Shown piece after piece: positions 1 to 64,000 of a stretch of DNA of 64,000 nt. The DNA is from Lautropia mirabilis (GTDB lineage Bacteria; Pseudomonadota; Gammaproteobacteria; Burkholderiales; Burkholderiaceae_B), in the NCBI GenBank assembly GCA_945876565.1, contig CAMCOS010000004.1, positions 62,001-126,000 on the forward strand. Direction: 5' to 3'. Made by a program: the position numbers and the translations under genes. Position 1 is the first letter of the stretch, and each line of letters begins with the position of its first letter. The notes beneath the pieces were generated by a model that did not search any database, was not told the DNA's origin, and saw nothing but the letters and a program-made list of their open reading frames with translations.

Positions 1-336
<336 letters not shown>

Positions 337-345
337 GATCGAACG

Positions 346-361
346 GTGAGGGATGCCTCAC
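346..361 (+). promoter_or_regulatory. Intercistronic hairpin between mreB and mreC
   Basis: Perfect 6-bp stem GTGAGG/CCTCAC with a GATG loop, 10 bp after the mreB stop. No T-run follows, so it is not a standard intrinsic terminator. It could mark an mRNA processing or stabilising point that keeps mreB expression above mreCD. The structure is seen directly; the function is inferred. Confidence 0.4.
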
Positions 362-416
362 ATCGCCCACCCTGCAAGTGCAGTTTGCCTACAAACTTGT
401 TTAAAAGCGGCTAGCC

Positions 417-1352
417 ATGGCTCGCAAAGTTGATCTTGAGCTGTTTCGGCGTAGTGTGCCGGCTGAGGTCAAGCTCGTTCTGCTTGGCTTGATATGCATC
501 GTTCTGCTGGTGGTGGATGCCAATTCGCGTTTGCTTGACCCAGTGCGCAAAGGCTTGGGTGTTGCGCTCTACCCGTTTCAGCGTGTGGTCATGTTGCCTC
601 GTGACGCCGTCACGCTGGTGCAGGACTACAGCAACGCTGCTCGATTATTGCAGCAGGAAAGCGATGATTTGCGACGCCAGCGCATCGAGTTGTCACAAGT
701 GGTGACCAACGCAGCACAGTTAGTCACTGAAAACGAACAGCTACGTCGTTTGCTTGGCGTGGTTGAACAGCGCCCGGCTTACCCGACGGTGGTGGTCGAA
801 GTCCTTTATGAGCCCGTGACTCCATACAGGCGTCGTTTAGTCTTTAACAAAGGCAGCCAAGATGGTGTCGCGCCTGGCATGCCCGTCATCGACGAGGGTG
901 GCGTGGTGGGCCAAGTGATCCGTGTGACGCCTTTTTCTGCTGAAGCAGCCATGCTCACGGATGAAGACCTCGCCATCCCCGTGCAACTCTTGCGCAATGG
1001 CCTGCGGCTGATTGCTTTTGGTTCGACTGTGCCCGGCAAAATTGAGGTGCGCTACTTTTCCTCAGACGCTGATATCCGTGTGGGCGATGTACTGGTGACC
1101 AGCGGCGTGGGTGGTGGCTTTCCATCGGGGCTCTCGGTGGCCACGGTTCAAAGTGTGGAGCGTGACGCGGCCTCTGGCTTTGCACGCGCATTGGCTGAGC
1201 CCACGGCCTACCCCGAGCGGTATCGTCATTTTTTGGTGCTGAAAGTGCCAGTGCAGGATCTGAGCAACACAAACACAAAGAGCACAGCCCCGCAAACCTC
1301 AGCCCCAGATACCCAAGTTCCTCAGGGGGAGCCAGCTGATGCGTCGCGCTAG
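417..1352 (+). CDS. mreC: Rod-shape determining protein MreC
   Basis: Bitopic inner-membrane protein that links cytoplasmic MreB to periplasmic wall enzymes and activates PBP2/RodA. The 311-residue product has a short cytoplasmic N-terminus, one membrane segment (about 19-41), a periplasmic coiled coil (about 70-113, ending LRRLLGV) and the paired beta-domain region with GSQDGVAPGMPV and GGVVGQVI motifs (about 140-270). The last 25-30 residues are a Thr/Ser/Pro/Gln-rich tail. ATG at 417. The 3' end overlaps mreD by 14 bp, indicating translational coupling within mreBCD-mrdA-rodA. Confidence 0.95.
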   Translation: MARKVDLELFRRSVPAEVKLVLLGLICIVLLVVDANSRLLDPVRKGLGVALYPFQRVVMLPRDAVTLVQDYSNAARLLQQESDDLRRQRIELSQVVTNAAQLVTENEQLRRLLGVVEQRPAYPTVVVEVLYEPVTPYRRRLVFNKGSQDGVAPGMPVIDEGGVVGQVIRVTPFSAEAAMLTDEDLAIPVQLLRNGLRLIAFGSTVPGKIEVRYFSSDADIRVGDVLVTSGVGGGFPSGLSVATVQSVERDAASGFARALAEPTAYPERYRHFLVLKVPVQDLSNTNTKSTAPQTSAPDTQVPQGEPADASR

Positions 1353-1899
1353 AGACCCGGATTTAAGTAGCGGCCTCTTGCGCACGGTTGGCATGGGTGC
1401 TGATAGCCGTGATGTGCACACGGATGGCTGGGTTGTCTGGGGCTCGATCCTGCTGATATTTCTGCTCAGCCTTTTGCCTTGGCGCTTGACGACCTGGGCG
1501 CCAGATCTTTTGATGTTGGTTCTGGCCTTTTGGGTGGTGCATGAGGGCAGTAAGGTGGGGCTAGTCACCGGTTTTGTGTTCGGGCTTTTAATGGACGTTC
1601 ATGATGCCGGCCCGCTCGGTCAATATGCCTTGACCTATGTGCTGGTCTGTTACGGAGCAGTGGTGCTCAGGCGCCGCATGCTGCGCTTTAATCTGTGGCG
1701 TCAGGCGATCCACATGTTGCCGGTGTTTGTCTTGGCACGTACCTTTACCCTGGTGCTGACCGCTTGGTTGATGGGCATGTGGCCCGGCTGGTGGTGGCTT
1801 GCGGGTGTTTTGGTTGCATCGGCGCTGTGGGTGCCAGTAGCATGGATTCTTTTGTTGCCAGGCAATCGCCTGGCAGCCATGAACTCTCAGACAGATTGA
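1339..1899 (+). CDS. mreD: Rod-shape determining protein MreD
   Basis: Polytopic inner-membrane partner of MreC in the elongasome. The 186-residue product has about five hydrophobic segments from residue 33 onward, with PDLLMLVLAFWV and GFVFGLLMDVHDAGPLGQ matching the MreD core. The N-terminus is about 30 residues longer than in many MreD proteins. ATG at 1339 lies inside the end of mreC and has a GGGGGAG Shine-Dalgarno about 6 bp upstream, which supports this start. An internal ATG at residue 19 is an alternative. Confidence 0.92.
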   Translation: MRRARDPDLSSGLLRTVGMGADSRDVHTDGWVVWGSILLIFLLSLLPWRLTTWAPDLLMLVLAFWVVHEGSKVGLVTGFVFGLLMDVHDAGPLGQYALTYVLVCYGAVVLRRRMLRFNLWRQAIHMLPVFVLARTFTLVLTAWLMGMWPGWWWLAGVLVASALWVPVAWILLLPGNRLAAMNSQTD

Positions 1900-1913
1900 A
1901 GTGTTAAACGCCT

Positions 1914-3800
1914 ATGTTTGATTTTAAGAATGCCAATGAACGTGAACGCAGCCGCTTTGGCCTACGAGTCTGGGTGGCTGGCGTCGTTGTGTTGTTGGCG
2001 TTTGGTTTGCTCGGGTGGCGGTTATGGGTGTTGCAAGTGCAGCAGCATCAGGGCTTGCTGCAACGTGCTGACAGTAACCGGACTGCGGTTGTGCCGATAC
2101 CGCCGCGTCGCGGTGAAATTCTTGACCGCAACGGTGAAGTACTCGCGCGTAATTATCTGAGCTACACGCTCGATGTGGTGCCGGGTCGAGTGGGCTCAAT
2201 CGAAGACTTGCTTGCTAATTTAGAGCGCGTGGTTGCAATGTCGGACCGACAAAAGCGGCAATTTGATCGGCGGCTGCGTGAGTCCGGGCCCTTTGCGCAG
2301 GTGCTGTTGCGTAATGACTTGTCCGATACCGAGGCCGCTTTTTTTGCGGTTCAGGCGTTCCGGTTTCCGGGTGTTGAGCTCAAGGCGCGGTGGGTCAGGC
2401 AGTATCCGCAGGGTGAGACCGCTGCCCACGTCGTGGGCTATGTGGGCCGAATTTCTGAGCGAGATTTGCAAGTGCTTGACGCTGAGAACAAACTTGGCAA
2501 CTACCGTGGTACCGATATCATTGGTAAGAAAGGCATTGAGAAATCCTGGGAACACCAACTTCATGGCCAAACTGGTATTGAGTCGCTTGAAGTAACTGCT
2601 AGAGGCCGACCGGTGCAAACACTGCATCGCATTGATCCGGCCCCAGGTGCAGACTTGACACTGTCGCTTGATCTACGCTTGCAGCGAGTGGCTGAAAAAG
2701 CCTTTAAGGGTCAGCGCGGTGCCTTGGTGGCAATTGATCCAAACAATGGCGAGATTTTGGCGTTCGTGTCGCAACCATCGTTTGACCCGAATCTGTTTGT
2801 CGATGGCATCGATCATGAGAGCTGGAAACAGCTGAACGAATCTGAAGACAAACCTTTGATCACGCGTCCGGTGTATGGCACCTATCCGATTGGTTCCACC
2901 TACAAGCCGTTTGTTGCACTAGCCGCCCTGGCCTTAGGCAAACGCACCGCCCAGACAAAAATTTATGACCCGGGCTATTACGAGATGGGTAAAACCCGGT
3001 TTCGAAATGCAGGCTCCGCCCATTTCGGTCAGGTGGATGTCCACAAGTCGTTGGTGGTCTCATCCGATGTGTACTACTACTCTCTTGCTGAAAGCATCAC
3101 GATTGACGCCTTGCATGACTTCATGAAGCCATTTGGGTTTGGTCAGCAGACTGGTGTTGATCTCGTGGGTGAACGAACCGGTATCTTGCCTTCTACGGCC
3201 TGGAAGAAGTCAGCGTTTCGGGAGCCGGAGCAACAACGGTGGTATCCGGGTGAAACCGTGTCGGTTCTGATTGGCCAGGGTTACAACGCGTTTTCTTTGA
3301 TGCAGCTTGCGCAGGCTACCGCGGTACTCGCCAACGGAGGCACGTATTACCGGCCGAGCTTGGTACGGGCTTTTAGGCCTAGCGGCGCTGCAACGCCACG
3401 GGCTGTTGAGGCTGAGGTCATGCATACCATCGAGCTGGACCCCAAAGCCGTTGATGCGGTTCGTAACGCTTTGGTTGGTGTCACCAAAGTGGGAACGGCT
3501 CGGCGAAGCTTTGCCTCTGCGCCCTATGAGGTGGCTGGTAAGACTGGCACGGTTCAGTTGTTTAACCTCAAGGGGGCCAAGTACAAGCGTGATGAGGTTG
3601 ACGAACGGCTGCGGGATCACTCTGCCTTCATGGGTTATGCGCCCGCAAAAAACCCGACCATTGCTTTGGCTGTGCTCGTGGAAAATGGCGGCTGGGGCAG
3701 TGAAGTGGCTGCCCCCATTGCCAGGGCGGTGTTTGATGCCTGGCTAATGCCCGACACAAGCGAGGTGGCTCGTCGCGATTTGGGTGTGGTGGCCCGATGA
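1914..3800 (+). CDS. mrdA: Penicillin-binding protein 2 (peptidoglycan D,D-transpeptidase MrdA)
   Basis: Monofunctional class B transpeptidase that cross-links peptidoglycan during cell elongation together with RodA. The 628-residue product has one N-terminal membrane anchor (about 19-40), the PBP dimerisation/pedestal region with RRGEILDRNGEVLA (66-79) and a transpeptidase domain. Catalytic motifs are STYK at 328-331, SSD at 383-385 and KTGT at 543-546. The length fits MrdA. The stop overlaps the rodA start by 4 bp (ATGA), so the SEDS/bPBP pair is translationally coupled. Confidence 0.97.
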   Translation: MFDFKNANERERSRFGLRVWVAGVVVLLAFGLLGWRLWVLQVQQHQGLLQRADSNRTAVVPIPPRRGEILDRNGEVLARNYLSYTLDVVPGRVGSIEDLLANLERVVAMSDRQKRQFDRRLRESGPFAQVLLRNDLSDTEAAFFAVQAFRFPGVELKARWVRQYPQGETAAHVVGYVGRISERDLQVLDAENKLGNYRGTDIIGKKGIEKSWEHQLHGQTGIESLEVTARGRPVQTLHRIDPAPGADLTLSLDLRLQRVAEKAFKGQRGALVAIDPNNGEILAFVSQPSFDPNLFVDGIDHESWKQLNESEDKPLITRPVYGTYPIGSTYKPFVALAALALGKRTAQTKIYDPGYYEMGKTRFRNAGSAHFGQVDVHKSLVVSSDVYYYSLAESITIDALHDFMKPFGFGQQTGVDLVGERTGILPSTAWKKSAFREPEQQRWYPGETVSVLIGQGYNAFSLMQLAQATAVLANGGTYYRPSLVRAFRPSGAATPRAVEAEVMHTIELDPKAVDAVRNALVGVTKVGTARRSFASAPYEVAGKTGTVQLFNLKGAKYKRDEVDERLRDHSAFMGYAPAKNPTIALAVLVENGGWGSEVAAPIARAVFDAWLMPDTSEVARRDLGVVAR

Positions 3801-4942
3801 TCAGTATTTTTAATTGGTTGATTCGAGGCTTGCGTGCAATCGATTGGCCATTGCTGCTCATTGTGGTCTGTTTGTCCGGTATTGGTTTGTTGGTGATGCA
3901 CTCTGCTGTTGGTGGCACGGGTTGGCGCTACGCCGACCAAAGCCGTTACTTTATGGTTGCACTCATCCTCATGTGGATCATTGCGTTGGTGCCGCCTCAG
4001 TGGCTTGCGCGACTCGCGCCCCTTATGTATGGCACCGGGCTCTTGCTGCTAGTGGCTGTGATGTTCGTGGGCGACACCAGCAAAGGGGCTACGCGGTGGC
4101 TTGATTTGGGGTTTGTCCGGCTGCAGCCATCTGAAATCATGAAAATAGCGCTGCCGCTTTTGTTGGCCTGGTATTTCCAGCAGCGAGAAGGCAAGCGCAA
4201 TCCGCTGGATTACCTGATCGCTTTGGCGATGGTGGCGCTCCCCTTTGCCCTGATCGTGCGCCAGCCCGATCTCGGAACGGCACTGCTGGTCGCTTCAGCT
4301 GGATTTTTTGTGATGTATTTTGCGGGCCTGTCCTTTAAGTTGCTCGTGCCAGTGGCCGTGGCTGGCGTGATCGGTCTTGGCTTGGTGCTGGTCTATGAAG
4401 ATACCCTGTGTGCGCCGGAAACTGACTGGGTGGTGTTGCATGACTATCAAAAGGGTAGGGTTTGCACATTGTTAGACCCAAGCAAAGATCCCTTGGGCAA
4501 GGGATTTCACACAATTCAGTCAACCATTGCGGTGGGCTCTGGTGGCTTGTATGGCCGGGGCTATATGGAGGGCACGCAGGCGCAGCTTGACTTCATTCCT
4601 GAGCGCACCACGGACTTTGTGTTTGCTGTGTTTGCCGAGGAGTTCGGTCTGTATGGATCGATTACGTTGCTGTTTTTGTTCTTGTTGTTGATTGCGCGGG
4701 GGCTGGTGATTGCAACGCGCTCGAACACGACGTTTTGTCGGCTAACAGCCGGCAGCCTGACACTGGTGCTGTTTGTGTATGTGTTTGTCAACATCGGCAT
4801 GGTGATTGGCATCCTGCCCGTGGTTGGTGTGCCCTTGCCGTTTTTTAGTTACGGTGGTACTGCTTTGCTGACGCTCGCCATCGCGTTGGGTATCTTAATG
4901 AGCGTCAGTGGTCACCGTGATGCGGCGTTGGCCAACAAATGA
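3797..4942 (+). CDS. rodA: Rod-shape SEDS peptidoglycan glycosyltransferase RodA
   Basis: SEDS-family glycosyltransferase that polymerises lipid II for cell elongation with PBP2. The 381-residue product has about ten membrane segments and family motifs GATRWLDLGFVRLQPSE (near 96-112), RQPDLGTA, FIPERTTDFVFAVFAEEFG and the C-terminal PLPFFSYGGTALL. It starts within the mrdA stop codon. The last 31 bp overlap the 3' end of the convergent mutY gene, so there is no room for a separate terminator between them. Confidence 0.96.
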   Translation: MISIFNWLIRGLRAIDWPLLLIVVCLSGIGLLVMHSAVGGTGWRYADQSRYFMVALILMWIIALVPPQWLARLAPLMYGTGLLLLVAVMFVGDTSKGATRWLDLGFVRLQPSEIMKIALPLLLAWYFQQREGKRNPLDYLIALAMVALPFALIVRQPDLGTALLVASAGFFVMYFAGLSFKLLVPVAVAGVIGLGLVLVYEDTLCAPETDWVVLHDYQKGRVCTLLDPSKDPLGKGFHTIQSTIAVGSGGLYGRGYMEGTQAQLDFIPERTTDFVFAVFAEEFGLYGSITLLFLFLLLIARGLVIATRSNTTFCRLTAGSLTLVLFVYVFVNIGMVIGILPVVGVPLPFFSYGGTALLTLAIALGILMSVSGHRDAALANK

Positions 4943-5964
4943 GCAATGGGTTTGGGTAATCCGTAATTGGCAAGATCGGTCAAGGCCACCCAACGTTGAT
5001 TGTTTGCCAGCATGGGCAGCGTTGCCGGTGCTGTGCTTAGCGACAGCCGCCAAGTCGTGATGACCATGCGAAAGTGCGTCAGCTCATGGGCAAAGCTCGC
5101 CATGCGCGCAGGCTCACCAAGCGCGAACTGTTTGGCTACATCGATGTCAGTCGGCAGGCACCACAAGCCACCCCACACACCAGAGGTGGGGCGCTTTTCC
5201 AATAAAACATGGTCGTGACAGGTCAGCCACAGCAAGCTGATGTCGCGTATGGGTTTGTCTTTCTTGTGACAAACCTTCACAGGAAACTGTTCAGGCCTGC
5301 CGAGTTTGAAAGCAGCACAGCTCGACCTCAGAGGACAAATGTCGCACTTTGGTTTGCTGCGCAGGCAAACCGTTGCACCCAAATCCATCAAGCCTTGTGT
5401 GTATCTTGCCATTGCGTCAGGCTCGCGCTGCAGATGCTTTGCGGTTGGCACTTCTCGTTGTGCGATTTGCCAAAGGGCTTTGGTGGTTGTGGCTTGGGTG
5501 ATTTCATCATCGATGGCGAAGTGCCGCGTCATGACGCGTTTGACGTTGCCATCGAGGATGGTTGCTCTTTCGCCATAACAAAACGCGGCAATCGCCGCCG
5601 CAGTCGAGGCGCCAATGCCTGGCAATGTTTGTAAAGCTGCGGCAGACCGAGGAAACTGGCCCTCAAACTGAAGCACGACTGTCTGGGCGCATGCATGCAG
5701 GTTGCGTGCACGCGCGTAGTAGCCGAGCCCAGCCCAATGCACAAGCACCTCGTCGATGTCGGCTTGGGCCAACTCGAGAACATTTGAGAAACGCGTTAGA
5801 AACCGCTGGTAGTAGCCGATGACCGTGCTGACTTGAGTCTGTTGCAGCATGATCTCTGATAGCCAGACACGGTAAGGATCTCCAGTATTCTGCCAGGGCA
5901 GGTTGTTGCGACCATGGGCTCGTTGCCAGTTAACAATGCGAACGGCTAATCGAGCGCTAGCCAT
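4912..5964 (-). CDS. mutY: Adenine DNA glycosylase MutY
   Basis: Base-excision repair enzyme that removes adenine mispaired with 8-oxoguanine. From the ATG at 5964 the product is 350 residues: HhH-GPD fold with catalytic Glu37 (LSEIMLQQTQ), helix-hairpin-helix LPGIGASTAAAI, catalytic Asp138 (ILDGNVKRV), a 4Fe-4S loop with Cys200/207/210/216 (C-x6-C-x2-C-x5-C) and a C-terminal NUDIX-like 8-oxoG recognition domain. An upstream in-frame extension of 41 codons was rejected because it reads into ftsX and has no family similarity. The gene begins 4 bp after the ftsX stop, suggesting one ftsE-ftsX-mutY unit. Confidence 0.95.
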   Translation of the reverse strand: MASARLAVRIVNWQRAHGRNNLPWQNTGDPYRVWLSEIMLQQTQVSTVIGYYQRFLTRFSNVLELAQADIDEVLVHWAGLGYYARARNLHACAQTVVLQFEGQFPRSAAALQTLPGIGASTAAAIAAFCYGERATILDGNVKRVMTRHFAIDDEITQATTTKALWQIAQREVPTAKHLQREPDAMARYTQGLMDLGATVCLRSKPKCDICPLRSSCAAFKLGRPEQFPVKVCHKKDKPIRDISLLWLTCHDHVLLEKRPTSGVWGGLWCLPTDIDVAKQFALGEPARMASFAHELTHFRMVITTWRLSLSTAPATLPMLANNQRWVALTDLANYGLPKPIAHLLANAASR

Positions 5965-5968
5965 GAAA

Positions 5969-6877
5969 CTAATAACGTGTGTGACGCGTGACAGACCAGC
6001 GTGCCGAGAATGCACCCAGGCCGACGGCAGCCAGCACATAAGCCACCAAGGCCAGGTGCCCGGGTAGATGTAATGCAAACAAGGCATCGTAGGTGCGTGA
6101 CAGGCTACTCAACGCGTCATTTAGCGGGTTTAGCGCGAGGCTTGCCAGCCCAATGGCAATCATGGCGGCGATGGCGCATGTGATGCCACCCTGATAGAGA
6201 AATGGCCGACGCACAAACGATTCGGTCGCGCCCACTAAGCGTGCCACCGCGATTTCCTCGCGCAGCGACAATGCCTGCATCCGCACCGTATTAAAGACCG
6301 ATGCCAGCACAACCAACACGATGATGAAGGTCACCATCGCCAGAGCAATGTTGCCAATTCTCAATAGGGCTTCAATGCGCTGTACCCAGATGCTGTCAAG
6401 TTGCACAAACCCAACGCCATCGAACTTTTCCCATTGGCGGGCAAGCACATCGGCGTTGTTTGCCATCTCTTGGTCCGCCACGATGGTGACGCTGACCGCG
6501 TGTGGCAGCGGATTGTTTGGCAGTGCGTCAAGGGCTTGACGCCAAGCGTCATTGGTTTGTAGGTTCTGATATGCCTTCTCTTTTGGGATCAGTTCAATTC
6601 CAAGCACCACCGGGTCGTTACGCTGGCCGATGGTTTTCGCGACGGCCTGCGCCTGCGCAAGGCTTGCCTCGGGTGTCATGAAGATGGTGAGCGCTGGGTT
6701 GGCTGAGACATGTTGGGTCAAGGGTTGCACCGATAAGAGGATGGATGCACCAAGCAAGGGCAAAACCAGAGCCATGGCAATCACGGCAACGTTGGTGACA
6801 AACGAGAATGGCTGGCCGATTAGCCGGCGCCAAGTCACGGCGAGCGCATAGCGATGGTGTTCAAGCAACTGCTTCAT
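5969..6877 (-). CDS. ftsX: Cell division protein FtsX
   Basis: Membrane subunit of the FtsEX ABC-type complex, which acts at the divisome and activates periplasmic murein hydrolases rather than transporting a solute. The 302-residue product has one N-terminal membrane segment (about 25-48), a periplasmic loop with the usual sequence around NPLPHAVSV, and three C-terminal segments flanking the conserved cytoplasmic SLREEIAVARLVGAT stretch. The start ATG overlaps the ftsE stop (ATGA). Confidence 0.95.
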   Translation of the reverse strand: MKQLLEHHRYALAVTWRRLIGQPFSFVTNVAVIAMALVLPLLGASILLSVQPLTQHVSANPALTIFMTPEASLAQAQAVAKTIGQRNDPVVLGIELIPKEKAYQNLQTNDAWRQALDALPNNPLPHAVSVTIVADQEMANNADVLARQWEKFDGVGFVQLDSIWVQRIEALLRIGNIALAMVTFIIVLVVLASVFNTVRMQALSLREEIAVARLVGATESFVRRPFLYQGGITCAIAAMIAIGLASLALNPLNDALSSLSRTYDALFALHLPGHLALVAYVLAAVGLGAFSARWSVTRHTRY

Positions 6878-7548
6878 GATGTCTTTGACACCGGAAAATC
6901 ACGAAAACGTCCGGGCTCAACCACGAACACGCGCTGCGCATATTGGGCCATTAGGTCCTCATCGTGCGTGGCGACCAAGGTGGTGACACCGACCTGATTA
7001 AAGTCTCTGAAGACTGACATCACCTTGCGCGCGGTCTCGCGGTCAAGGTTGGCGGTTGGCTCATCGGCAATGAGCAATGCGGGTCGATTGACGATGGCGC
7101 GCGCAATTGCCAAGCGCTGCTGCTCGCCACCTGAAAGCGAGATCGGATTGGCTTGTTCTTTGCCAGTTAGCCCGACTTTTTGCAGGGCTGCGCGCGCCCG
7201 CGCTCGCGCCACACTGGTTGGTTGGCCAGACACGGCCAGTGGCAGCATGACATTGTCTAGGGCACTGCGGTCATATAGCAAATGGGTGTCCTGCAAAATC
7301 ACGCCCACCGCACGGCGCAGGTATGGCCGCGCTCTGGCCGTGATTTGGTCTAGGCGTTGGCCGTTGACGTGAATGCTGCCGCGCGAACAGGGCTCAAGAC
7401 CTGCAATCAGCTTGAGCAACGTTGACTTGCCCGCGCCCGATGGCCCAGCAATGAATACAAATTCACCAGCCGTGACGGTGAAAGACACATCGTCCAAGAT
7501 GTGTGCGCCAGGGCCGTAGGATTTTGAGACGTGTTCAAACTCAATCAT
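6874..7548 (-). CDS. ftsE: Cell division ATP-binding protein FtsE
   Basis: ATPase subunit of FtsEX, coupling cytoplasmic ATP hydrolysis to control of periplasmic amidase/endopeptidase activators at the septum. In the 224-residue product the Walker A motif GPSGAGKST spans 35-43, the ABC signature LSGGEQQR 138-145 and the Walker B/ADEPT motif 161-165. The length is typical of FtsE, which lacks extra domains. It is divergent from aapJ across a 189-bp intergenic region; a TATACT hexamer (complement of 7572-7577) is a possible -10 element, without a convincing -35. Confidence 0.95.
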
Positions 7549-7588
7549 GGTGGCTACTTAACAGACGTGTTAGTATAAACCCTGGATC

Positions 7589-7604
7589 TGGCATGAAATT
7601 TGCT
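7589..7604 (+). promoter_or_regulatory. Predicted sigma-54 (-24/-12) promoter of aapJQMP
   Basis: TGGCAT-GAAAT-TTGCT matches the RpoN consensus TGGCACG-N4-TTGCW at every defined position except one C-to-T. The GG (7590-7591) and GC (7602-7603) dinucleotides are separated by exactly 10 bp, as required. Transcription would begin near 7614-7616, leaving a leader of about 120 nt before the aapJ ATG. Sigma-54 control of an amino-acid transporter would fit nitrogen regulation by NtrC, but I saw no clear NtrC enhancer. Confidence 0.65.
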
Positions 7605-7617
7605 TGATCACCTGAAT

Positions 7618-7630
7618 GGGGATTTTCCCC
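7618..7630 (+). repeat. Palindrome at the start of the aapJ leader
   Basis: GGGGA-TTT-TCCCC is a perfect 5-bp inverted repeat, extended outward by AT/AT if one extra C is looped out. It lies 14 bp after the -12 element, so it would form at the very 5' end of the predicted transcript. It could be a stabilising 5' hairpin or a repressor site; the sequence does not decide. Confidence 0.4.
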
Positions 7631-7737
7631 CATGCCGGTCTTCCCATGGTGCGGCTACGATCGCCACTACGGGGTTTATGTGAACCCTGATGAAGCGACT
7701 GAGTTGTACTGTGATCAATTCTTCGATGGAGCGTGAA

Positions 7738-8754
7738 ATGAAAACTCTGAAATTGGCTGCCCTGGGCGCCGCCTTGTTTGCGACGGCCACAGTGGCACAG
7801 GCCGGCCAGACTTTTGATGCAGTCAAACAAAAAGGTTTTGTGCAGTGTGGCGTGTCCACCGGTTTGGCAGGTTTTTCCAACCCAGACAGTCAGGGTAACT
7901 GGACTGGCCTTGACATCGATATGTGCCGCGCAGTGGCAGCAACCATGTTTGGTGATGCATCCAAGTTCAAGGTAACGCCCTTGACCCCCGTGCAGCGCTT
8001 TACAGCATTGCAGTCAGGCGAAATCGATGTGCTCACCCGTAACACCACCCAGACCCTCACGCGTGACACGACCCTGGGCCTGTACGGCGCAGGCGTGAAC
8101 TTCTACGATGGCCAGGGCGTCATGGTCAAGAAAGATCTCAATGTGAAAAGCGCCAAGGAACTGGGCGGCGCAACCGTTTGCGTGCAGCCTGGTACTACGA
8201 CTGAGTTGAACCTGGCCGACTGGTTCCGTGCAAACAACCTGCAGTTCAAGCCCGTTGTGGTTGAGAAGCTCGACGAAACCGTGCGTGCATTCACGGCCGG
8301 TCGTTGCGATGCCTTCACCACCGACAAGTCGCAGCTGGCTTCGGTTCGTACCACGTTGCCAAATCCGGATACTTATGTCATTTTGCCGGAAACCTTCTCA
8401 AAGGAGCCGCTCGGACCCATGGTTCGTCAAGGCGATGAAGCTTGGTTCAACATCGTGCGCTGGGCCTTGTTTGCAATGATTGAGGCCGAGGAATATGGCA
8501 TCACATCAAAGAACGTCGAGGACATGCTCAAAAGCACTGATCCTAACGTTCAGCGCATCCTGGGGGTGACGCCGGGCATGGGCAAGAACCTTGGTGTTGA
8601 CGATAAGTGGGCTTACAACATTGTTAAGCAGATCGGTAATTACGGCGAAAGCTTTGAGCGCAATGTTGGTCAAGGCAGCCCCATGAAGCTTGAGCGTGGT
8701 CTGAACGCCACGTGGAAAAACGGTGGCTTGATGTACGGCTGGCCAATCCGTTAA
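7738..8754 (+). CDS. aapJ: General L-amino-acid ABC transporter, periplasmic binding protein
   Basis: Periplasmic receptor of a polar amino-acid-type ABC importer (AapJ/BztA family, broad L-amino-acid specificity). From the ATG at 7738 the product is 338 residues, with a signal peptide ending VAQA-G (cleavage after about residue 22) and an SBP_bac_3 fold with GLDIDMCRAVAA and MFGDASKFK motifs. An upstream in-frame ATG at 7690 would spoil the signal peptide; the chosen start has GGAG 6 bp upstream. It is followed by two permease genes and an ATPase gene in the aapJQMP order. The 91-103 bp gap to aapQ holds a strong stem-loop. Confidence 0.93.
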   Translation: MKTLKLAALGAALFATATVAQAGQTFDAVKQKGFVQCGVSTGLAGFSNPDSQGNWTGLDIDMCRAVAATMFGDASKFKVTPLTPVQRFTALQSGEIDVLTRNTTQTLTRDTTLGLYGAGVNFYDGQGVMVKKDLNVKSAKELGGATVCVQPGTTTELNLADWFRANNLQFKPVVVEKLDETVRAFTAGRCDAFTTDKSQLASVRTTLPNPDTYVILPETFSKEPLGPMVRQGDEAWFNIVRWALFAMIEAEEYGITSKNVEDMLKSTDPNVQRILGVTPGMGKNLGVDDKWAYNIVKQIGNYGESFERNVGQGSPMKLERGLNATWKNGGLMYGWPIR

Positions 8755-8769
8755 TACGACGATGTGATG

Positions 8770-8813
8770 GCGTAGCGGGTAAACAGGGATTGCCCCTGGC
8801 TGTCCCGTTACGC
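8770..8813 (+). promoter_or_regulatory. Stem-loop between aapJ and aapQ
   Basis: A 10-bp outer stem (8770-8779 with 8804-8813, one G-U pair) encloses an inner 5-bp stem CAGGG/CCCTG (8784-8788 with 8794-8798). No T-run follows. Such structures after a binding-protein gene commonly stabilise the upstream mRNA or reduce read-through, so that the receptor is made in excess over the membrane subunits. Pairing is seen; the role is inferred from other transporter operons. Confidence 0.55.
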
Positions 8814-8857
8814 AGGCTGCCTGCCCGAGCAGCTAACCTATTTCTGTGCGGATCTTT

Positions 8858-10051
8858 ATGAGCCAATCATCTACCGGCGTGCCCGTAAAGGCAGCTGGCA
8901 AATCGAGACGCGCCTGGAACGACCCAAGGTTCCGAGCGATTTTCTATCAAATCCTGGTGGTGGGTTTGGTAGGGCTTTGTGTTTGGTATCTGGTTTCAAA
9001 CACACTGCACAACCTGTCGTTGCGCAACATTGCAACGGGTTTCAGCTTTCTGGATCGTGAGGCTGGCTTTGCGATCGGTGAGGCGGTGATTAGCTACACC
9101 CCGGCTGACACGTACTCGCGTGCGCTTACGGTCGGGTTACTCAATACCCTGCGGGCGGCGGCGATCGGAATTGTCCTGGCGACCATTCTGGGCACGATAA
9201 TAGGTATCGCGCGTTTATCGAGCAATTGGCTGGTGGCCAAGCTGGCGAGCGTCTATGTTGAAGTAATGCGCAATGTGCCGCTGTTGCTGCAATTGTTTTT
9301 CTGGTACGCCCTGATTGCCGAGAATTTGCCGGGCCCGCGCCAGGCATTGAATCCGATGCCAGGCGTCTTTCTATCAAACCGTGGATTAAAGTTCCCTTCG
9401 CTAGAAGGTGACGGCCTGACGTGGCTGGCGGGCGGGTTTGTGTTTGCAGTCTTGGCGATATTGGTGCTGGCCAACTGGTCTAGCCGCCGGCAAGAGCGCA
9501 CTGGTCAAGTCTTTCCGATTTGGCGAGCGGCCATTGGCTTGTTGATTGCGTGTCCCTTGCTGGCTTGGGGTGCAAGCGGTGCGCAACTTGCGCTAAACGT
9601 CCCGGTTTTGCAAGGCTTTAACTATCAGGGTGGTTTGACGCTGACACCTGAGTTCGCAGCGTTGCTGCTGGGTTTGGTGATTTACACCGCGGCCTTTATC
9701 GCCGAAGTCGTACGATCGGGCATCCAAGCGGTCAGCCGTGGGCAGTGGGAGGCAGCTGAATCGCTTGGCTTGCGCCGCAGTCTGGCCTTGCGGCTCGTGG
9801 TGTTGCCACAAGCACTGCGAGTCATCATTCCGCCGATGACTAGCCAGTATCTGAACTTAACCAAAAATAGCTCGCTGGCGGTTGCGATCGGCTATCCAGA
9901 TTTGGTGTCTGTGGTAAACACCACCATGAACCAGACGGGCCAAGCCATCGAGGGCATCATGCTTATCATGGCGGCCTATCTGACCGTGAGTTTGTCGATA
10001 TCGTTTTTCATGAACTGGTACAACGCACGGATTGCGTTGGTGGAGCGTTGA
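8858..10051 (+). CDS. aapQ: General L-amino-acid ABC transporter permease AapQ
   Basis: First membrane subunit of the importer. From the ATG at 8858 (MSQSS) the product is 397 residues; GTG at 8846 is an alternative start four codons upstream. It has an N-terminal segment (about 25-47), the HisM-type core NTLRAAAIGIVLATILGTIIG, EVMRNVPLLLQLFF and the EAA loop with GQWEAAESLGL and LPQALRVIIPP. The large periplasmic insertion between segments is typical of AapQ/BztB and makes it longer than HisQ/M. Its stop overlaps the region just before the aapM start. Confidence 0.92.
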   Translation: MSQSSTGVPVKAAGKSRRAWNDPRFRAIFYQILVVGLVGLCVWYLVSNTLHNLSLRNIATGFSFLDREAGFAIGEAVISYTPADTYSRALTVGLLNTLRAAAIGIVLATILGTIIGIARLSSNWLVAKLASVYVEVMRNVPLLLQLFFWYALIAENLPGPRQALNPMPGVFLSNRGLKFPSLEGDGLTWLAGGFVFAVLAILVLANWSSRRQERTGQVFPIWRAAIGLLIACPLLAWGASGAQLALNVPVLQGFNYQGGLTLTPEFAALLLGLVIYTAAFIAEVVRSGIQAVSRGQWEAAESLGLRRSLALRLVVLPQALRVIIPPMTSQYLNLTKNSSLAVAIGYPDLVSVVNTTMNQTGQAIEGIMLIMAAYLTVSLSISFFMNWYNARIALVER

Positions 10052-10053
10052 CC

Positions 10054-11154
10054 ATGGCCACAGAACCCATGAAGACCGCTGTTAGCCGTGAGGCTCCCGT
10101 CAGTCAAATCGGGGCGGTTGGCTGGATGCGGCAGAACTTGTTTTCCAGTCCATTTAACAGTGTGTTGACGCTGCTATCGGGCTGGTTGTTAGTAATTGCT
10201 GTCCCGGCGCTTTTTGAATGGGCGTTTTTCCAGGCCAAGCTGACGGCCGCCAACGGTCTGGAGTGCCACGAGGCCTCTGGCGCCTGTTGGGCGTTCATTG
10301 TGGAAAAGCACCGCCTGATTTTGTTTGGTACCTATCCGTTTGATGAGCAATGGCGGCCATTGGTTTCGATGTTGCTGCTCGTTGTCATGATTGTCGCAAG
10401 TGGCTGGCGCAAGCTTTGGAATATGTGGCTGTTGCCACTTTGGGTGGTTGGGCTGACTGTCGTGGCGGTTCTCATGTGGGGCGGGGTGTTTGGTCTGTCT
10501 TATGTGGAGAACACCCTCTGGGGTGGCTTGCCGCTCACGTTGATCTTGGCGACCTTTGGCATTGCACTGGCTTTTCCGCTCGGTGTGCTGCTTGCGCTTG
10601 GACGGCGCTCGAAGTTGCCAGCGATCAAGTCGATTTGTGTGATTTACATTGAGCTCATCCGTGGCGTGCCTTTGATTAGCCTGTTGTTCATGTCTTCCGT
10701 CATGCTACCGCTGTTTCTGCCTGAGGGACTCACAATTGACAAGCTATTGCGTGCCTTGATTGCCATTATTCTGTTTGCAGCGGCCTACGTTGCTGAGACA
10801 GTGCGTGGTGGTTTGCAGGCAATACCTAAAGGGCAATATGAGGGCGCAGATTCGTTAGGCCTGACCTACTGGCAGCAAACGCGCCTCATCATTTTGCCGC
10901 AAGCCTTTAAGATTGTGATCCCGCCACTGGTGAGCGTGTTTATCGCCATGTTCAAAGATACATCGCTGGTGGTGATTATCGGGATTTTCGATTTGACGCT
11001 GGCCGCCAAAGCCGCGCTGACTGACCCGGCCTGGCAAGGCTTCGGTGTCGAGGTCTACGTGTTTATCTCGGCCATTTACTTCGTGTTTTGTTATTCAATG
11101 TCCAAATACAGCCAGGCGCTTGAGAGGCGCTTGGCAACTGGGCACAGCCGCTAG
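10054..11154 (+). CDS. aapM: General L-amino-acid ABC transporter permease AapM
   Basis: Second membrane subunit, pairing with AapQ. The 366-residue product starts at the ATG at 10054 (TTG at 10048 is possible), with GGAG about 8 bp upstream. It has N-terminal segments (about 35-55 and two more before 150), then the conserved permease core: [36 protein letters not shown] and the EAA loop [11 protein letters not shown]...[11 protein letters not shown]. It follows aapQ by 2 bp, so the two are translationally linked. Confidence 0.92.
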
Positions 11155-11186
11155 GGCGGCGTTGCCTCACTATGGAGAAATACAGG

Positions 11187-11927
11187 ATGGATCAAGACCT
11201 GATTCAAATGATCAACGTCAACAAGTGGTACGGCAAGTTCCATGTGCTGCGCGACATTAATCTGTCGGTGGCTTCTGGCGAGCGTATTGTGATCTGCGGG
11301 CCCTCAGGCTCTGGCAAGTCAACCTTGATTCGTTGCTTGAATCGACTGGAAGAACATCAGCAAGGGCAAATCATTGTTGATGGTACTGAATTGACCAGTG
11401 ATATCAAGGATGTGGAAACGATTCGCCGGGAAGTTGGCATGGTGTTTCAGCACTTCAACCTGTTCCCGCACTTGACCGTGTTGGAGAACCTGACGCTTGG
11501 GCCGATTTGGGTGTTAAAGACTCCCAAGGCACAGGCCGAGCAAGAGGCGATGAAGTATTTGGCACGTGTCCGAATCCCGGAGCAAGCCAATAAATACCCT
11601 GGGCAGCTCTCGGGTGGCCAGCAACAGCGAGTGGCGATTGCCCGTTCACTTTGCATGAATCCTAAAATCATGCTGTTTGATGAGCCTACGTCGGCGCTTG
11701 ACCCGGAAATGGTCAAGGAAGTGCTCGATGTGATGGTTGAACTCGCTGAGCAAAGTGGCATGACCATGCTGTGCGTCACCCACGAAATGGGGTTCGCTCG
11801 AAAAGTGGCCAATCGGGTGATTTTCATGGATCAAGGCGAAATCATTGAGCAGAACAACCCGGAAGCGTTTTTTGACGATCCACAGTCAGAGCGGACCAAG
11901 CTTTTCTTGAGTCAAATATTGCACTGA
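11187..11927 (+). CDS. aapP: General L-amino-acid ABC transporter ATP-binding protein AapP
   Basis: Cytoplasmic ATPase of the importer. The Walker A motif GPSGSGKST lies in the first 50 residues, the signature LSGGQQQR near 135-142, Walker [13 protein letters not shown] just after, and the switch His in CVTHEMGF. The start is placed at ATG 11187 (MDQDLIQM, 246 residues) because GGAG lies 9 bp upstream; ATG 11172 gives five more codons with no ribosome-binding site. This is the last gene of the aap operon; the next genes belong to another pathway. Confidence 0.94.
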
Positions 11928-11972
11928 TCGACGTTCGTCGTTGTGCGCCGCAAAAATTGGCCTTGCCTACAG

Positions 11973-11978
11973 TAGAAT
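11973..11978 (+). promoter_or_regulatory. Possible -10 element before the DUF3460-scpA-panC genes
   Basis: TAGAAT lies 48 bp before the DUF3460 start codon in the short gap after aapP. No good -35 hexamer stands at 16-18 bp, so this is a tentative sigma-70 site based only on the -10 hexamer and its position. Confidence 0.3.
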
Positions 11979-12025
11979 GGGCACATCCGAGTTTGAATTG
12001 TTGCTTTTTAGGGATGATTTGTGCC

Positions 12026-12214
12026 ATGGCAGTCAAATACGAATCCGACTTTACCCAGTTTTTGAAGCAATACAAGCAAACGCACCCAGATGCTGAACAA
12101 AAGCAGCGCGATGGTCGTGCGCGTCTTTGGGATCGTGCCCAGGATCCAGAACTGCTCGAAGGCTTCAAGCAAGCCAAGGTGGCGCAGCGCCCGTATGTGT
12201 ATCAGAATGACTGA
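12026..12214 (+). CDS. DUF3460 family small protein
   Basis: A 62-residue acidic/basic soluble protein starting MAVKYESDFTQFLKQY and ending RPYVYQND. It matches DUF3460, a betaproteobacterial family of unknown function usually found just before scpA, as here (6 bp gap). No signal peptide, membrane segment or Cys pair. The start was chosen at ATG 12026; the 23-codon upstream extension reads through the promoter gap and has no family character. Conserved neighbourhood with the condensin partner suggests co-expression; function unknown. Confidence 0.85.
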   Translation: MAVKYESDFTQFLKQYKQTHPDAEQKQRDGRARLWDRAQDPELLEGFKQAKVAQRPYVYQND

Positions 12215-12220
12215 GGTCTG

Positions 12221-13970
<1,750 letters not shown>

Positions 13971-13987
13971 GCTTCAGCCAATGTCAA

Positions 13988-14001
13988 TCCCTACCTAGGG
14001 A
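13988..14001 (+). promoter_or_regulatory. Palindrome 1 before the LuxR-type gene (candidate operator)
   Basis: TCCCTA-CC-TAGGGA: perfect 6-bp arms around a 2-bp centre, 81 bp before the start codon. Short spacing between arms is more like a dimeric protein-binding site than an RNA hairpin. The half-site TACC.. recalls the TACYNMT-type heptamers of NarL/FixJ-family proteins, so autoregulation by the adjacent gene is possible. Confidence 0.4.
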
Positions 14002-14009
14002 AAGCCCGA

Positions 14010-14030
14010 CTGTCAGATTTGACAGCTTTT
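14010..14030 (+). terminator. Hairpin with short T-run after panC (or LexA-like operator)
   Basis: CTGTCA-GATT-TGACAG followed by CTTTT. The 6-bp stem and four T's could end the scpA-panC transcript, but the T-run is weak. The same bases also fit CTGT-N8-ACAG, the outer consensus of a LexA box, so an SOS operator for the downstream gene is an alternative reading. Confidence 0.4.
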
Positions 14031-14056
14031 GCTGCTTGCCCAGGTTTGAGAGACTG

Positions 14057-14074
14057 CCAAACGTTTTAGTTTGG
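14057..14074 (+). promoter_or_regulatory. Hairpin covering the ribosome-binding site of the LuxR-type gene
   Basis: CCAAAC-GTTTTA-GTTTGG forms a perfect 6-bp stem whose last two G's are the first bases of the GGAGG Shine-Dalgarno (14073-14077) of the gene starting at 14082. Folding would partly block translation initiation. Pairing is seen; translational control is inferred. Confidence 0.4.
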
Positions 14075-14081
14075 AGGCAGC

Positions 14082-14423
14082 ATGCGACAGGAAAAAATGA
14101 TTGATGGTCTGGGCTGGGATGGCTTGACCAAACGAGAGCGTGAGATGCTCTACCCGGTGACTGACGGCAAGGCCAACAAGTTGATCGCCATGGAACTTGG
14201 CATCTCCACCCGGACGGTTGAGTCGCATCGCTCCCGAATATTTCGAAAAATGGGGGTAGACAACGCGGTGCAACTGGCCCGCGCCATCTATGGAGATCCT
14301 GATCTAGCCGATCAAATGCGCACTGGCAAAGCCCTAAACGTCACTGACCCGCGACTTAATTACAAGACGGGGCGGCGACCCCGTCGAGCTCAGCAATCGG
14401 ATCAAGATCGGGCTGACGGTTAA
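14082..14423 (+). CDS. Orphan LuxR/FixJ-type HTH DNA-binding protein
   Basis: A 113-residue protein made of little more than a LuxR-family helix-turn-helix (about 13-70: LTKREREMLYPVTDGKANK, then MELGISTRTVESHRSRIF and KMGVDNAVQLAR). It has no receiver or autoinducer domain, so it is not a classical response regulator; no partner kinase is adjacent. The C-terminal 35 residues are Arg/Asp-rich and unlike the family. The last 68 bp overlap the convergent lipoprotein gene. Three palindromes lie in its 111-bp leader, including one over the ribosome-binding site. Target genes are unknown; the family call is firm. Confidence 0.85.
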   Translation: MRQEKMIDGLGWDGLTKREREMLYPVTDGKANKLIAMELGISTRTVESHRSRIFRKMGVDNAVQLARAIYGDPDLADQMRTGKALNVTDPRLNYKTGRRPRRAQQSDQDRADG

Positions 14424-15099
14424 GGGTGTAATTCAGGTTCGGCGTCGTGCCATCAATGCTGCGCAAACGTAAAACCTCGGCTGAGGTCATGATCATTTCG
14501 GCACGTAAGTTCTTGCTCGCGTCCATCAGCATGATTCGAGGCTGGCGCATTTGCATGGCGTGCCAGCAGCCCTGCATGGTTTGGCCCTTGCCACTGGCTT
14601 GCTGGTTCTCGAGGTAAGTGACCCGAGCTCGCCAGCGACCATTCGGCGCAAGCGTTAACGTGACTTGCTGAGCCGTGCAGCGCATGTCCCGATGAAAGCA
14701 GGGTAGCGTCCCAAAAAATGTCTCGGGTTCGGGGATCAGGGCGTTTTGTCCAGGCGCCTCGTCTTGCTGGATTTCTTTTTCTAGCTCGGCCTGCCCGGCA
14801 GGCGTCAAACCGTCAGCTTGTGGGGCCTGCGCCACTTGCGTGGGCTGGGCTTGACTTGCCTGGTTCGATGGGCCTGGGCGCAGCTTGATCTGGATCTGCG
14901 ATGGCGCCGTCAATGTCTGTCTGGTCACGCCGCCTTCGGCGAACTGGATCGCATCTTGCGTAGAACTGGCTGGCGGCGGATTGTAGTAGCCAGGCTGACT
15001 GGTCTGTGCACAGCCTGCCAGAGCCAATGTGGCAGCAGCGATACCCACGAGGGTGGGCAGTCTACAAAACGACTTAGCGAAATGGTTTTGAGTACCCAT
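14356..15099 (-). CDS. NlpE-like lipoprotein
   Basis: A 247-residue predicted lipoprotein: basic N-terminus, hydrophobic stretch and lipobox LALAGC with Cys30. Residues 31-120 are a Gln/Pro/Ala-rich linker. Residues 127-225 resemble the N-terminal domain of NlpE (copper/adhesion-sensing outer-membrane lipoprotein): GTLPC, TLTLAPNGRW, a following Tyr, GCWH and a beta strand ending in IML. The NlpE CxxC is expanded to Cys134-x6-Cys141, with a further Cys178. Possible envelope stress or metal-sensing role by analogy only. The 3' end overlaps the LuxR-type gene; the gene is divergent from the prepilin peptidase. Confidence 0.7.
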   Translation of the reverse strand: MGTQNHFAKSFCRLPTLVGIAAATLALAGCAQTSQPGYYNPPPASSTQDAIQFAEGGVTRQTLTAPSQIQIKLRPGPSNQASQAQPTQVAQAPQADGLTPAGQAELEKEIQQDEAPGQNALIPEPETFFGTLPCFHRDMRCTAQQVTLTLAPNGRWRARVTYLENQQASGKGQTMQGCWHAMQMRQPRIMLMDASKNLRAEMIMTSAEVLRLRSIDGTTPNLNYTLNRQPDLDPIAELDGVAAPSCN

Positions 15100-15190
15100 G
15101 GAAGCTTAGATCAATGATTGGTGAATAGCGAACATTCTACGCACATTCTGGTTACTGAGCGACTAATCAAGAAGAACAACGAGAAGGGCC

Positions 15191-15874
15191 TTGAAGATTG
15201 ACGGGGTAAGTGTCTTGATGGGTTCAGCGCTGCTTGGCTTTGCGCTGTGTGGACTGGTCATGTGGATGGCGAGCCGTTGGTCGCAAAGCTTGCTGCGCGA
15301 TGCCCTCTGCGTCTATGGGAATAAGGCTAAGATGCCCACGATGCGCTGGGCGAACACTTGGTTTGTGCTTTGGTTTGTGGGCGCGACGATGGCCTTGTTG
15401 GTTTTGCTGCATGACTCACCTTTAAAGCTGGCAATCTGGCTTGGGTGGCTCGCTAATCTTGGCCTTCTTGGCTTGGTTGATGCACGCACTGGTCTATTGC
15501 CCAATGAATTGACGCTGGCGATGATGCTCAGCGGTTTGGGTTTCCATGCCTGGCTGGCGCAAGCCTGGTTGCCACCGACAGCCTACCTTTGGGGCATGTG
15601 CCTGGGCTGGGCCGTGCCCTATGCGCTCAATGCCTTGCATCGACGCCTGCGCTCTAGCATGGCCATTGGTGAAGGTGATGCCAAGTTGCTGGCTGGTATC
15701 GGTGCCTGGCTTGGCGCCCAAGCCTTGCCATTGACATGGGTGCTCGCTTGCCTTGGTGTGCTTGTCTATACTGCTTGTCTATGGGCGGTGGGCCAACGTA
15801 GGCCTACTTATGTGGTGTTTGGGCCGTTTTTGGCCATGGGTGCAAGTGCGACGCTATTCATGAGCTATGTTTAA
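15191..15874 (+). CDS. pilD: Type IV prepilin peptidase-like protein (short A24 family)
   Basis: Integral-membrane aspartic peptidase of the A24 family, which cleaves leader peptides of type IV prepilins and type II secretion pseudopilins. In 227 residues both catalytic motifs are present: Asp97 in [15 protein letters not shown] and Asp163 in [16 protein letters not shown]. It is shorter than typical PilD (about 285) and lacks the N-terminal cytoplasmic zinc-binding Cys cluster linked with N-methylation. TTG start at 15191 after GAGAAGGG. It overlaps coaE by 8 bp. pilB and pilC, usual upstream neighbours, are absent. Confidence 0.82.
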
Positions 15875-16469
15875 ACTGGGATTAACGGGCGGGATCGGTT
15901 CAGGTAAGTCCATGGTGGCGGATATGCTCAGTGAGCTTGGTGCCAGTGTGGTCGACACTGATGTCATCGCGCATGAGCTGACCGCGCCAAATGGACTGGC
16001 CATTGAGTCGATTCGGGCGGCATTTGGCGACACTGCCATTGCCGCGAGCGGGGCACTCGATAGAGACTACATGCGGGCTTTGGTGTTTGATGAGCCCGCG
16101 CAACGAAAGCGCCTAGAGGCGATTTTGCACCCCATGATTGCTCAGCAGGTGGAACATCAGGCCATCCATGCCCAAGGTTGTTATGCAGTTTTTGTGGTGC
16201 CTTTGTTGGTGGAGTCTGGCCGGTGGAAAGAGCGCGTGGACCGTGTCTGCGTGGTTGATTGTGAGCCGCAAACCCAGATCGAACGGGTAAAAGCGCGCAG
16301 TGGTTTCAGCTTGGCGCGCATTGAGCAAATCCTGGCCGTGCAAGCCAGTCGCCAGCAGCGCTTGGCCTGTGCGGACGATGTCATTGACAACGGGGCTCAC
16401 ATATCTTTGGGCGAGCTCAAGTCCCAGGTATTGGGTTTGCACCAGCGGTGGTGTAACCTAGCGAAATGA
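15867..16469 (+). CDS. coaE: Dephospho-CoA kinase
   Basis: Phosphorylates the 3'-hydroxyl of dephospho-CoA, the final step of CoA synthesis. The 200-residue product has the P-loop GGIGSGKS (8-15), [10 protein letters not shown] for CoA binding and a lid region with [14 protein letters not shown]. Standard length for the family. Overlaps the end of the prepilin peptidase gene and is followed after 26 bp by zapD, the conserved pilD-coaE-zapD order of proteobacteria. Confidence 0.95.
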
Positions 16470-16495
16470 GTACCTACCTTTTTGGGCTTTAGGCC

Positions 16496-17248
16496 ATGAT
16501 GCGCTTTGAGTATCCCTTCAATGAACGGGTGAGGGCGTGGATGCGTCTGGAGTATTTGCTTGATCGGCTCAAGTTTTTTTCTGGGCCAGGCGATGCGCGC
16601 TTGCACCAAGTTGCGTTAAGCGCCTTGTTTGATGTGCTTGATGCCACCGAGCGCACCGACATTAAAGGCGGGGTGATGCAGGATTTAGAGCGCCAGCGCC
16701 TGACGTTGTCAGCGCTCAAAGACCACCCCGGGGTGGATGAGCAGGTACTCTCGAACGTGATCCAGGAAATCGACACCGCGCATGCCGCATTGGCCTCGCA
16801 AGGGCGCACGGGTCAGACCTTGCGTGACAATGAGTGGTTGACTAGCCTGCGTGGCCGTCTGGCAGTCGCCGGTGGTGGCACTCAGGTCGATATGCCATCG
16901 TTTCACGCTTGGCAGTGCCGTGCTGACAGTCTTCGATGTGCTGACCTGCAGCATTGGATACAGCCTTTGTTACCGCTGGATCAAGGCATCGGTCTGATCA
17001 TGAGGTTGTTGCGTCAATCCGGTGAAACGCAGGACGAAGTTGCCCGTCAGGGTGCATTTCAGCAGATGCTTGGCGGCAAGTCTTATCAGTTGTTGCGTGT
17101 CTGGCTGGATCCACAGATCGGTGTGTTTCCTGAAATGAGCGCCAACAAGTACATGGCTTGGGTCAGGTTTTCTGAGCAGTCCGGTGATGCCAAGCCTCAA
17201 CCGGTGCAGCGTGACATTGCCTTCCGGTACGCGCTTTGCGCGCTTTAA
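16496..17248 (+). CDS. zapD: Cell division protein ZapD
   Basis: Cytoplasmic protein that cross-links FtsZ filaments and stabilises the Z-ring (DUF1342). The 250-residue product starts MMRFEYPFNERVRAWMRLEYL, the conserved family N-terminus, with a helical bundle (to about 110) and a beta-rich C-terminal domain. Length fits E. coli ZapD. The yacG gene that often follows zapD is missing here; an outer-membrane efflux gene comes next instead. Confidence 0.93.
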   Translation: MMRFEYPFNERVRAWMRLEYLLDRLKFFSGPGDARLHQVALSALFDVLDATERTDIKGGVMQDLERQRLTLSALKDHPGVDEQVLSNVIQEIDTAHAALASQGRTGQTLRDNEWLTSLRGRLAVAGGGTQVDMPSFHAWQCRADSLRCADLQHWIQPLLPLDQGIGLIMRLLRQSGETQDEVARQGAFQQMLGGKSYQLLRVWLDPQIGVFPEMSANKYMAWVRFSEQSGDAKPQPVQRDIAFRYALCAL

Positions 17249-17281
17249 TGGTTTGAGTGGTTGATTCTTGGGTAGCGCTCG

Positions 17282-18757
17282 ATGTTCAAACGTGCTCGTC
17301 GGTCGGCTCGATTGGTTCCCCTAATGGTGTCTGCGTTGTTGGCGGGCTGTACGGTGGGTCCTGACTACAAGCGCCCAGCCCTTGATCTGGGTGCAAGTTT
17401 CGAGCAACTGCAAAACAATCCTGGCTGGATGCCAGCCCAACCGGGCACCCCGGGGTTCGGCGAGCAGTGGTGGCTGGTGTTTAATGACAATGTGCTCAAC
17501 GGTTTGATGGCTGAGCTGAACTCGCAGAACTTGTCCATCCAGCAAGCGCAGGCGCAGTACGATCAAGCATTAACTTCCGTCAAAAGCGCGAACGCGTCGC
17601 TTTATCCGACGCTGGGCCTCAATGCGGGCCTCACCCGTGCGGACGCACCAATTCTCCTGCCTGGGACTGCGGTCGTGGCTAGTGGCGCTGGCGCCTACAC
17701 CGAGTATGACACCAGCCTGGGTTTAAGTTGGGAGCTTGACTTGTGGGGCGGCATCCGGCGCAGTGTTGAGTCAGCCGAGGCTTCGGCCCAAGCCAGTGCA
17801 GCGGATCTGGCTGGTGCCAAACTCAGCGCACAGTCCGCATTGGCAAGCACATATTTTCAGGTGCGAGTGCTCGATGTACAGGCTGATTTGCTGGACCACA
17901 CCGTCACATCCTACGAGCGTTCGTTGCGCATGACGCGCAATCTGCAAGAGGCAGGTCTAACCGACAAAGGTGACGTGGCCGTTGCCCAGACTCAGCTTGA
18001 CACCGCACGGGCTCAACGCCTTGATCTTCAATGGCGGCGAGCCCAGCTCGAGAATGCAATCGCAGTATTGTTGGGCCAGCCGCCATCGAACTTTGAGTTG
18101 TTGGTGAAGGTTGATTTGACGGTCAAGCCGCCCGCCATTCCGGTGGGTGTGCCGTCGGCTTTGTTGCAGCGCAGACCCGACATTGCCGCGGCTGAGCGCC
18201 GCACGGCCGCGGCCAACGCCAAGATCGGGGTTGCGACCGCGGCTTGGTTTCCTGATTTGACGATCTCGGCCAGCGGTGGCTATCAGTCACGTCAATTTGC
18301 TCAATGGTTTAATGCACCAGCGCAGTTCTGGGCGTTGGGCCCGGCGCTGGCACTAGCACTATTTGATGGTGGTCGACGCCAGGCCCAGATCGCTGAAGCA
18401 GAAGCTGGCTTTAGAGGCCAGGCGGCAAGCTACCGTTTGACGTCGCTGCGAGCATTGCAGGAAGTAGAGGACGCATTGGTGCAGTTGCGCGTATTGGCGC
18501 AAGTGCAAGAGGTTCAGGCATCGGCGGTCGCTGCCGCACGCGAGTCTTTGCGCATCCGTCGCGATCAGTACGAAAAAGGCTTGGTCGATTATCTGAGCGT
18601 GGCGGTGCTGGAAACCACGTTGTTCAACAACGAGCGCAATGCCATCAGTGTCATGGGTGATCGGCTCGCGGCCAGTGTCAGGCTAGTGGCTGCACTTGGT
18701 GGCGGTTGGTCAGTCGACCAAATGACGAATGCCGGCAATGCCGTGAGCACCCCTTGA
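17282..18757 (+). CDS. Outer-membrane efflux lipoprotein (OprM/NodT family)
   Basis: TolC-like trimeric outer-membrane channel component of a tripartite efflux system. The 491-residue product has a signal peptide with lipobox LLAGC (Cys23), the family N-terminus CTVGPDYKRP and two OEP repeats with long coiled-coil stretches (for example RRPDIAAAERRTAAANAKIGVATAAWFPDLTIS split across 300-335 and LRALQEVEDALVQL). No membrane-fusion protein or inner-membrane pump is adjacent, so its partner must be elsewhere. The last 48 bp overlap the convergent Nudix gene. Confidence 0.92.
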   Translation: MFKRARRSARLVPLMVSALLAGCTVGPDYKRPALDLGASFEQLQNNPGWMPAQPGTPGFGEQWWLVFNDNVLNGLMAELNSQNLSIQQAQAQYDQALTSVKSANASLYPTLGLNAGLTRADAPILLPGTAVVASGAGAYTEYDTSLGLSWELDLWGGIRRSVESAEASAQASAADLAGAKLSAQSALASTYFQVRVLDVQADLLDHTVTSYERSLRMTRNLQEAGLTDKGDVAVAQTQLDTARAQRLDLQWRRAQLENAIAVLLGQPPSNFELLVKVDLTVKPPAIPVGVPSALLQRRPDIAAAERRTAAANAKIGVATAAWFPDLTISASGGYQSRQFAQWFNAPAQFWALGPALALALFDGGRRQAQIAEAEAGFRGQAASYRLTSLRALQEVEDALVQLRVLAQVQEVQASAVAAARESLRIRRDQYEKGLVDYLSVAVLETTLFNNERNAISVMGDRLAASVRLVAALGGGWSVDQMTNAGNAVSTP

Positions 18758-19663
18758 TTGGGCAATGTTCAAGGTAGCGGGGCTTTGGCCTCCAATCGCA
18801 TAAACCGGCAGTCCGGCCAGCTGAGTCAAACGCTCAAACGAATCCCAGCCCAACGTTGAGGCACCGGGGTGCGATTGGGTTGGTAGCACTGGACCCAACA
18901 CCACAAAATCAGCGCCGAACTCGCGCGCAAGCGCAAGCTCCTCCTCATTGTGCGTCGATACACCAATCAACTGATTCGCAAGCGACTCGGGTCGGGCTTG
19001 TAACTGCTTGGCATCCTGGGCACGGAAATGCACGCCATCAGCCAGCTCCCACAGTGTTGGGTCGTGCGCGCTGCTTACCAGTAAGCGCGCCCCGTGCTGG
19101 TGACACAGGATACGGGCTTGTTCAAACGAAGCCTGCATCGCAGGCCCAGTCCATGGCAGCACCCGCCATTGCACGAGCCTGACACCTTGTTTAAGCCCAG
19201 CCTGCAGTCTTTCGATCAGCGCGGCTTGGTCTTGCTCAGGTGGCTGCGAGCAAATCAGGTAGCGAGTTGGTAGCTGCAGCCAGCGCAGTGGTGGGTAAGC
19301 GGCTGGCAGTAAGTCGGGCAGTTCTGTGGCACTGGCAATGTCAACCCACTTCAGCTGCTGTTGTTCCAGTCCACGAGGTTCACCTTGCCATTGTGTCACT
19401 CGACAAAAGTAGAGCCTGACGGTGGTGGTGGGGTAGTGGTGAACGTAGGTCACCCAGGGTGTGGCCACTTGCATTTGAATGCCGAGTTCTTCGCGTAGTT
19501 CTCGTGCCAGCGCATCGAGCACAGACTCGCCGGGTTCAAGCTTGCCGCCAGGCATCTCCCACCAGCCTGCCCAGGGCTTGCCTGCTGGTCGATCACCCAG
19601 CAGCACTTTGCCGTCGCCACGGATAATCACGCCCACCGCCACATCCACGATTGATTCAGGCAT
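18710..19663 (-). CDS. mutT: Nudix hydrolase fused to a ThiE-like domain (MutT-type)
   Basis: A 317-residue two-domain protein. Residues 1-135 are a MutT-type Nudix domain with a complete Nudix box (Gly40 to Ile62: G-x5-E-x7-RELREELGI), expected to hydrolyse 8-oxo-dGTP or a similar nucleotide. Residues 145-317 resemble thiamine phosphate synthase (HFRAQDAKQL, ADFVVLGPVLPT, GLPVYAIGG), a known but uncharacterised fusion in proteobacteria. Start ATG 19663 overlaps the stop of the upstream ATPase gene by 8 bp. An 84-codon upstream extension lies inside that ATPase gene and was rejected. A separate full thiE lies 3.5 kb away. Confidence 0.88.
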   Translation of the reverse strand: MPESIVDVAVGVIIRGDGKVLLGDRPAGKPWAGWWEMPGGKLEPGESVLDALARELREELGIQMQVATPWVTYVHHYPTTTVRLYFCRVTQWQGEPRGLEQQQLKWVDIASATELPDLLPAAYPPLRWLQLPTRYLICSQPPEQDQAALIERLQAGLKQGVRLVQWRVLPWTGPAMQASFEQARILCHQHGARLLVSSAHDPTLWELADGVHFRAQDAKQLQARPESLANQLIGVSTHNEEELALAREFGADFVVLGPVLPTQSHPGASTLGWDSFERLTQLAGLPVYAIGGQSPATLNIAQSRGAHGIAGIRHLVD

Positions 19664-20537
19664 GGCGTGCTGCCCAGTCCCTCGCAAAGTGCCAGGCAAC
19701 ACGACCTGAGCGTGAGCCGCGTTCAAGCGTCCATTGCAAAGCCTCGGTACGCGCTTGGGCAATCGAGTCTTCCGAGCAGCCAAGCTCGCGTAACCAATAG
19801 GCCACGATATCCAGATAATCGTCTTGGCGAAATGGGTAGAACGACAGCCACAAGCCAAAACGCTCAGACAGTGAGATTTTTTCTTCGACCGTCTCACCGG
19901 GATGCACTTCGCCATCGGGTTGATGCTTGGCTTGCAGGTTCTCGTTCATGTATTCCGGCATCAGGTGGCGCCGGTTCGAGGTGGCGTAGATCAGCACGTT
20001 GTCGCAAGTGGCCGCCGCAGAGCCGTCAAGCACGGATTTTAGTGCCTTGTAGCTAGACTCGCCCTCTTCAAATGACAAATCATCACAAAAGACGATAAAG
20101 CGTTCAGGGCGATTGGCCACACAATCAACAATGTCAGCCAAATCCCCAAGGTCACCCTTGTCAACCTCAATGAGTCGCAAACCCTGGTCGCCAAACTGAG
20201 CCAGCATGGCCTTGACCAGTGAGCTCTTGCCCGTGCCGCGCGAACCCGTCATGAGGACGTGGTTGGCGGGCTTGCCTTGCACGAAGTGCAGGGTGTTGCG
20301 TTCGATCACGGCCTTTTGGCGTTCGATGTGTTGCAGGTCTTCGAGTGTGATGCGATGCGGGTGGGCAATCGCGTCAAGCCAACCGTGTGCCGTGCCGCGC
20401 TTGCGCCAGCGAAACGCACGTGCGCCCCAGTCCACCGGGGGCGGTGCCGGTGGCAGCCAGGCCTGCAGTTGGGTGAGCACACCGTTGGCGAGCTTGATTA
20501 ATTCGGCGAGGTCGGCGGCGGTTGGGTTTTGTGACAT
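19656..20537 (-). CDS. DUF815 family AAA+ ATPase
   Basis: A 293-residue cytoplasmic P-loop ATPase: about 80 N-terminal residues, then Walker A GSRGTGKS (98-105), Walker B FIVFCDDLSFEEGE (near 146-159), sensor-1 region LIYATSNRRHLMPE and a C-terminal helical region. This is the DUF815 family, whose role is unknown; DnaC/IstB-like remodelling has been suggested by fold. It sits between argJ and the Nudix fusion on the same strand, overlapping the latter, so they are probably co-transcribed. Confidence 0.88.
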   Translation of the reverse strand: MSQNPTAADLAELIKLANGVLTQLQAWLPPAPPPVDWGARAFRWRKRGTAHGWLDAIAHPHRITLEDLQHIERQKAVIERNTLHFVQGKPANHVLMTGSRGTGKSSLVKAMLAQFGDQGLRLIEVDKGDLGDLADIVDCVANRPERFIVFCDDLSFEEGESSYKALKSVLDGSAAATCDNVLIYATSNRRHLMPEYMNENLQAKHQPDGEVHPGETVEEKISLSERFGLWLSFYPFRQDDYLDIVAYWLRELGCSEDSIAQARTEALQWTLERGSRSGRVAWHFARDWAARHA

Positions 20538-20543
20538 GAGTGT

Positions 20544-21770
20544 TTAGGAACGATAGTCAGCATTGATGCTGACGTATTCATGAGAGAAGTCGCAGGTATA
20601 CACAGTTTGTGCAACCGACCCGCGTCCCAATGACACGCGCACCAAGATCTCTGCTTCACGCATGATGCGCTGGCCATCTTCTTCTTGATAGTTGGGGTCT
20701 CTGCCACCGTCAATGGCTACTAGCACATCACCTAACCAGAGTTTTATCTGAGTGACATCGAGGTCTGCAATGCCAGCGTAGCCAATCGCAGCCAGAATTC
20801 GTCCAAGGTTGGGGTCGCTTGCAAAAAATGCTGTTTTAACCAGAGGCGAATGCGCAATCGCATAGGCAACCTTGAGCGCCTCCTCTTGACTGCCAGCATC
20901 TTCTACCGTGATGGTCATGAATTTGGTGGCGCCTTCAGCGTCACGCACGATTTTGCAGGCGAGGTCTTTGGCGGCGGCAGTCAGTGCTTGCTTGAGTTCA
21001 GCAAAGCCCGCGTCTTGATCACTTTCAATCTGCAAGCCGCACTGCCCCGTGGTCATCACGATGAACGAGTCATTGGTAGACATGTCGCCATCGACGGTGA
21101 TGCGGTTAAACGACTGGTTGGCGATGTCTCGGGTGAGTGACTGTAAAAGCGGGGCGGCAATGCCCGCGTCCGTGGCAAGGTACCCGAGCATCGTCGCCAT
21201 GTTGGGGCGGATCATGCCCGCGCCCTTGCTGATACCGGTGATGGTGACGGTCTTGCCTTGAATCTGTACTTGTGTCGAATAGATCTTTGGCAAGGTGTCG
21301 GTGGTCATGATGCTGTGCGCCGCATCAAACCAGTGGTTCGGTCCCATGGCGTCAACCGCATCCGGAATGCCAGCTTCGATGCGATCAATGGGCAAGGGCT
21401 CCAGAATCACACCAGTGGAAAACGGCAACACGGCTTGTGCCTCAAGGCCAAGGGCAAGGGCTGTGGCCGCGCACATGCGTTGTGCGCGTTTCATTCCTTC
21501 ATCGGCCGTGCCAGCATTGGCGTTGCCGGTGTTAACCACCAGTGCACGGATGGGTGTGCCCGCGGCCAAGTGTGCCTCACAAACCTGCACGGGGGCCGCC
21601 CGAAACCGATTGGTGGTGAACACACCTGCCACCGTTGTGCCAGGCACTAGCTCAAAAATGGTCAGGTCTGGCCGATTCTTTTTACGGATGCCTGCCGCCG
21701 TGATGCCAATGTTGATGCCGGCCACAGCATGGACGGTTTCACGTGCGGGAATAATGAGATTGACAGCCAT
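20544..21770 (-). CDS. argJ: Arginine biosynthesis bifunctional protein ArgJ
   Basis: Ornithine acetyltransferase/N-acetylglutamate synthase that recycles the acetyl group in arginine synthesis. The 408-residue precursor is self-cleaved at Ala192-Thr193 in [15 protein letters not shown], Thr193 becoming the nucleophile. Oxyanion residues lie in PFSTGVI. Full family length and C-terminus (SINADYRS) are present. It precedes the DUF815 gene by 6 bp. argC, from the same pathway, lies far away at 57872. Confidence 0.96.
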
Positions 21771-21785
21771 GATGAACGTTTACCT

Positions 21786-23066
21786 TTAGGCAAAAGACTT
21801 GAAAACAGAATCAGCCGCATCGAGCGTGGCGTGAATGACGCTATCGTCATGCGTGGACGAGACGAATCCCGCCTCGTAGGCGGACGGCGCAAAATAAACA
21901 CCACGCTCAAGCATGCCATGGAAAAACTTCTTGAACCGCTCAATGTTGCTCGCCGACACTTCGTTCAGGCTCTTGGGCACTTGCGCGGCAAAATAAACGC
22001 CGAACATCCCGCCCACGTGGTCTGCGCTAAATGCGATGTGGTGGCGCGCCGCACGGTCGGCGAGCCCCTCGGTTAGCTTGCGGGTCTGCGCGCCTAACCT
22101 GTCGTAAAAGCCGGGCTCGCCCAGCAGTTCGAGTGTCTTGATGCCAGCGGCCACGGCCACCGGGTTGCCAGACAGGGTGCCAGCTTGGTAGACGGCACCG
22201 AGCGGGGCGATGTTGGCCATGATGTCGGCTCGGCCACCGAAGGCTCCGATGGGCATGCCCCCGCCGATGACTTTGGCCAGTGTGGTGAGATCGGGCGTCA
22301 CACCCGTCAAGCCTTGAACGCCTTGCGGGCCAACCCGAAACCCGGTCATGACTTCGTCAAAGATCAGCACGGCCTGGTGCTCAGTACACAGCTCGCGCAG
22401 CGTTTCCAGAAAACCCGGCACGGGCTTGACCAGGTTCATGTTGCCGGCCATCGGCTCGACAATGACACAGGCAATTTCCTTGCCGTGCGCTTTGAACGCC
22501 TCGCGCACAGACTCACTGTCGTTGTAATCCAGCACGATGGTGTGGGCCACGAACTCTGGCGGCACGCCAGCCGAGGTCGGGTTGCCAAATGTCAGCAACC
22601 CAGAGCCCGCTTTGACCAGCAGGCTATCAGCATGGCCGTGATAGCAGCCTTCGAACTTAATAATCTTGCTGCGCCCGGTGGCGCCACGCGCCAAGCGAAT
22701 GGCACTCATGGTGGCTTCGGTGCCGGAGCTGACCAGTCGCACTTGTTCCATGCTCGGCAGGCGGGCGATCAGCAGTTCAGCGATCTGGATTTCAGCCTCG
22801 GTGGGTGCGCCATAAGACAGGCCATGCACTGCCGCGTCTTGCACGACCTTGACCACCGCTGGGTGAGCATGACCCAGAATGGCGGGGCCCCAGGAGCCGA
22901 TGTAGTCAATGTAGCGCTTGTCCTCTGCATCCCAGAAGTATGGGCCTTGCGCGCGCGCAACGAACCGTGGCGTGCCACCAACTGAGCGAAACGCCCGCAC
23001 GGGCGAATTAACCCCACCGGGGATGCTGCGACAGGCCCGTTCAAAAAGTTCAGCGTTGGTTGTCAT
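21786..23066 (-). CDS. hemL: Glutamate-1-semialdehyde 2,1-aminomutase
   Basis: PLP enzyme that converts glutamate-1-semialdehyde to 5-aminolevulinate in the C5 pathway of tetrapyrrole synthesis. From the ATG at 23066 the product is 426 residues, with [16 protein letters not shown] (113-128), [21 protein letters not shown] (Asp237 contacts the PLP ring N) and Schiff-base Lys265 in [21 protein letters not shown] lies 6 bp upstream of this start; the ATG six codons earlier has no such site. It lies between argJ and thiE on the same strand. Confidence 0.96.
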
Positions 23067-23137
23067 AAAGTCTCCTGCGTTCATTCAATCGGGGCAGTTG
23101 TCAAAGCCTATTGGCTGTTATCACCCAAAACATGCTC

Positions 23138-23779
23138 TCAAAATAAGGCCGCAAAATCACGGGCAGCCTGTTTGACGTCCGTGGCCAGAAACAACCCGCC
23201 CACCACCGCCACGCTGTCTGCGCCAGCGCTCACGACACGCGCGACATTGCCCGCCGTGATGCCACCGATCGCAACCACCGCTGGCCGTGGCGTGATAGTT
23301 TTAACCAGCTCGCGCGCGTCGGTCAGCACAGACAACGGTGCGCTTGGCGCCTGCGGCTTGGTGGCTGAGCTGAACATGGCCCCAAAAGCAATGTAGTCAA
23401 CGCCAGTGGCCAGCATCTGGCGCGCACGCTCCAGATCCCCGTAACACGAAGCGCCCAGCAGCATGGAGGCGGGCAGTTGCTTGCGCACGTGATCTGGGTC
23501 AGCATCGTCCTTGCCCAAATGTACGCCATCGGCACCGATTTCGGCAGCCAGCTGCCAGTCATCGTTGATGATCAGCGCAATATTCAGGCTGCGGCAAACC
23601 GGCAGTAAATGTTGGGCCAATTCACGTCGCTCTTGGGTGCTGGCAGGTTTGACGCGTAATTGCACGGCTGACATGCCGCCATCGGCTGCAGCACGAATGG
23701 CTTGCTCTAGCCGGTTCGCATCGGTCCAGTCAGGCGTGACACCGTAAAGCCCACGAGGAAAGCGCAAGGGTGGGGTCAT
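23138..23779 (-). CDS. thiE: Thiamine-phosphate synthase
   Basis: Joins HMP-pyrophosphate and thiazole phosphate to thiamine phosphate. From the ATG at 23779 the product is 213 residues with a TIM-barrel fold: RGLYGVTPD, VQLRVKP, LIINDDWQLAAEIGADGVHLG and a phosphate-binding AIGGITAGNVARV. The start overlaps the upstream thiD stop (ATGA), so the two are coupled. A 22-codon extension inside thiD was rejected. Confidence 0.94.
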   Translation of the reverse strand: MTPPLRFPRGLYGVTPDWTDANRLEQAIRAAADGGMSAVQLRVKPASTQERRELAQHLLPVCRSLNIALIINDDWQLAAEIGADGVHLGKDDADPDHVRKQLPASMLLGASCYGDLERARQMLATGVDYIAFGAMFSSATKPQAPSAPLSVLTDARELVKTITPRPAVVAIGGITAGNVARVVSAGADSVAVVGGLFLATDVKQAARDFAALF

Positions 23780-24618
23780 GGTGTAGGTGGCGTAGGTGGT
23801 GCGGCGTGAATGGCGCGATTGGCAAGCTTGCGTCCCATGCCGCATTGAAACGCGTGCACGGCTGCCTGCTCGGCATAATCACAGGCCAGTTTGGCGGCCT
23901 GCGGCACGGTCATGCCGTGGGCTAAGCCGCAGGCCAGCGCCGTGGTGGTCAGCCCGCTTAAGTCCTGTACGCGCTCTGGTGTGGGCTGGTACGGCAAGGC
24001 AATGGTTTCGCCTTCTGGGCCCAGGAGCAGGTTGACCAGTGAGCCAGGCCGTTGCGCATAGCCTGTCACCAGTGCCCAGGTGGCGCCTAGTGCAAGCAAA
24101 ACCGCAGGTCCATCAGTCTGGCTGAAATTGTTGAGCACTTCATCGTTTAGCCATCTGCCCAGGGCACCGGCAGGAACCACCACCACTGCAGCCTGAGGCA
24201 CCAATAGCTCCAAGGTGGCGCCCACGGATGATTCCACTTCGCTGCCATCGAGGTCTTGATCGGCTGGCTCGTGCGGGGTCTCGCGCGGCCCCAACTGCAG
24301 TACCATGGGTGCTTCGCTGTAGTCGGCCGCCACACTGGCGATCACACTCGCCGTTTCGGGGCAAGTCACCGTGCCCACCTTGATGGCGTTGACCGGCATG
24401 TCCTCTAGTAGGCAGCGCGCCTGCTCGTCAACGAGCTCCGCGTTGGCTCGTTCGAGCCAGTCTATGCCGGCGGTGTCAGACACAGCCATGCCCGTTGGCA
24501 CGCACAGTGCATGGGTGCGCTGCGCAGCACAGGTCACGCCATCAGCGGGTATGTCGATACGTCCTGTTGGGTCAAACAGGCCAAAGACGAGCACGGCAGG
24601 AGGGGTTGCAACAGGCAA
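23776..24618 (-). CDS. thiD: Divergent hydroxymethylpyrimidine kinase (ThiD-like)
   Basis: Ribokinase-fold protein of the ThiD family, normally phosphorylating HMP and HMP-P for thiamine synthesis. The 280-residue product keeps the layout and the DPTG element, but the usual GSDPSGGAGIQAD is GLFDPTGRIDIPAD, and the C-terminal GTGC anion-hole motif is replaced by SGLTTTALACGLAHG. A long acidic insertion (about 118-133) is also unusual. It may be weakly active or regulatory, perhaps working with ThiE, with which it overlaps by 4 bp. TTG start at 24618; divergent from rubredoxin across 61 bp. Confidence 0.75.
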   Translation of the reverse strand: MPVATPPAVLVFGLFDPTGRIDIPADGVTCAAQRTHALCVPTGMAVSDTAGIDWLERANAELVDEQARCLLEDMPVNAIKVGTVTCPETASVIASVAADYSEAPMVLQLGPRETPHEPADQDLDGSEVESSVGATLELLVPQAAVVVVPAGALGRWLNDEVLNNFSQTDGPAVLLALGATWALVTGYAQRPGSLVNLLLGPEGETIALPYQPTPERVQDLSGLTTTALACGLAHGMTVPQAAKLACDYAEQAAVHAFQCGMGRKLANRAIHAAPPTPPTP

Positions 24619-24679
24619 TTGACGCTACTTTAGGTAAGATTACGTACGATGTCATTGTAAAAGAAGTGATGAGAAAACT

Positions 24680-24844
24680 ATGCGTACCTACATGTGTTTG
24701 ATTTGTGGTTGGATTTATGACGAAGCCGAGGGCTGTCCGGATGAGGGAATTGCGCCTGGCACCAAATGGGAAGACGTGCCGCCCAACTGGGTTTGCCCAG
24801 AGTGCGGTGCCCGCAAAGAAGACTTTGAGATGATGGAAGTCTAA
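24680..24844 (+). CDS. rubA: Rubredoxin
   Basis: Small iron-sulfur electron carrier with one Fe bound by four cysteines. The 54-residue product contains Cys6-x2-Cys9 ([10 protein letters not shown]), Cys39-x2-Cys42 ([10 protein letters not shown]) and the family core [14 protein letters not shown] at 24680, stop at 24842-24844. It lies between the divergent thiD-like gene and algH, the usual place in Burkholderiales. Its electron partner is not encoded here. Confidence 0.96.
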
Positions 24845-24850
24845 GCGATT

Positions 24851-25420
24851 ATGAGCGAAGCGGTGAATCTCTCCGGTCATTTTTTGATGGCGATGCCCGG
24901 CATGGTCGAAGGCGACCTGGCTGGCTCAGTGATCTACGTGTGCGAGCATTCTGACCGGGGTGCGCTGGGTTTGGTGATTAACCGACCGACTGATTTGAGC
25001 CTGGGCGGTTTGCTGGAGCAAGTTGAGCTTGCGCAAGCAGGTCAGCCCAAGCAGAATCAGAACACGCCAGTTCACTTCGGGGGACCCGTGCAAAGCGATC
25101 GCGGCTTTGTGCTGCATAAGCCTGCTGGCGACTATAGCTCCAGCATCCGATTGGGCGATACGCTGGCATTGACGACCTCGCGCGATGTGCTTCAAGCGGT
25201 GGCCAGTGGCGAGGGCCCGGACAAGATCTTTGTCACCCTGGGCTACGCCGGTTGGGGTGCAGGGCAGCTTGAGCAAGAGCTCGCCCAAAATGCTTGGCTG
25301 TCGGTAGCAGCCGAGGAATCGATTATTTTTGAGGTGCCCGCTGAGTCACGCTATCCGGCTGCTATGCGACTGCTCGGGGTGGATCCGGCGATGCTTGCAG
25401 GTTCGGCCGGTCATGCATGA
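24851..25420 (+). CDS. algH: YqgE/AlgH family protein (UPF0301)
   Basis: A 189-residue soluble protein of the AlgH/YqgE family, whose biochemical role is unsettled. Family motifs: NLSGHFLMAMPGM, SVIYVCEHSDRGALGLVINRP, VHFGGPVQSDRGFVLH, and FVTLGYAGWGAGQLEQEL. Lies 6 bp after rubredoxin and overlaps ruvX by 4 bp; the algH-ruvX-pyrR-pyrB order is widespread in proteobacteria. Confidence 0.94.
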   Translation: MSEAVNLSGHFLMAMPGMVEGDLAGSVIYVCEHSDRGALGLVINRPTDLSLGGLLEQVELAQAGQPKQNQNTPVHFGGPVQSDRGFVLHKPAGDYSSSIRLGDTLALTTSRDVLQAVASGEGPDKIFVTLGYAGWGAGQLEQELAQNAWLSVAAEESIIFEVPAESRYPAAMRLLGVDPAMLAGSAGHA

Positions 25421-25827
25421 CCATGCCTGACCAGCGCACGATCCTGGCCTTTGACTACGGCACCAAGCGCATTGGTGTGGCTTTGGGCAATGTGCTGATA
25501 TCGAACGCCAGACCGCTGGAAATTATCAATACCCCAGAAAAAACCAAGCGCTTTGCTCGCATTGAGGAACTCATCGTTCAGTGGCAGCCTGACACGCTGG
25601 TGGTCGGACTGCCCTTGACTGAGTCGGGTGGAGAGCAGCTCGCCAGTAGCCAGGCCAGGCGGTTTGCCAATCAGATCAACGGCCGTTACGGACTGCCAGT
25701 GACCTTGGTCGATGAGCGTGGCTCGAGCATGGCAGCGCAGGAAATTGTTGGCAATGCACCCGATGATGCGGTTGCAGCGGCTATCATTCTGCAAAGCTAC
25801 TTTGATGCGCTGGCCAGCCAGCAATAA
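25417..25827 (+). CDS. ruvX: Putative Holliday junction resolvase / pre-16S rRNA nuclease YqgF
   Basis: RNase H-fold nuclease implicated in 16S rRNA 5' maturation and earlier as a Holliday-junction resolvase. In the 136-residue product the catalytic Asp lies in ILAFDYGTKRIGVALG, with VVGLPLTESGG and the second acidic motif LVDERGSSMAAQE following; the late Asp lies in DDAVAAAIILQSYFD. The start overlaps algH (ATGA at 25417); ATG 25423 is an alternative. Confidence 0.94.
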   Translation: MTMPDQRTILAFDYGTKRIGVALGNVLISNARPLEIINTPEKTKRFARIEELIVQWQPDTLVVGLPLTESGGEQLASSQARRFANQINGRYGLPVTLVDERGSSMAAQEIVGNAPDDAVAAAIILQSYFDALASQQ

Positions 25828-25838
25828 GGAAACCAACC

Positions 25839-26372
25839 ATGACCTCGGTTGATTACGCTCTGAACATTCCGCCCGCACCGGCGCTCTATGAAGCACTGCG
25901 ACAGGGTGTGGCTGAACTCATCAAAGACCTGCCCGCGGATCAAGTCCATCTGGTTGGCATTCATTCTGGGGGCGCCTGGCTTGCGCAACGGCTGCATCAA
26001 GACCTGAAGCTGGCGACCGCATTGGGCACGCTGAATATCAGTTTTTACCGGGACGATTTTGATCGCATCGGACTGCATCCTCAAGTGGAGCCTTCGGATA
26101 TTGGGTTTGATGTTGCGGATCGTCACTTGGTGGTGGTCGATGATGTGCTCTACACCGGCCGAACCATCCGGGGGGCAATGAACGAGCTATTTGATTATGG
26201 GCGCCCGGCCTCGATCAAGCTCGTGGTGCTGATTGACCGTGGCCAGCGCGAATTGCCGATTTGTGCCGATTTCGCGGCTTGGCGCTTTGATGGTCCACCA
26301 GCCGACATTCTGGTACTGGCTCAGACCGAGACAGGCGAATTTACCTTGCACGTTGAATCCAGGGAAGCGTAA
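25839..26372 (+). CDS. pyrR: PyrR: bifunctional pyrimidine regulator / uracil phosphoribosyltransferase
   Basis: Phosphoribosyltransferase-fold protein; in Gram-positives PyrR attenuates the pyr operon, while proteobacterial members may mainly have UPRTase activity. The 177-residue product has the PRPP loop [12 protein letters not shown] (near 100-111), the loop IHSGGAWLA and YRDDF. The stop overlaps the pyrB start by 1 bp. I saw no anti-terminator structure in the short leader, so RNA regulation is not evident. Confidence 0.94.
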
Positions 26373-27325
26373 TGCGCAATCCTCAGCTAAATCGACATGG
26401 TGAGTTGACGCACTTGATCACCACCGAGGGTATACCGCGCGACATCTTGACCCACATCCTCGATACCGCCCAGACATTTGTGCCGCTAGCCAAGCGCGAC
26501 GTCAAGAAGGTGCCGCTGCTGCGCGGCAAAAGTGTGTTTAATCTGTTTTTTGAGAACTCGACTCGCACGCGCACCACGTTTGAGATTGCTGCCACGAGGC
26601 TCTCAGCCGATGTGTTTAACCTAAACATCAACGTCTCTTCGGCTGCCAAGGGAGAGACGCTGCTAGACACCATTGCCAACCTCTCGGCCATGCAGGCAGA
26701 CATCTTTGTAGTGCGTCACGAGGCAAGCGGTGCACCGTATCTGATTGCCAAGCATGTGGCACCTGATGTGCACGTGATCAATGCCGGTGACGGTCGCCAT
26801 GCGCATCCGACGCAGGCCTTGCTTGATATGTACACCATCCGTCATTTCAAACAGGACTTCTCGAATCTGACCGTGGCAATTGTGGGTGACATTTTGCATT
26901 CGCGCGTGGCGCGCTCCAACATCCATGCGCTCACGACCTTGGGCGCTGCAGAGGTCAGGGCCATTGGTCCATTGACGCTATTGCCAGGTGGTCTGGAGCA
27001 AATGGGTGTGAAGACTTACACCGACATGGCGCAGGGGCTGCGCGATGTTGATGTCATCATCATGTTGCGACTACAGAACGAACGCATGCGGGGCGCTTTG
27101 TTGCCCTCCTCGCATGAGTATTTCAAGCACTATGGCCTCACCCCAGAAAAACTCGCAATAGCCAAGCCCGATGCGCTGGTGATGCATCCGGGCCCGATGA
27201 ACCGGGGGGTGGAGATCGATTCAGCCGTTGCTGACGGGCCGCAGTCGGTGATCTTGAACCAAGTGACATTTGGCATTGCGGTGCGCATGGCAGTCATGAG
27301 CATTGTGGCGGGGGCATCAACGTGA
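26372..27325 (+). CDS. pyrB: Aspartate carbamoyltransferase, catalytic subunit
   Basis: Condenses carbamoyl phosphate and aspartate in pyrimidine synthesis. The 317-residue product has the carbamoyl-phosphate site STRTRT (63-68) within [37 protein letters not shown] and the aspartate-binding MLRLQNERM. No pyrI follows; a dead dihydroorotase does, which fits the class of ATCase that needs a pyrC' partner for assembly. The stop overlaps the pyrC' GTG. Confidence 0.97.
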
Positions 27326-28617
27326 GGTTGCATATCAAGAACGCCCGGCTCATCGATCCGGGCACACAGATGGATCAGACAGCAGACCTGTGGGTAGCCG
27401 GTGGACGCATTGCCGCCATTGGTCTGGCGCCAGCTGGCTTTGAAACCCAGCAAACGCTGGATTACCGCGGCTTGTGTGTGTTGCCAGGCTTGATTGATTT
27501 GGCGGTTCGGCTCAGAGAGCCTGGCCATGAGTATCGCGCCACGCTGGAGTCTGAACTTAAAGCGGCCATGGCCGGTGGCATCACCAGTCTGGTGTTGCCG
27601 CCCGATACAGACCCGCCGCTTGATGAACCAGGGCTGGTGGAAATGTTAAAGCACCGGGCACGCCAACTAGATCAGGTCAATTTGTACCCGCTCGGCGCGA
27701 TGACCGTTGGCTTAAAAGGCGAGGTCATTACCGAGATGGCAGAGCTGACTGAGGCTGGCTGCATTGGCTTTGCCCAGGCTGACCAGCCAGTGCTCGACAC
27801 AGCGGTGTTGCTGCGAGCCATGCAGTACGCCCGGTCGTTTGGTTACACCCTGTGGTTGCGCCCCATTGATCCGTGGTTATCCAAGGGGGTGGCTGCCAGC
27901 GGCGCCTATGCGGCCAGGCTTGGGTTGTCTGGCGTGCCAGTGCAGTCTGAGATCATTGCCTTGCAGACCTTGTTTGCCTTGCAGCGCAGCGTTGGCGTGA
28001 AGCTCCATGTTTGTCGCTTAAGTTCTGAGGCAGGGGTGCAACTCGTGCGGCAAGCCAAGGCAGAGGGTCTGCCGGTGACATGCGACACCACCATCAACCA
28101 CGCGAACCTGACCGATGTCGACATTGGCTACTACGACACCAATTTCCGTCTGGACCCGCCGCTTCGTGGCCAGCGAGACAGAGACGCCTTGCGCCAAGGC
28201 TTGGCCGATGGCACGATTGATGCGTTGTGCTCAGACCATACCCCGGTGGACGATGATGGCAAGCAGATGCCATTTGCTGAGGCCGAATCCGGTGCAACTG
28301 GTCTGGAGTTGTTGCTGGGCCTGACACTGAAATGGGCGCACGAAGAGAACTTGCCTTTAGCCCAAGCGCTTGGGCGTGTGACGTCTGGCCCGGCGAGCGT
28401 GTTGCGCGCTTGCTCGCCTGCGATGCCACCGATCGGATCGTTGAGTGTGGGTGCGCCGGCCGACTTGTGTGTGGTGGATCTCGATGACCATTGGCTGGTT
28501 AATCGTGACGCACTGATCAGCCAAAGCCGCCACACACCGTTTCTGGGCATGGAGTTACCCGCGCGTGTGAAAGCCACCATCATGCGTGGCCGCGTGGTGT
28601 GGGAGCATGCTGGGTGA
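27322..28617 (+). CDS. pyrX: Dihydroorotase-like pseudoenzyme PyrC' (PyrX)
   Basis: Amidohydrolase-fold protein of 431 residues following pyrB with a 4-bp overlap (GTG start). The metal-binding H-x-H of active dihydroorotases (PGLVDMHVHFREPG) is changed to Ala61-Val62-Arg63 in [14 protein letters not shown], so hydrolysis is not expected. In Pseudomonas such pyrC' proteins are structural partners of ATCase. DHTPVD and the C-terminal beta sandwich (GRVVWEHAG) are retained. The active dihydroorotase must lie elsewhere. Confidence 0.9.
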
Positions 28618-29381
28618 ATGTGGCCTTGTTTGCGCTCAGGGCGCCTTTGGTGGCCTTATGGGTGCTTTGTGGCCTGTTGACCATCGGCCTGGTGTTTGTT
28701 TGGGTGGGTCGAGCAGGTAGGCTCGCCTTAAAGAAACAGTGGTCCCGGGTTTTATTGTGGTTGTGCGGTGTGCGCACCCAAGTAGCGGGGCAGCCCGTTC
28801 GAAGCGGTGCGGTGCTCTGGGCTGTTAATCATGTGTCTTGGCTCGACATCTTTGTCTTGAATGTGGTGCGTTCTACGGCGTTTGTGGCTAAGCAAGAAAT
28901 CCGGCACTGGCCATTGATCGGTTGGCTAGCAGCCGGTGCCGACACGATTTTTATTGAACGGGGGTATCGTCACGCGGTGCACCGCGTGGGCCAGGCGATG
29001 AAGCTGCGGTTTGATCGCGCCCAAGCCGTGGGTCTGTTTCCAGAGGGCACCACCTCAGAAGGGTTGGATGTCTTGCCTTTCTACCGCAACCTGTTTGAGC
29101 CTGCGCGAGCATCTGGCGTGACGATTCAGCCAGTGGCACTGCGTTATTACCATCGCGGCCAGCGCAGTGCTTTCCCCGCATTTGTGGGTGAAGAGTCTTT
29201 GGTGCAGAACCTTTGGCGCCTTCTGGGCACAAGGGGTGTGACGGTGGAGCTGGTGTTTTTACCGCCACTGGCACAGGCCGATGATCAAAAGCCCACCCGC
29301 GATGCGCTGGCCAAAGCCGCGCATGAGTCCATCCGAGAGGTCGTGTTGCTGAACCGACCGCTACACGATGGTCAAACTTAG
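28614..29381 (+). CDS. plsC: 1-acyl-sn-glycerol-3-phosphate acyltransferase
   Basis: Membrane acyltransferase that converts lysophosphatidate to phosphatidate in phospholipid synthesis. The product is 255 residues from GTG 28614, which overlaps the preceding TGA and has GGGAG about 8 bp upstream (GTG 28599 is possible). It has N-terminal hydrophobic segments (about 5-32) and the catalytic NHVSWLD box (Asn72-His73-x4-Asp78), then FIERG and FPEGTTSEG. It ends shortly before the convergent apaH, across a small 11-bp repeat tract. Confidence 0.93.
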   Translation: MNVALFALRAPLVALWVLCGLLTIGLVFVWVGRAGRLALKKQWSRVLLWLCGVRTQVAGQPVRSGAVLWAVNHVSWLDIFVLNVVRSTAFVAKQEIRHWPLIGWLAAGADTIFIERGYRHAVHRVGQAMKLRFDRAQAVGLFPEGTTSEGLDVLPFYRNLFEPARASGVTIQPVALRYYHRGQRSAFPAFVGEESLVQNLWRLLGTRGVTVELVFLPPLAQADDQKPTRDALAKAAHESIREVVLLNRPLHDGQT

Positions 29382-29387
29382 GTGGGT

Positions 29388-29431
29388 TCTAGGAAAAGTC
29401 TAGGTAGAGCCCAGAAAACATCTAGGAAACG
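29388..29431. repeat. 11-bp tandem repeat, four units
   Basis: Units at 29388, 29399, 29410 and 29421: TCTAGGAAAAG, TCTAGGTAGAG, CCCAGAAAACA, TCTAGGAAACG. The third unit is degenerate. The tract spans the gap between the convergent plsC and apaH genes, and the last unit enters the apaH 3' end. The 11-bp period is close to one helical turn. No hairpin with T-run is present. Confidence 0.6.
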
Positions 29432-30261
29432 GCCAATGGATCCATTTCCTGGTGGCAGGCCACTTGCACCAATTGACGGTCCTGCAAACGCATTGCGGTC
29501 AGATGTCCCCCCCAGACGCAGCCCGTATCCAGACAAATCACGTTGGGCCGATTCAACAAGCCAAGCGTGGACCAATGGCCAAACACCACCGTGACGTCAC
29601 GCGTTGCGCGATCTGGCATGTCAAACCAGGGAATCAAGTCATCCGATCGGTCTTTGGGTGAAGACTTGACTGACAGCATCATGTGTCCTTTCGGGTTGCA
29701 CATGCGCAGCCTCGTCAAGGCATTCATAATCACCCGCAGGCGCTTGGTGCCGGTGTGACCATCTTTCCAGTGCGCCGGTTCATTGCCATACATCTTCTGC
29801 AGTAACTTGACCCAGCTGTCGCTGCGTAAAGCTTGTTCTACTTCGGCGGCCAGCGATAGCGTTTTCTTAACGCTCCACTTGGGCAGCACACCTGCGTGAA
29901 TCATCAAGTGATCCAGATCGAAGTGCGCCAGTTTGCGATGGCGCAGCCAATGGATGATGTCACCGGCATCCGGGGCAGTCAGTACATCGTGAAACGTGTC
30001 GTTTTTGCTCGGTACACGAATACCAGCTGCCACGGCAAGTAGGTGCAAGTCGTGGTTACCCAAGAGAAACACACTCCGGTCTTCCATGCTCATCAGGCGC
30101 CGAAGCGTTTGCAGCGAGCTCGGTCCGCGGTTGACCAAGTCACCTGCAAACCAAAACTGCGCAGATGGGCTCTGAGCAATTAACGGTTGGGATAGCAGGC
30201 CATCTAAGGGCGACAAACAGCCCTGAATATCGCCAATCATCCAGATATCAGGTGCGCTCAC
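29422..30261 (-). CDS. apaH: Bis(5'-nucleosyl)-tetraphosphatase, symmetrical (ApaH)
   Basis: Metallophosphatase that splits Ap4A into two ADP and removes Np4A caps from RNA. From the GTG at 30261 the product is 279 residues, with the metallophosphoesterase motifs [34 protein letters not shown] and a C-terminal LDTGCVWGG. The GTG overlaps the lptG stop (GTGA). A 47-codon extension upstream lies inside lptG and was rejected. Confidence 0.95.
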
Positions 30262-31439
30262 GCAAGGCCCCCTAGACGCTGCTGTGGTTGGCTCGTTGCT
30301 CTGTTGGGCCATTGAAATCGACGCTCCATGGACAGTAGTGTTCCGAGCGCCAAGACGAACGCCAAGATATTTGGTAAGAGCGCAGTCACAATGGGTTGCC
30401 ATTGATAGAGCAAGCCGATGTTTAACGTCAGTTGGCTCAGCATAAAAAACAGGGTCCCCGTCAATATGCCAGCAAACACCTTGGCGCCAATGCCGCCTCG
30501 ACGGGTCTGCATGTAGGCAATCGGCGCTGCGATCGTGAGCATGACCAGTAGGGTGAATGGATAAGACAGCTTACGCCAGACAGCCACCACTTGTCGTGTT
30601 GCATCCAGATCGTTCGCCTGCAAAAAACTAATGTAGTCCCATAACGTCATCAAGGACATCTTCTCTGGCAATGCAATCCGAGCCACCACCCTGGCTGGTG
30701 TAAGCGATGTGTTTAAGAGTCGGTCATCCACCCGATTCACCGTCATGATGGGTTTGGTGCTTCGCAGACCATCGGACAAAGCGGTCAGTGCACCTTCTGC
30801 GATTTGGTTGTCGGTCGCGCCGTACAGGCGCAGACCACCAACTTCAAACACCGCACGTTGTGCTTGCGACAGTTGCTCTAGCCGGTTGTCAGGACCGATC
30901 TCATAGATAAACAGCTTGCCCACTTCGCCAGAACTGAGCAGTTCGCCAATATTGAGAATCCGCGAGCCACCCGATTCCGTGGGTTCTCGAAACCAGTAAC
31001 CGCTAATTAGCCTACCACCTTCCACTTTGCCACGTAGCACGAGGTTTGCTTCGCTGTAACGGATTTCAGCGGTCGGTGTGACATATTCCGAGAGCACGAT
31101 TGCTAACGCGATGATTGGAATGCAAGCCGTCCAGAGCATGCCCAGCAGGCGCATGGCGCTCACCCCAGACACCCGTAAAACGACCAGTTCATTGCGTTGG
31201 GCAAGCCCGGCAAGCGCCAGCACTGCACCGATTAACACCCCAATGGGCAGTAACTCATAGGTGCGCGCGGGCAGCGCCAACAACTCGATGTACAGCAAGG
31301 CGGTCAGTGGCAAGCGATCATTGATGGTATCGAGTTGATCCACCAGCGTAAAAAACGAGAACAGGCCAACGAGAGCGAGCATCACAACCAGTGTGGCGCG
31401 GTAGAGCTCTTTGGCGATATAGTTGCGAGCAGTAGACAT
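30258..31439 (-). CDS. lptG: LPS export ABC transporter permease LptG
   Basis: Inner-membrane subunit of the LptB2FG complex that extracts lipopolysaccharide from the inner membrane and passes it to LptC. The 393-residue product has three N-terminal membrane segments, a periplasmic beta-jellyroll (about 130-265) and three C-terminal segments. [25 protein letters not shown] and [12 protein letters not shown] match LptG rather than LptF. lptF, usually adjacent in betaproteobacteria, is not in the window. It overlaps apaH by 4 bp. Confidence 0.92.
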
Positions 31440-31448
31440 ACAGTCAGT

Positions 31449-32312
31449 TTAACGGACGCTGGATTGCAGTTGCGCCCGGACTTTGGCAATCACCGGCTCA
31501 GTGTCAGGCATTTGTCCATGCCAAATCTCAAAGCTCTGGGCTGCCTGCCCAACCAGCATGCCCAGTCCGTCAGATAAGTGGGTGCTGCCAGCTTGCTGGG
31601 CCTGGTATAAAAATGGGGTCAAGTCACTGGCATACATCATGTCGTAGGCGCGCACGCTAGGCCCAAACAGTTGGGCAGGCAAGACCAGTGCGTCGCCTTT
31701 GAGACTACTGGCCGTGGCGTTGATGACCAGATCGAAAGTTGGGGGTTGGTCAAGCTCATCAAGGCCCCCAGCGCTAAGCAGGGCGGCGTCATTTGGGTGA
31801 GCGCTGACCCAGCCAGCCACAAGCTCGTGCGCTCGACTTGATGTGCGGTTGATGATGCGAATGTGCCGGCATTGACAAGCCAGCAACGGGCCGATCACGC
31901 CGCGAGCGGCGCCACCGGCACCAATTAAGAGGATGTTGGCGTTTGCCAATGGCATACCAAGGCGGTTGAGATCATTGACCAGACCCATGCCATCGGTGTT
32001 ACAGCCATGCATGGTGTGATTGGCTTGCCAGAGCGTGTTGACCGCACCGGCATCTTGCGCGCGCGCACTCAAGTGGTCTTTGGTCATTTGCCAGGCGCGC
32101 TCTTTGAACGGCACGGTGACGTTAAGCCCTGCGCCGCCTTGCGCAAAAAATGCCCGTACCTGCGCTTCAAACGCCTCTGGGGGCGAGTCAATGCGCTCGT
32201 AGACGAGCTCAATGCCAAACTGAGCCGCGAATGTCGCATGAATCTGCGGGGATCGGCTGTGTGCGACTGGGTGTCCAATGACGGCGAATCGAAGCGGTGT
32301 CTGGTTTGTCAT
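31449..32312 (-). CDS. aroE: Shikimate dehydrogenase (NADP+)
   Basis: Reduces 3-dehydroshikimate to shikimate in aromatic amino-acid synthesis. In the 287-residue product the shikimate site is GHPVAHSRSPQIH, catalytic Lys70 in NVTVPFKERAW and Asp107 in GCNTDGMG; the NADP loop is GAGGAARGV with NRTSSRA following. aroQ (3-dehydroquinase), the preceding pathway step, is encoded at 37847 on the other strand. Confidence 0.95.
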   Translation of the reverse strand: MTNQTPLRFAVIGHPVAHSRSPQIHATFAAQFGIELVYERIDSPPEAFEAQVRAFFAQGGAGLNVTVPFKERAWQMTKDHLSARAQDAGAVNTLWQANHTMHGCNTDGMGLVNDLNRLGMPLANANILLIGAGGAARGVIGPLLACQCRHIRIINRTSSRAHELVAGWVSAHPNDAALLSAGGLDELDQPPTFDLVINATASSLKGDALVLPAQLFGPSVRAYDMMYASDLTPFLYQAQQAGSTHLSDGLGMLVGQAAQSFEIWHGQMPDTEPVIAKVRAQLQSSVR

Positions 32313-32333
32313 GAAGTTATAGGACCAGGGGGG

Positions 32334-33224
32334 TTATGGAGCTCGGGTCTTTAGAAGGCCAGGGGTAAAACGCCAGGTGCGGGTAATGACCAACTGATCA
32401 ACTTGAGCGGCAAGTTGGTCTGGGAACGGTGCGAATGGTTGAGCCAATTCGATGATGCGGCGCACGGCCTGGTTTAGGCGCGAATCACTGGCTGGCTTAT
32501 CGATGGTTACGTTTGCAACGGTGCCATCTGCATTGATCGTCACGCTGGCTTGCAACTCACCGCGCGGGCGCGTATCGCCACTGCTGGGGTAGTGCTGGCT
32601 GCCGGTTTGCTCAACGCGCAAGCGCCAGCCATCGACGTAGTCGGCAAACGGATTGGCCACGGCGGACGGCGCATCGTAATACCGGCGCGGCCGCTCGTTA
32701 TAGCGTTCAATTTGGTCGAGTATGGCGGCAATACGGGCGTTTTGTTCGAGCAATTGCTGATCGACCTCATCAGAGCCAGACAAGTCTGCATCTTCAGGTG
32801 ACTCGCTTCGCAGCTGGTTTGGGCGGGCAGTCCAGACGCTGAGCAATTGCTTCAGTAACTGCTGTTGCTCGGCTTCGAGCTGGCGGCGCTGTTGCGTGAG
32901 CTCCATGAGCGAAATGTCTTCATCTTCCATGCCAATTCTGGGCAAGGGATTGCTGGCGATGCGATCCGGTGACGCTTGACCGCCACCTTCGAGGTTGTCT
33001 TGTGCCACGACCTGAGGGGTGAGCGGCACCGACTCAGAAAACGCGTTCACCAGCACCACATCAAGCCCAGCAGGCTTGGCGCCCATAGGCGCCAGGATGT
33101 GAGGTTGCCAGGCCAGAACCAGACCGTGCACGAGCAAGGACAATGCCATGCCCCAGCGCAAGGTGTTTTGTTGGGGGGCCACAATCCATCGAGCCACGTT
33201 CTTCAGGATGTTAGTGCCAGTCAT
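32334..33224 (-). CDS. tonB: TonB-family energy transducer
   Basis: A 296-residue protein with one N-terminal membrane segment (about 24-42), a long periplasmic region with a Gln/Leu/Glu-rich coiled stretch (about 108-130), and a C-terminal TonB/TolA-like domain: GELQASVTINADGTVANVTIDKPAS split around residue 235, then LVITRTWRFTPGL. It lacks the Pro-Lys/Pro-Glu spacer of classical TonB, and no exbB/exbD or receptor gene is adjacent. It stands between aroE and the RNB nuclease, a known Burkholderiales arrangement. Confidence 0.82.
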   Translation of the reverse strand: MTGTNILKNVARWIVAPQQNTLRWGMALSLLVHGLVLAWQPHILAPMGAKPAGLDVVLVNAFSESVPLTPQVVAQDNLEGGGQASPDRIASNPLPRIGMEDEDISLMELTQQRRQLEAEQQQLLKQLLSVWTARPNQLRSESPEDADLSGSDEVDQQLLEQNARIAAILDQIERYNERPRRYYDAPSAVANPFADYVDGWRLRVEQTGSQHYPSSGDTRPRGELQASVTINADGTVANVTIDKPASDSRLNQAVRRIIELAQPFAPFPDQLAAQVDQLVITRTWRFTPGLLKTRAP

Positions 33225-33238
33225 CTTTGCCAGAGGGC

Positions 33239-35122
33239 TTAGGCCGCGTCAGCCACAAAGCGGGCTTGAACGGTCAGGTTCAGTTCATCGGTTTGAACAA
33301 TTTCAACGGTCATTTGATCACCACGGTTCAGCGTGGGCAAGCCATTGACCTCAATGACCAGGGGAATGTCAGCCAAGCGCACCAGATTGTCGCGCACGAG
33401 GCTGGCCTGAAGGCGCACGACCTGATTCTGGGTGAGCCAGCGCAGGCACCAGTAACGCTCCATCTGGCGTTGATAGTCTGACCAGGCGGCATATTGGGCT
33501 TCAAACCCACCGATCACCGCAAACAGATCGTCATCTCGCTGCTTGTAGGGCGCCACCAACGGGGCAGACACACCGTGTTCGGCCAAGGCCAGCAACTGGC
33601 GCTGGTTGACCAGGTCCACGTAGCGCCGCAAGGGCGATGTGCACCAAGCGTAATACTCCACACCGATGGCCTCATGTGGCAGTGCATGCGTGCTCATGCG
33701 CACACGACCTGCTTGCTGAGAGCGAAACACACCCGGCAGTTTGTGCGCAGCCAGTTGCTCGGCCCACAAGCGGTTGGCCAGAATCATGAATTCAGCCACG
33801 ATTCGATCCAGCGGCGCGTCACGCAAGCGTGGCTCGATGCGCACCGGTGTGTCGCAATCGCTGGCTGCGCCGTCGAGATAAAAGTTGTAATCAATCCGAT
33901 TGTTTGATTCGGGTTTGCCGCGCCGCTCGTCGCGCTTGGCCGATAGGGCCAACGTTAACGCCCAAAGCGGACGCACCCATTGGTCGTAGGCAAACGAAGC
34001 ACTCGGGTCGTTCAGCGCTTCGGTGGTGATCACTTGGTCAAGCTCGTTGTGGCGCAGGTTGCTGGCGACCATGAGGCGCTCAACACGGGTATGGTGTGAA
34101 CGAATTTCGCCTGTCTCGGGATGTGCTTGAACGTAAAGCGATAACGCTGGCACTGGCTGGCCCGCGACGAGCGAATAATGATCGATGACGCGGTCGGGCT
34201 GCATCGGGATTTTTTCGCCGGGGGTGTATACCGTGGACATGCGTGCACGCGCCCACTGGTCAAGTTCACTGTCGCGCGTCACGCCAAGCGCCGGTGCGGC
34301 CACATGCACGCCAACTTGCAGCCAACCGTCTTCCATTGGGTGAACCGAAATCGCGTCGTCAATCTCGGTGGTGGAAATGTCATCCACGGAATACGCGGTC
34401 ACATCCGCGAGCGGCAACTCCTGGTGTGTGGGCAATTCGGGGGCGGCTGCAAACTCAGTGCCCTTTGGAAAGTGCGTGGCAAAAAATTTGGCGCGATGCA
34501 GGGCCAGCGCGTGCGTCCAGGCACCACACTTGAGCAACAGTGCCTCAATGGTTAGCCCAGTTTGCTGGCACGCTTGTTCAACAGCCTTATAGATCTGGGT
34601 GTTCTTGTCGGGGCGGGTTACCAGCGACAAGGCAGCGGCGGCGATGTCTTCAGGCAGCTCGCCAGCGGCAAGCTTACTGGCCCACTGCGCCTGTTGTTGA
34701 GCCTGCAGGCGTTTCTTTTCTTGGGCGGCTAGTGCCGCTTGCAGGACATCGGGCGGGGCAGCCCGATACTTACCTTTGCCACGCCGATGGAAGTAGATCG
34801 GTGCCTCATGTAGACACCATAAAACGGTGGCGGTTTCGAGCGCGGTGGGGGCATGGCCGAAATAGTCATTGGCCAAGTCAGCCACATCAAACTCATCTTG
34901 CGGGGCGACTTCCCATAAAAAGGCAGGATCCATGTCCTTGGCTAGCGCCGGCGCTTGTAGCGCGAGCGCATCCGGATCGGGCGCCTGAAACTCCAAAATG
35001 CAACTGGCGCGCTTGATCTTGCTGCGTCTGCCCGATGAGGCTTCCACTTGCAGACTGGTGTCGGTTTCCGACGTAATTAGGCCGGTTTTAAAGCTGCCGC
35101 CTTCTTCATACAGCACAAACAT
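33239..35122 (-). CDS. RNB-domain exoribonuclease (RNase II/R family)
   Basis: 3'-to-5' exoribonuclease family. The 627-residue product has an N-terminal small beta domain, the catalytic RNB region (DISTTEIDDAISVHPMEDG near 248-266 holds the acidic metal ligands) and HALPHEAIGVEYYAWCTSPLRRYVDLVNQRQL, split as HALPHEAIG and CTSPLRRYVDLVNQ, with the S1 domain at the C-terminus. Shorter than RNase R and lacking its basic tail. The start lies 1 bp before the yqiA stop region, so the two are coupled. Confidence 0.9.
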   Translation of the reverse strand: MFVLYEEGGSFKTGLITSETDTSLQVEASSGRRSKIKRASCILEFQAPDPDALALQAPALAKDMDPAFLWEVAPQDEFDVADLANDYFGHAPTALETATVLWCLHEAPIYFHRRGKGKYRAAPPDVLQAALAAQEKKRLQAQQQAQWASKLAAGELPEDIAAAALSLVTRPDKNTQIYKAVEQACQQTGLTIEALLLKCGAWTHALALHRAKFFATHFPKGTEFAAAPELPTHQELPLADVTAYSVDDISTTEIDDAISVHPMEDGWLQVGVHVAAPALGVTRDSELDQWARARMSTVYTPGEKIPMQPDRVIDHYSLVAGQPVPALSLYVQAHPETGEIRSHHTRVERLMVASNLRHNELDQVITTEALNDPSASFAYDQWVRPLWALTLALSAKRDERRGKPESNNRIDYNFYLDGAASDCDTPVRIEPRLRDAPLDRIVAEFMILANRLWAEQLAAHKLPGVFRSQQAGRVRMSTHALPHEAIGVEYYAWCTSPLRRYVDLVNQRQLLALAEHGVSAPLVAPYKQRDDDLFAVIGGFEAQYAAWSDYQRQMERYWCLRWLTQNQVVRLQASLVRDNLVRLADIPLVIEVNGLPTLNRGDQMTVEIVQTDELNLTVQARFVADAA

Positions 35123-35734
35123 TCAATTTACCTGCTTGAGAGAAATAGGCAGGCCGGCAAACGCCAGCATGCCGGGCATGTATTGTTCAAAATCAGACAG
35201 TCCATGATCACTGCCTGGCACGATGGTGTGGTGCGCGCCTGCCATGAAATCAACCATTTCGCGCCAATCAAGCACCTCATCACCGGTGGCCGCCATCAGC
35301 AGGTAGCGACCTGGCGCGGTGATTTTGCTGACTGCCATATCCGCTAACTCGGTGACATACGTCGCTTTAAAGCTCATGGGCTCAGCGCTGTGATACTGCG
35401 TGTGCTCACCGACCTGTGTGGCTAAATCCCGTGGGGCGTGTACCGCTGGGTTAATGAGCACTGCACGACAACCGAGCTCTTCGGCCAGTGCAATGGCGTA
35501 AAAGCCACCCAGTGATGAGCCAGCAATGGTCAGTTCGTGCACGGGTTGCTCGCAGGATTGCAGCAGATCCAAGGCTTGCGCGCGCGCTAGATCGAGCGCA
35601 GCTTTTGGGCTGGCTGGCAGTTGCGGGCAGCGCCAGCGATGGCTAAGCCCCAGTTTTTTGAAATATTGCTCAAGCACGCGCGCCTTAAATGAGGCGGGCG
35701 AGGAGCGAAACCCATGTAAATACAACATCATCAC
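35123..35734 (-). CDS. yqiA: YqiA/YcfP family alpha/beta-hydrolase (esterase)
   Basis: A 203-residue alpha/beta-hydrolase related to E. coli YqiA. It has the N-terminal LYLHGFRSSPASFKA, nucleophile Ser74 in AGSSLGGFYA, the acid region TGDEVLDWREM and His in GSDHGLSDF. Likely an esterase of unknown natural substrate. The start codon (GTG 35734 or the following ATG) overlaps the mpl stop, and the gene ends directly before the RNB nuclease start. Confidence 0.88.
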   Translation of the reverse strand: MMMLYLHGFRSSPASFKARVLEQYFKKLGLSHRWRCPQLPASPKAALDLARAQALDLLQSCEQPVHELTIAGSSLGGFYAIALAEELGCRAVLINPAVHAPRDLATQVGEHTQYHSAEPMSFKATYVTELADMAVSKITAPGRYLLMAATGDEVLDWREMVDFMAGAHHTIVPGSDHGLSDFEQYMPGMLAFAGLPISLKQVN

Positions 35735-37095
35735 GCGGATTGACCCAAGGCGGTAAGCAGTTTGTCGTGTACACCTCCAAAGCCGCCGTTGCTCATGATG
35801 ACGACGTGGTCACCTAGTTGAGCCTTGGCCACGACATGGGCCACCAGCATGTCCAGATCGTGATCGACCGTGAGCGTGTCACCCAACTCGGCCATCACTT
35901 GCGCCGGGTCCCAGCCCAGGGCTTGCTTGCCTTGACCACCCGCATAACAAAAAGTCTGGTCAGCTTGTTGCAGTGACTGTGGCAAGCGGGCAGCCATGGC
36001 GCCAAGTTTCATGGTGTTTGAGCGCGGCTCAAGCACCGCCAGAATGCGTGCCTTGCCCACCCGTTGGCGTAAACCTTTCAAGGTGGTCTCAATGGCCGTT
36101 GGGTGATGCGCAAAGTCGTCGTAGACCGTCACCCCGTTGACCACGCCACGCACTTCCATGCGGCGCTTGACCCCACCGAACTGATTCAGCGCGGCCAGGG
36201 CATCAGCCGCTGCGACACCCACACCATGGGCGCCTGCCATCGCAACCAGTGCATTTTTGGTGTTGTGCTCGCCAGTCAGTGACCAGGTGAGGGTGCCAAT
36301 TGGCTGGGCTCCCTGGTAAATCATGGTTTGACCGTCAGTGGTCTGGCTGTGCCAGCCATCGGCCTGACCGATGCGGGTGACTGGGCTCCAGCAGCCTCGG
36401 GCAAGTACCCGATCGAGGGCGGGCTCGCCATCGTTGACAATCACTTCTCCGAGGCTGGGCACGGTGCGCACCAAATGGTGAAACTGGGTTTCGATGGCAG
36501 ACAGGTCTGGAAAGATATCTGCATGGTCGTACTCGAGATTGTTCAGAATCGCCGTGCGAGTGCGGTAATGGACGAACTTTGAGCGCTTGTCAAAAAACGC
36601 GGTGTCGTATTCGTCGGCTTCGATCACAAATAGATTTTTACTCGCATCAAAACGAGCCGAGACCCCTAGGCCGGGTGCGATGCCGCCAATCAAAAAGTTT
36701 GGTTCCCGGCCGGCTTGCTGCAATATCCAGGCGAGCATGGCGCTCGTGGTGGTTTTGCCGTGAGTGCCAGCCACAGACAGCACATGCTGAGAGGTCAGGA
36801 TGTTTTCTCCAAGCCATTGCGGTCCGGAGATGTAGCGGGCATTGGCGTTCAGAATGGCCTCCATGAGCGCATTGCCGCGGCTGACCACATTGCCAATCAC
36901 AAATACGTCAGGGTTTAAGTCGAGCTGGCTCGCATCAAACCCTTCAACGAAGTCGATTTCCTGTTCGGCCAGTTGCGTGCTCATGGGCGGATAGACCGCT
37001 TGGTCGCAACCCGTGACCCGATGGCCTGCTGAGCGCGCGATCAGCGCGAGCCCGCCCATGAATGTGCCGCCAATGCCCAGAATGTGCAGATGCAT
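35731..37095 (-). CDS. mpl: Murein peptide ligase Mpl
   Basis: UDP-N-acetylmuramate:L-alanyl-gamma-D-glutamyl-meso-diaminopimelate ligase, which reattaches recycled murein tripeptide to UDP-MurNAc. From the ATG at 37095 the product is 454 residues, with the N-terminal dinucleotide-like fold MHLHILGIGGTFMGGLA, the ATP loop GTHGKTTT (110-117), EADEYDTAFFDKRSKF and DDFAHHPTAI. GGGAGA lies upstream of this ATG; a 59-codon extension would overlap the divergent TlpA-like gene and was rejected. Works with AnmK (61172) in wall recycling. Confidence 0.95.
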   Translation of the reverse strand: MHLHILGIGGTFMGGLALIARSAGHRVTGCDQAVYPPMSTQLAEQEIDFVEGFDASQLDLNPDVFVIGNVVSRGNALMEAILNANARYISGPQWLGENILTSQHVLSVAGTHGKTTTSAMLAWILQQAGREPNFLIGGIAPGLGVSARFDASKNLFVIEADEYDTAFFDKRSKFVHYRTRTAILNNLEYDHADIFPDLSAIETQFHHLVRTVPSLGEVIVNDGEPALDRVLARGCWSPVTRIGQADGWHSQTTDGQTMIYQGAQPIGTLTWSLTGEHNTKNALVAMAGAHGVGVAAADALAALNQFGGVKRRMEVRGVVNGVTVYDDFAHHPTAIETTLKGLRQRVGKARILAVLEPRSNTMKLGAMAARLPQSLQQADQTFCYAGGQGKQALGWDPAQVMAELGDTLTVDHDLDMLVAHVVAKAQLGDHVVIMSNGGFGGVHDKLLTALGQSA

Positions 37096-37168
37096 AAATA
37101 TGTCTCCCTGATGGCATTGTAGAAGGTTGTTTCTGCGCGTGAGTCGCACTAGCGCTATCATTGCGTGC

Positions 37169-37732
37169 ATGAAACGACGCACATTGGTCATCGGTGGTTT
37201 GGGACTGGCTGGCATGGTCGCTGTCGGCTGGCTGGGCTGGCGCGAAAGTTCGCGCCGTGCGCCGCAGGCCAATCGGGCGGTAAGCGCCGCGGTGGTGATT
37301 CAACCCGATCCCCAGAGGTTCTTTGCTGCGAGTCTGCCGGATCTGCAGGGTATTGAACAGCCGATGTCGAGCTGGCAAGGCAAGCCCTTGGTGGTCAACT
37401 TCTGGGCCACGTGGTGTCCACCCTGTGTCAAGGAGATTCCCGACCTGAATCGGTTGGCCGACAAGCACCGCGGGGCTCAGTTTCTGGGTGTGGCTGTCGA
37501 TACGGCAGACAATGTCAGAAAGTTTGTCAATGACGTGCCGATTGATTACGATTTGGTGATTGCGGGGCATCAAGGCATTGATCTGGTGCGGGCGCTTGGC
37601 AACAGCGCAGGTGGCTTACCATTTACGGTTTTGTTGCGAGCCAACGGAACCGTCCAAGAGGTCATTATGGGCATGGTCGATGCACAAACCCTGGATCGAC
37701 AGATAGAGCAATTAGTGGCGAGTTCAGCGTAA
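37169..37732 (+). CDS. TlpA-family thiol-disulfide oxidoreductase
   Basis: A 187-residue membrane-anchored thioredoxin-fold protein. A basic N-terminus and hydrophobic segment (1-24) anchor it with the domain in the periplasm. The active site is WCPPC (Cys83-Cys86) in VNFWATWCPPCVKEI, as in TlpA/ResA-type proteins that reduce apocytochromes or copper-binding proteins. The cis-Pro region is GGLPFTVLL. Start ATG 37169 lacks a visible ribosome-binding site; TTG 37127 is an alternative. Only 73 bp separate it from the divergent mpl. Confidence 0.88.
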   Translation: MKRRTLVIGGLGLAGMVAVGWLGWRESSRRAPQANRAVSAAVVIQPDPQRFFAASLPDLQGIEQPMSSWQGKPLVVNFWATWCPPCVKEIPDLNRLADKHRGAQFLGVAVDTADNVRKFVNDVPIDYDLVIAGHQGIDLVRALGNSAGGLPFTVLLRANGTVQEVIMGMVDAQTLDRQIEQLVASSA

Positions 37733-37846
37733 TAAGTATAAAATTAAGAGAAGTTAGGCTGAGAACAACGCTATGGGCAACGTCATTTGTCGAGAGCGCC
37801 GGTTTTTAGCGCTTATTTCCGGTTAGGCTCGCTTGGTTTGTTTTAC

Positions 37847-38287
37847 ATGGCACATCACATTCTGGTTCTGCATGGCCCTAACCTTAACCTGCTTGGTACG
37901 CGCGAGCCGGAGGTTTACGGCAGCACCACGCTTGCCGACATTGACGCGAGTTTGAAGACACTGGCCGAGCAGTCGGGTGCCAAACTCGCCTCGTTTCAAA
38001 GCAACCACGAGGGTGTGTTAGTGGACCGGATTCAGGTCACGGCTTCAGATGGCACCACCCACATTGTGATTAATGCCGGTGCCTACACGCACACCAGTGT
38101 GGCGATTCGGGACGCGCTCGCAGCTGTTAAGCACCCCGTCATCGAGGTGCACTTGTCCAATGTTTACCGGCGTGAGCCGTTTCGACATCATTCCTATTTG
38201 TCCGATATGGCTGTTGCCGTGATCGCCGGCTTGGGTGCCGAAGGTTATCGCGCGGCGGTCAGATCGATTTTGCAGCAGTCAGCCTGA
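37847..38287 (+). CDS. aroQ: 3-dehydroquinate dehydratase, type II
   Basis: Dehydrates 3-dehydroquinate to 3-dehydroshikimate. From the ATG at 37847 the product is 146 residues: [21 protein letters not shown] (flexible lid with the catalytic Tyr; quoted in part), [29 protein letters not shown] and [17 protein letters not shown] 20-codon upstream extension from a TTG was rejected on family length. No good ribosome-binding site is visible. Followed by accB after 69 bp, the conserved aroQ-accB-accC order. Confidence 0.95.
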
Positions 38288-38356
38288 TGGTTCGGGTACT
38301 GAACCCTTGCCCCTGGCTGAATTCTTAATGACCCGTACGTTTGGGATAAACAAAAC

Positions 38357-38821
38357 ATGGATCTCAGAAAACTTAAAACGTTGATCGACCTCGTGGGCGA
38401 GTCCGATATCGCCGAGCTCGAAATCACAGAAGGGGAAGACAAAGTCCGGATCGTCAAAGCCACGCCCGTGCATGCGCTGGCAGCGCCGGTCTCGTATGCC
38501 GTTGCCCCAGCGCCTGCAGCCCCGCACGCCTTGACGGCGGCCGAGCCAGTCGTGCCAGTCGTGCCTGTTGCAGCACCGGTGCCGCAAGGTGATGTGGTCA
38601 AGGCACCGATGGTGGGAACGTTCTACCGCGCGTCAAGTCCAGGTGCTTCACCCTTTGTGGAAGTGGGCCAGACCGTTAAAGAAGGCCAGCCGCTTTGCAT
38701 CATTGAGGCCATGAAACTGCTCAATGAAATTGAGGCGGACAAGTCGGGCGTCATCAAGGAAATCCTGGTCGACAACGGTGATGCTGTTGAATATGGCCAG
38801 CCCCTGTTTCTGATTGGTTAA
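38357..38821 (+). CDS. accB: Biotin carboxyl carrier protein of acetyl-CoA carboxylase
   Basis: Carries biotin between biotin carboxylase and carboxyltransferase in the first step of fatty-acid synthesis. The 154-residue product has an N-terminal domain, an Ala/Pro/Val-rich flexible linker (about 36-80) and a C-terminal biotinyl domain with Lys120 in [13 protein letters not shown] as the biotin attachment site. accC starts 2 bp after its stop. Confidence 0.97.
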
Positions 38822-38823
38822 CT

Positions 38824-40170
38824 ATGTTTGAAAAAATTCTGATCGCCAATCGTGGCGAAATTGCATTGCGCATTCAGCGCGCCTGCCGCGAGCTTGGGGT
38901 CAAGACCGTGGTGGTGCACTCAGAGGCTGACCGGGACGCAAAGTATGTTCGGCTGGCCGATGAGTCAGTCTGCATTGGTCCGGCGGCGTCCAAAGACAGC
39001 TATCTGAGTATGCCCGCCATCATCTCGGCAGCCGAGGTGACTGATGCCGAGGCGATTCATCCTGGGTATGGATTCTTGTCAGAGAACGCTGATTTTGCGG
39101 ATCGCGTTGAAAAAAGCGGCTTTGTGTTTATTGGGCCAAGACCCGAGTCGATCCGACTGATGGGTGACAAAGTTAGCGCCAAGCAGGCCATGATCGAAGC
39201 TGGTGTGCCTGTTGTGCCAGGTTCTGCCGGCGAATTGCCCGATGATCCCCACGAGATTGTGCGCATTGCGCGCGAGGTCGGGTATCCGGTCATCATCAAG
39301 GCGGCAGGCGGTGGTGGTGGCCGAGGCATGCGGGTGGTGCACACAGAGGCAGCACTACTGCATGCAGTGACCACCACTAAAACCGAGGCAGGTGCTGCGT
39401 TTAACAATCCCGAGGTTTACCTTGAGAAGTTTCTGGAGAACCCGCGCCACATCGAAATTCAGGTGCTGGCTGACGGTGGCAAGAATGCTGTGTGGCTTGG
39501 CGAACGTGACTGCTCAATGCAGCGGCGTCACCAGAAAGTCATTGAAGAGGCACCGGCACCCGGCATTGCGCGCCGCTTAATTGAAAAAATCGGTGAGCGT
39601 TGCGCTGAGGCCTGCCGCAAGATGGGCTATCGGGGTGCGGGTACGTTTGAGTTTCTATATGAGAACGACGAGTTCTATTTCATCGAGATGAACACCCGCA
39701 TTCAGGTGGAGCATCCGGTCACTGAACTGATCACCGGCATTGATCTGGTGCAGCAGCAAATCAGGATCGCAGCCGGTGAGCCGTTTGCATTAAGGCAGCG
39801 TGATATCCATTTCAAGGGCCATGCGCTCGAGTGCCGGATCAATGCGGAAGACCCGTTTAAGTTCGTTCCCAGCCCAGGCCGAATCACCAACTGGCATACC
39901 CCAGGTGGGCCAGGGGTTCGAATCGACTCGCATGCGTTTAATGGTTATTACGTGCCGCCTCACTACGACTCGATGATCGCCAAAGTCATTACGTACGGCG
40001 ATACCCGGGATCAGGCCTTGGCGCGTATGCGCACGGCCTTGTCAGAGATGGTGGTCGAAGGCATTAGCACCAACATCGCCTTGCATCGCGAGTTGCTGGT
40101 CGATACCCGCTTTATGGCCGGTGGCACCAGTATCCATTATCTGGAGCACAAGCTCGCCGAGCGTCCATAA
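38824..40170 (+). CDS. accC: Biotin carboxylase subunit of acetyl-CoA carboxylase
   Basis: ATP-grasp enzyme that carboxylates biotin on AccB. In the 448-residue product: [14 protein letters not shown] at the N-terminus, [10 protein letters not shown], the ATP-binding Gly-rich loop [24 protein letters not shown] and [14 protein letters not shown]. Length matches E. coli AccC. Translationally linked to accB (2-bp gap). accA and accD are not in the window. Confidence 0.97.
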
Positions 40171-40192
40171 GGGCTTGGCGCGCTAAGGGGGT

Positions 40193-41098
40193 GTGTTTGT
40201 GCGTGAGCTGGTATTGCAGTGTACGGGTGAGCAGGCGGATAGCCTGACCGATGCCTTGATTGATGCAGGCGCCTTGTCGGCTTGCGCCGAAGATGCCGAG
40301 CTCGACACACCCAATGAGCGGCCGATATTCGGTGAGCCTGGGGGTGATGCCTCGCCCGAAGGCTGGGCCGTTAACCGGGTGGTGGCTCTGATGCCAGACG
40401 GGCTCGATCCCGCCCAATTGATTGAGCAGGCAGAGCAGATCTTGTCCTTTGTGATTGATGCGCCCTGGCACCTGCGTGATGTCCCCGAGCAGGACTGGGT
40501 CAAACTGACTCAGTCCCAGTTTGAACCCATTGAGGTAGGTGCGGGTTTGGTCATTGTGCCTACCTGGCATCGCGAGCAAACCCAATCCACTGATCGTGTG
40601 CGCCTTGAGCTAGACCCTGGCTTGGCTTTTGGGACGGGCAGTCACCCGACCACCCATCTTTGTCTGAAATGGCTGCAAACCGACATGCCGGCCAACAGCA
40701 GTTTGCTGGATTATGGTTGCGGTTCGGGAATCTTGGCGATTGCTGCCAAGTTGCTTGGGGCTGGCCGTGTCGTGGGTGTGGACATTGACGAGCAAGCCGT
40801 GCAGTCAACGCAATTCAATGCGAAAGCCAATGGCGTTGAACTACAAGCCATGTTGCCCGATGATTTGATGGCTGGCACATTTGATGTGGTGGTTGCCAAC
40901 ATTTTGTCCAACCCCCTCAAAGTGCTGGCGCCCATGTTGAGCAATCGAGTGCGCATGGGCGGTCACTTGGTTTTGTCGGGGGTTTTGGCGCGTCAGGCGC
41001 AAGAAGTGGCCGAGTTTTATGCACCTTGGTTGGCGCTGACGGTGTATGAAGAACTTGATGGCTGGGTTTGCCTGGCTGGACAGCGCACGGGAGGCTGA
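40193..41098 (+). CDS. prmA: Ribosomal protein L11 methyltransferase
   Basis: SAM-dependent enzyme that trimethylates ribosomal protein L11. The 301-residue product has an N-terminal substrate-binding domain (VRELVLQCTGEQADSL) and a C-terminal methyltransferase domain with motif I LLDYGCGSGILAIAA and the post-motif VANILSNPL. Starts at GTG 40193; GTG 40199 has better spacing to the AAGGGGG site and is a close alternative. Follows accC by 22 bp. Confidence 0.94.
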   Translation: MFVRELVLQCTGEQADSLTDALIDAGALSACAEDAELDTPNERPIFGEPGGDASPEGWAVNRVVALMPDGLDPAQLIEQAEQILSFVIDAPWHLRDVPEQDWVKLTQSQFEPIEVGAGLVIVPTWHREQTQSTDRVRLELDPGLAFGTGSHPTTHLCLKWLQTDMPANSSLLDYGCGSGILAIAAKLLGAGRVVGVDIDEQAVQSTQFNAKANGVELQAMLPDDLMAGTFDVVVANILSNPLKVLAPMLSNRVRMGGHLVLSGVLARQAQEVAEFYAPWLALTVYEELDGWVCLAGQRTGG

Positions 41099-41100
41099 GG

Positions 41101-42360
41101 ATGAGTCTGGTGACGTGTTGCCCCAAATGTGCTAGTGAGTATGAGGTCAGCGCGGATCAGCTAAAGCTGCATGACGGCTTGGTGCGTTGTGGGCAATGCT
41201 CGCATGTGTTTGATGGCTTTGCATGCTTGAAAGGTGCATTGCCAACGCTCACCCGGAAAGTTTCCATGCAACCGGGTGAGCCGCGCACGGTTGCTTCCTC
41301 AGCGTTGACCTCCGCACCCGTCTTGCCTGTTCGCACGGATCAGCAGCAGACTGAGTCGGTGTCAGTGGCAGCGACACCGCTGCCTAATACTGTCATGAGG
41401 GCACCAGCGCCCGATGCCACTTCAGTCACACCAGTGATGTCAGCCGCAGCAACTGCGACCCCCAAGCCGCCCCCGCCCCCAACGCCGACCAGTGGGCCAC
41501 TGAGCGGACCACTGAGCGGACCACTGAGCGGACCATTCGTGCCCAGCGTTGATCGACCATCGAGCTCGATTCAGAGTACCCAGGGCCGTCAGGAACCATC
41601 ATTGGGCGTGTCTCGAGCATCATTGGCAGATGCTGCAGACCCAGTGAGCCAAACAGCGCGCGAGCCAAGCTTGGGTTCGGTTGCCCTATCACCAGGTAGG
41701 TTGCTGCGCGGGCGTGAGCCTGGGTTTGGTGGCAGCGCACAAGCTGCCATGCAGCCAGAGCCCGAGCTGCCAGTCAGTGTCATGGGTGAGTCTCGGTTAA
41801 AGGGTGATGATCCCTCGGCCTTTGGGCGTCGTGTGCCAGAGTTTCTCGAGGATCAAGAGCCAGAGCCCGAGGGTCGAAGTGTTTTATGGATTGTGGGTTC
41901 GATCTTGCTTGCGCTTGTACTGATCGTGCAGTCACTCGTGGTGTTTAGAAACGACATTGTTGACACGGTGCCCAACCTGCGTGGGCTGCTCGTGCAGTTG
42001 TGTCAGCCGCTGGAGTGTGATGTCAGTTACGTGCGTCAAATCGATCGGATTTTTATTGTGGGGTCTTCGTTGCAGCAAGCCTCTGACGGTCCTGCAACGG
42101 GCAATCAGCGGGCGTATTTTTTACGGCTCACCCTGCAAAACAGGGCAGCCTATGAGCAGCCATGGCCTGCGCTGATGTTGACCTTAACCGATGCCTCGGG
42201 CACACCAGTGATTAAAAAGGCACTCATGCCATCAGAGATTTTGCCACCGAGCTTGCTTCAGGGGCCACTCGCGCCTCGACAGGAAGTGGCGCTCGATATT
42301 CCAGTGACGGTTCAGGGCTTAAATATCAGTGGCTATGAGCTTGAGCGATTTTTTCCATGA
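41101..42360 (+). CDS. Zinc-ribbon and DUF3426 domain membrane protein
   Basis: A 419-residue protein with an N-terminal MJ0042-type zinc ribbon (Cys7-x2-Cys10 and Cys30-x2-Cys33), a long low-complexity Pro/Ser/Thr region, one membrane segment (about 261-282) and a periplasmic DUF3426 domain, including QPLECDVSYVRQIDRIF. Function unknown; it regularly follows prmA in betaproteobacteria. The linker holds three tandem SGPL repeats encoded by identical 12-bp units. Start ATG 41101 follows GGAGG and lies 2 bp after the prmA stop; an 11-codon extension overlapping prmA was rejected. Confidence 0.88.
   Translation: MSLVTCCPKCASEYEVSADQLKLHDGLVRCGQCSHVFDGFACLKGALPTLTRKVSMQPGEPRTVASSALTSAPVLPVRTDQQQTESVSVAATPLPNTVMRAPAPDATSVTPVMSAAATATPKPPPPPTPTSGPLSGPLSGPLSGPFVPSVDRPSSSIQSTQGRQEPSLGVSRASLADAADPVSQTAREPSLGSVALSPGRLLRGREPGFGGSAQAAMQPEPELPVSVMGESRLKGDDPSAFGRRVPEFLEDQEPEPEGRSVLWIVGSILLALVLIVQSLVVFRNDIVDTVPNLRGLLVQLCQPLECDVSYVRQIDRIFIVGSSLQQASDGPATGNQRAYFLRLTLQNRAAYEQPWPALMLTLTDASGTPVIKKALMPSEILPPSLLQGPLAPRQEVALDIPVTVQGLNISGYELERFFP
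41497..41532 (+). repeat. 12-bp tandem repeat x3 inside the DUF3426 gene
   Basis: Three identical units of CCACTGAGCGGA, followed by a partial fourth, encode consecutive Gly-Pro-Leu-Ser units in the disordered linker. The repeat keeps frame, so unit gain or loss would change linker length only. Confidence 0.85.
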
Positions 42361-42393
42361 GTTTTGAATAGGGCCCGATGTATCGGGTAAGAA

Positions 42394-43332
42394 ATGATGT
42401 CTGATTCGGTTTTGATTTGTGGGTCTGTTGCCTTTGACACGATTGCGGTGTTTGATGGTCGCTTTAAAGAGCACATCTTGCCGGATCGGATTCACGCGCT
42501 CAGCGTGTCGTTTCTGGTGCCGCAGATGCGTCGCGAGTTTGGTGGTTGCGCCGGCAACATTGCATACAACCTTAAGTTGCTTGGCGGCCAACCACTGCCC
42601 GTGGCCACCGTGGGCAGTGATGCTGATGACTACTTAAAGCGTTTCGCCCAATTCGGCATCGATACCCGGCATGTCAAGGTCTTGCCTGACATGTTTACCG
42701 CGCAGTGCTTTATTACTTCAGATTTGGACGACAACCAGATCAGTGCATTCCACCCGGGTGCCATGGATCGCAGCGCGGACAACGATGTTGGCGGCCAGAA
42801 GGCACGCTGGGCCATTGTGGCTCCAGACTCCAAGGCAGGCATGATGGCGCATGTGGATCGGTTTGCCAAAGCCGGCACGCCGTTCTTGTTTGACCTGGGC
42901 CAAGCCATGCCCTTGTTTGATGGCGAAGACTTGCGTAGCGTCTTTGACAAGGCCAGTGCACTGGCTTTAAACGATTACGAGGCCAGCGTGGTGGAGCAGC
43001 GCACTGGCATGAGCATTGAACAGATCGCCCAAACATTGCAGGCTGTGGTGGTCACGCGTGGCGGTGAGGGTGCGACGCTCTTTACCCAGGGACAAAAAAT
43101 CGACATCGCACCGGTCAAGCCACAAGCACTAGTGGACCCCACCGGATGCGGCGATGCCCACCGCGCTGGCTTGCTCTTTGGCTTGACCCAAGGTTGGTCA
43201 TGGGAGAAGTCCTGCATGCTGGGTAATGTGATGGGTTCCATCAAAATTGCACATCGTGGCCCACAGAACCATGCACCCACGCGCGAACAAATTGCCCTGC
43301 TGATGCAACAAAACTTCGGTGTTACGTTCTAA
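42394..43332 (+). CDS. PfkB-family carbohydrate/nucleoside kinase (adenosine kinase-like)
   Basis: Ribokinase-fold kinase of 312 residues. N-terminal strand VLICGSVAFDTI, substrate glycine pair EFGGCAGNIAYNL and C-terminal signature DPTGCGDAHRAGL with catalytic base Asp254. Similar proteins in Burkholderiales are annotated as adenosine kinase; the substrate cannot be fixed from sequence alone. It follows the DUF3426 gene by 33 bp and overlaps nothing; the next gene is a lipoprotein. Confidence 0.88.
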   Translation: MMSDSVLICGSVAFDTIAVFDGRFKEHILPDRIHALSVSFLVPQMRREFGGCAGNIAYNLKLLGGQPLPVATVGSDADDYLKRFAQFGIDTRHVKVLPDMFTAQCFITSDLDDNQISAFHPGAMDRSADNDVGGQKARWAIVAPDSKAGMMAHVDRFAKAGTPFLFDLGQAMPLFDGEDLRSVFDKASALALNDYEASVVEQRTGMSIEQIAQTLQAVVVTRGGEGATLFTQGQKIDIAPVKPQALVDPTGCGDAHRAGLLFGLTQGWSWEKSCMLGNVMGSIKIAHRGPQNHAPTREQIALLMQQNFGVTF

Positions 43333-43378
43333 TTGGAAAGCGCTGGGCTCTTGCTCAACGGGTTTTTCGGAGATAAAT

Positions 43379-43885
43379 ATGCAGATTTCCTCGACGATGC
43401 GGTCACTCAACGGATGGCAACGCTTGGCGATTGTCGGTGCGACAGCGGCCATCGCCGTCAGTGTTTCGGGTTGCAGCACACCGAGCGCTTCGGCCGGTGT
43501 TTATACCTACAGCCAAGCTCAGTCTGAACAGATTGTGCGCTATGGCACGGTGGTCGGCTTGCGTCCGGTGGTGATTCAGAAGGATCAGTCTTCCGGTGTG
43601 GGCATGATTGCGGGTGGTGCCTTGGGTGGTGTGGCAGGTAGCGCCGTTGGCGGTGGAACAGGCCGCAATCTTGCCATTGTCGGTGGCGCCATACTCGGTG
43701 CGTTGGCTGGTGAGAAGATTGAAGAGCAGGCCGGCAAGACTCAGGGTATCGAAATCACGGTTCGCTTGGACAACGGGGAGACCCGAGTGATCGCGCAGCA
43801 AGATGATCAGAGGATTGCCGTGGGTTCGCGAGTGCAAGTCATCAGTGGTGCAGGTCCCGTGCGTGTGGTGCCAGCCAACAGCTAA
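43379..43885 (+). CDS. Glycine-zipper 2TM outer-membrane lipoprotein (SlyB/PCP-like)
   Basis: A 168-residue predicted lipoprotein: signal sequence, lipobox SVSGC with Cys32, then a glycine-zipper region (about 80-120, GGALGGVAGSAVGGGTG then GGAILGALAG) and a C-terminal beta domain with ITVRLDNGETRVI. This matches the Rick_17kDa_Anti/SlyB class, envelope lipoproteins linked with membrane integrity. Start ATG 43379; the 20-codon upstream extension overlaps the kinase gene and lacks a signal peptide. Confidence 0.88.
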   Translation: MQISSTMRSLNGWQRLAIVGATAAIAVSVSGCSTPSASAGVYTYSQAQSEQIVRYGTVVGLRPVVIQKDQSSGVGMIAGGALGGVAGSAVGGGTGRNLAIVGGAILGALAGEKIEEQAGKTQGIEITVRLDNGETRVIAQQDDQRIAVGSRVQVISGAGPVRVVPANS

Positions 43886-44017
43886 GTCAGGTTAGTGCCG
43901 CTGCGACATCCAAGACGAGCGGCCAACCTGGCTTGCTACTGTAACGCTGTAACCATAGCCCGATAGTGTCTAGTTAATTCTGTGCAAGCGGCAACCGCGT
44001 GGCTGTCAGTCTTAAGC

Positions 44018-44581
44018 TTATAGCCCAACTAGCGTATAGCTGATCCGGTTTAGCACCATCAGCGCGATCTGGGCGAAGATTAGCAAGGCCAATGGTGAAA
44101 AATCAAACCCACTGAAGTTGGGTAGGATGCGGCGGATGGGTTCTAGTAGCGGGCCGGTTAGCGTTCTTAACACTGGCATGACAGGCGCCATTGGATTGAC
44201 CCAAGACAGAATCGCCTGAATCAATGTCATCCATATGATCAGGTTCAACGCCCAGCGTCCCATCGTGACGGCCGCAGCGATTAAGCCAGGTCCGAGTAGT
44301 CCCGAAGGGGGAATGCTTCGGGTGGCCAGCATCCACATAAAAAACAAATAAAACAGCGCGACTAAGTACACGCCGATCACACTGACCCAATCGACTGATT
44401 TGCCAGCGGGCAAGATCGTACGCAGGGGCTTACATAGCCACTCTGTCATTCGGTAAATCAACTGCGCAAATGGATTAAATGGGTGAAACCGAATCGCATG
44501 CAACCAGGCGCGCGCTAAAAACGCCGCGCCTAAAATCGTGAAGCTAATTTCGATCAGAAATGTCAGGATGTCGCCCGTCAT
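44018..44581 (-). CDS. yggT: YggT family membrane protein
   Basis: A 187-residue inner-membrane protein with two YGGT domains, each with two hydrophobic segments and the signature RPLRTILP-like stretch: NPFAQLIYRMTEWLCKPLRTILPAG and NPMAPVMPVLRTLTGPLLEPIRRILP, each quoted only in part. The family has been linked with osmotic shock tolerance and cell division, but its biochemistry is unknown. An intrinsic terminator for the upstream minus-strand gene lies 65 bp before its start. Confidence 0.88.
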   Translation of the reverse strand: MTGDILTFLIEISFTILGAAFLARAWLHAIRFHPFNPFAQLIYRMTEWLCKPLRTILPAGKSVDWVSVIGVYLVALFYLFFMWMLATRSIPPSGLLGPGLIAAAVTMGRWALNLIIWMTLIQAILSWVNPMAPVMPVLRTLTGPLLEPIRRILPNFSGFDFSPLALLIFAQIALMVLNRISYTLVGL

Positions 44582-44645
44582 TTAGAGGTTGTCCTTGTGC
44601 TGACTGTCAATGTGTGCGCATTGTCGCATGATGCAAGCGTTTGAC

Positions 44646-44682
44646 AATAAAAAACCGCCCGGCAAATGAATGACGGGCGGTT
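44646..44682 (-). terminator. Rho-independent terminator of the H1-like gene
   Basis: Read on the minus strand, AACCGCCCG, a 12-nt loop and CGGGCGGTT form a perfect 9-bp GC-rich stem followed by TTTTTTATT. It lies 26 bp after the stop of the H1-like gene and before yggT, so the two are separate units. Confidence 0.9.
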
Positions 44683-44707
44683 CGCCGACCTTAGTCAGCC
44701 ATCCAGA

Positions 44708-45217
44708 TTAAGGACGGCCACCGGTCGGAAATGGCCATGATGCGGCCGGGTTCAGTGCCGTTTTTGCACCGGGTGCAGCAGCCGTTGAGGGCTTGCTAGC
44801 AGCAGGTTTTCTTACGGCAGCTTTTTTAGCTGTTTTTTTTACAGCCTTTTTTGCCGCAGCTTTCTTAGCAGGTGCCTCTTTAGCGGGCGCTTTTTTTGCG
44901 GCAGCTTGTTTGGCAGGTGCTTTTTTTGCTACGACTTTCTTAGCGACAGCTTTCGTGGCCGGTGCTTTCTTGGCCGGTGCTTTCTTGGCAGCTACGCTCT
45001 TTGCTGGTGCTTTCTTAGCAGGTGCCTTCTTCGCTACAACTTTTGTTTCTGCTTTTTTAGCGACGACTTTCTTGGCCGGGGCTTTCTTAGCAACGACTTT
45101 CTTTGCTGGGGCTTTCTTAGCAACGACTTTCTTTGCTGGAGCCTTCGCTTCTACCGCTTTCTTGGCGGCGGCTTTTTTGGCCGGTGCCTGCTTTACTGCT
45201 TTCTTGGCTGTTGCCAT
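44708..45217 (-). CDS. Histone H1-like lysine/alanine-rich DNA-binding protein (AlgP-like)
   Basis: A 169-residue, extremely basic protein built of Ala-Pro-Ala-Lys-Lys and Val-Ala-Lys-Lys repeats (about 5-130), like the C-terminal tail of eukaryotic histone H1, AlgP and BpH1 of Bordetella. A non-repetitive C-terminus follows: [15 protein letters not shown], a tail that recurs in Burkholderiales homologues as I remember them. Expected to bind DNA non-specifically and compact the nucleoid. Start ATG 45217 has AGGAG upstream; an 18-codon extension was rejected. Repeat number is likely variable among strains. Confidence 0.88.
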
Positions 45218-45468
45218 GGTCTTGCTCCTATAGATCAGGTACCTAGATGGAACGCGCGCCTTGAGATCCACTTCGACAGTCGACCACCAGGCTCGCGCTA
45301 TTCACCAAACCAGCCCGCTGTCTGGTATCAACCGACAGGCCAATTCAGCAAATGCAGTACCACTGCTCGAGCGCCTTGGATAAGGGTCATCTCTGACAGT
45401 GACGGATTGATGGCTTGTCTGACCATCAACCAAATTCGGTACGCACGTCTCAGTACCTGATCAGCCAG

Positions 45469-46680
45469 CTATTCCCAGTTCAGGGCTCCACCGGTTTGGT
45501 ACTCAATGACACGTGTCTCAAAGAAGTTTCGTTCCTTCTTTAAGTCAATCATTTCAGCCATCCATGGGAAGGGGTTCTCTTCCTGAGCAAACAGCGGCTC
45601 AAGGCCGATCTGCTGGCAACGACGATTGGCAATAAAACGCAAATAGGACTTGAACATGGGGGCGTTTAGGCCCAGTACACCGCGAGGCATCGTGTCCTCA
45701 GCATAGGCGTACTCCAGGTCAACAGCCTCCTTAAATAGCTCACGAATTTCTTCACGGAACTCGGGTGTCCACAGATGCGGATTCTCGAGTTTGATCGTGT
45801 TGATCAGGTCGATACCGAAGTTGCAGTGCATGGACTCATCGCGAAGGATGTACATGTACTGTTCGGCTGCACCCGTCATTTTGTTCTGACGGCCAAGCGC
45901 CAGAATCTGGGTAAAGCCAACATAGAAAAAGAGACCTTCCATCAGGCAGGCAAACACGATGAGTGACTTCAAGAGCGTTTGGTCAGTCTCGGGCGTGCCC
46001 GTATTGAAGTTCGGATCCGCAATCACGTCAATGAATGGGATCAGGAACTCGTCCTTGGCCTTGATAGAGGGTACTTCGTTGTAGGCGTTAAAGATTTCGC
46101 CTTCGTCAAGGTCCAGGCTCTCGACAATGTACTGATAGGCGTGGGTGTGAATCGCCTCTTCAAACGCCTGGCGCAACAGAAACTGTCGGCACTCGGGTGC
46201 GGTGATGTGGCGATAAGTGCCCAGCACAATATTGTTTGCAGCTAGTGAGTCGGCGGTCACGAAGAAGCCCAGGTTGCGCTTGACGATACGACGCTCGTCT
46301 TCGGTCAGGCCATTGGGGTTCTTCCACAACGCAATATCACGCGCCATGTTGATTTCCTGCGGCATCCAGTGGTTAGCGCAAGTGGCCAGGTACTTCTCCC
46401 ACGCCCATTTGTACTTAAAGGGAACAAGCTGGTTGACGTCGGTCTTGGCGTTGATGATGCGCTTGTCGGCAACGTTCACGCGCTGATGTGAGGTATTCGT
46501 AGCGGCTGCCTTCGTGACATTGGTCGCAGCACTTCCGGTCAAGCCTGGCGTGGGCATGGCAACATCGCCAAACACGCCAGTGGCTTGACGCAAACCAGCG
46601 ATTGCCGCCGATGATGCGGGTGAGGTGGGTGCAAGAGCGGGTTGCGCGGTTGGGGTGATTTCGTCGTTCCAGTTCAACAT
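45469..46680 (-). CDS. nrdB: Ribonucleoside-diphosphate reductase, beta subunit (class Ia)
   Basis: Supplies the diiron-tyrosyl radical for ribonucleotide reduction. The 403-residue product has an Ala/Thr/Pro-rich N-terminal extension of about 65 residues, iron ligands in [10 protein letters not shown] and [10 protein letters not shown], and the radical Tyr182 four residues after the His of IHTHAY. The C-terminus ([10 protein letters not shown]) is the NrdA-binding tail. nrdA lies 31 bp upstream on the same strand, so both are expressed from the NrdR-box region before nrdA. Confidence 0.96.
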
Positions 46681-46711
46681 GTCGATTTATCCTTTGTCGT
46701 ATTCGTGGTGG

Positions 46712-49636
46712 TTATTGGCAAGCTTCGCACTCTTCGAAACCAGGGTCTCCTGGTCTCATGGTGCAGGCCACACCGACGATTTCCGGCTCGGGCATCGCGC
46801 TACTGGCGGCAATAGCTGACTGACCGCCGTCCATGCTCACTGCATTTAACTCACCACCTCGACCAGTTGACTTCTCGGCACTAGTGGCACCCAACGTACG
46901 CAGATAATAAGTGGTCTTTAAGCCACGCAACCAGGCAAGCTTGTACGTGTCGTCAAGCTTTTTACCGGAAGCACCGGCCATGTAGATGTTTAACGATTGC
47001 GCTTGATCGATCCACTTCTGACGACGCGCAGCACACTCAACCGTCCAAGCGGTATCGACTTCAAATGCGGTGGCGTAGAGGGTGCGCAAGTCGGCTGGGA
47101 TGCGATCGATACGGGACAGGCTGCCGTCGAAGTATTTCAGGTCAGCGACCATGACTTCGTCCCAGAGGCCCAGCTTCTTGAGATCACGAACTAAGTAGTT
47201 ATTCACTACAGTGAACTCGCCGGATAGATTCGATTTGACGTACAAGTTTTGATAGGTAGGTTCGATGCACGCTGATACACCGATAATATTTGAAATTGTT
47301 GCGGTTGGGGCGATTGCAACGCAATTTGAGTTACGCATGCCCTTTTGTTTGATGCGCGCGCGCAACGAATCCCAATCCATCGTGCTTGATTCATCTACCT
47401 CAACATAACCACCACGTTGTTCACGCAACATCGCAATGGTGTCTTGGGGCAAGATGCCACGCGACCAGAGCGAACCGTCATAGCTTGCGTAACGACCACG
47501 TTCAGCTGCCAGATCGCTCGATGCAGCGTAGGCGTAATAGCAAACTGCTTCCATCGAACGATCAGCAAACTCAATGGCTTGCTGCGATGCATACGGCATG
47601 CGCATCACGTGCAGGCAATCTTGGAAACCCATGATGCCCATGCCGACTGGACGGTGGCGCAAGTTGGAGTTGCGTGCTTTGTCAACGGCATAGTAGTTAA
47701 TGTCGATCACGTTATCGAGCATGCGCATGGCGATGTTGATCGTCTTTTGCAGTTTGTCATGATCCAGTGTGAACTCGCCCTGGTCATTGTCTTTCAAGTG
47801 TGCCACCAGGTTGATTGAGCCGAGGTTGCAAACGGCAATCTCAGAGTCGTTGGTGTTTAAGGTGATCTCTGTGCACAGGTTTGAGCTGTGAACCACGCCA
47901 GCGTGTTGCTGAGGTGAGCGGATGTTGCAAGGATCTTTAAAGGTGATCCATGGGTGGCCGGTTTCAAACAACATCGACAGCATGCGGCGCCACAGATTCA
48001 AGGCCGGCATTTTTTTGAACAAGGTGAGTTCGCCGCGCGCAGCTTTCTCTTCGTAACCGACATAGGCCTTCTCAAACTCTGAGCCAAACTTGTCATGCAG
48101 GTCAGGGCAGTCGGAGGGTGAGAACAAGGTCCAGTCACCATTTTCCATGACACGCTTCATGAAGAGATCAGGAATCCAGTTGGCACTGTTCATGTCGTGT
48201 GTGCGACGACGCTCATCACCAGTATTTTTGCGAAGCTCCAGAAACTCTTCAATGTCCAAGTGCCAGCTCTCGAGGTAGCAGCAAACCGCGCCCTTGCGCT
48301 TACCACCTTGATTGACGGCCACGGCTGTGTCGTTGACCACTTTCAAAAACGGCACCACACCCTGGCTTTCGCCGTTGGTGCCTTTGATGTGGCTGCGCAT
48401 GGCGCGCACGGGTGTCCAGTCGTTACCCAGACCACCAGCATACTTGGCCAGCAAAGCGTTTTCTTTGATGGCTTCGTAAATGCCGTCCAAGTCATCTGAT
48501 ACGGTGGTCAGGTAGCAAGACGACAACTGCGAGTGCAACGTACCCGAGTTAAAGAGCGTGGGCGTTGAGCTCATGAAGTCAAAGCTTGAGAGGATTTCAT
48601 AGAACTCAATGGCGCGCGCTTCGCGGTCGATCTCACGCAAGGCCAAACCCATGGCCACGCGCATGAAAAACATTTGTGGCAATTCAATACGCTGACCTTT
48701 GATGTGCAGGAAGTAACGGTCATACAGGGTTTGAAGGCCAAGGTAGTCAAACTGCAGGTCGCGCTTGCTATCTAGCGCCTTGGCCATGCGCTTAAGGTCA
48801 AACTGCGCAAGGTCACGGTTCAGCAGGCCGCCTTCGATGCCCTTTTTAATGAACTTTGGAAAGTGGGTGGCGTACTCGGTGACCATACCCTCTTGGGAGA
48901 CTTCTTGGCCCAGCACTTCTTTGCGGATGCTGTGCAATAGCAAACGAGCCGTTGCCTTGCTGTAGGCAGGATCTTTCTCAACGAGCACGCGCGCAGCCAG
49001 AATGGCTGACTTGTAAACCTCTTCAATTTGCACGCCGTCGTACAGATTTTTGAGTGTCTCTTTGAAGATCAGATCGGTTTCTACGAACTCACCGAGCCCA
49101 ACACCGGCGGCCTCTATCGTGGCTTTCAGTTTGGCCATGTCCAGTGGTTTGCTCACGCCGTTGTCAGTAACCGTAAACGTATGTTCAACCGACGCTTCTT
49201 GTGTGATGCCCGACTTGGCACGTTCAGCAGCGCGTTCTTGCGAGCGGCGCTCACGGTACAGAACGTAGGCACGCGCCACGTCGTGCTCGCCAGAGCGCAT
49301 GAGTGCAAGTTCGACGGCGTCTTGCACGTCTTCAATGTGAAACATGCCGCCGCTGGGCCGGCCTCGCACGAGCGCGTTGACCGCCTGCTTGGTGAGCTGC
49401 TCCACTAACTCGCGTACGCGAGCCGAGGCAGCACCCTGACCACCATTGACCGCTAAAAACGCTTTGGTCATGGCAATGGCGATCTTGCTTGGTTCAAAGC
49501 CAACCACAGCGCCATTGCGACGAATGATGCTGTAGTGCGACCAAGCGTTTTGTGTAGTCGACTGTCCCGCTAGAGCGGTCGGTGCCTGCATCTGCCCGAC
49601 TAGGTCGGCTGGGGCAATAGTGTTAGCAACTTGCAT
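46712..49636 (-). CDS. nrdA: Ribonucleoside-diphosphate reductase, alpha subunit (class Ia, two ATP-cones)
   Basis: Catalytic subunit that reduces NDPs to dNDPs. At 974 residues it is much longer than E. coli NrdA (761) because of two N-terminal ATP-cone domains (about 35-125 from YSIIRRNGAVVGFEPSKIA, and 140-235 from FTVTDNGVSKPLDMAKL), as in Pseudomonas NrdA. Catalytic cysteines lie in SSCYLTTV, NLCTEI and AVCNLGSINL; the C-terminal redox pair is Cys970/Cys973 in ECEACQ. The ATP-cones imply strong dATP feedback. ATG at 49636. Confidence 0.96.
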   Translation of the reverse strand: MQVANTIAPADLVGQMQAPTALAGQSTTQNAWSHYSIIRRNGAVVGFEPSKIAIAMTKAFLAVNGGQGAASARVRELVEQLTKQAVNALVRGRPSGGMFHIEDVQDAVELALMRSGEHDVARAYVLYRERRSQERAAERAKSGITQEASVEHTFTVTDNGVSKPLDMAKLKATIEAAGVGLGEFVETDLIFKETLKNLYDGVQIEEVYKSAILAARVLVEKDPAYSKATARLLLHSIRKEVLGQEVSQEGMVTEYATHFPKFIKKGIEGGLLNRDLAQFDLKRMAKALDSKRDLQFDYLGLQTLYDRYFLHIKGQRIELPQMFFMRVAMGLALREIDREARAIEFYEILSSFDFMSSTPTLFNSGTLHSQLSSCYLTTVSDDLDGIYEAIKENALLAKYAGGLGNDWTPVRAMRSHIKGTNGESQGVVPFLKVVNDTAVAVNQGGKRKGAVCCYLESWHLDIEEFLELRKNTGDERRRTHDMNSANWIPDLFMKRVMENGDWTLFSPSDCPDLHDKFGSEFEKAYVGYEEKAARGELTLFKKMPALNLWRRMLSMLFETGHPWITFKDPCNIRSPQQHAGVVHSSNLCTEITLNTNDSEIAVCNLGSINLVAHLKDNDQGEFTLDHDKLQKTINIAMRMLDNVIDINYYAVDKARNSNLRHRPVGMGIMGFQDCLHVMRMPYASQQAIEFADRSMEAVCYYAYAASSDLAAERGRYASYDGSLWSRGILPQDTIAMLREQRGGYVEVDESSTMDWDSLRARIKQKGMRNSNCVAIAPTATISNIIGVSACIEPTYQNLYVKSNLSGEFTVVNNYLVRDLKKLGLWDEVMVADLKYFDGSLSRIDRIPADLRTLYATAFEVDTAWTVECAARRQKWIDQAQSLNIYMAGASGKKLDDTYKLAWLRGLKTTYYLRTLGATSAEKSTGRGGELNAVSMDGGQSAIAASSAMPEPEIVGVACTMRPGDPGFEECEACQ

Positions 49637-49732
49637 GTGAACTCCTGCTTAAAGACACGGCTTGCGGTGCGCGACAAGCCTGTGTGGGCATAAAAATGTC
49701 GTCTTGGTGACGCGACATTCATGAGACGCAAA

Positions 49733-49748
49733 ACACTACATCTTGTGT
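49733..49748. promoter_or_regulatory. NrdR box 1 upstream of nrdA
   Basis: ACACTACATCTTGTGT matches the NrdR consensus acaCwAtATaTwGtgt at 14 of 16 positions. It lies 97 bp before the nrdA start codon, and a second box follows exactly 31 bp (three turns) farther away. Binding by the NrdR ATP-cone repressor is inferred from this match and the gene it precedes. Confidence 0.8.
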
Positions 49749-49763
49749 TTTTCGTTTATTTGG

Positions 49764-49779
49764 TCACAAATTCTAGTGG
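49764..49779. promoter_or_regulatory. NrdR box 2 upstream of nrdA
   Basis: TCACAAATTCTAGTGG matches about 12 of 16 positions of the NrdR consensus, with the CA..TAGTG core kept. Its 31-bp offset from box 1 is the tandem spacing typical of NrdR sites. Confidence 0.72.
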
Positions 49780-49842
49780 TTACTCGTCCAATGGGCAACA
49801 GTCAGTCACCAATATATTCGTACGGGCATTCCCCGACCGAAC

Positions 49843-51267
49843 TCAGTTCACCACCCCAAAAGCCCGCAGGCGCTCGCCCATACGCTTGCGACCGAGCAAT
49901 GCGAGCACGGCATCGATGGCGGGCGTTTGTGGGGTTCCTGCCACGATTAGCCTGAGCGGGATCGCAAGTTGTGGCATTTTCATGCCATGGCTGGCCAAGG
50001 TGTCCTTGATAATCGCCCCGATTTGAGCGCCAGTCCAATCAATCGTCTGACTCCTTTGCCAAAAATCCACCATGGCTTGCCTGGCTTCTGGTGTGATGTG
50101 TTTCGCCACAAGTTCTGCGTCGGGTGCTGCGGGCGTCCCACAAAAGAGCATGGCGGCGTCGGCCAGTTGCTCGAGCGTCTCACTGCGGTCTTTCAGTAGG
50201 CCAACGGCTGTGACCAGGTCCACCGCATCGGGGTTGCCGCCACGGTCGCTGATGCGCACGCGCACTTGCTCAGCCAACCAGGTGTTGTCTGCCTCTTTCA
50301 TATAGTGCGCATTGACCCAGTTGAGTTTTTTCGGATCCCACTGCGCAGCCGAGCGTGACAGGTTGTGACCATCAAACCATTGCAGTAACTGCTCACGGTT
50401 AAAGAGTTCTTCATCGGCATGGCTCCAGCCTAGTCTGGCCAGGTAGTTCACCATGGCCTCGGGCAGGTAGCCCGCCTTGTCATACTCCATGACGCTGACG
50501 GCCCCGTGCCGCTTGGACAGTTTTTGACCATCGGGCCCCAGAATCATCGGCACGTGGCCGTAAGCCGGGATGGGCGCACCCAGGGCTTTGAGGATATTGA
50601 TTTGACGAGGCGTGTTGTTCACATGATCATCACCACGCAACACGTGGGTGATCGCCATGTCCCAATCGTCGACCACCACACAAAAGTTATAGGTCGGTGT
50701 GCCATCGGGCCTGGCAATGATGAGGTCATCAAGCTCCTCATTGCGAATGGTGATTGTGCCTTTGACCATGTCATCCCAGCTAGTCACCCCAATGGCGGGG
50801 TTCTTAAAGCGCACCACGGGCTTGCGGCCATCGGGCACCGCGGGCAAGGTTTTGCCGGGCTCAGGGCGCCAGGTGCCGTCATAGCGAGGTTTGTCGCCAC
50901 GGGCTTTGGCTGCTTCGCGCATGGCATCGACTTCTTCCGGTGAGCTATAGCAGTGGTAGGCCGTGCCTTGGTCGAGCATGTGCGCAAGCACTTCGCGATA
51001 GCGCGTCATGTGCTGCATCTGGTAGAAGGGCCCTTCATCGGGTGTGAATCCGAGCCACGCCATGCCGTCCAGGATCGCTTGCACCGCCTCTGGTGTCGAA
51101 CGCTCCAAGTCCGTGTCTTCGATTCGCAAAATGAAGTCACCACCAAAGTGCTTGGCGTATGCCCAGCTATAGAGCGCTGTGCGGGCTCCACCCAAATGCA
51201 AAAAGCCGGTGGGAGAGGGCGCAAAGCGAGTGCGGACACGGTTGGTGGGGTTGGGGTTTGCGGTCAT
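49843..51267 (-). CDS. gltX: Glutamate--tRNA ligase
   Basis: Charges tRNA-Glu; the product also feeds the HemA/HemL route of heme synthesis. From the ATG at 51267 the protein is 474 residues: class I HIGH-like motif HLGG (24-27) in [22 protein letters not shown]-like KLSKRHGA, and a helical anticodon-binding C-terminus. A 40-codon upstream extension was rejected by family N-terminus. Its 3' end is followed by the nrdA regulatory region. Confidence 0.96.
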
Positions 51268-51435
51268 GCGTGGGTCACTTTGGTTGACGTTGTTGGGTCG
51301 CGATGTCTGTATATATTGGCCGTGCTCAATCTGGATGCTCACTGGCGGATCTCTTTGGCTGGCCAGCGTGTTGTATGTCTGACACAAGCGCTAACCACGC
51401 TGGTCTGTGATCAATAAAAATTGCCTTGCGTCATG

Positions 51436-51465
51436 TTGCGATGCAGCACGCGCTGTTAGTATCAA
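51436..51465 (+). promoter_or_regulatory. Candidate sigma-70 promoter of the Pat-like gene
   Basis: TTGCGA (51436-51441), an 18-bp spacer and TATCAA (51460-51465), about 55 bp before the start codon at 51521. Moderate match to consensus within an otherwise featureless 253-bp gap after gltX. Confidence 0.35.
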
Positions 51466-51520
51466 AATAGTTTCATATTTTAGGGGCAGAATGCGTGCAT
51501 GCCTGTCCAACGAGGAAATC

Positions 51521-53974
51521 ATGTTTCGCCACACCCTTGATCCTCTGTTTCAGCCCCAAAGTTTGCTGATTGTCAGCGACAACCCGCTGCCGGTGTTTCA
51601 AGCCTTGCCCTCGGGCATTCGAGCTAAAACCACCCGGGTTGACGCACCGCCTGGCACGCAGCTTGAGTTTCCCGCTGTGCTCGCTGGTGTGCCTTCAGGC
51701 ACGCGGCTAGAGCTTGCGGTCGTTTGCATGCCGCCGCTGCTATTGCAAACCGTGCTCGAGTCACTAGTGCAGTACCGCCCGATGGCACTGATTGTGATGG
51801 CCCACGAGGTCATCGACCCAGACCCAGATCGCACCCGACGTTTGTGTGCCGATTGGGCGCGCGCCAACCGATGCGCCTTGCTTGGGCCATTCTCCTTTGG
51901 ACTGCAGCGCCCGCATCTGGGCTTGAATTTGAGCCAGCATCCCTTACTCGCCCACCCAGGGCGCGCGGCGCTGGTGGCGCAATCGCGCACCATTATGGCC
52001 GGCGTGCTGGATTGGGCCGATGATGTTCATGTTGGGTTTTCTGCGGCAATCGCGCTTGGACAAGAATCGGTAACCCGACTGCCCGATGTGCTGGATTATC
52101 TGGCCACTGACACGCGCACTGACAGCATTGCCCTGTATCTCGATGACATTGAATCTGGGCGAGAGTTCATGAGCGCGATCCGGGCCGCTGCCAGCGTCAA
52201 GCCAGTCGTGGTGCTCAAGACGGGAGCCGCTAATGAAGGCTTGCAGGCAGACCTTGCCTTTGACGCGGCCTTGCGACGTGCCGGTGCGGTTCGGGTGCGC
52301 TACTTTGTGCAGCTGTTCTCGGCCCTGAAGGTGTTTAGTTACAGCCGAAAACCACGTGGGCGCCGTGTAGCCGTGTTTGCCAATGGCGAAGCCCCAGCTC
52401 AGTTGGTGTTGGACATGGCCGGTGAAGATGGTCCGATTTTGAAGGCAAGACTCGAGCCAAAAACCAGCATTCGCCTGTCAAAGCTCTTTGAGCCAGGCTC
52501 TAAAACCCACAACCCAGTCGTGACACATCAGCCATTGACCGAACCCTTGGTCACGGAAATCATGCAGCTGCTGATGGACGATGAGGGTGTTGATGGTGTG
52601 CTAGCCATGTTGGCACCTGACCCCCGTTCTGATTTCAACCAAGTGTCAGCCGCCTTGGCGAAGTTCGCGCCCAAAGCGCCTAAGCCCGTCATCACCTGCT
52701 TTTTAGGGGACGCCGGCATGCGACCGATACGCAGGCGTTTAGATGATGCTGGCACGCCAGCCTTTCGCACCCCTGAGTCGGCAGCGAACGCCTTGGGCAT
52801 TTTGGCGTCCTATAACTACAACCAGCAATTGTTGCTACAAATCCAGCCTGCCGAGCCAGAGCACGGCACGCCGTTGATTGAGCAGGCACGCGCCCGTATT
52901 CGGGTGTCACTGGATCGGGGGCATGAGTGGCTTGAGCCCGATGTGGCGTGGGCCTTGGTGCGCGATTTCCATATTCCACTGCAGGATTCGAATCAACCGA
53001 GCTTCAAGCCGATGTCCGTTGATGATATTCCGGCTGCGATTTCGGTGCAGCGCGACGCCAAGTTCGGACCGGTGATACGGTTTGGCGCAGGCGGCGTCCT
53101 TGGGCGTTTTGCGCCTGATCAGGCCGGCGCTGACTTGGCGCCATTGAACTATTTTCTGGCCAGACGCATGGTCAAGCGCAGCCAGTTCTGGAAAAAGTTG
53201 CCTGAAGGTTTTTATAGCGAACAGCTCTTTGAGCAGTTGTTGATCATGCTCGAACTCGTGTCTGATCTGGTTAGTGAGTGTCCTGAGGTGGTGAGCCTGA
53301 GAATCGACCCGATTGTGGTCCGAGGCGATGTGTTGATGGCCAGTGACATCGCTATTCAGGTCAGTGTTTCGAGCAGTACCAAAGACCCAGCAGCCAGTGG
53401 CTATGACCATATGTCAGTGCACCCGTATCCGCGCCGGTGGGTACAGCGCTTGCCATTGCGCGATGATCAGTCTGGCACGTTGCGTCCCATACGCCCCGAT
53501 GACGCGCTGGCCCTGCAGGCGTTTGTGCGAGGTTTATCGGAAGAGGCGCGTTACATGCGCTTTGTGTCGATGATGCGCGAGCTCACCCCCCGGATGTTGT
53601 CGCGTTACACCCACGTGGACTATCACCGCGAGCTTGCATTGGTTGCCACGTGCGAGCTCACCAATGAGAGCGGCCAGTTGCAAGAGACCATCATTGGCCT
53701 GGCTCACTACCTGCGCAATCCGGATGGCCGTGGTGCGGAGTATGCCTTGGTGATTGCTGACAACTGGCAAGGCCAGGGGCTGGGTCGTCGTTTGATGAGT
53801 CGGTTAATCGATGCCGCACGCGAGCAAGGGCTAGATTACATTGAAGGCCTGGTGCTCTCGAACAACCGACCGATGTTGTCTTTAATGGCTAGCCTGGGCA
53901 TGGTCAACGATCCAGACCCGGATGACTCCTCCATGCGCCGAGTCTGGATGAGCCTGGAAAACGCCGGTGCTTAA
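51521..53974 (+). CDS. Pat-like protein: inactive NDP-forming acyl-CoA ligase domains fused to a GNAT acetyltransferase
   Basis: An 817-residue protein with the order CoA-binding domain (about 1-125), succinyl-CoA ligase-like domains (about 140-450), ATP-grasp remnant (about 470-640) and C-terminal GNAT (about 655-817). The GNAT acetyl-CoA loop QGQGLG is at 750-755. The ligase part is degenerate: the GPNCLG loop reads GPFSFG and the phospho-His SHTGAL motif is missing. Salmonella Pat likewise uses a dead ligase domain to sense ligands, so lysine acetylation of acyl-CoA synthetases is a reasonable guess. Start ATG 51521 has GAGG upstream. Confidence 0.85.
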   Translation: MFRHTLDPLFQPQSLLIVSDNPLPVFQALPSGIRAKTTRVDAPPGTQLEFPAVLAGVPSGTRLELAVVCMPPLLLQTVLESLVQYRPMALIVMAHEVIDPDPDRTRRLCADWARANRCALLGPFSFGLQRPHLGLNLSQHPLLAHPGRAALVAQSRTIMAGVLDWADDVHVGFSAAIALGQESVTRLPDVLDYLATDTRTDSIALYLDDIESGREFMSAIRAAASVKPVVVLKTGAANEGLQADLAFDAALRRAGAVRVRYFVQLFSALKVFSYSRKPRGRRVAVFANGEAPAQLVLDMAGEDGPILKARLEPKTSIRLSKLFEPGSKTHNPVVTHQPLTEPLVTEIMQLLMDDEGVDGVLAMLAPDPRSDFNQVSAALAKFAPKAPKPVITCFLGDAGMRPIRRRLDDAGTPAFRTPESAANALGILASYNYNQQLLLQIQPAEPEHGTPLIEQARARIRVSLDRGHEWLEPDVAWALVRDFHIPLQDSNQPSFKPMSVDDIPAAISVQRDAKFGPVIRFGAGGVLGRFAPDQAGADLAPLNYFLARRMVKRSQFWKKLPEGFYSEQLFEQLLIMLELVSDLVSECPEVVSLRIDPIVVRGDVLMASDIAIQVSVSSSTKDPAASGYDHMSVHPYPRRWVQRLPLRDDQSGTLRPIRPDDALALQAFVRGLSEEARYMRFVSMMRELTPRMLSRYTHVDYHRELALVATCELTNESGQLQETIIGLAHYLRNPDGRGAEYALVIADNWQGQGLGRRLMSRLIDAAREQGLDYIEGLVLSNNRPMLSLMASLGMVNDPDPDDSSMRRVWMSLENAGA

Positions 53975-53984
53975 AGCAGGACAG

Positions 53985-54656
53985 CTAGACCAGGACTGTT
54001 TTTAAGAACTGCGCAATGTCTTGAACCTCTTGGGGGCACACGCTGTGTGGCATGGGGTAGGTGTGCCACTGCACGCTGTAGCCGTGTGAGGTCAGTAAGC
54101 GCTCGGTGCTTTGACCGCGCTCGAACGCCACCACAGGGTCATGGGTGCCGTGCGCCAAAAAAATCGGCGTTGATTGGTTCTCAGCTGCCCAATGGGGTGC
54201 GGCGCGATCGGCCAGTGGCAGGTAGCCTGACAGGCCAATCATGCCCGCGAGCTTTTGTGGGTATCGCAAGCCCGTGTGCAAGGTCATGGCGCAGCCTTGC
54301 GAGAAGCCAGCGAGCACGATGTTGCTCGTGGCAACGCCACGCTCGTTCTCGCGCTTGATGAGATCGGCAATCATCTGCCCAGACTCTCGAATCCCGGCCT
54401 CGTCTTCGTGACGCACCAGCGCCGGTGTGAGGATGTCGTACCAGGCACGCATGGACATGCCGCCGTTGATGGTCACTGGCCGCACGGGCGCGTGCGGGAA
54501 CACAAACCGGGTCGGTGTGTTGACGCCAAGCGCAGGCACCATCGGTTCAAAGTCATGGCCATCAGCACCTAGCCCATGTAACCAAATGACGCTATGGGTT
54601 GGGTTGGCGCCGGTTTCGCGTTCAATGTATTGCAGCACGCGCTGGGTGTCGCTCAT
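53985..54656 (-). CDS. Carboxylesterase / phospholipase (acyl-protein thioesterase family)
   Basis: A 223-residue cytoplasmic alpha/beta-hydrolase. The oxyanion region is [14 protein letters not shown], nucleophile Ser119 lies in [11 protein letters not shown], the acid in HGTHDPVV and His in MPHSVCPQE. This is the Abhydrolase_2 family (EstB/YpfH-like); the substrate is unknown. Its ATG overlaps the darP stop (ATGA), so the two genes are coupled. Confidence 0.9.
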
Positions 54657-55225
54657 GATTCAGTTCCCGTTTTAGAGGGTGGAGTGTTGGGGCTCGGGGT
54701 GGCCGCTTTGATGGCTTGGTAGAGTGCCCGGTAGTGTTTGCGCTGTGGCTCCTGGCCAGGCAATAATCCTTGGTTTTTTTTGTGCTCGGTGCGTGCTGCC
54801 CGAATCAGAGACCGGATCGCCTGCACATCAACGCCAGGGTGGGCATCTAGCCAGGGGGTGAGGACAGCATCGTCGGCGATCAGACGATCGCGGTCGCGCT
54901 CGATAGCGTGCAGGTAGGCAGTCTCCTGGCGCGAACCATTGGCCCAGGTGTCAATTTGCTGGCGGATTTGCTCGGCCGGCGCATCGCGCATGAGTTTGCC
55001 CACATAATGAATCTGGCGTCTGCGCCCCTCTCGGCTGGTGGTGCGTTGTGCCAAGAGTACCGCTTCGAGCAGTTTTTCGCTAAGCGGCAGTTGCTTGACC
55101 CGGTCGCTGGAGAGTTCGACGATCTCCTTGCCAAGATCCTGCAAGGCCAGCATGTCGCGCTTGACCTGCGACTTGCTCGGCCTGTCTTCGCTGTCTTCTA
55201 AATAGTCGTTGTCGGTTTGGGTCAT
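54653..55225 (-). CDS. darP: Ribosome biogenesis factor DarP (YjgA, DUF615)
   Basis: Dual-action ribosomal assembly protein that associates with late 50S intermediates. The 190-residue helical, charged product has the family pattern [21 protein letters not shown] (quoted in part), [23 protein letters not shown] and the C-terminal [13 protein letters not shown] at 55225 was preferred to TTG 55237. Divergent from pmbA, an arrangement conserved in many proteobacteria. Confidence 0.92.
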
Positions 55226-55303
55226 TTGCTGCGTCAATTACGTGTCCTTCAGTATCATACGGGATTCAGACGTTTTCTTAGATCACTCAAAGGTCAACTT
55301 CAC

Positions 55304-56659
55304 ATGCAGCCATTGCCGCACCAAGCCCACCGAGCCCAATTTGAAGATTTAGTCACCCAAGCGCTCGACTTCGCCAAAACACTGGGCGCCACCGACGCGG
55401 TGGCCGAAGTGTCTGAAGGCCAGGGCATGGCGGTCAATGTACGCTTGGGTGAGGTTGAAACCGTTGAGCAAACGCGAGACCGCTCGCTGGCGATCACGGT
55501 ATTTGCCGGCCAGCGTCGCGGTTCGGCCTCGACCTCGGATTTCTCGCGCGCAGCGCTTGAGCAAACGGTTGCAGCGGCCTGGCACATTGCACGCTACACC
55601 GCCGAAGACCCAGCCGCTGGCTTGCCTGATGCGGATCAGCTGATGCTGCAAGCAAGCCCGGACTTGTTGCTCTATCACCCCTGGGCCATTTCGGTGGACG
55701 AGGCGGCCAAGCTCGCCATTGAGGCCGAAGATGCGGCGCGTGGCCTGAGCAAAAAAATCACCAACTCCGAGGGCGCAAGCGTTGACAGCCACGAGGGCCA
55801 GTTTGTGATGGGCAACACCCGCGGCTTTTTGGATGGTTACATCTTTACCCGTCATGGCTTGTCGGTGGTGCCGATTGCCGGGCGTGGAGACAATATGCAG
55901 CGTGACTACTGGTACACCAGCGATCGGCGTGCAGACCGCTTGGCTCCGCCCGCCGAGGTGGGCCGCTATGCGGCAGCCAGGGTGCTCTCGCGCCTGGATG
56001 CGCGCCGACTATCCACGCGACAGGTGCCGGTGTTGTTTGAGGCGCCGCTTGCGCTTGGGCTTTTGGGGGCGCTGACGCAAGCCGTCAGTGGCGGGGCGCT
56101 CTACCGCAAAACCACTTTTTTACTGGACTCGCTTGGGCAGTCGATCTTTCCGGATCATATCTACATCGACGAGAACCCCTTTATCCCTGCGGCCATGGGC
56201 TCGGGCGCATTTGATGACGAGGGTGTTCGCACCGAGTTGCGCCAGATTGTCAGGGCCGGTGTCTTGCAGAGTTACTTTCTGTCGACCTACACCGCACGCA
56301 AGCTCGGCATGCAGACCACAGGGCACGCCGGTGGCTCGCACAACTTGCGGCTGTACTCCACCAATACCACCCCGGCTGACGACCTCGCGGGCATGTTGCG
56401 TGAAATGGGCACGGGCCTCTTAGTTACTGAACTGATTGGTCAGGGCGTGAACTACGTGACCGGCGACTATTCCAGGGGGGCGTTTGGCTACTGGGTAGAA
56501 AACGGCCAGATCCAGTACCCCGTGCAGGAAATCACCATTGCGGGCAATTTGAAGGACATGTTTAGTCAAATCGTCAAAGTGGGTGCCGATGAGTTGACCC
56601 GCGGCAGTAAAACCACCGGTTCGATCCTGCTTGAGCGGATGTCGATTGCGGGCACTTAA
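55304..56659 (+). CDS. pmbA: Metalloprotease PmbA (TldE)
   Basis: Partner of TldD in a heterodimeric zinc protease that trims leader peptides such as microcin B17. From the ATG at 55304 the product is 451 residues; motifs include TNSEGASVDSHEGQF, GSGAFDDEGV, LRLYSTNTTPADDLAGM split around 370, and the C-terminal ITIAGNLKDMF and GADELTRGSKTTGSILLERM, each in part. PmbA itself lacks the metal-binding motif, which is in TldD (not in the window). A 29-codon extension overlapping darP was rejected. Confidence 0.94.
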   Translation: MQPLPHQAHRAQFEDLVTQALDFAKTLGATDAVAEVSEGQGMAVNVRLGEVETVEQTRDRSLAITVFAGQRRGSASTSDFSRAALEQTVAAAWHIARYTAEDPAAGLPDADQLMLQASPDLLLYHPWAISVDEAAKLAIEAEDAARGLSKKITNSEGASVDSHEGQFVMGNTRGFLDGYIFTRHGLSVVPIAGRGDNMQRDYWYTSDRRADRLAPPAEVGRYAAARVLSRLDARRLSTRQVPVLFEAPLALGLLGALTQAVSGGALYRKTTFLLDSLGQSIFPDHIYIDENPFIPAAMGSGAFDDEGVRTELRQIVRAGVLQSYFLSTYTARKLGMQTTGHAGGSHNLRLYSTNTTPADDLAGMLREMGTGLLVTELIGQGVNYVTGDYSRGAFGYWVENGQIQYPVQEITIAGNLKDMFSQIVKVGADELTRGSKTTGSILLERMSIAGT

Positions 56660-56701
56660 GCGGGTTTGTCTCGGTCAGAACCACGAAAGTCACTGATTCC
56701 A

Positions 56702-56710
56702 TGATAGAAT
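56702..56710 (+). promoter_or_regulatory. Extended -10 promoter element of rplM-rpsI
   Basis: TGA-TAGAAT is an extended -10 hexamer located 130 bp before the rplM ATG, giving a leader of about 120 nt. No strong -35 stands 16-18 bp upstream, which fits an extended -10 promoter. The long leader could hold a control element, but I saw no clear conserved fold. Confidence 0.45.
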
Positions 56711-56839
56711 TTCGGGTTACCTTGTAAACATTTCACCGGTACGGGCGGGTTACACGTCTTGACGGGTGGATATGAAGACTGGGTAAACCAGCAAGAATCC
56801 GAAGATGGTCTTCGATTCGTAACGTATTAGGATCCAATC

Positions 56840-57268
56840 ATGAAAACCTTCGTGGCTAAGCCGCATGAAGTGAAGCGTGACTGGTTTGTGATTGACGCCA
56901 AGGGCAAAGTCCTAGGTCGTGTGGCCAGCGAAGTCGCACGCCGTTTGCGCGGTAAACACAAGCCTGAGTTTACGCCGCACGTTGACACCGGCGATTACAT
57001 CGTCATCATCAACGCCGCTGATATCGTTGTCACTGGCAACAAAGCACTCAACAAGAAATACTATCGCCACTCGACTTATCCGGGCGGTATTTCTGAGACG
57101 AACTTTGCCAAGATGCAAGAGCGTTTTCCGGGGCGCGCTATCCAGAAAGCTGTCAAGGGCATGTTGCCCAATGGCCCACTGGGTTATGCGATGATCAAGA
57201 AGCTCAAAATCTACGCCGGTAGCGAGCATCCTCATACTGCGCAACAGCCGCAGCCTCTCGAATTTTAA
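56840..57268 (+). CDS. rplM: 50S ribosomal protein L13
   Basis: Early-assembly protein of the large subunit. The 142-residue product has the full family sequence, from [20 protein letters not shown] to the terminal QPQPLEF, with [20 protein letters not shown] and [20 protein letters not shown] as core elements, quoted in part. rpsI follows after 9 bp in the universal rplM-rpsI operon. Confidence 0.98.
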
Positions 57269-57277
57269 GGACGCGTC

Positions 57278-57670
57278 ATGATTGGTAATTGGAACTATGG
57301 CACCGGCCGCCGCAAGACGTCAGTGGCCCGCGTGTTTCTCAAAAAAGGCACCGGCAAGATCGTCGTCAATGGCAAGCCCGTTGATGAGTTCTTCGCTCGT
57401 GAAACCGGCCGCATGGTCGTGCGTCAGCCGCTTGAGCTGACTGGTCACCTCGAGTCATTTGACTTTCACATCAACGTGCACGGCGGCGGCGAAAGCGGTC
57501 AGGCCGGTGCAGTTCGCCACGGCATTACCCGTGCGTTGATCGACTACGACGCAACACTCAAGCCCGCATTGTCAAATGCTGGTTACGTCACGCGTGATGC
57601 CCGTGAGGTCGAGCGTAAGAAAGTGGGTCTGCGTAAAGCACGTCGCCGCAAGCAGTTCAGCAAGCGCTAA
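57278..57670 (+). CDS. rpsI: 30S ribosomal protein S9
   Basis: Small-subunit protein whose C-terminal tail reaches the P-site tRNA. The 130-residue product has [18 protein letters not shown] at the start, [19 protein letters not shown], and the basic tail ending in RRRKQFSKR with the universal C-terminal Lys-Arg. A strong terminator lies 50 bp downstream. Confidence 0.98.
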
Positions 57671-57680
57671 GACGCGTTGG

Positions 57681-57697
57681 GCAACCGCTTCGGTTGC
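57681..57697 (+). promoter_or_regulatory. Stem-loop after rpsI
   Basis: GCAACCG-CTT-CGGTTGC: perfect 7-bp stem with a 3-nt loop, 10 bp after the rpsI stop. No T-run, so it may protect the mRNA 3' end; a true terminator follows 24 bp later. Confidence 0.5.
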
Positions 57698-57720
57698 TCA
57701 GCCTGCCTTGGCTGCACGAC

Positions 57721-57759
57721 AAAAAACCGCACCGGTGTTGCACTGGAGGCGGTTTTTTT
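57721..57759 (+). terminator. Rho-independent terminator of rplM-rpsI
   Basis: AAAAAACCGC pairs with GCGGTTTTTTT across a central stem CCGGTG/CACTGG (one G-U). A long GC stem plus a seven-T run makes a strong intrinsic terminator; the A-run on the left arm means it could also work on the other strand. Confidence 0.92.
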
Positions 57760-57871
57760 ATGGGCTCGTTTTATTCTGCGTGCACAGCGATTGAAATCGC
57801 ACGAATGCGCGGTGACACACTAAAATTAAGCATAGTGCATTTGCCACACTCATCAACACGGGATTCAGGTC

Positions 57872-58960
57872 ATGGCCGCAACAAACGCTCCGCACGCAAC
57901 AGATGCTCACCACGCTGCGATCAAAGTGGGCATTGTTGGTGGTACCGGTTACACCGGCGTGGAGTTGCTGCGTCTCTTAAGCCAGCACCCCCATGTCAAA
58001 CTCACCGCCATCACCTCTCGCAAAGAGTCCGGGGTGCGGGTATCTGATATGTATCCGAACCTGCGTGGTCATGTTGATTTGGCCTTTTGTACGCCAGAAG
58101 ATGCGAAGCTAACCGATTGCGATGTGGTGTTTTTTGCGACACCGCACGGGGTGGCCATGAGTCAGGCCAAAGAGTTGCTCGCTGCGGGTGTGAAGCTCAT
58201 TGATCTGGCAGCGGACTTTCGCCTGCAAGACACGACGGTGTTTGAGCATTGGTACAAAATGCCGCACAGCTGCCCAGATGTTTTGTTGCAGTCTGCTTAT
58301 GGCTTGCCCGAGTTAAACCGCGAAGCCATCGCCAAAGCGCACGTGGTCGGTAACCCGGGCTGCTACCCCACCACCGTGCTCTTGGGTTTGGCGCCTTTGC
58401 TTAAGCCCAATGTCTTGATTGACACCAGCGACATCATTGCGGACTCCAAGAGTGGTGTGAGCGGCGCGGGTCGCGGGGCCTCGGTGGGCAGCCTGTTTTC
58501 TGAGGTCAGTGACAGTTTCAAGGCGTATGGCGTGTCTGGTCACCGGCATCACCCTGAGATTAAAGCGCAGTTGGATTTGCTGGCGGGGACCCCAGTCAAC
58601 CTGACGTTTGTGCCCCATCTGGTGCCCATGGTCAGAGGCATGTTGAGCACCATTTACGTCAAGCTCTTGCCTGGTGCGCATGGTGTAGACCTGCAGTCGC
58701 TGTATGAGTCTTTCTATGCCAATGAGACATTTGTGGATGTCATGCCGGCCGGCAGCTTGCCCGAGACTCGTTCGGTCCGAGCATCGAACCAGTTGCGTCT
58801 GGCATTGCACCGCCCGCCAGGCCACCCGGATCGCCTGATTGTGCTGTCCATTCAGGACAATTTGGTCAAGGGCGCCTCGGGCCAAGCGGTGCAGAACATG
58901 AACCTGATGTTTGGACTGCCTGAGCACACCGGTCTGTCTCAGGTGGCGATTCTGCCCTGA
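57872..58960 (+). CDS. argC: N-acetyl-gamma-glutamyl-phosphate reductase
   Basis: NADPH-dependent third step of arginine synthesis. The 362-residue product has the nucleotide loop [18 protein letters not shown], catalytic Cys in [19 protein letters not shown] (near 168), [11 protein letters not shown] and HRHHPEI. The first 17 residues (Ala/His-rich) precede the conserved core. The last 22 bp overlap the convergent permease gene. argJ of the same pathway is at 20544. Confidence 0.96.
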
Positions 58961-60378
58961 ATGCGAGATTGCCGGCGCGCACTGCGCTGGCCAAAGGCCG
59001 CGTAAAAGAGTAGCGCCAGGGTGAGCCAGATCGCAAACAGGGTGAATACGGTGCTGCTTAAGTTGGCGATCAAATAGAGGCAAGCCAGGATGCTCACGAT
59101 CGGTGTCACCGGGTAGCCAGGCACACGAAACCCGGTGCTTGCGCAACCCCGTTTGCGCAACAGAATCAAGGCGATCGCCACCGCAATGAACACCACCAAA
59201 GTGCCTAAGCTCACCATCGCCCACAGCACGTGACTCGGTAAAAAGCCAGCCAGTGGTGTGATGGCCAGGCCAGCTAGCAAGGTGGCTGCCCGGGGACTGT
59301 GTGTTTGGCTGTCCAGCTTGGCCAGGCGTTTGGGCAAGAGCCCATCGCGCGCGGCGGCGAAATAGATTCTGGCTTGACCAAATAGCGTCAGAAACGTCAC
59401 GCTAAAAATCGACACCACCGCACCGGCTGCCAGCATTACGCTAGCCACCGGGCTTTGGGTGGCCTTCATTAGAATCGCCGGCAGTGCACCTCGTTCGCCC
59501 ACAAACTGATCGTGGCTTTGAACGCCCAAGCTGCTGATGGCCACCAGCACGTACACCGCAGTGACAATCAAGAGCGCCGTCACGATCGCCCATGGGATGT
59601 TGCGTTGTGGGTTAGTCGCTTCTTCGCTGGCGTTGACCACCGAGTCAAGGCCAACGAAGCTAAAGAACACGATGGCCGCGGCCGTGCTCACGCCCGTGAC
59701 CCCAAACGGCATGAAAGGCGCAAAGTGCTCAGCGCGAAACACCGTCAAAGACATCGCCACAAAAAGCAGCAGGATGCTCACCTTGGTGATGGTCAAAACC
59801 GCGTTTAAGCGCGCGGATTCGCGTGAGCCCCGCAGCAGCAGCAGGGTGCAAAGCCAAACGACCACCATCGCTGGCAGATTGACTGCGCCGTTGCCGCCCA
59901 ACTCCAGACCCTCGATATTTTTCACGAACGGTGGCTCGCGCCACAGCTCCGGAATCACCCAGCCAGTAAGCATGTCAATGAGCTGGTTCAGGTAGGCGCT
60001 CCAGCCCACGGCGACCGCAGCGCCTGCGATGCCCCATTCGAGCAACAGACAGGCCGCCACCATGACCGCGGCGCCTTCGCCCATGGTGACGTAGGTAAAC
60101 GTGTACGAGGAACCTGACACGGGCAGGGTGCTCGCGACTTCGGCGTAGCAAAGGGCAGTGAGCCCGGCTGTCAACGCGGCAAGCAAGAACGACAAGATCA
60201 CCGCAGGACCCGCGATCGGGACTGTTTCAGCCATGGCAAAGAAAATGCCGGTGCCCAGTGTGCTGCCCACGCCAATCAAGGTGAGCTCGGTCAGGCCGAT
60301 GGTGCGGGGCAGTTGCTGCTTGTTTGATTCGGTTGAGTGGCTGGGCAGGGGTTTTTTGTGGAAAAAGCGATAGAACAT
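58939..60378 (-). CDS. APC-family amino-acid permease
   Basis: A 479-residue inner-membrane amino-acid transporter with about 12-14 hydrophobic segments. Motifs: [20 protein letters not shown] split at the unwound first helix ([11 protein letters not shown]), [21 protein letters not shown], and [20 protein letters not shown]. Related to cationic amino-acid transporters (YfnA/CAT type); the substrate is not fixed. ATG at 60378 has no clear ribosome-binding site; six 14-bp repeats begin 11 bp upstream of it. Confidence 0.9.
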
Positions 60379-60388
60379 GGGTGTATGA

Positions 60389-60472
60389 GGACTTGGGTTT
60401 AAGGACTCGGCTTTAAGGGCTCGGGATTAAGGGCTCGGGATTAAGGGATCGGGATTAAGGGATCGACTAAAA
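60389..60472. repeat. 14-bp tandem repeat, six units
   Basis: Units start at 60389, 60403, 60417, 60431, 60445 and 60459. The two central copies (60417 and 60431) are identical, GGGCTCGGGATTAA; the outer ones differ by one to several bases. On the minus strand this is the leader of the APC permease gene, reading as CT-rich TTAATCCCGAGCCC units next to its start codon. Confidence 0.85.
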
Positions 60473-60518
60473 CTTCAGTTGTGCAGTTTATGCCTTATTG
60501 GCAATGATCACCAAATAC

Positions 60519-60540
60519 GTAATAGAATGGAGGCTATTAC
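60519..60540. promoter_or_regulatory. Inverted repeat (candidate operator) in the APC-erpA gap
   Basis: GTAATAG, 8 bp, CTATTAC: perfect 7-bp arms with 15-bp centre-to-centre arm spacing. The size suits a dimeric regulator controlling either divergent gene. No T-run follows. Confidence 0.4.
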
Positions 60541-60749
60541 ACAGGTGGTTTCTTTAGCGGTTTATTGGGTGGCTATTTGGTCACAGGCGGACTGTGTCAG
60601 ATCGGCTTGCTGTAGCTCGAGGGGCACCGACATGTCCTTGATACGCCAAGGGTTTATACTGACTGCGTCTGGATTTGAGCGTATCTTGATCAAACGGCAA
60701 AAGCGCCGTCAATTGCAATGCATCGGGCAATGCGCAGTGAGGAAAAATC

Positions 60750-61118
60750 ATGAGTAACGTCACCGAAACAGTCGATCTGCAGTCGCCACCAGAGCCGATC
60801 ATTTTTACGGAGTCTGCCGCCGACAAGGTCAGGGACTTGCTCATCGATGAGGGCAACCCCAATCTGAAGTTGCGCGTGTTTGTGCAAGGCGGTGGCTGCT
60901 CGGGGTTTCAGTACGGATTCACGTTTGATGAAGACATCAACGATGACGACACCGCGCTAGAAAAAAATGGCGTGCAGCTGCTCGTTGATCCGATGAGCTT
61001 TCAATACCTGGTTGGCGCGGAGATCGATTACAAGGAAGACCTTGAGGGCGCACAGTTTGTGATTCGCAACCCCAATGCCACGACCACCTGCGGCTGTGGC
61101 TCGTCGTTCTCAGTTTAG
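60750..61118 (+). CDS. erpA: Iron-sulfur cluster insertion protein ErpA
   Basis: A-type carrier that delivers Fe-S clusters to apoproteins such as IspG/IspH. The 122-residue product has the three conserved cysteines: Cys50 in [11 protein letters not shown] and Cys114/Cys116 in TTCGCGSSF. The short N-terminal extension (1-18) is typical of betaproteobacterial ErpA. GAGGA lies 7 bp upstream of the ATG. Clients in this window include MutY (4Fe-4S). Confidence 0.95.
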
Positions 61119-61171
61119 GGTTGGTTTTTAGGCGAGCGGTTTAAGTTTCGGCTTCAACGCGCCAAGATCAG

Positions 61172-62272
61172 CTAAGCTGGCCAGCACGCACCTAACACCC
61201 GAGCGCCAGATGCGCCGGTAACCTCAGGCAGGTTGCCGGCGTTTTTGTTTAGGTGTGCCCAAGCCAGCCAGGCAAACGCCAATGCTTCCATGTCTTGCGT
61301 GCCAATGCCCAGTGCTTCGGTGGTTTGAACCGGACCTTGCCAAGCTTGGGCGAGCGTGCCCATCAAAACGTCGTTTCGAGCACCGCCACCGCAAGCGTAA
61401 ATCGGGGTATCGGTTAATCGCTGTTGAGTAAGTGGCCAAACAACCGACTGCACGGTCAGCCTAACCAGCGTGGCTTGCACATCGGCCGGTGAAAGATGGG
61501 CATAAGCTGCCAATCGCTCATCTAGCCAAGCCGCATTAAATAGATCCCGACCGGTTGATTTCGGGGGTGCCACCGCAAACCACGGCTCTGAATTGAGCAG
61601 ATGAGCCAGCAGCGACGCATCCGGTTTGCCACTGGCTGACCAAGCACCGCGTTGGTCATAAGGCTTGCCGGTGTGGCGCTGGCACCAAAGGTCTAGCAGC
61701 AGGTTGGCGGGGCCAGTATCAAAGCCAAGTACAGGCACACCTGGGCGCAGCAGCGTCACGTTGGCAATACCGCCTAAATTCAAAATCACCCGTGGGGAGT
61801 CCGTGCCAAACGTAGCCCGATGAAAGGCGGGCACCAGAGGTGCACCCTGGCCGCCAGCAGCAACATCACGACCCCGAAAATCCGCAATCACGGATATCCC
61901 CGTGCGCTCTGCAAGCCTGGCAGGCGCCAGTAGCTGGGTGGTGTAACCGAGCTCCGGTCGATGTCTCACGGTTTGGCCGTGCGCGCCAATGGCGGCGATT
62001 GCGCCCGCGCTTAAATTGGCTGCTCGTAAAAGTTGCTCAACCACTTCAGCGTATGTATCTGAAAGCGCATTGGCTGCCAGGGCTGCTCGGTGAAGCTCGT
62101 TATCCGCTGGGGTGTTCAGTGCCAACAGTTCAGCTCGCAAAGGCGGGGGCAACTCACAAGCCGCGCGCGCCAGGATGCTCGGTTGGCCTGACTCAGTGAA
62201 TTGCACCAATACACCGTCAACGCCATCAAGGCTGGTGCCTGACATCAGACCGATGGTGTGGCAAGCCGCCAT
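61172..62272 (-). CDS. anmK: Anhydro-N-acetylmuramic acid kinase
   Basis: Converts recycled anhMurNAc to MurNAc-6-phosphate with ATP. From the ATG at 62272 the product is 366 residues: IGLMSGTSLDGVDGVL at the start, GAHGQTVRHRPE, the sugar-kinase signatures NLGGIANVTLL and GFDTGPANLLLD, and YACGGGARN. A 43-codon upstream extension overlaps the peptidase gene and was rejected. Adjacent to the M23 endopeptidase; complements Mpl in wall recycling. Confidence 0.95.
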   Translation of the reverse strand: MAACHTIGLMSGTSLDGVDGVLVQFTESGQPSILARAACELPPPLRAELLALNTPADNELHRAALAANALSDTYAEVVEQLLRAANLSAGAIAAIGAHGQTVRHRPELGYTTQLLAPARLAERTGISVIADFRGRDVAAGGQGAPLVPAFHRATFGTDSPRVILNLGGIANVTLLRPGVPVLGFDTGPANLLLDLWCQRHTGKPYDQRGAWSASGKPDASLLAHLLNSEPWFAVAPPKSTGRDLFNAAWLDERLAAYAHLSPADVQATLVRLTVQSVVWPLTQQRLTDTPIYACGGGARNDVLMGTLAQAWQGPVQTTEALGIGTQDMEALAFAWLAWAHLNKNAGNLPEVTGASGARVLGACWPA

Positions 62273-62288
62273 GTGTGTTGTGAATGCT

Positions 62289-63629
62289 TTACTGAGCGGC
62301 GACCCGTAGCTTGGCGTCCAAGTCTTGCAGTTCGGCGATGCGCTCGAGCTGGTCACGCCAAGGCAGTGCCTGGGCATAAAACTGCTGCTTTTGTGTCGCA
62401 TCGAGAGCGACTGCTTCTGGCATCCTGATCCCTAGCGGGTCCACGGGCTTGTTGTTCACCCGGAACTCGTAGTGTAAATGTGGTCCAGTGGACCAGCCAG
62501 TTGAGCCCACGTAACCGATGATCTCGCCTTGCGAGACACGATCGCCACGTTTCAAGCCCTTGGCAAAGCGGCTTTGGTGGGCAAACAGGGTGGTGATGTT
62601 GTTCTGGTGGCGCAAAATGATGGTTTTACCGTAGCCGCCTTGCGTGCCGATGAAGTCGACAATGCCGTCGCCGGTGGCTCGAATCGGTGTGCCGGTGGGT
62701 GCTGCGAAATCAATGCCGTTGTGCATTTTCCAGCGCTTGTGAATGGGGTGCATGCGCTGGCCGAAGGTGGAGCTGACGCGCGTGAACGGAATGGCACTGC
62801 GTAAAAACGCAGCCTTCAGGCTCTTGCCGTTTTTGTCGTAGTAGCCACCATTGCCGCCCTCTGGGGCAAACCACAGCGCCTCGATTAATTTGCCATCATT
62901 GATGTATTGCACCGCGAGCACTCGACCCGAGCCGGTTGGGCGTCCTTCATGCATGCGGGTTTCATACAGCACCCGAAATTGATCGCCTTTGCGAATGTCG
63001 CGCAAGAAATCAATCTTGCCGCCAAGAATCTCTGCCATTTGGATGGTGACCGAATCAGGCACTTCGGCGGCATCGGTTGCACCAAACAACGACGAGTTGA
63101 TGACGCCAGCAGCCAAGTGCATCTGAGACTCGGTTTCTGCGGCAACATCTTTGGCAGCAAAGGACTTGTCAGCTTGCTTGGTGATCAGCAGGTATTCGGT
63201 CTGGTATTTGCCTTTGTTTTCTGTGATGGGCGTGTGGTAGTAGCGGATCCATTTCATGCCGCCAGTGCCATCAAGCGCCGCTTGCACCAAGCGCCCGGGT
63301 ACTAGGCGATGCGCAGCCTTGCGGGTGTCTGTGTTGCTCGCAATGAAAGCCAGAAAGCCCTCTTCTTCGATGCCAAGCCTAGACAGAATGCTAGCGACGG
63401 TGTCACCGTCCTGAATACGGGTTTCGACCCTTTGTTCATAGCTCAGTGCCGTGGTGTCGCGCGCCTCAAGCGGCGGCAGTGTAAAGACCAGTGTGTCGGT
63501 CACCAGATCTTGGGGAGGGGCAAAGCTGCGATCGGGTGCCACCATTCCAAATGCGCCCGCTGCGACCAACAATCCCAAGGCTGACAGGCCAAGGGCGGTT
63601 TTAACGGGGCGTCTAGACGTTGGCGGCAT
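62289..63629 (-). CDS. mepM: M23-family murein endopeptidase (MepM-like)
   Basis: Periplasmic metallopeptidase that cuts peptidoglycan cross-links to allow wall growth. The 446-residue product has an N-terminal membrane anchor (about 10-30), an OapA/LysM-like region with IQDGDTVASILSRLG, a Csd3-like middle domain, and the C-terminal M23 (LytM) domain with zinc ligands in HNGIDFAAPTGTPI and HLHYEFRVN. Both metal motifs are intact, so it should be active. anmK follows 16 bp downstream. Divergent from tyrS. Confidence 0.93.
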   Translation of the reverse strand: MPPTSRRPVKTALGLSALGLLVAAGAFGMVAPDRSFAPPQDLVTDTLVFTLPPLEARDTTALSYEQRVETRIQDGDTVASILSRLGIEEEGFLAFIASNTDTRKAAHRLVPGRLVQAALDGTGGMKWIRYYHTPITENKGKYQTEYLLITKQADKSFAAKDVAAETESQMHLAAGVINSSLFGATDAAEVPDSVTIQMAEILGGKIDFLRDIRKGDQFRVLYETRMHEGRPTGSGRVLAVQYINDGKLIEALWFAPEGGNGGYYDKNGKSLKAAFLRSAIPFTRVSSTFGQRMHPIHKRWKMHNGIDFAAPTGTPIRATGDGIVDFIGTQGGYGKTIILRHQNNITTLFAHQSRFAKGLKRGDRVSQGEIIGYVGSTGWSTGPHLHYEFRVNNKPVDPLGIRMPEAVALDATQKQQFYAQALPWRDQLERIAELQDLDAKLRVAAQ

Positions 63630-63750
63630 GCGATCGAACCTCTGCGTATTCTGTGGAGTTAGTCTGTTTGTGTCAGCACATCACCACGGGCACTAGCAGT
63701 GTCCGAAGCAAATCCTGTCATAATGTTAGCTGAATTCTCAAGCAGTTAAC

Positions 63751-63786
63751 AAGCACAAGCACAAGCACAAGCACAAGCACAAGCAC
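63751..63786. repeat. Hexanucleotide repeat AAGCAC x6
   Basis: Six perfect copies of AAGCAC, preceded by CTCAAGCAGTTAAC and followed by CTAACAAGCA. It lies in the 255-bp divergent region between the peptidase and tyrS genes, about 100 bp before the tyrS start. Copy-number change would shift spacing by 6 bp steps. Confidence 0.9.
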
Positions 63787-63884
63787 CTAACAAGCATTGA
63801 CTTCCCGCAACGGCACAGCGGCACAAAGCCCATTCAAATGCTGGCATCACGCGGAGCAACAATTATTTTGATCGTTTTATTGTC

Positions 63885-64000
63885 ATGAGCAACCAAACTA
63901 GCGCCCAGTTTCATCCCGTTACAGATCGCGTCAAGCAAAGCCTGGCGATTGCCCTGCGCGGCTGTGATGAGCTGCTCGTGCAAGATGAGTTCGTCAAAAA
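63885..64000 (+). CDS. tyrS: Tyrosine--tRNA ligase, N-terminal part (3' end outside window)
   Basis: The first 38 codons are present, starting at ATG 63885 and running off the window end. The N-terminus reads HPVTDRVKQSLAIALRGCDELL followed by VQDEFVK, as in betaproteobacterial TyrS, and the position next to the M23 peptidase and anmK fits the Burkholderiales order. The catalytic HIGH and KMSKS motifs lie beyond the window, so the call rests on the N-terminus and context. Confidence 0.82.
   Translation, partial: MSNQTSAQFHPVTDRVKQSLAIALRGCDELLVQDEFVK

Follow-up and report, generated by a model that had tools for sequence, protein, structure and literature searches.

The sensor-less LuxR-type regulator gene downstream of panC in Lautropia mirabilis is preceded by a 16-bp near-palindrome and a weak extended -10 which, held at fixed spacing, form a predicted promoter unit that accompanies the regulator throughout its taxonomic family and, in the genomes scanned, is present essentially nowhere else. 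With moderate confidence, and from the promoter geometry and the distribution of the site, the product is interpreted as a dedicated regulator that probably activates its own gene and is controlled mainly by this autoregulation. The region is located in a stretch of 64,000 nucleotides (the window) and contains the following features:

13128..13970, plus strand: panC, encoding pantoate--beta-alanine ligase, the upstream neighbour (Pfam; TIGR00018 above cut-off).
13982..14001, plus strand: upstream element TGTCAATCCCTACCTAGGGA, which contains palindrome 1 and is conserved as GTCAA-N4-6-ACYTAGGG.
14010..14025, plus strand: conserved dyad CTGTCAGATTTGACAG (palindrome 2), a predicted operator centred at about -43 to -44 (leader comparison, pattern scans).
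14047..14055, plus strand: predicted extended -10, TGA-GAGACT, 24 nt past the dyad and without a -35; its family form is TGN-CAGAMT.
14054..14080, plus strand: inverted repeat across the Shine-Dalgarno (SD) sequence (palindrome 3), whose 5' arm overlaps the -10 and is mostly upstream of the predicted transcription start site (TSS).
14082..14423, plus strand: luxR-type HTH-only regulator gene, 113 amino acids (Pfam GerE, AlphaFold2, family orthologues).
14356..15099, minus strand: conserved convergent lipoprotein gene, a conserved neighbour without a Pfam or NCBIfam family.

The interval given in the preliminary description starts at 13971, the first base past the panC stop, and the regulator ORF itself starts at 14082. 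Its product shows a GerE/LuxR HTH as the sole recognisable domain (residues 14-67; Pfam, 9.4e-21) and, with 73.6 bits against PF00196 (gathering cut-off 23.5), is a member of the GerE/LuxR-type HTH family. The NCBIfam full-length regulators, among which MctR and FixJ are the closest models, align via the HTH domain only and with scores far under their cut-offs. The AlphaFold2 model shows a four-helix HTH and one low-confidence helix, with helices spanning residues 17-81, and both tails (residues 1-9 and 83-113) are disordered with pLDDT <50. By structure comparison, this fold resembles the output domains of LiaR, VraR, NarL, DosR and FixJ. A receiver domain with a phosphorylatable Asp is absent, since Pfam gives GerE alone in the 113 amino acids and residues 1-9 are disordered; an autoinducer-binding domain is absent in both Pfam and NCBIfam, and the protein contains no cysteine. 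Pfam and AlphaFold2 thus confirm the HTH-only protein without sensor domain that had been proposed from the sequence, and the regulator is a sensor-less NarL/FixJ-class DNA-binding protein with a GerE/LuxR-type HTH. The term orphan, also used for it, fits the lack of a sensor domain but not the gene, which is ancient and syntenic across the family.

Orthologues of the regulator are present in 101 of the 151 family genomes (E<=1e-12), in the gene order scpA, panC, luxR and, convergent, the lipoprotein gene, so that the regulator is an old, family-wide syntenic gene. In the reduced genomes checked (G015, of 0.8 Mb, and G031, of 1.7 Mb) panC is kept and the regulator is missing, and the best matches listed beyond the family come mainly from the HTH domains of larger regulators. 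Genus g67 (L104, L120, L147, L149 and L114) shows the regulator gene inverted, about 6-16 kb from panC and near tctC/tctB, with the dyad and the -10 retained. In L104 and L149 the regulator is located between tctC and tctB, genes of a tripartite tricarboxylate transporter, and its promoter faces tctB, a possible lead to a regulator target. At its 3' end the lipoprotein gene shares 68 bp with the regulator ORF, and a terminator-like hairpin of this gene (14385-14366, minus strand) falls within the regulator coding sequence. Throughout the family the lipoprotein gene remains next to the regulator; its product (14356-15099) matches neither a Pfam nor an NCBIfam family and, as far as known, it is a neighbour outside the regulator's circuit. 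No description of the regulator gene was found in the literature searched, and the regulator is a well-conserved, undescribed example of a familiar regulator kind.

The 111-bp leader shows the three inverted repeats previously noted: repeat 1, TCCCTA-CC-TAGGGA, at 13988-14001; repeat 2, CTGTCA-GATT-TGACAG, at 14010-14025; and repeat 3, CTGCC..GGCAG, at 14054-14080 around the SD GGAGG (14073-14077). Perfect repeats with 6-bp arms and loops of 0-8 occur in the window at an average of 0.36 per 111 bp, compared with three in the leader, and at least three were counted in 32 (1.6%) of 2000 randomly placed stretches of that length. By count alone the leader is only modestly unusual, and conservation therefore has to separate the repeats. 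Only repeat 2 is conserved as such across the family; repeat 1 is not kept as a palindrome, its left arm being lost, and the form of repeat 3 varies. A scan of 13850-14250 against Rfam 15 gave no match to a leader RNA family at E<=1.

Most of the leaders compared by eye show CTGTCAGATTTGACAG or CTGTAAGAANTGACAG at the position of repeat 2. Used as a blind pattern, CTGTMAGANNTGACAG matched 45 of the 151 family genomes against one match of the reversed control, and its sites are mostly just upstream of the regulator orthologue, a position at which it is seen in about 40 sampled species. At 40 loci chosen by the dyad alone, NAGAMT is found 23 nt (19 loci) or 24 nt (19 loci) after the dyad, 38 of 40 in all, and other offsets are seen once. 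Since some lineages (L099, L105, L107 and L119) have TATAAT at that offset, the hexamer was identified as the -10. A -35 is lacking at 16-18 bp from it (the best matches average about 3/6). Given the usual distance from -10 to TSS, the dyad centre is near -43 to -44, and the dyad is predicted to sit at the class II activator position, replacing the -35. At the level of sequence, the region thus has the marks of a class II activator-dependent promoter: a dyad near -42, a fixed -10 spacing and no -35.

The combined pattern CTGTN8ACAG-N20/21-TGNNAGAMT gives 43 matches in the 151 family genomes, 42 of them before the regulator gene (some loci checked directly, the remainder assigned by coordinates against orthologue positions), and none in the reversed control. 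In 241 non-family genomes the same pattern gives three chance-like matches, none near the regulator gene. The L. mirabilis genome contains a single dyad site at <=2 mismatches, and its weaker dyad sites all lack a correctly spaced -10; six congeners show weak dyad matches. Other genomes contain further perfect dyads (L154-L163), which precede unrelated genes and show no consistent -10. The proposed regulon marker TCCCTACCTAGGGA did not serve as such, with one occurrence in the genome, and a regulon search of the same genome with dyad 2 and TCCCTACCTAGGGA gave nothing further above background.

The dyad remains near-palindromic despite substitutions, as in CTAACAAATTTGTTAG, CTATTACCGCTAATAG, CTGCTAGTTCTAGCAG and CTACCAGAATTGGTAG, and several lineages (L007, L119, L125 and L144) show matched changes in both arms. 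Arm pairing is 270 against 258+-4.8 in column-shuffled sets and was reached in 53 of 5000 shuffles (p about 0.01), a value that is indicative only, the sequences being related. In some lineages, such as L014, L026, L097, L100, L116 and L134, the dyad is too degenerate to call. In a close relative (G007, L164), an insertion of roughly 440 bp separates the -10 from the gene, with both ends kept.

Palindrome 1 is not conserved as a palindrome, its left arm TCCCTA being usually TACGTA or another sequence, but its right half belongs to a conserved, promoter-private element. The form TGTCAA-N4/5-ACYTAGGG is found in the leaders of the genus and its sister genus, and is more degenerate in L009/L010. 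A scan of 16 genomes gave 10 instances of GTCAA-N4-6-ACYTAGGG, every one at the regulator promoter. Its CCTAGG centre is 21 bp upstream of the dyad centre; in the genus and sister genus this element, two helical turns away, is probably an additional protein site.

In the preferred reading, the dyad, centred at about -43, would be a class II activator operator, and its dedicated binder would be the regulator's own product as a dimer, which best accounts for a near-symmetric site that is private to the gene and moves with it. Positive autoregulation would result, with the protein level replacing a sensor as the control variable, and leakage or panC read-through would start protein accumulation. 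Activation is deduced from the promoter geometry, and a dyad near -43 could be compatible with repression too. In such a case of negative autoregulation, which is unlikely, the dimer would keep RNA polymerase off the -35 region, holding levels constant: the dyad overlaps the -35 place, self-repression is common, and the small LuxR-type regulator PedR represses its own operon (PMC13421787). However, a weak extended-TG -10 without a -35 at 16-18 bp suits an activator-dependent promoter, and the spacing from dyad to -10 is fixed to 1 bp family-wide, as contact with polymerase would require. Precedent for activation by isolated output domains is mixed: the C-terminal domains of FixJ and SsrB, when isolated, bind DNA and stimulate transcription, and those of NarL and DevR bind, but with poor or no activation (PMC3029386). 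Binding of the dyad by another dedicated regulator is improbable. The recognition-helix residues are nearly invariant among orthologues and so offer no protein-site co-variation that would point to the binder, but the site is private to the regulator gene in the scanned genomes, where a multi-target regulator would leave more sites, and the dyad stays with the gene after inversion.

Three further readings concern the repeats themselves. As a LexA/SOS box, the dyad has the formal CTGT-N8-ACAG match already noted in the preliminary description (three in the window against 1.1 expected), and lexA is present in the genome. Against it, the genome's own boxes, CTGTATAGATATACAG at lexA and CTGGTTATTTGTACAG at recA, have a core different from that of the dyad; the inner A6/T11 is kept in 44 of 48 distinct dyads, compared with 30 of 48 for the T4/A13 pair, and variants like CTAACA..TGTTAG lose CTGT/ACAG. 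The match is thus formal, its outer positions not being all conserved, and the unlike core and the 30 of 48 at positions 4/13 led to the rejection of this reading, which is extremely improbable. Equally improbable is an intrinsic terminator of panC formed by dyad 2 and the following CTTTT: a pattern scan of the window labels dyad 2 terminator-like, but the stem has 6 pairs only, three of them G-C, the T-run is missing in most relatives, and the dyad accompanies the regulator where panC is far off, so that this candidate was also discarded as a formal match. Layered transcriptional and translational control, with a functional SD-sequestering hairpin, had been proposed for the leader and is doubtful. 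Most of 15 leaders permit an SD-covering stem, with differing sequences and some compensating changes (L004, L005 and L008), and the hairpin could act on panC read-through RNA. However, the SD is not predicted to be clearly less accessible than in shuffled leaders (fractions 0.03-0.81), and the 5' arm begins inside the -10 hexamer, so that mRNA from the predicted promoter (TSS at about 14061-14063) should lack the hairpin; in RNA from this start the SD is more open in most leaders. The proposal is left unsupported, and the SD hairpin could at most mute panC read-through RNA.

The predicted self-activating arrangement resembles several known systems in part. In LuxR/lux-box promoters, which are of the activator type and are bound by a LuxR-type HTH, an operator dyad near -42.5 replaces the -35. 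The likeness lies in the dyad in the -35 place and the LuxR-type HTH; the regulator described here differs in having neither an autoinducer-binding domain nor a synthase, and in its box sequence. FixJ/NarL-type response regulators share the GerE HTH, and the fold matches the output domains of LiaR, NarL, DosR and FixJ, but they have a receiver domain, which this regulator lacks, and no partner kinase is apparent next to the gene. GerE of Bacillus subtilis, whose fold has been solved (1fse), is likewise a LuxR-type protein consisting of the HTH alone. It differs in its sporulation context, which is missing here, and in its site and neighbours. The cyanobacterial PedR belongs to the same HTH-only size class and controls its own gene. 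The regulator is not a member of its family (NF052366; 37.3 bits against a cut-off of 120) and lacks the cysteine of the PedR thiol switch (Cys80); PedR has several targets besides repressing its own operon (PMC13421787), whereas self-activation is predicted here.

Regulator, predicted operator and promoter geometry are defined together in this family as one protein and one 16-bp site. A speculative reading, rather unlikely as it stands, is that of a closed-loop regulator with its high-affinity operator only at its own promoter family-wide, which would work as a stand-alone bistable or timing switch with output via weak or half sites or via protein contacts. If its own promoter is the only strong site, the purpose of a sensor-less, self-activating regulator would come into question, as would the reason why it stays beside panC across the family.
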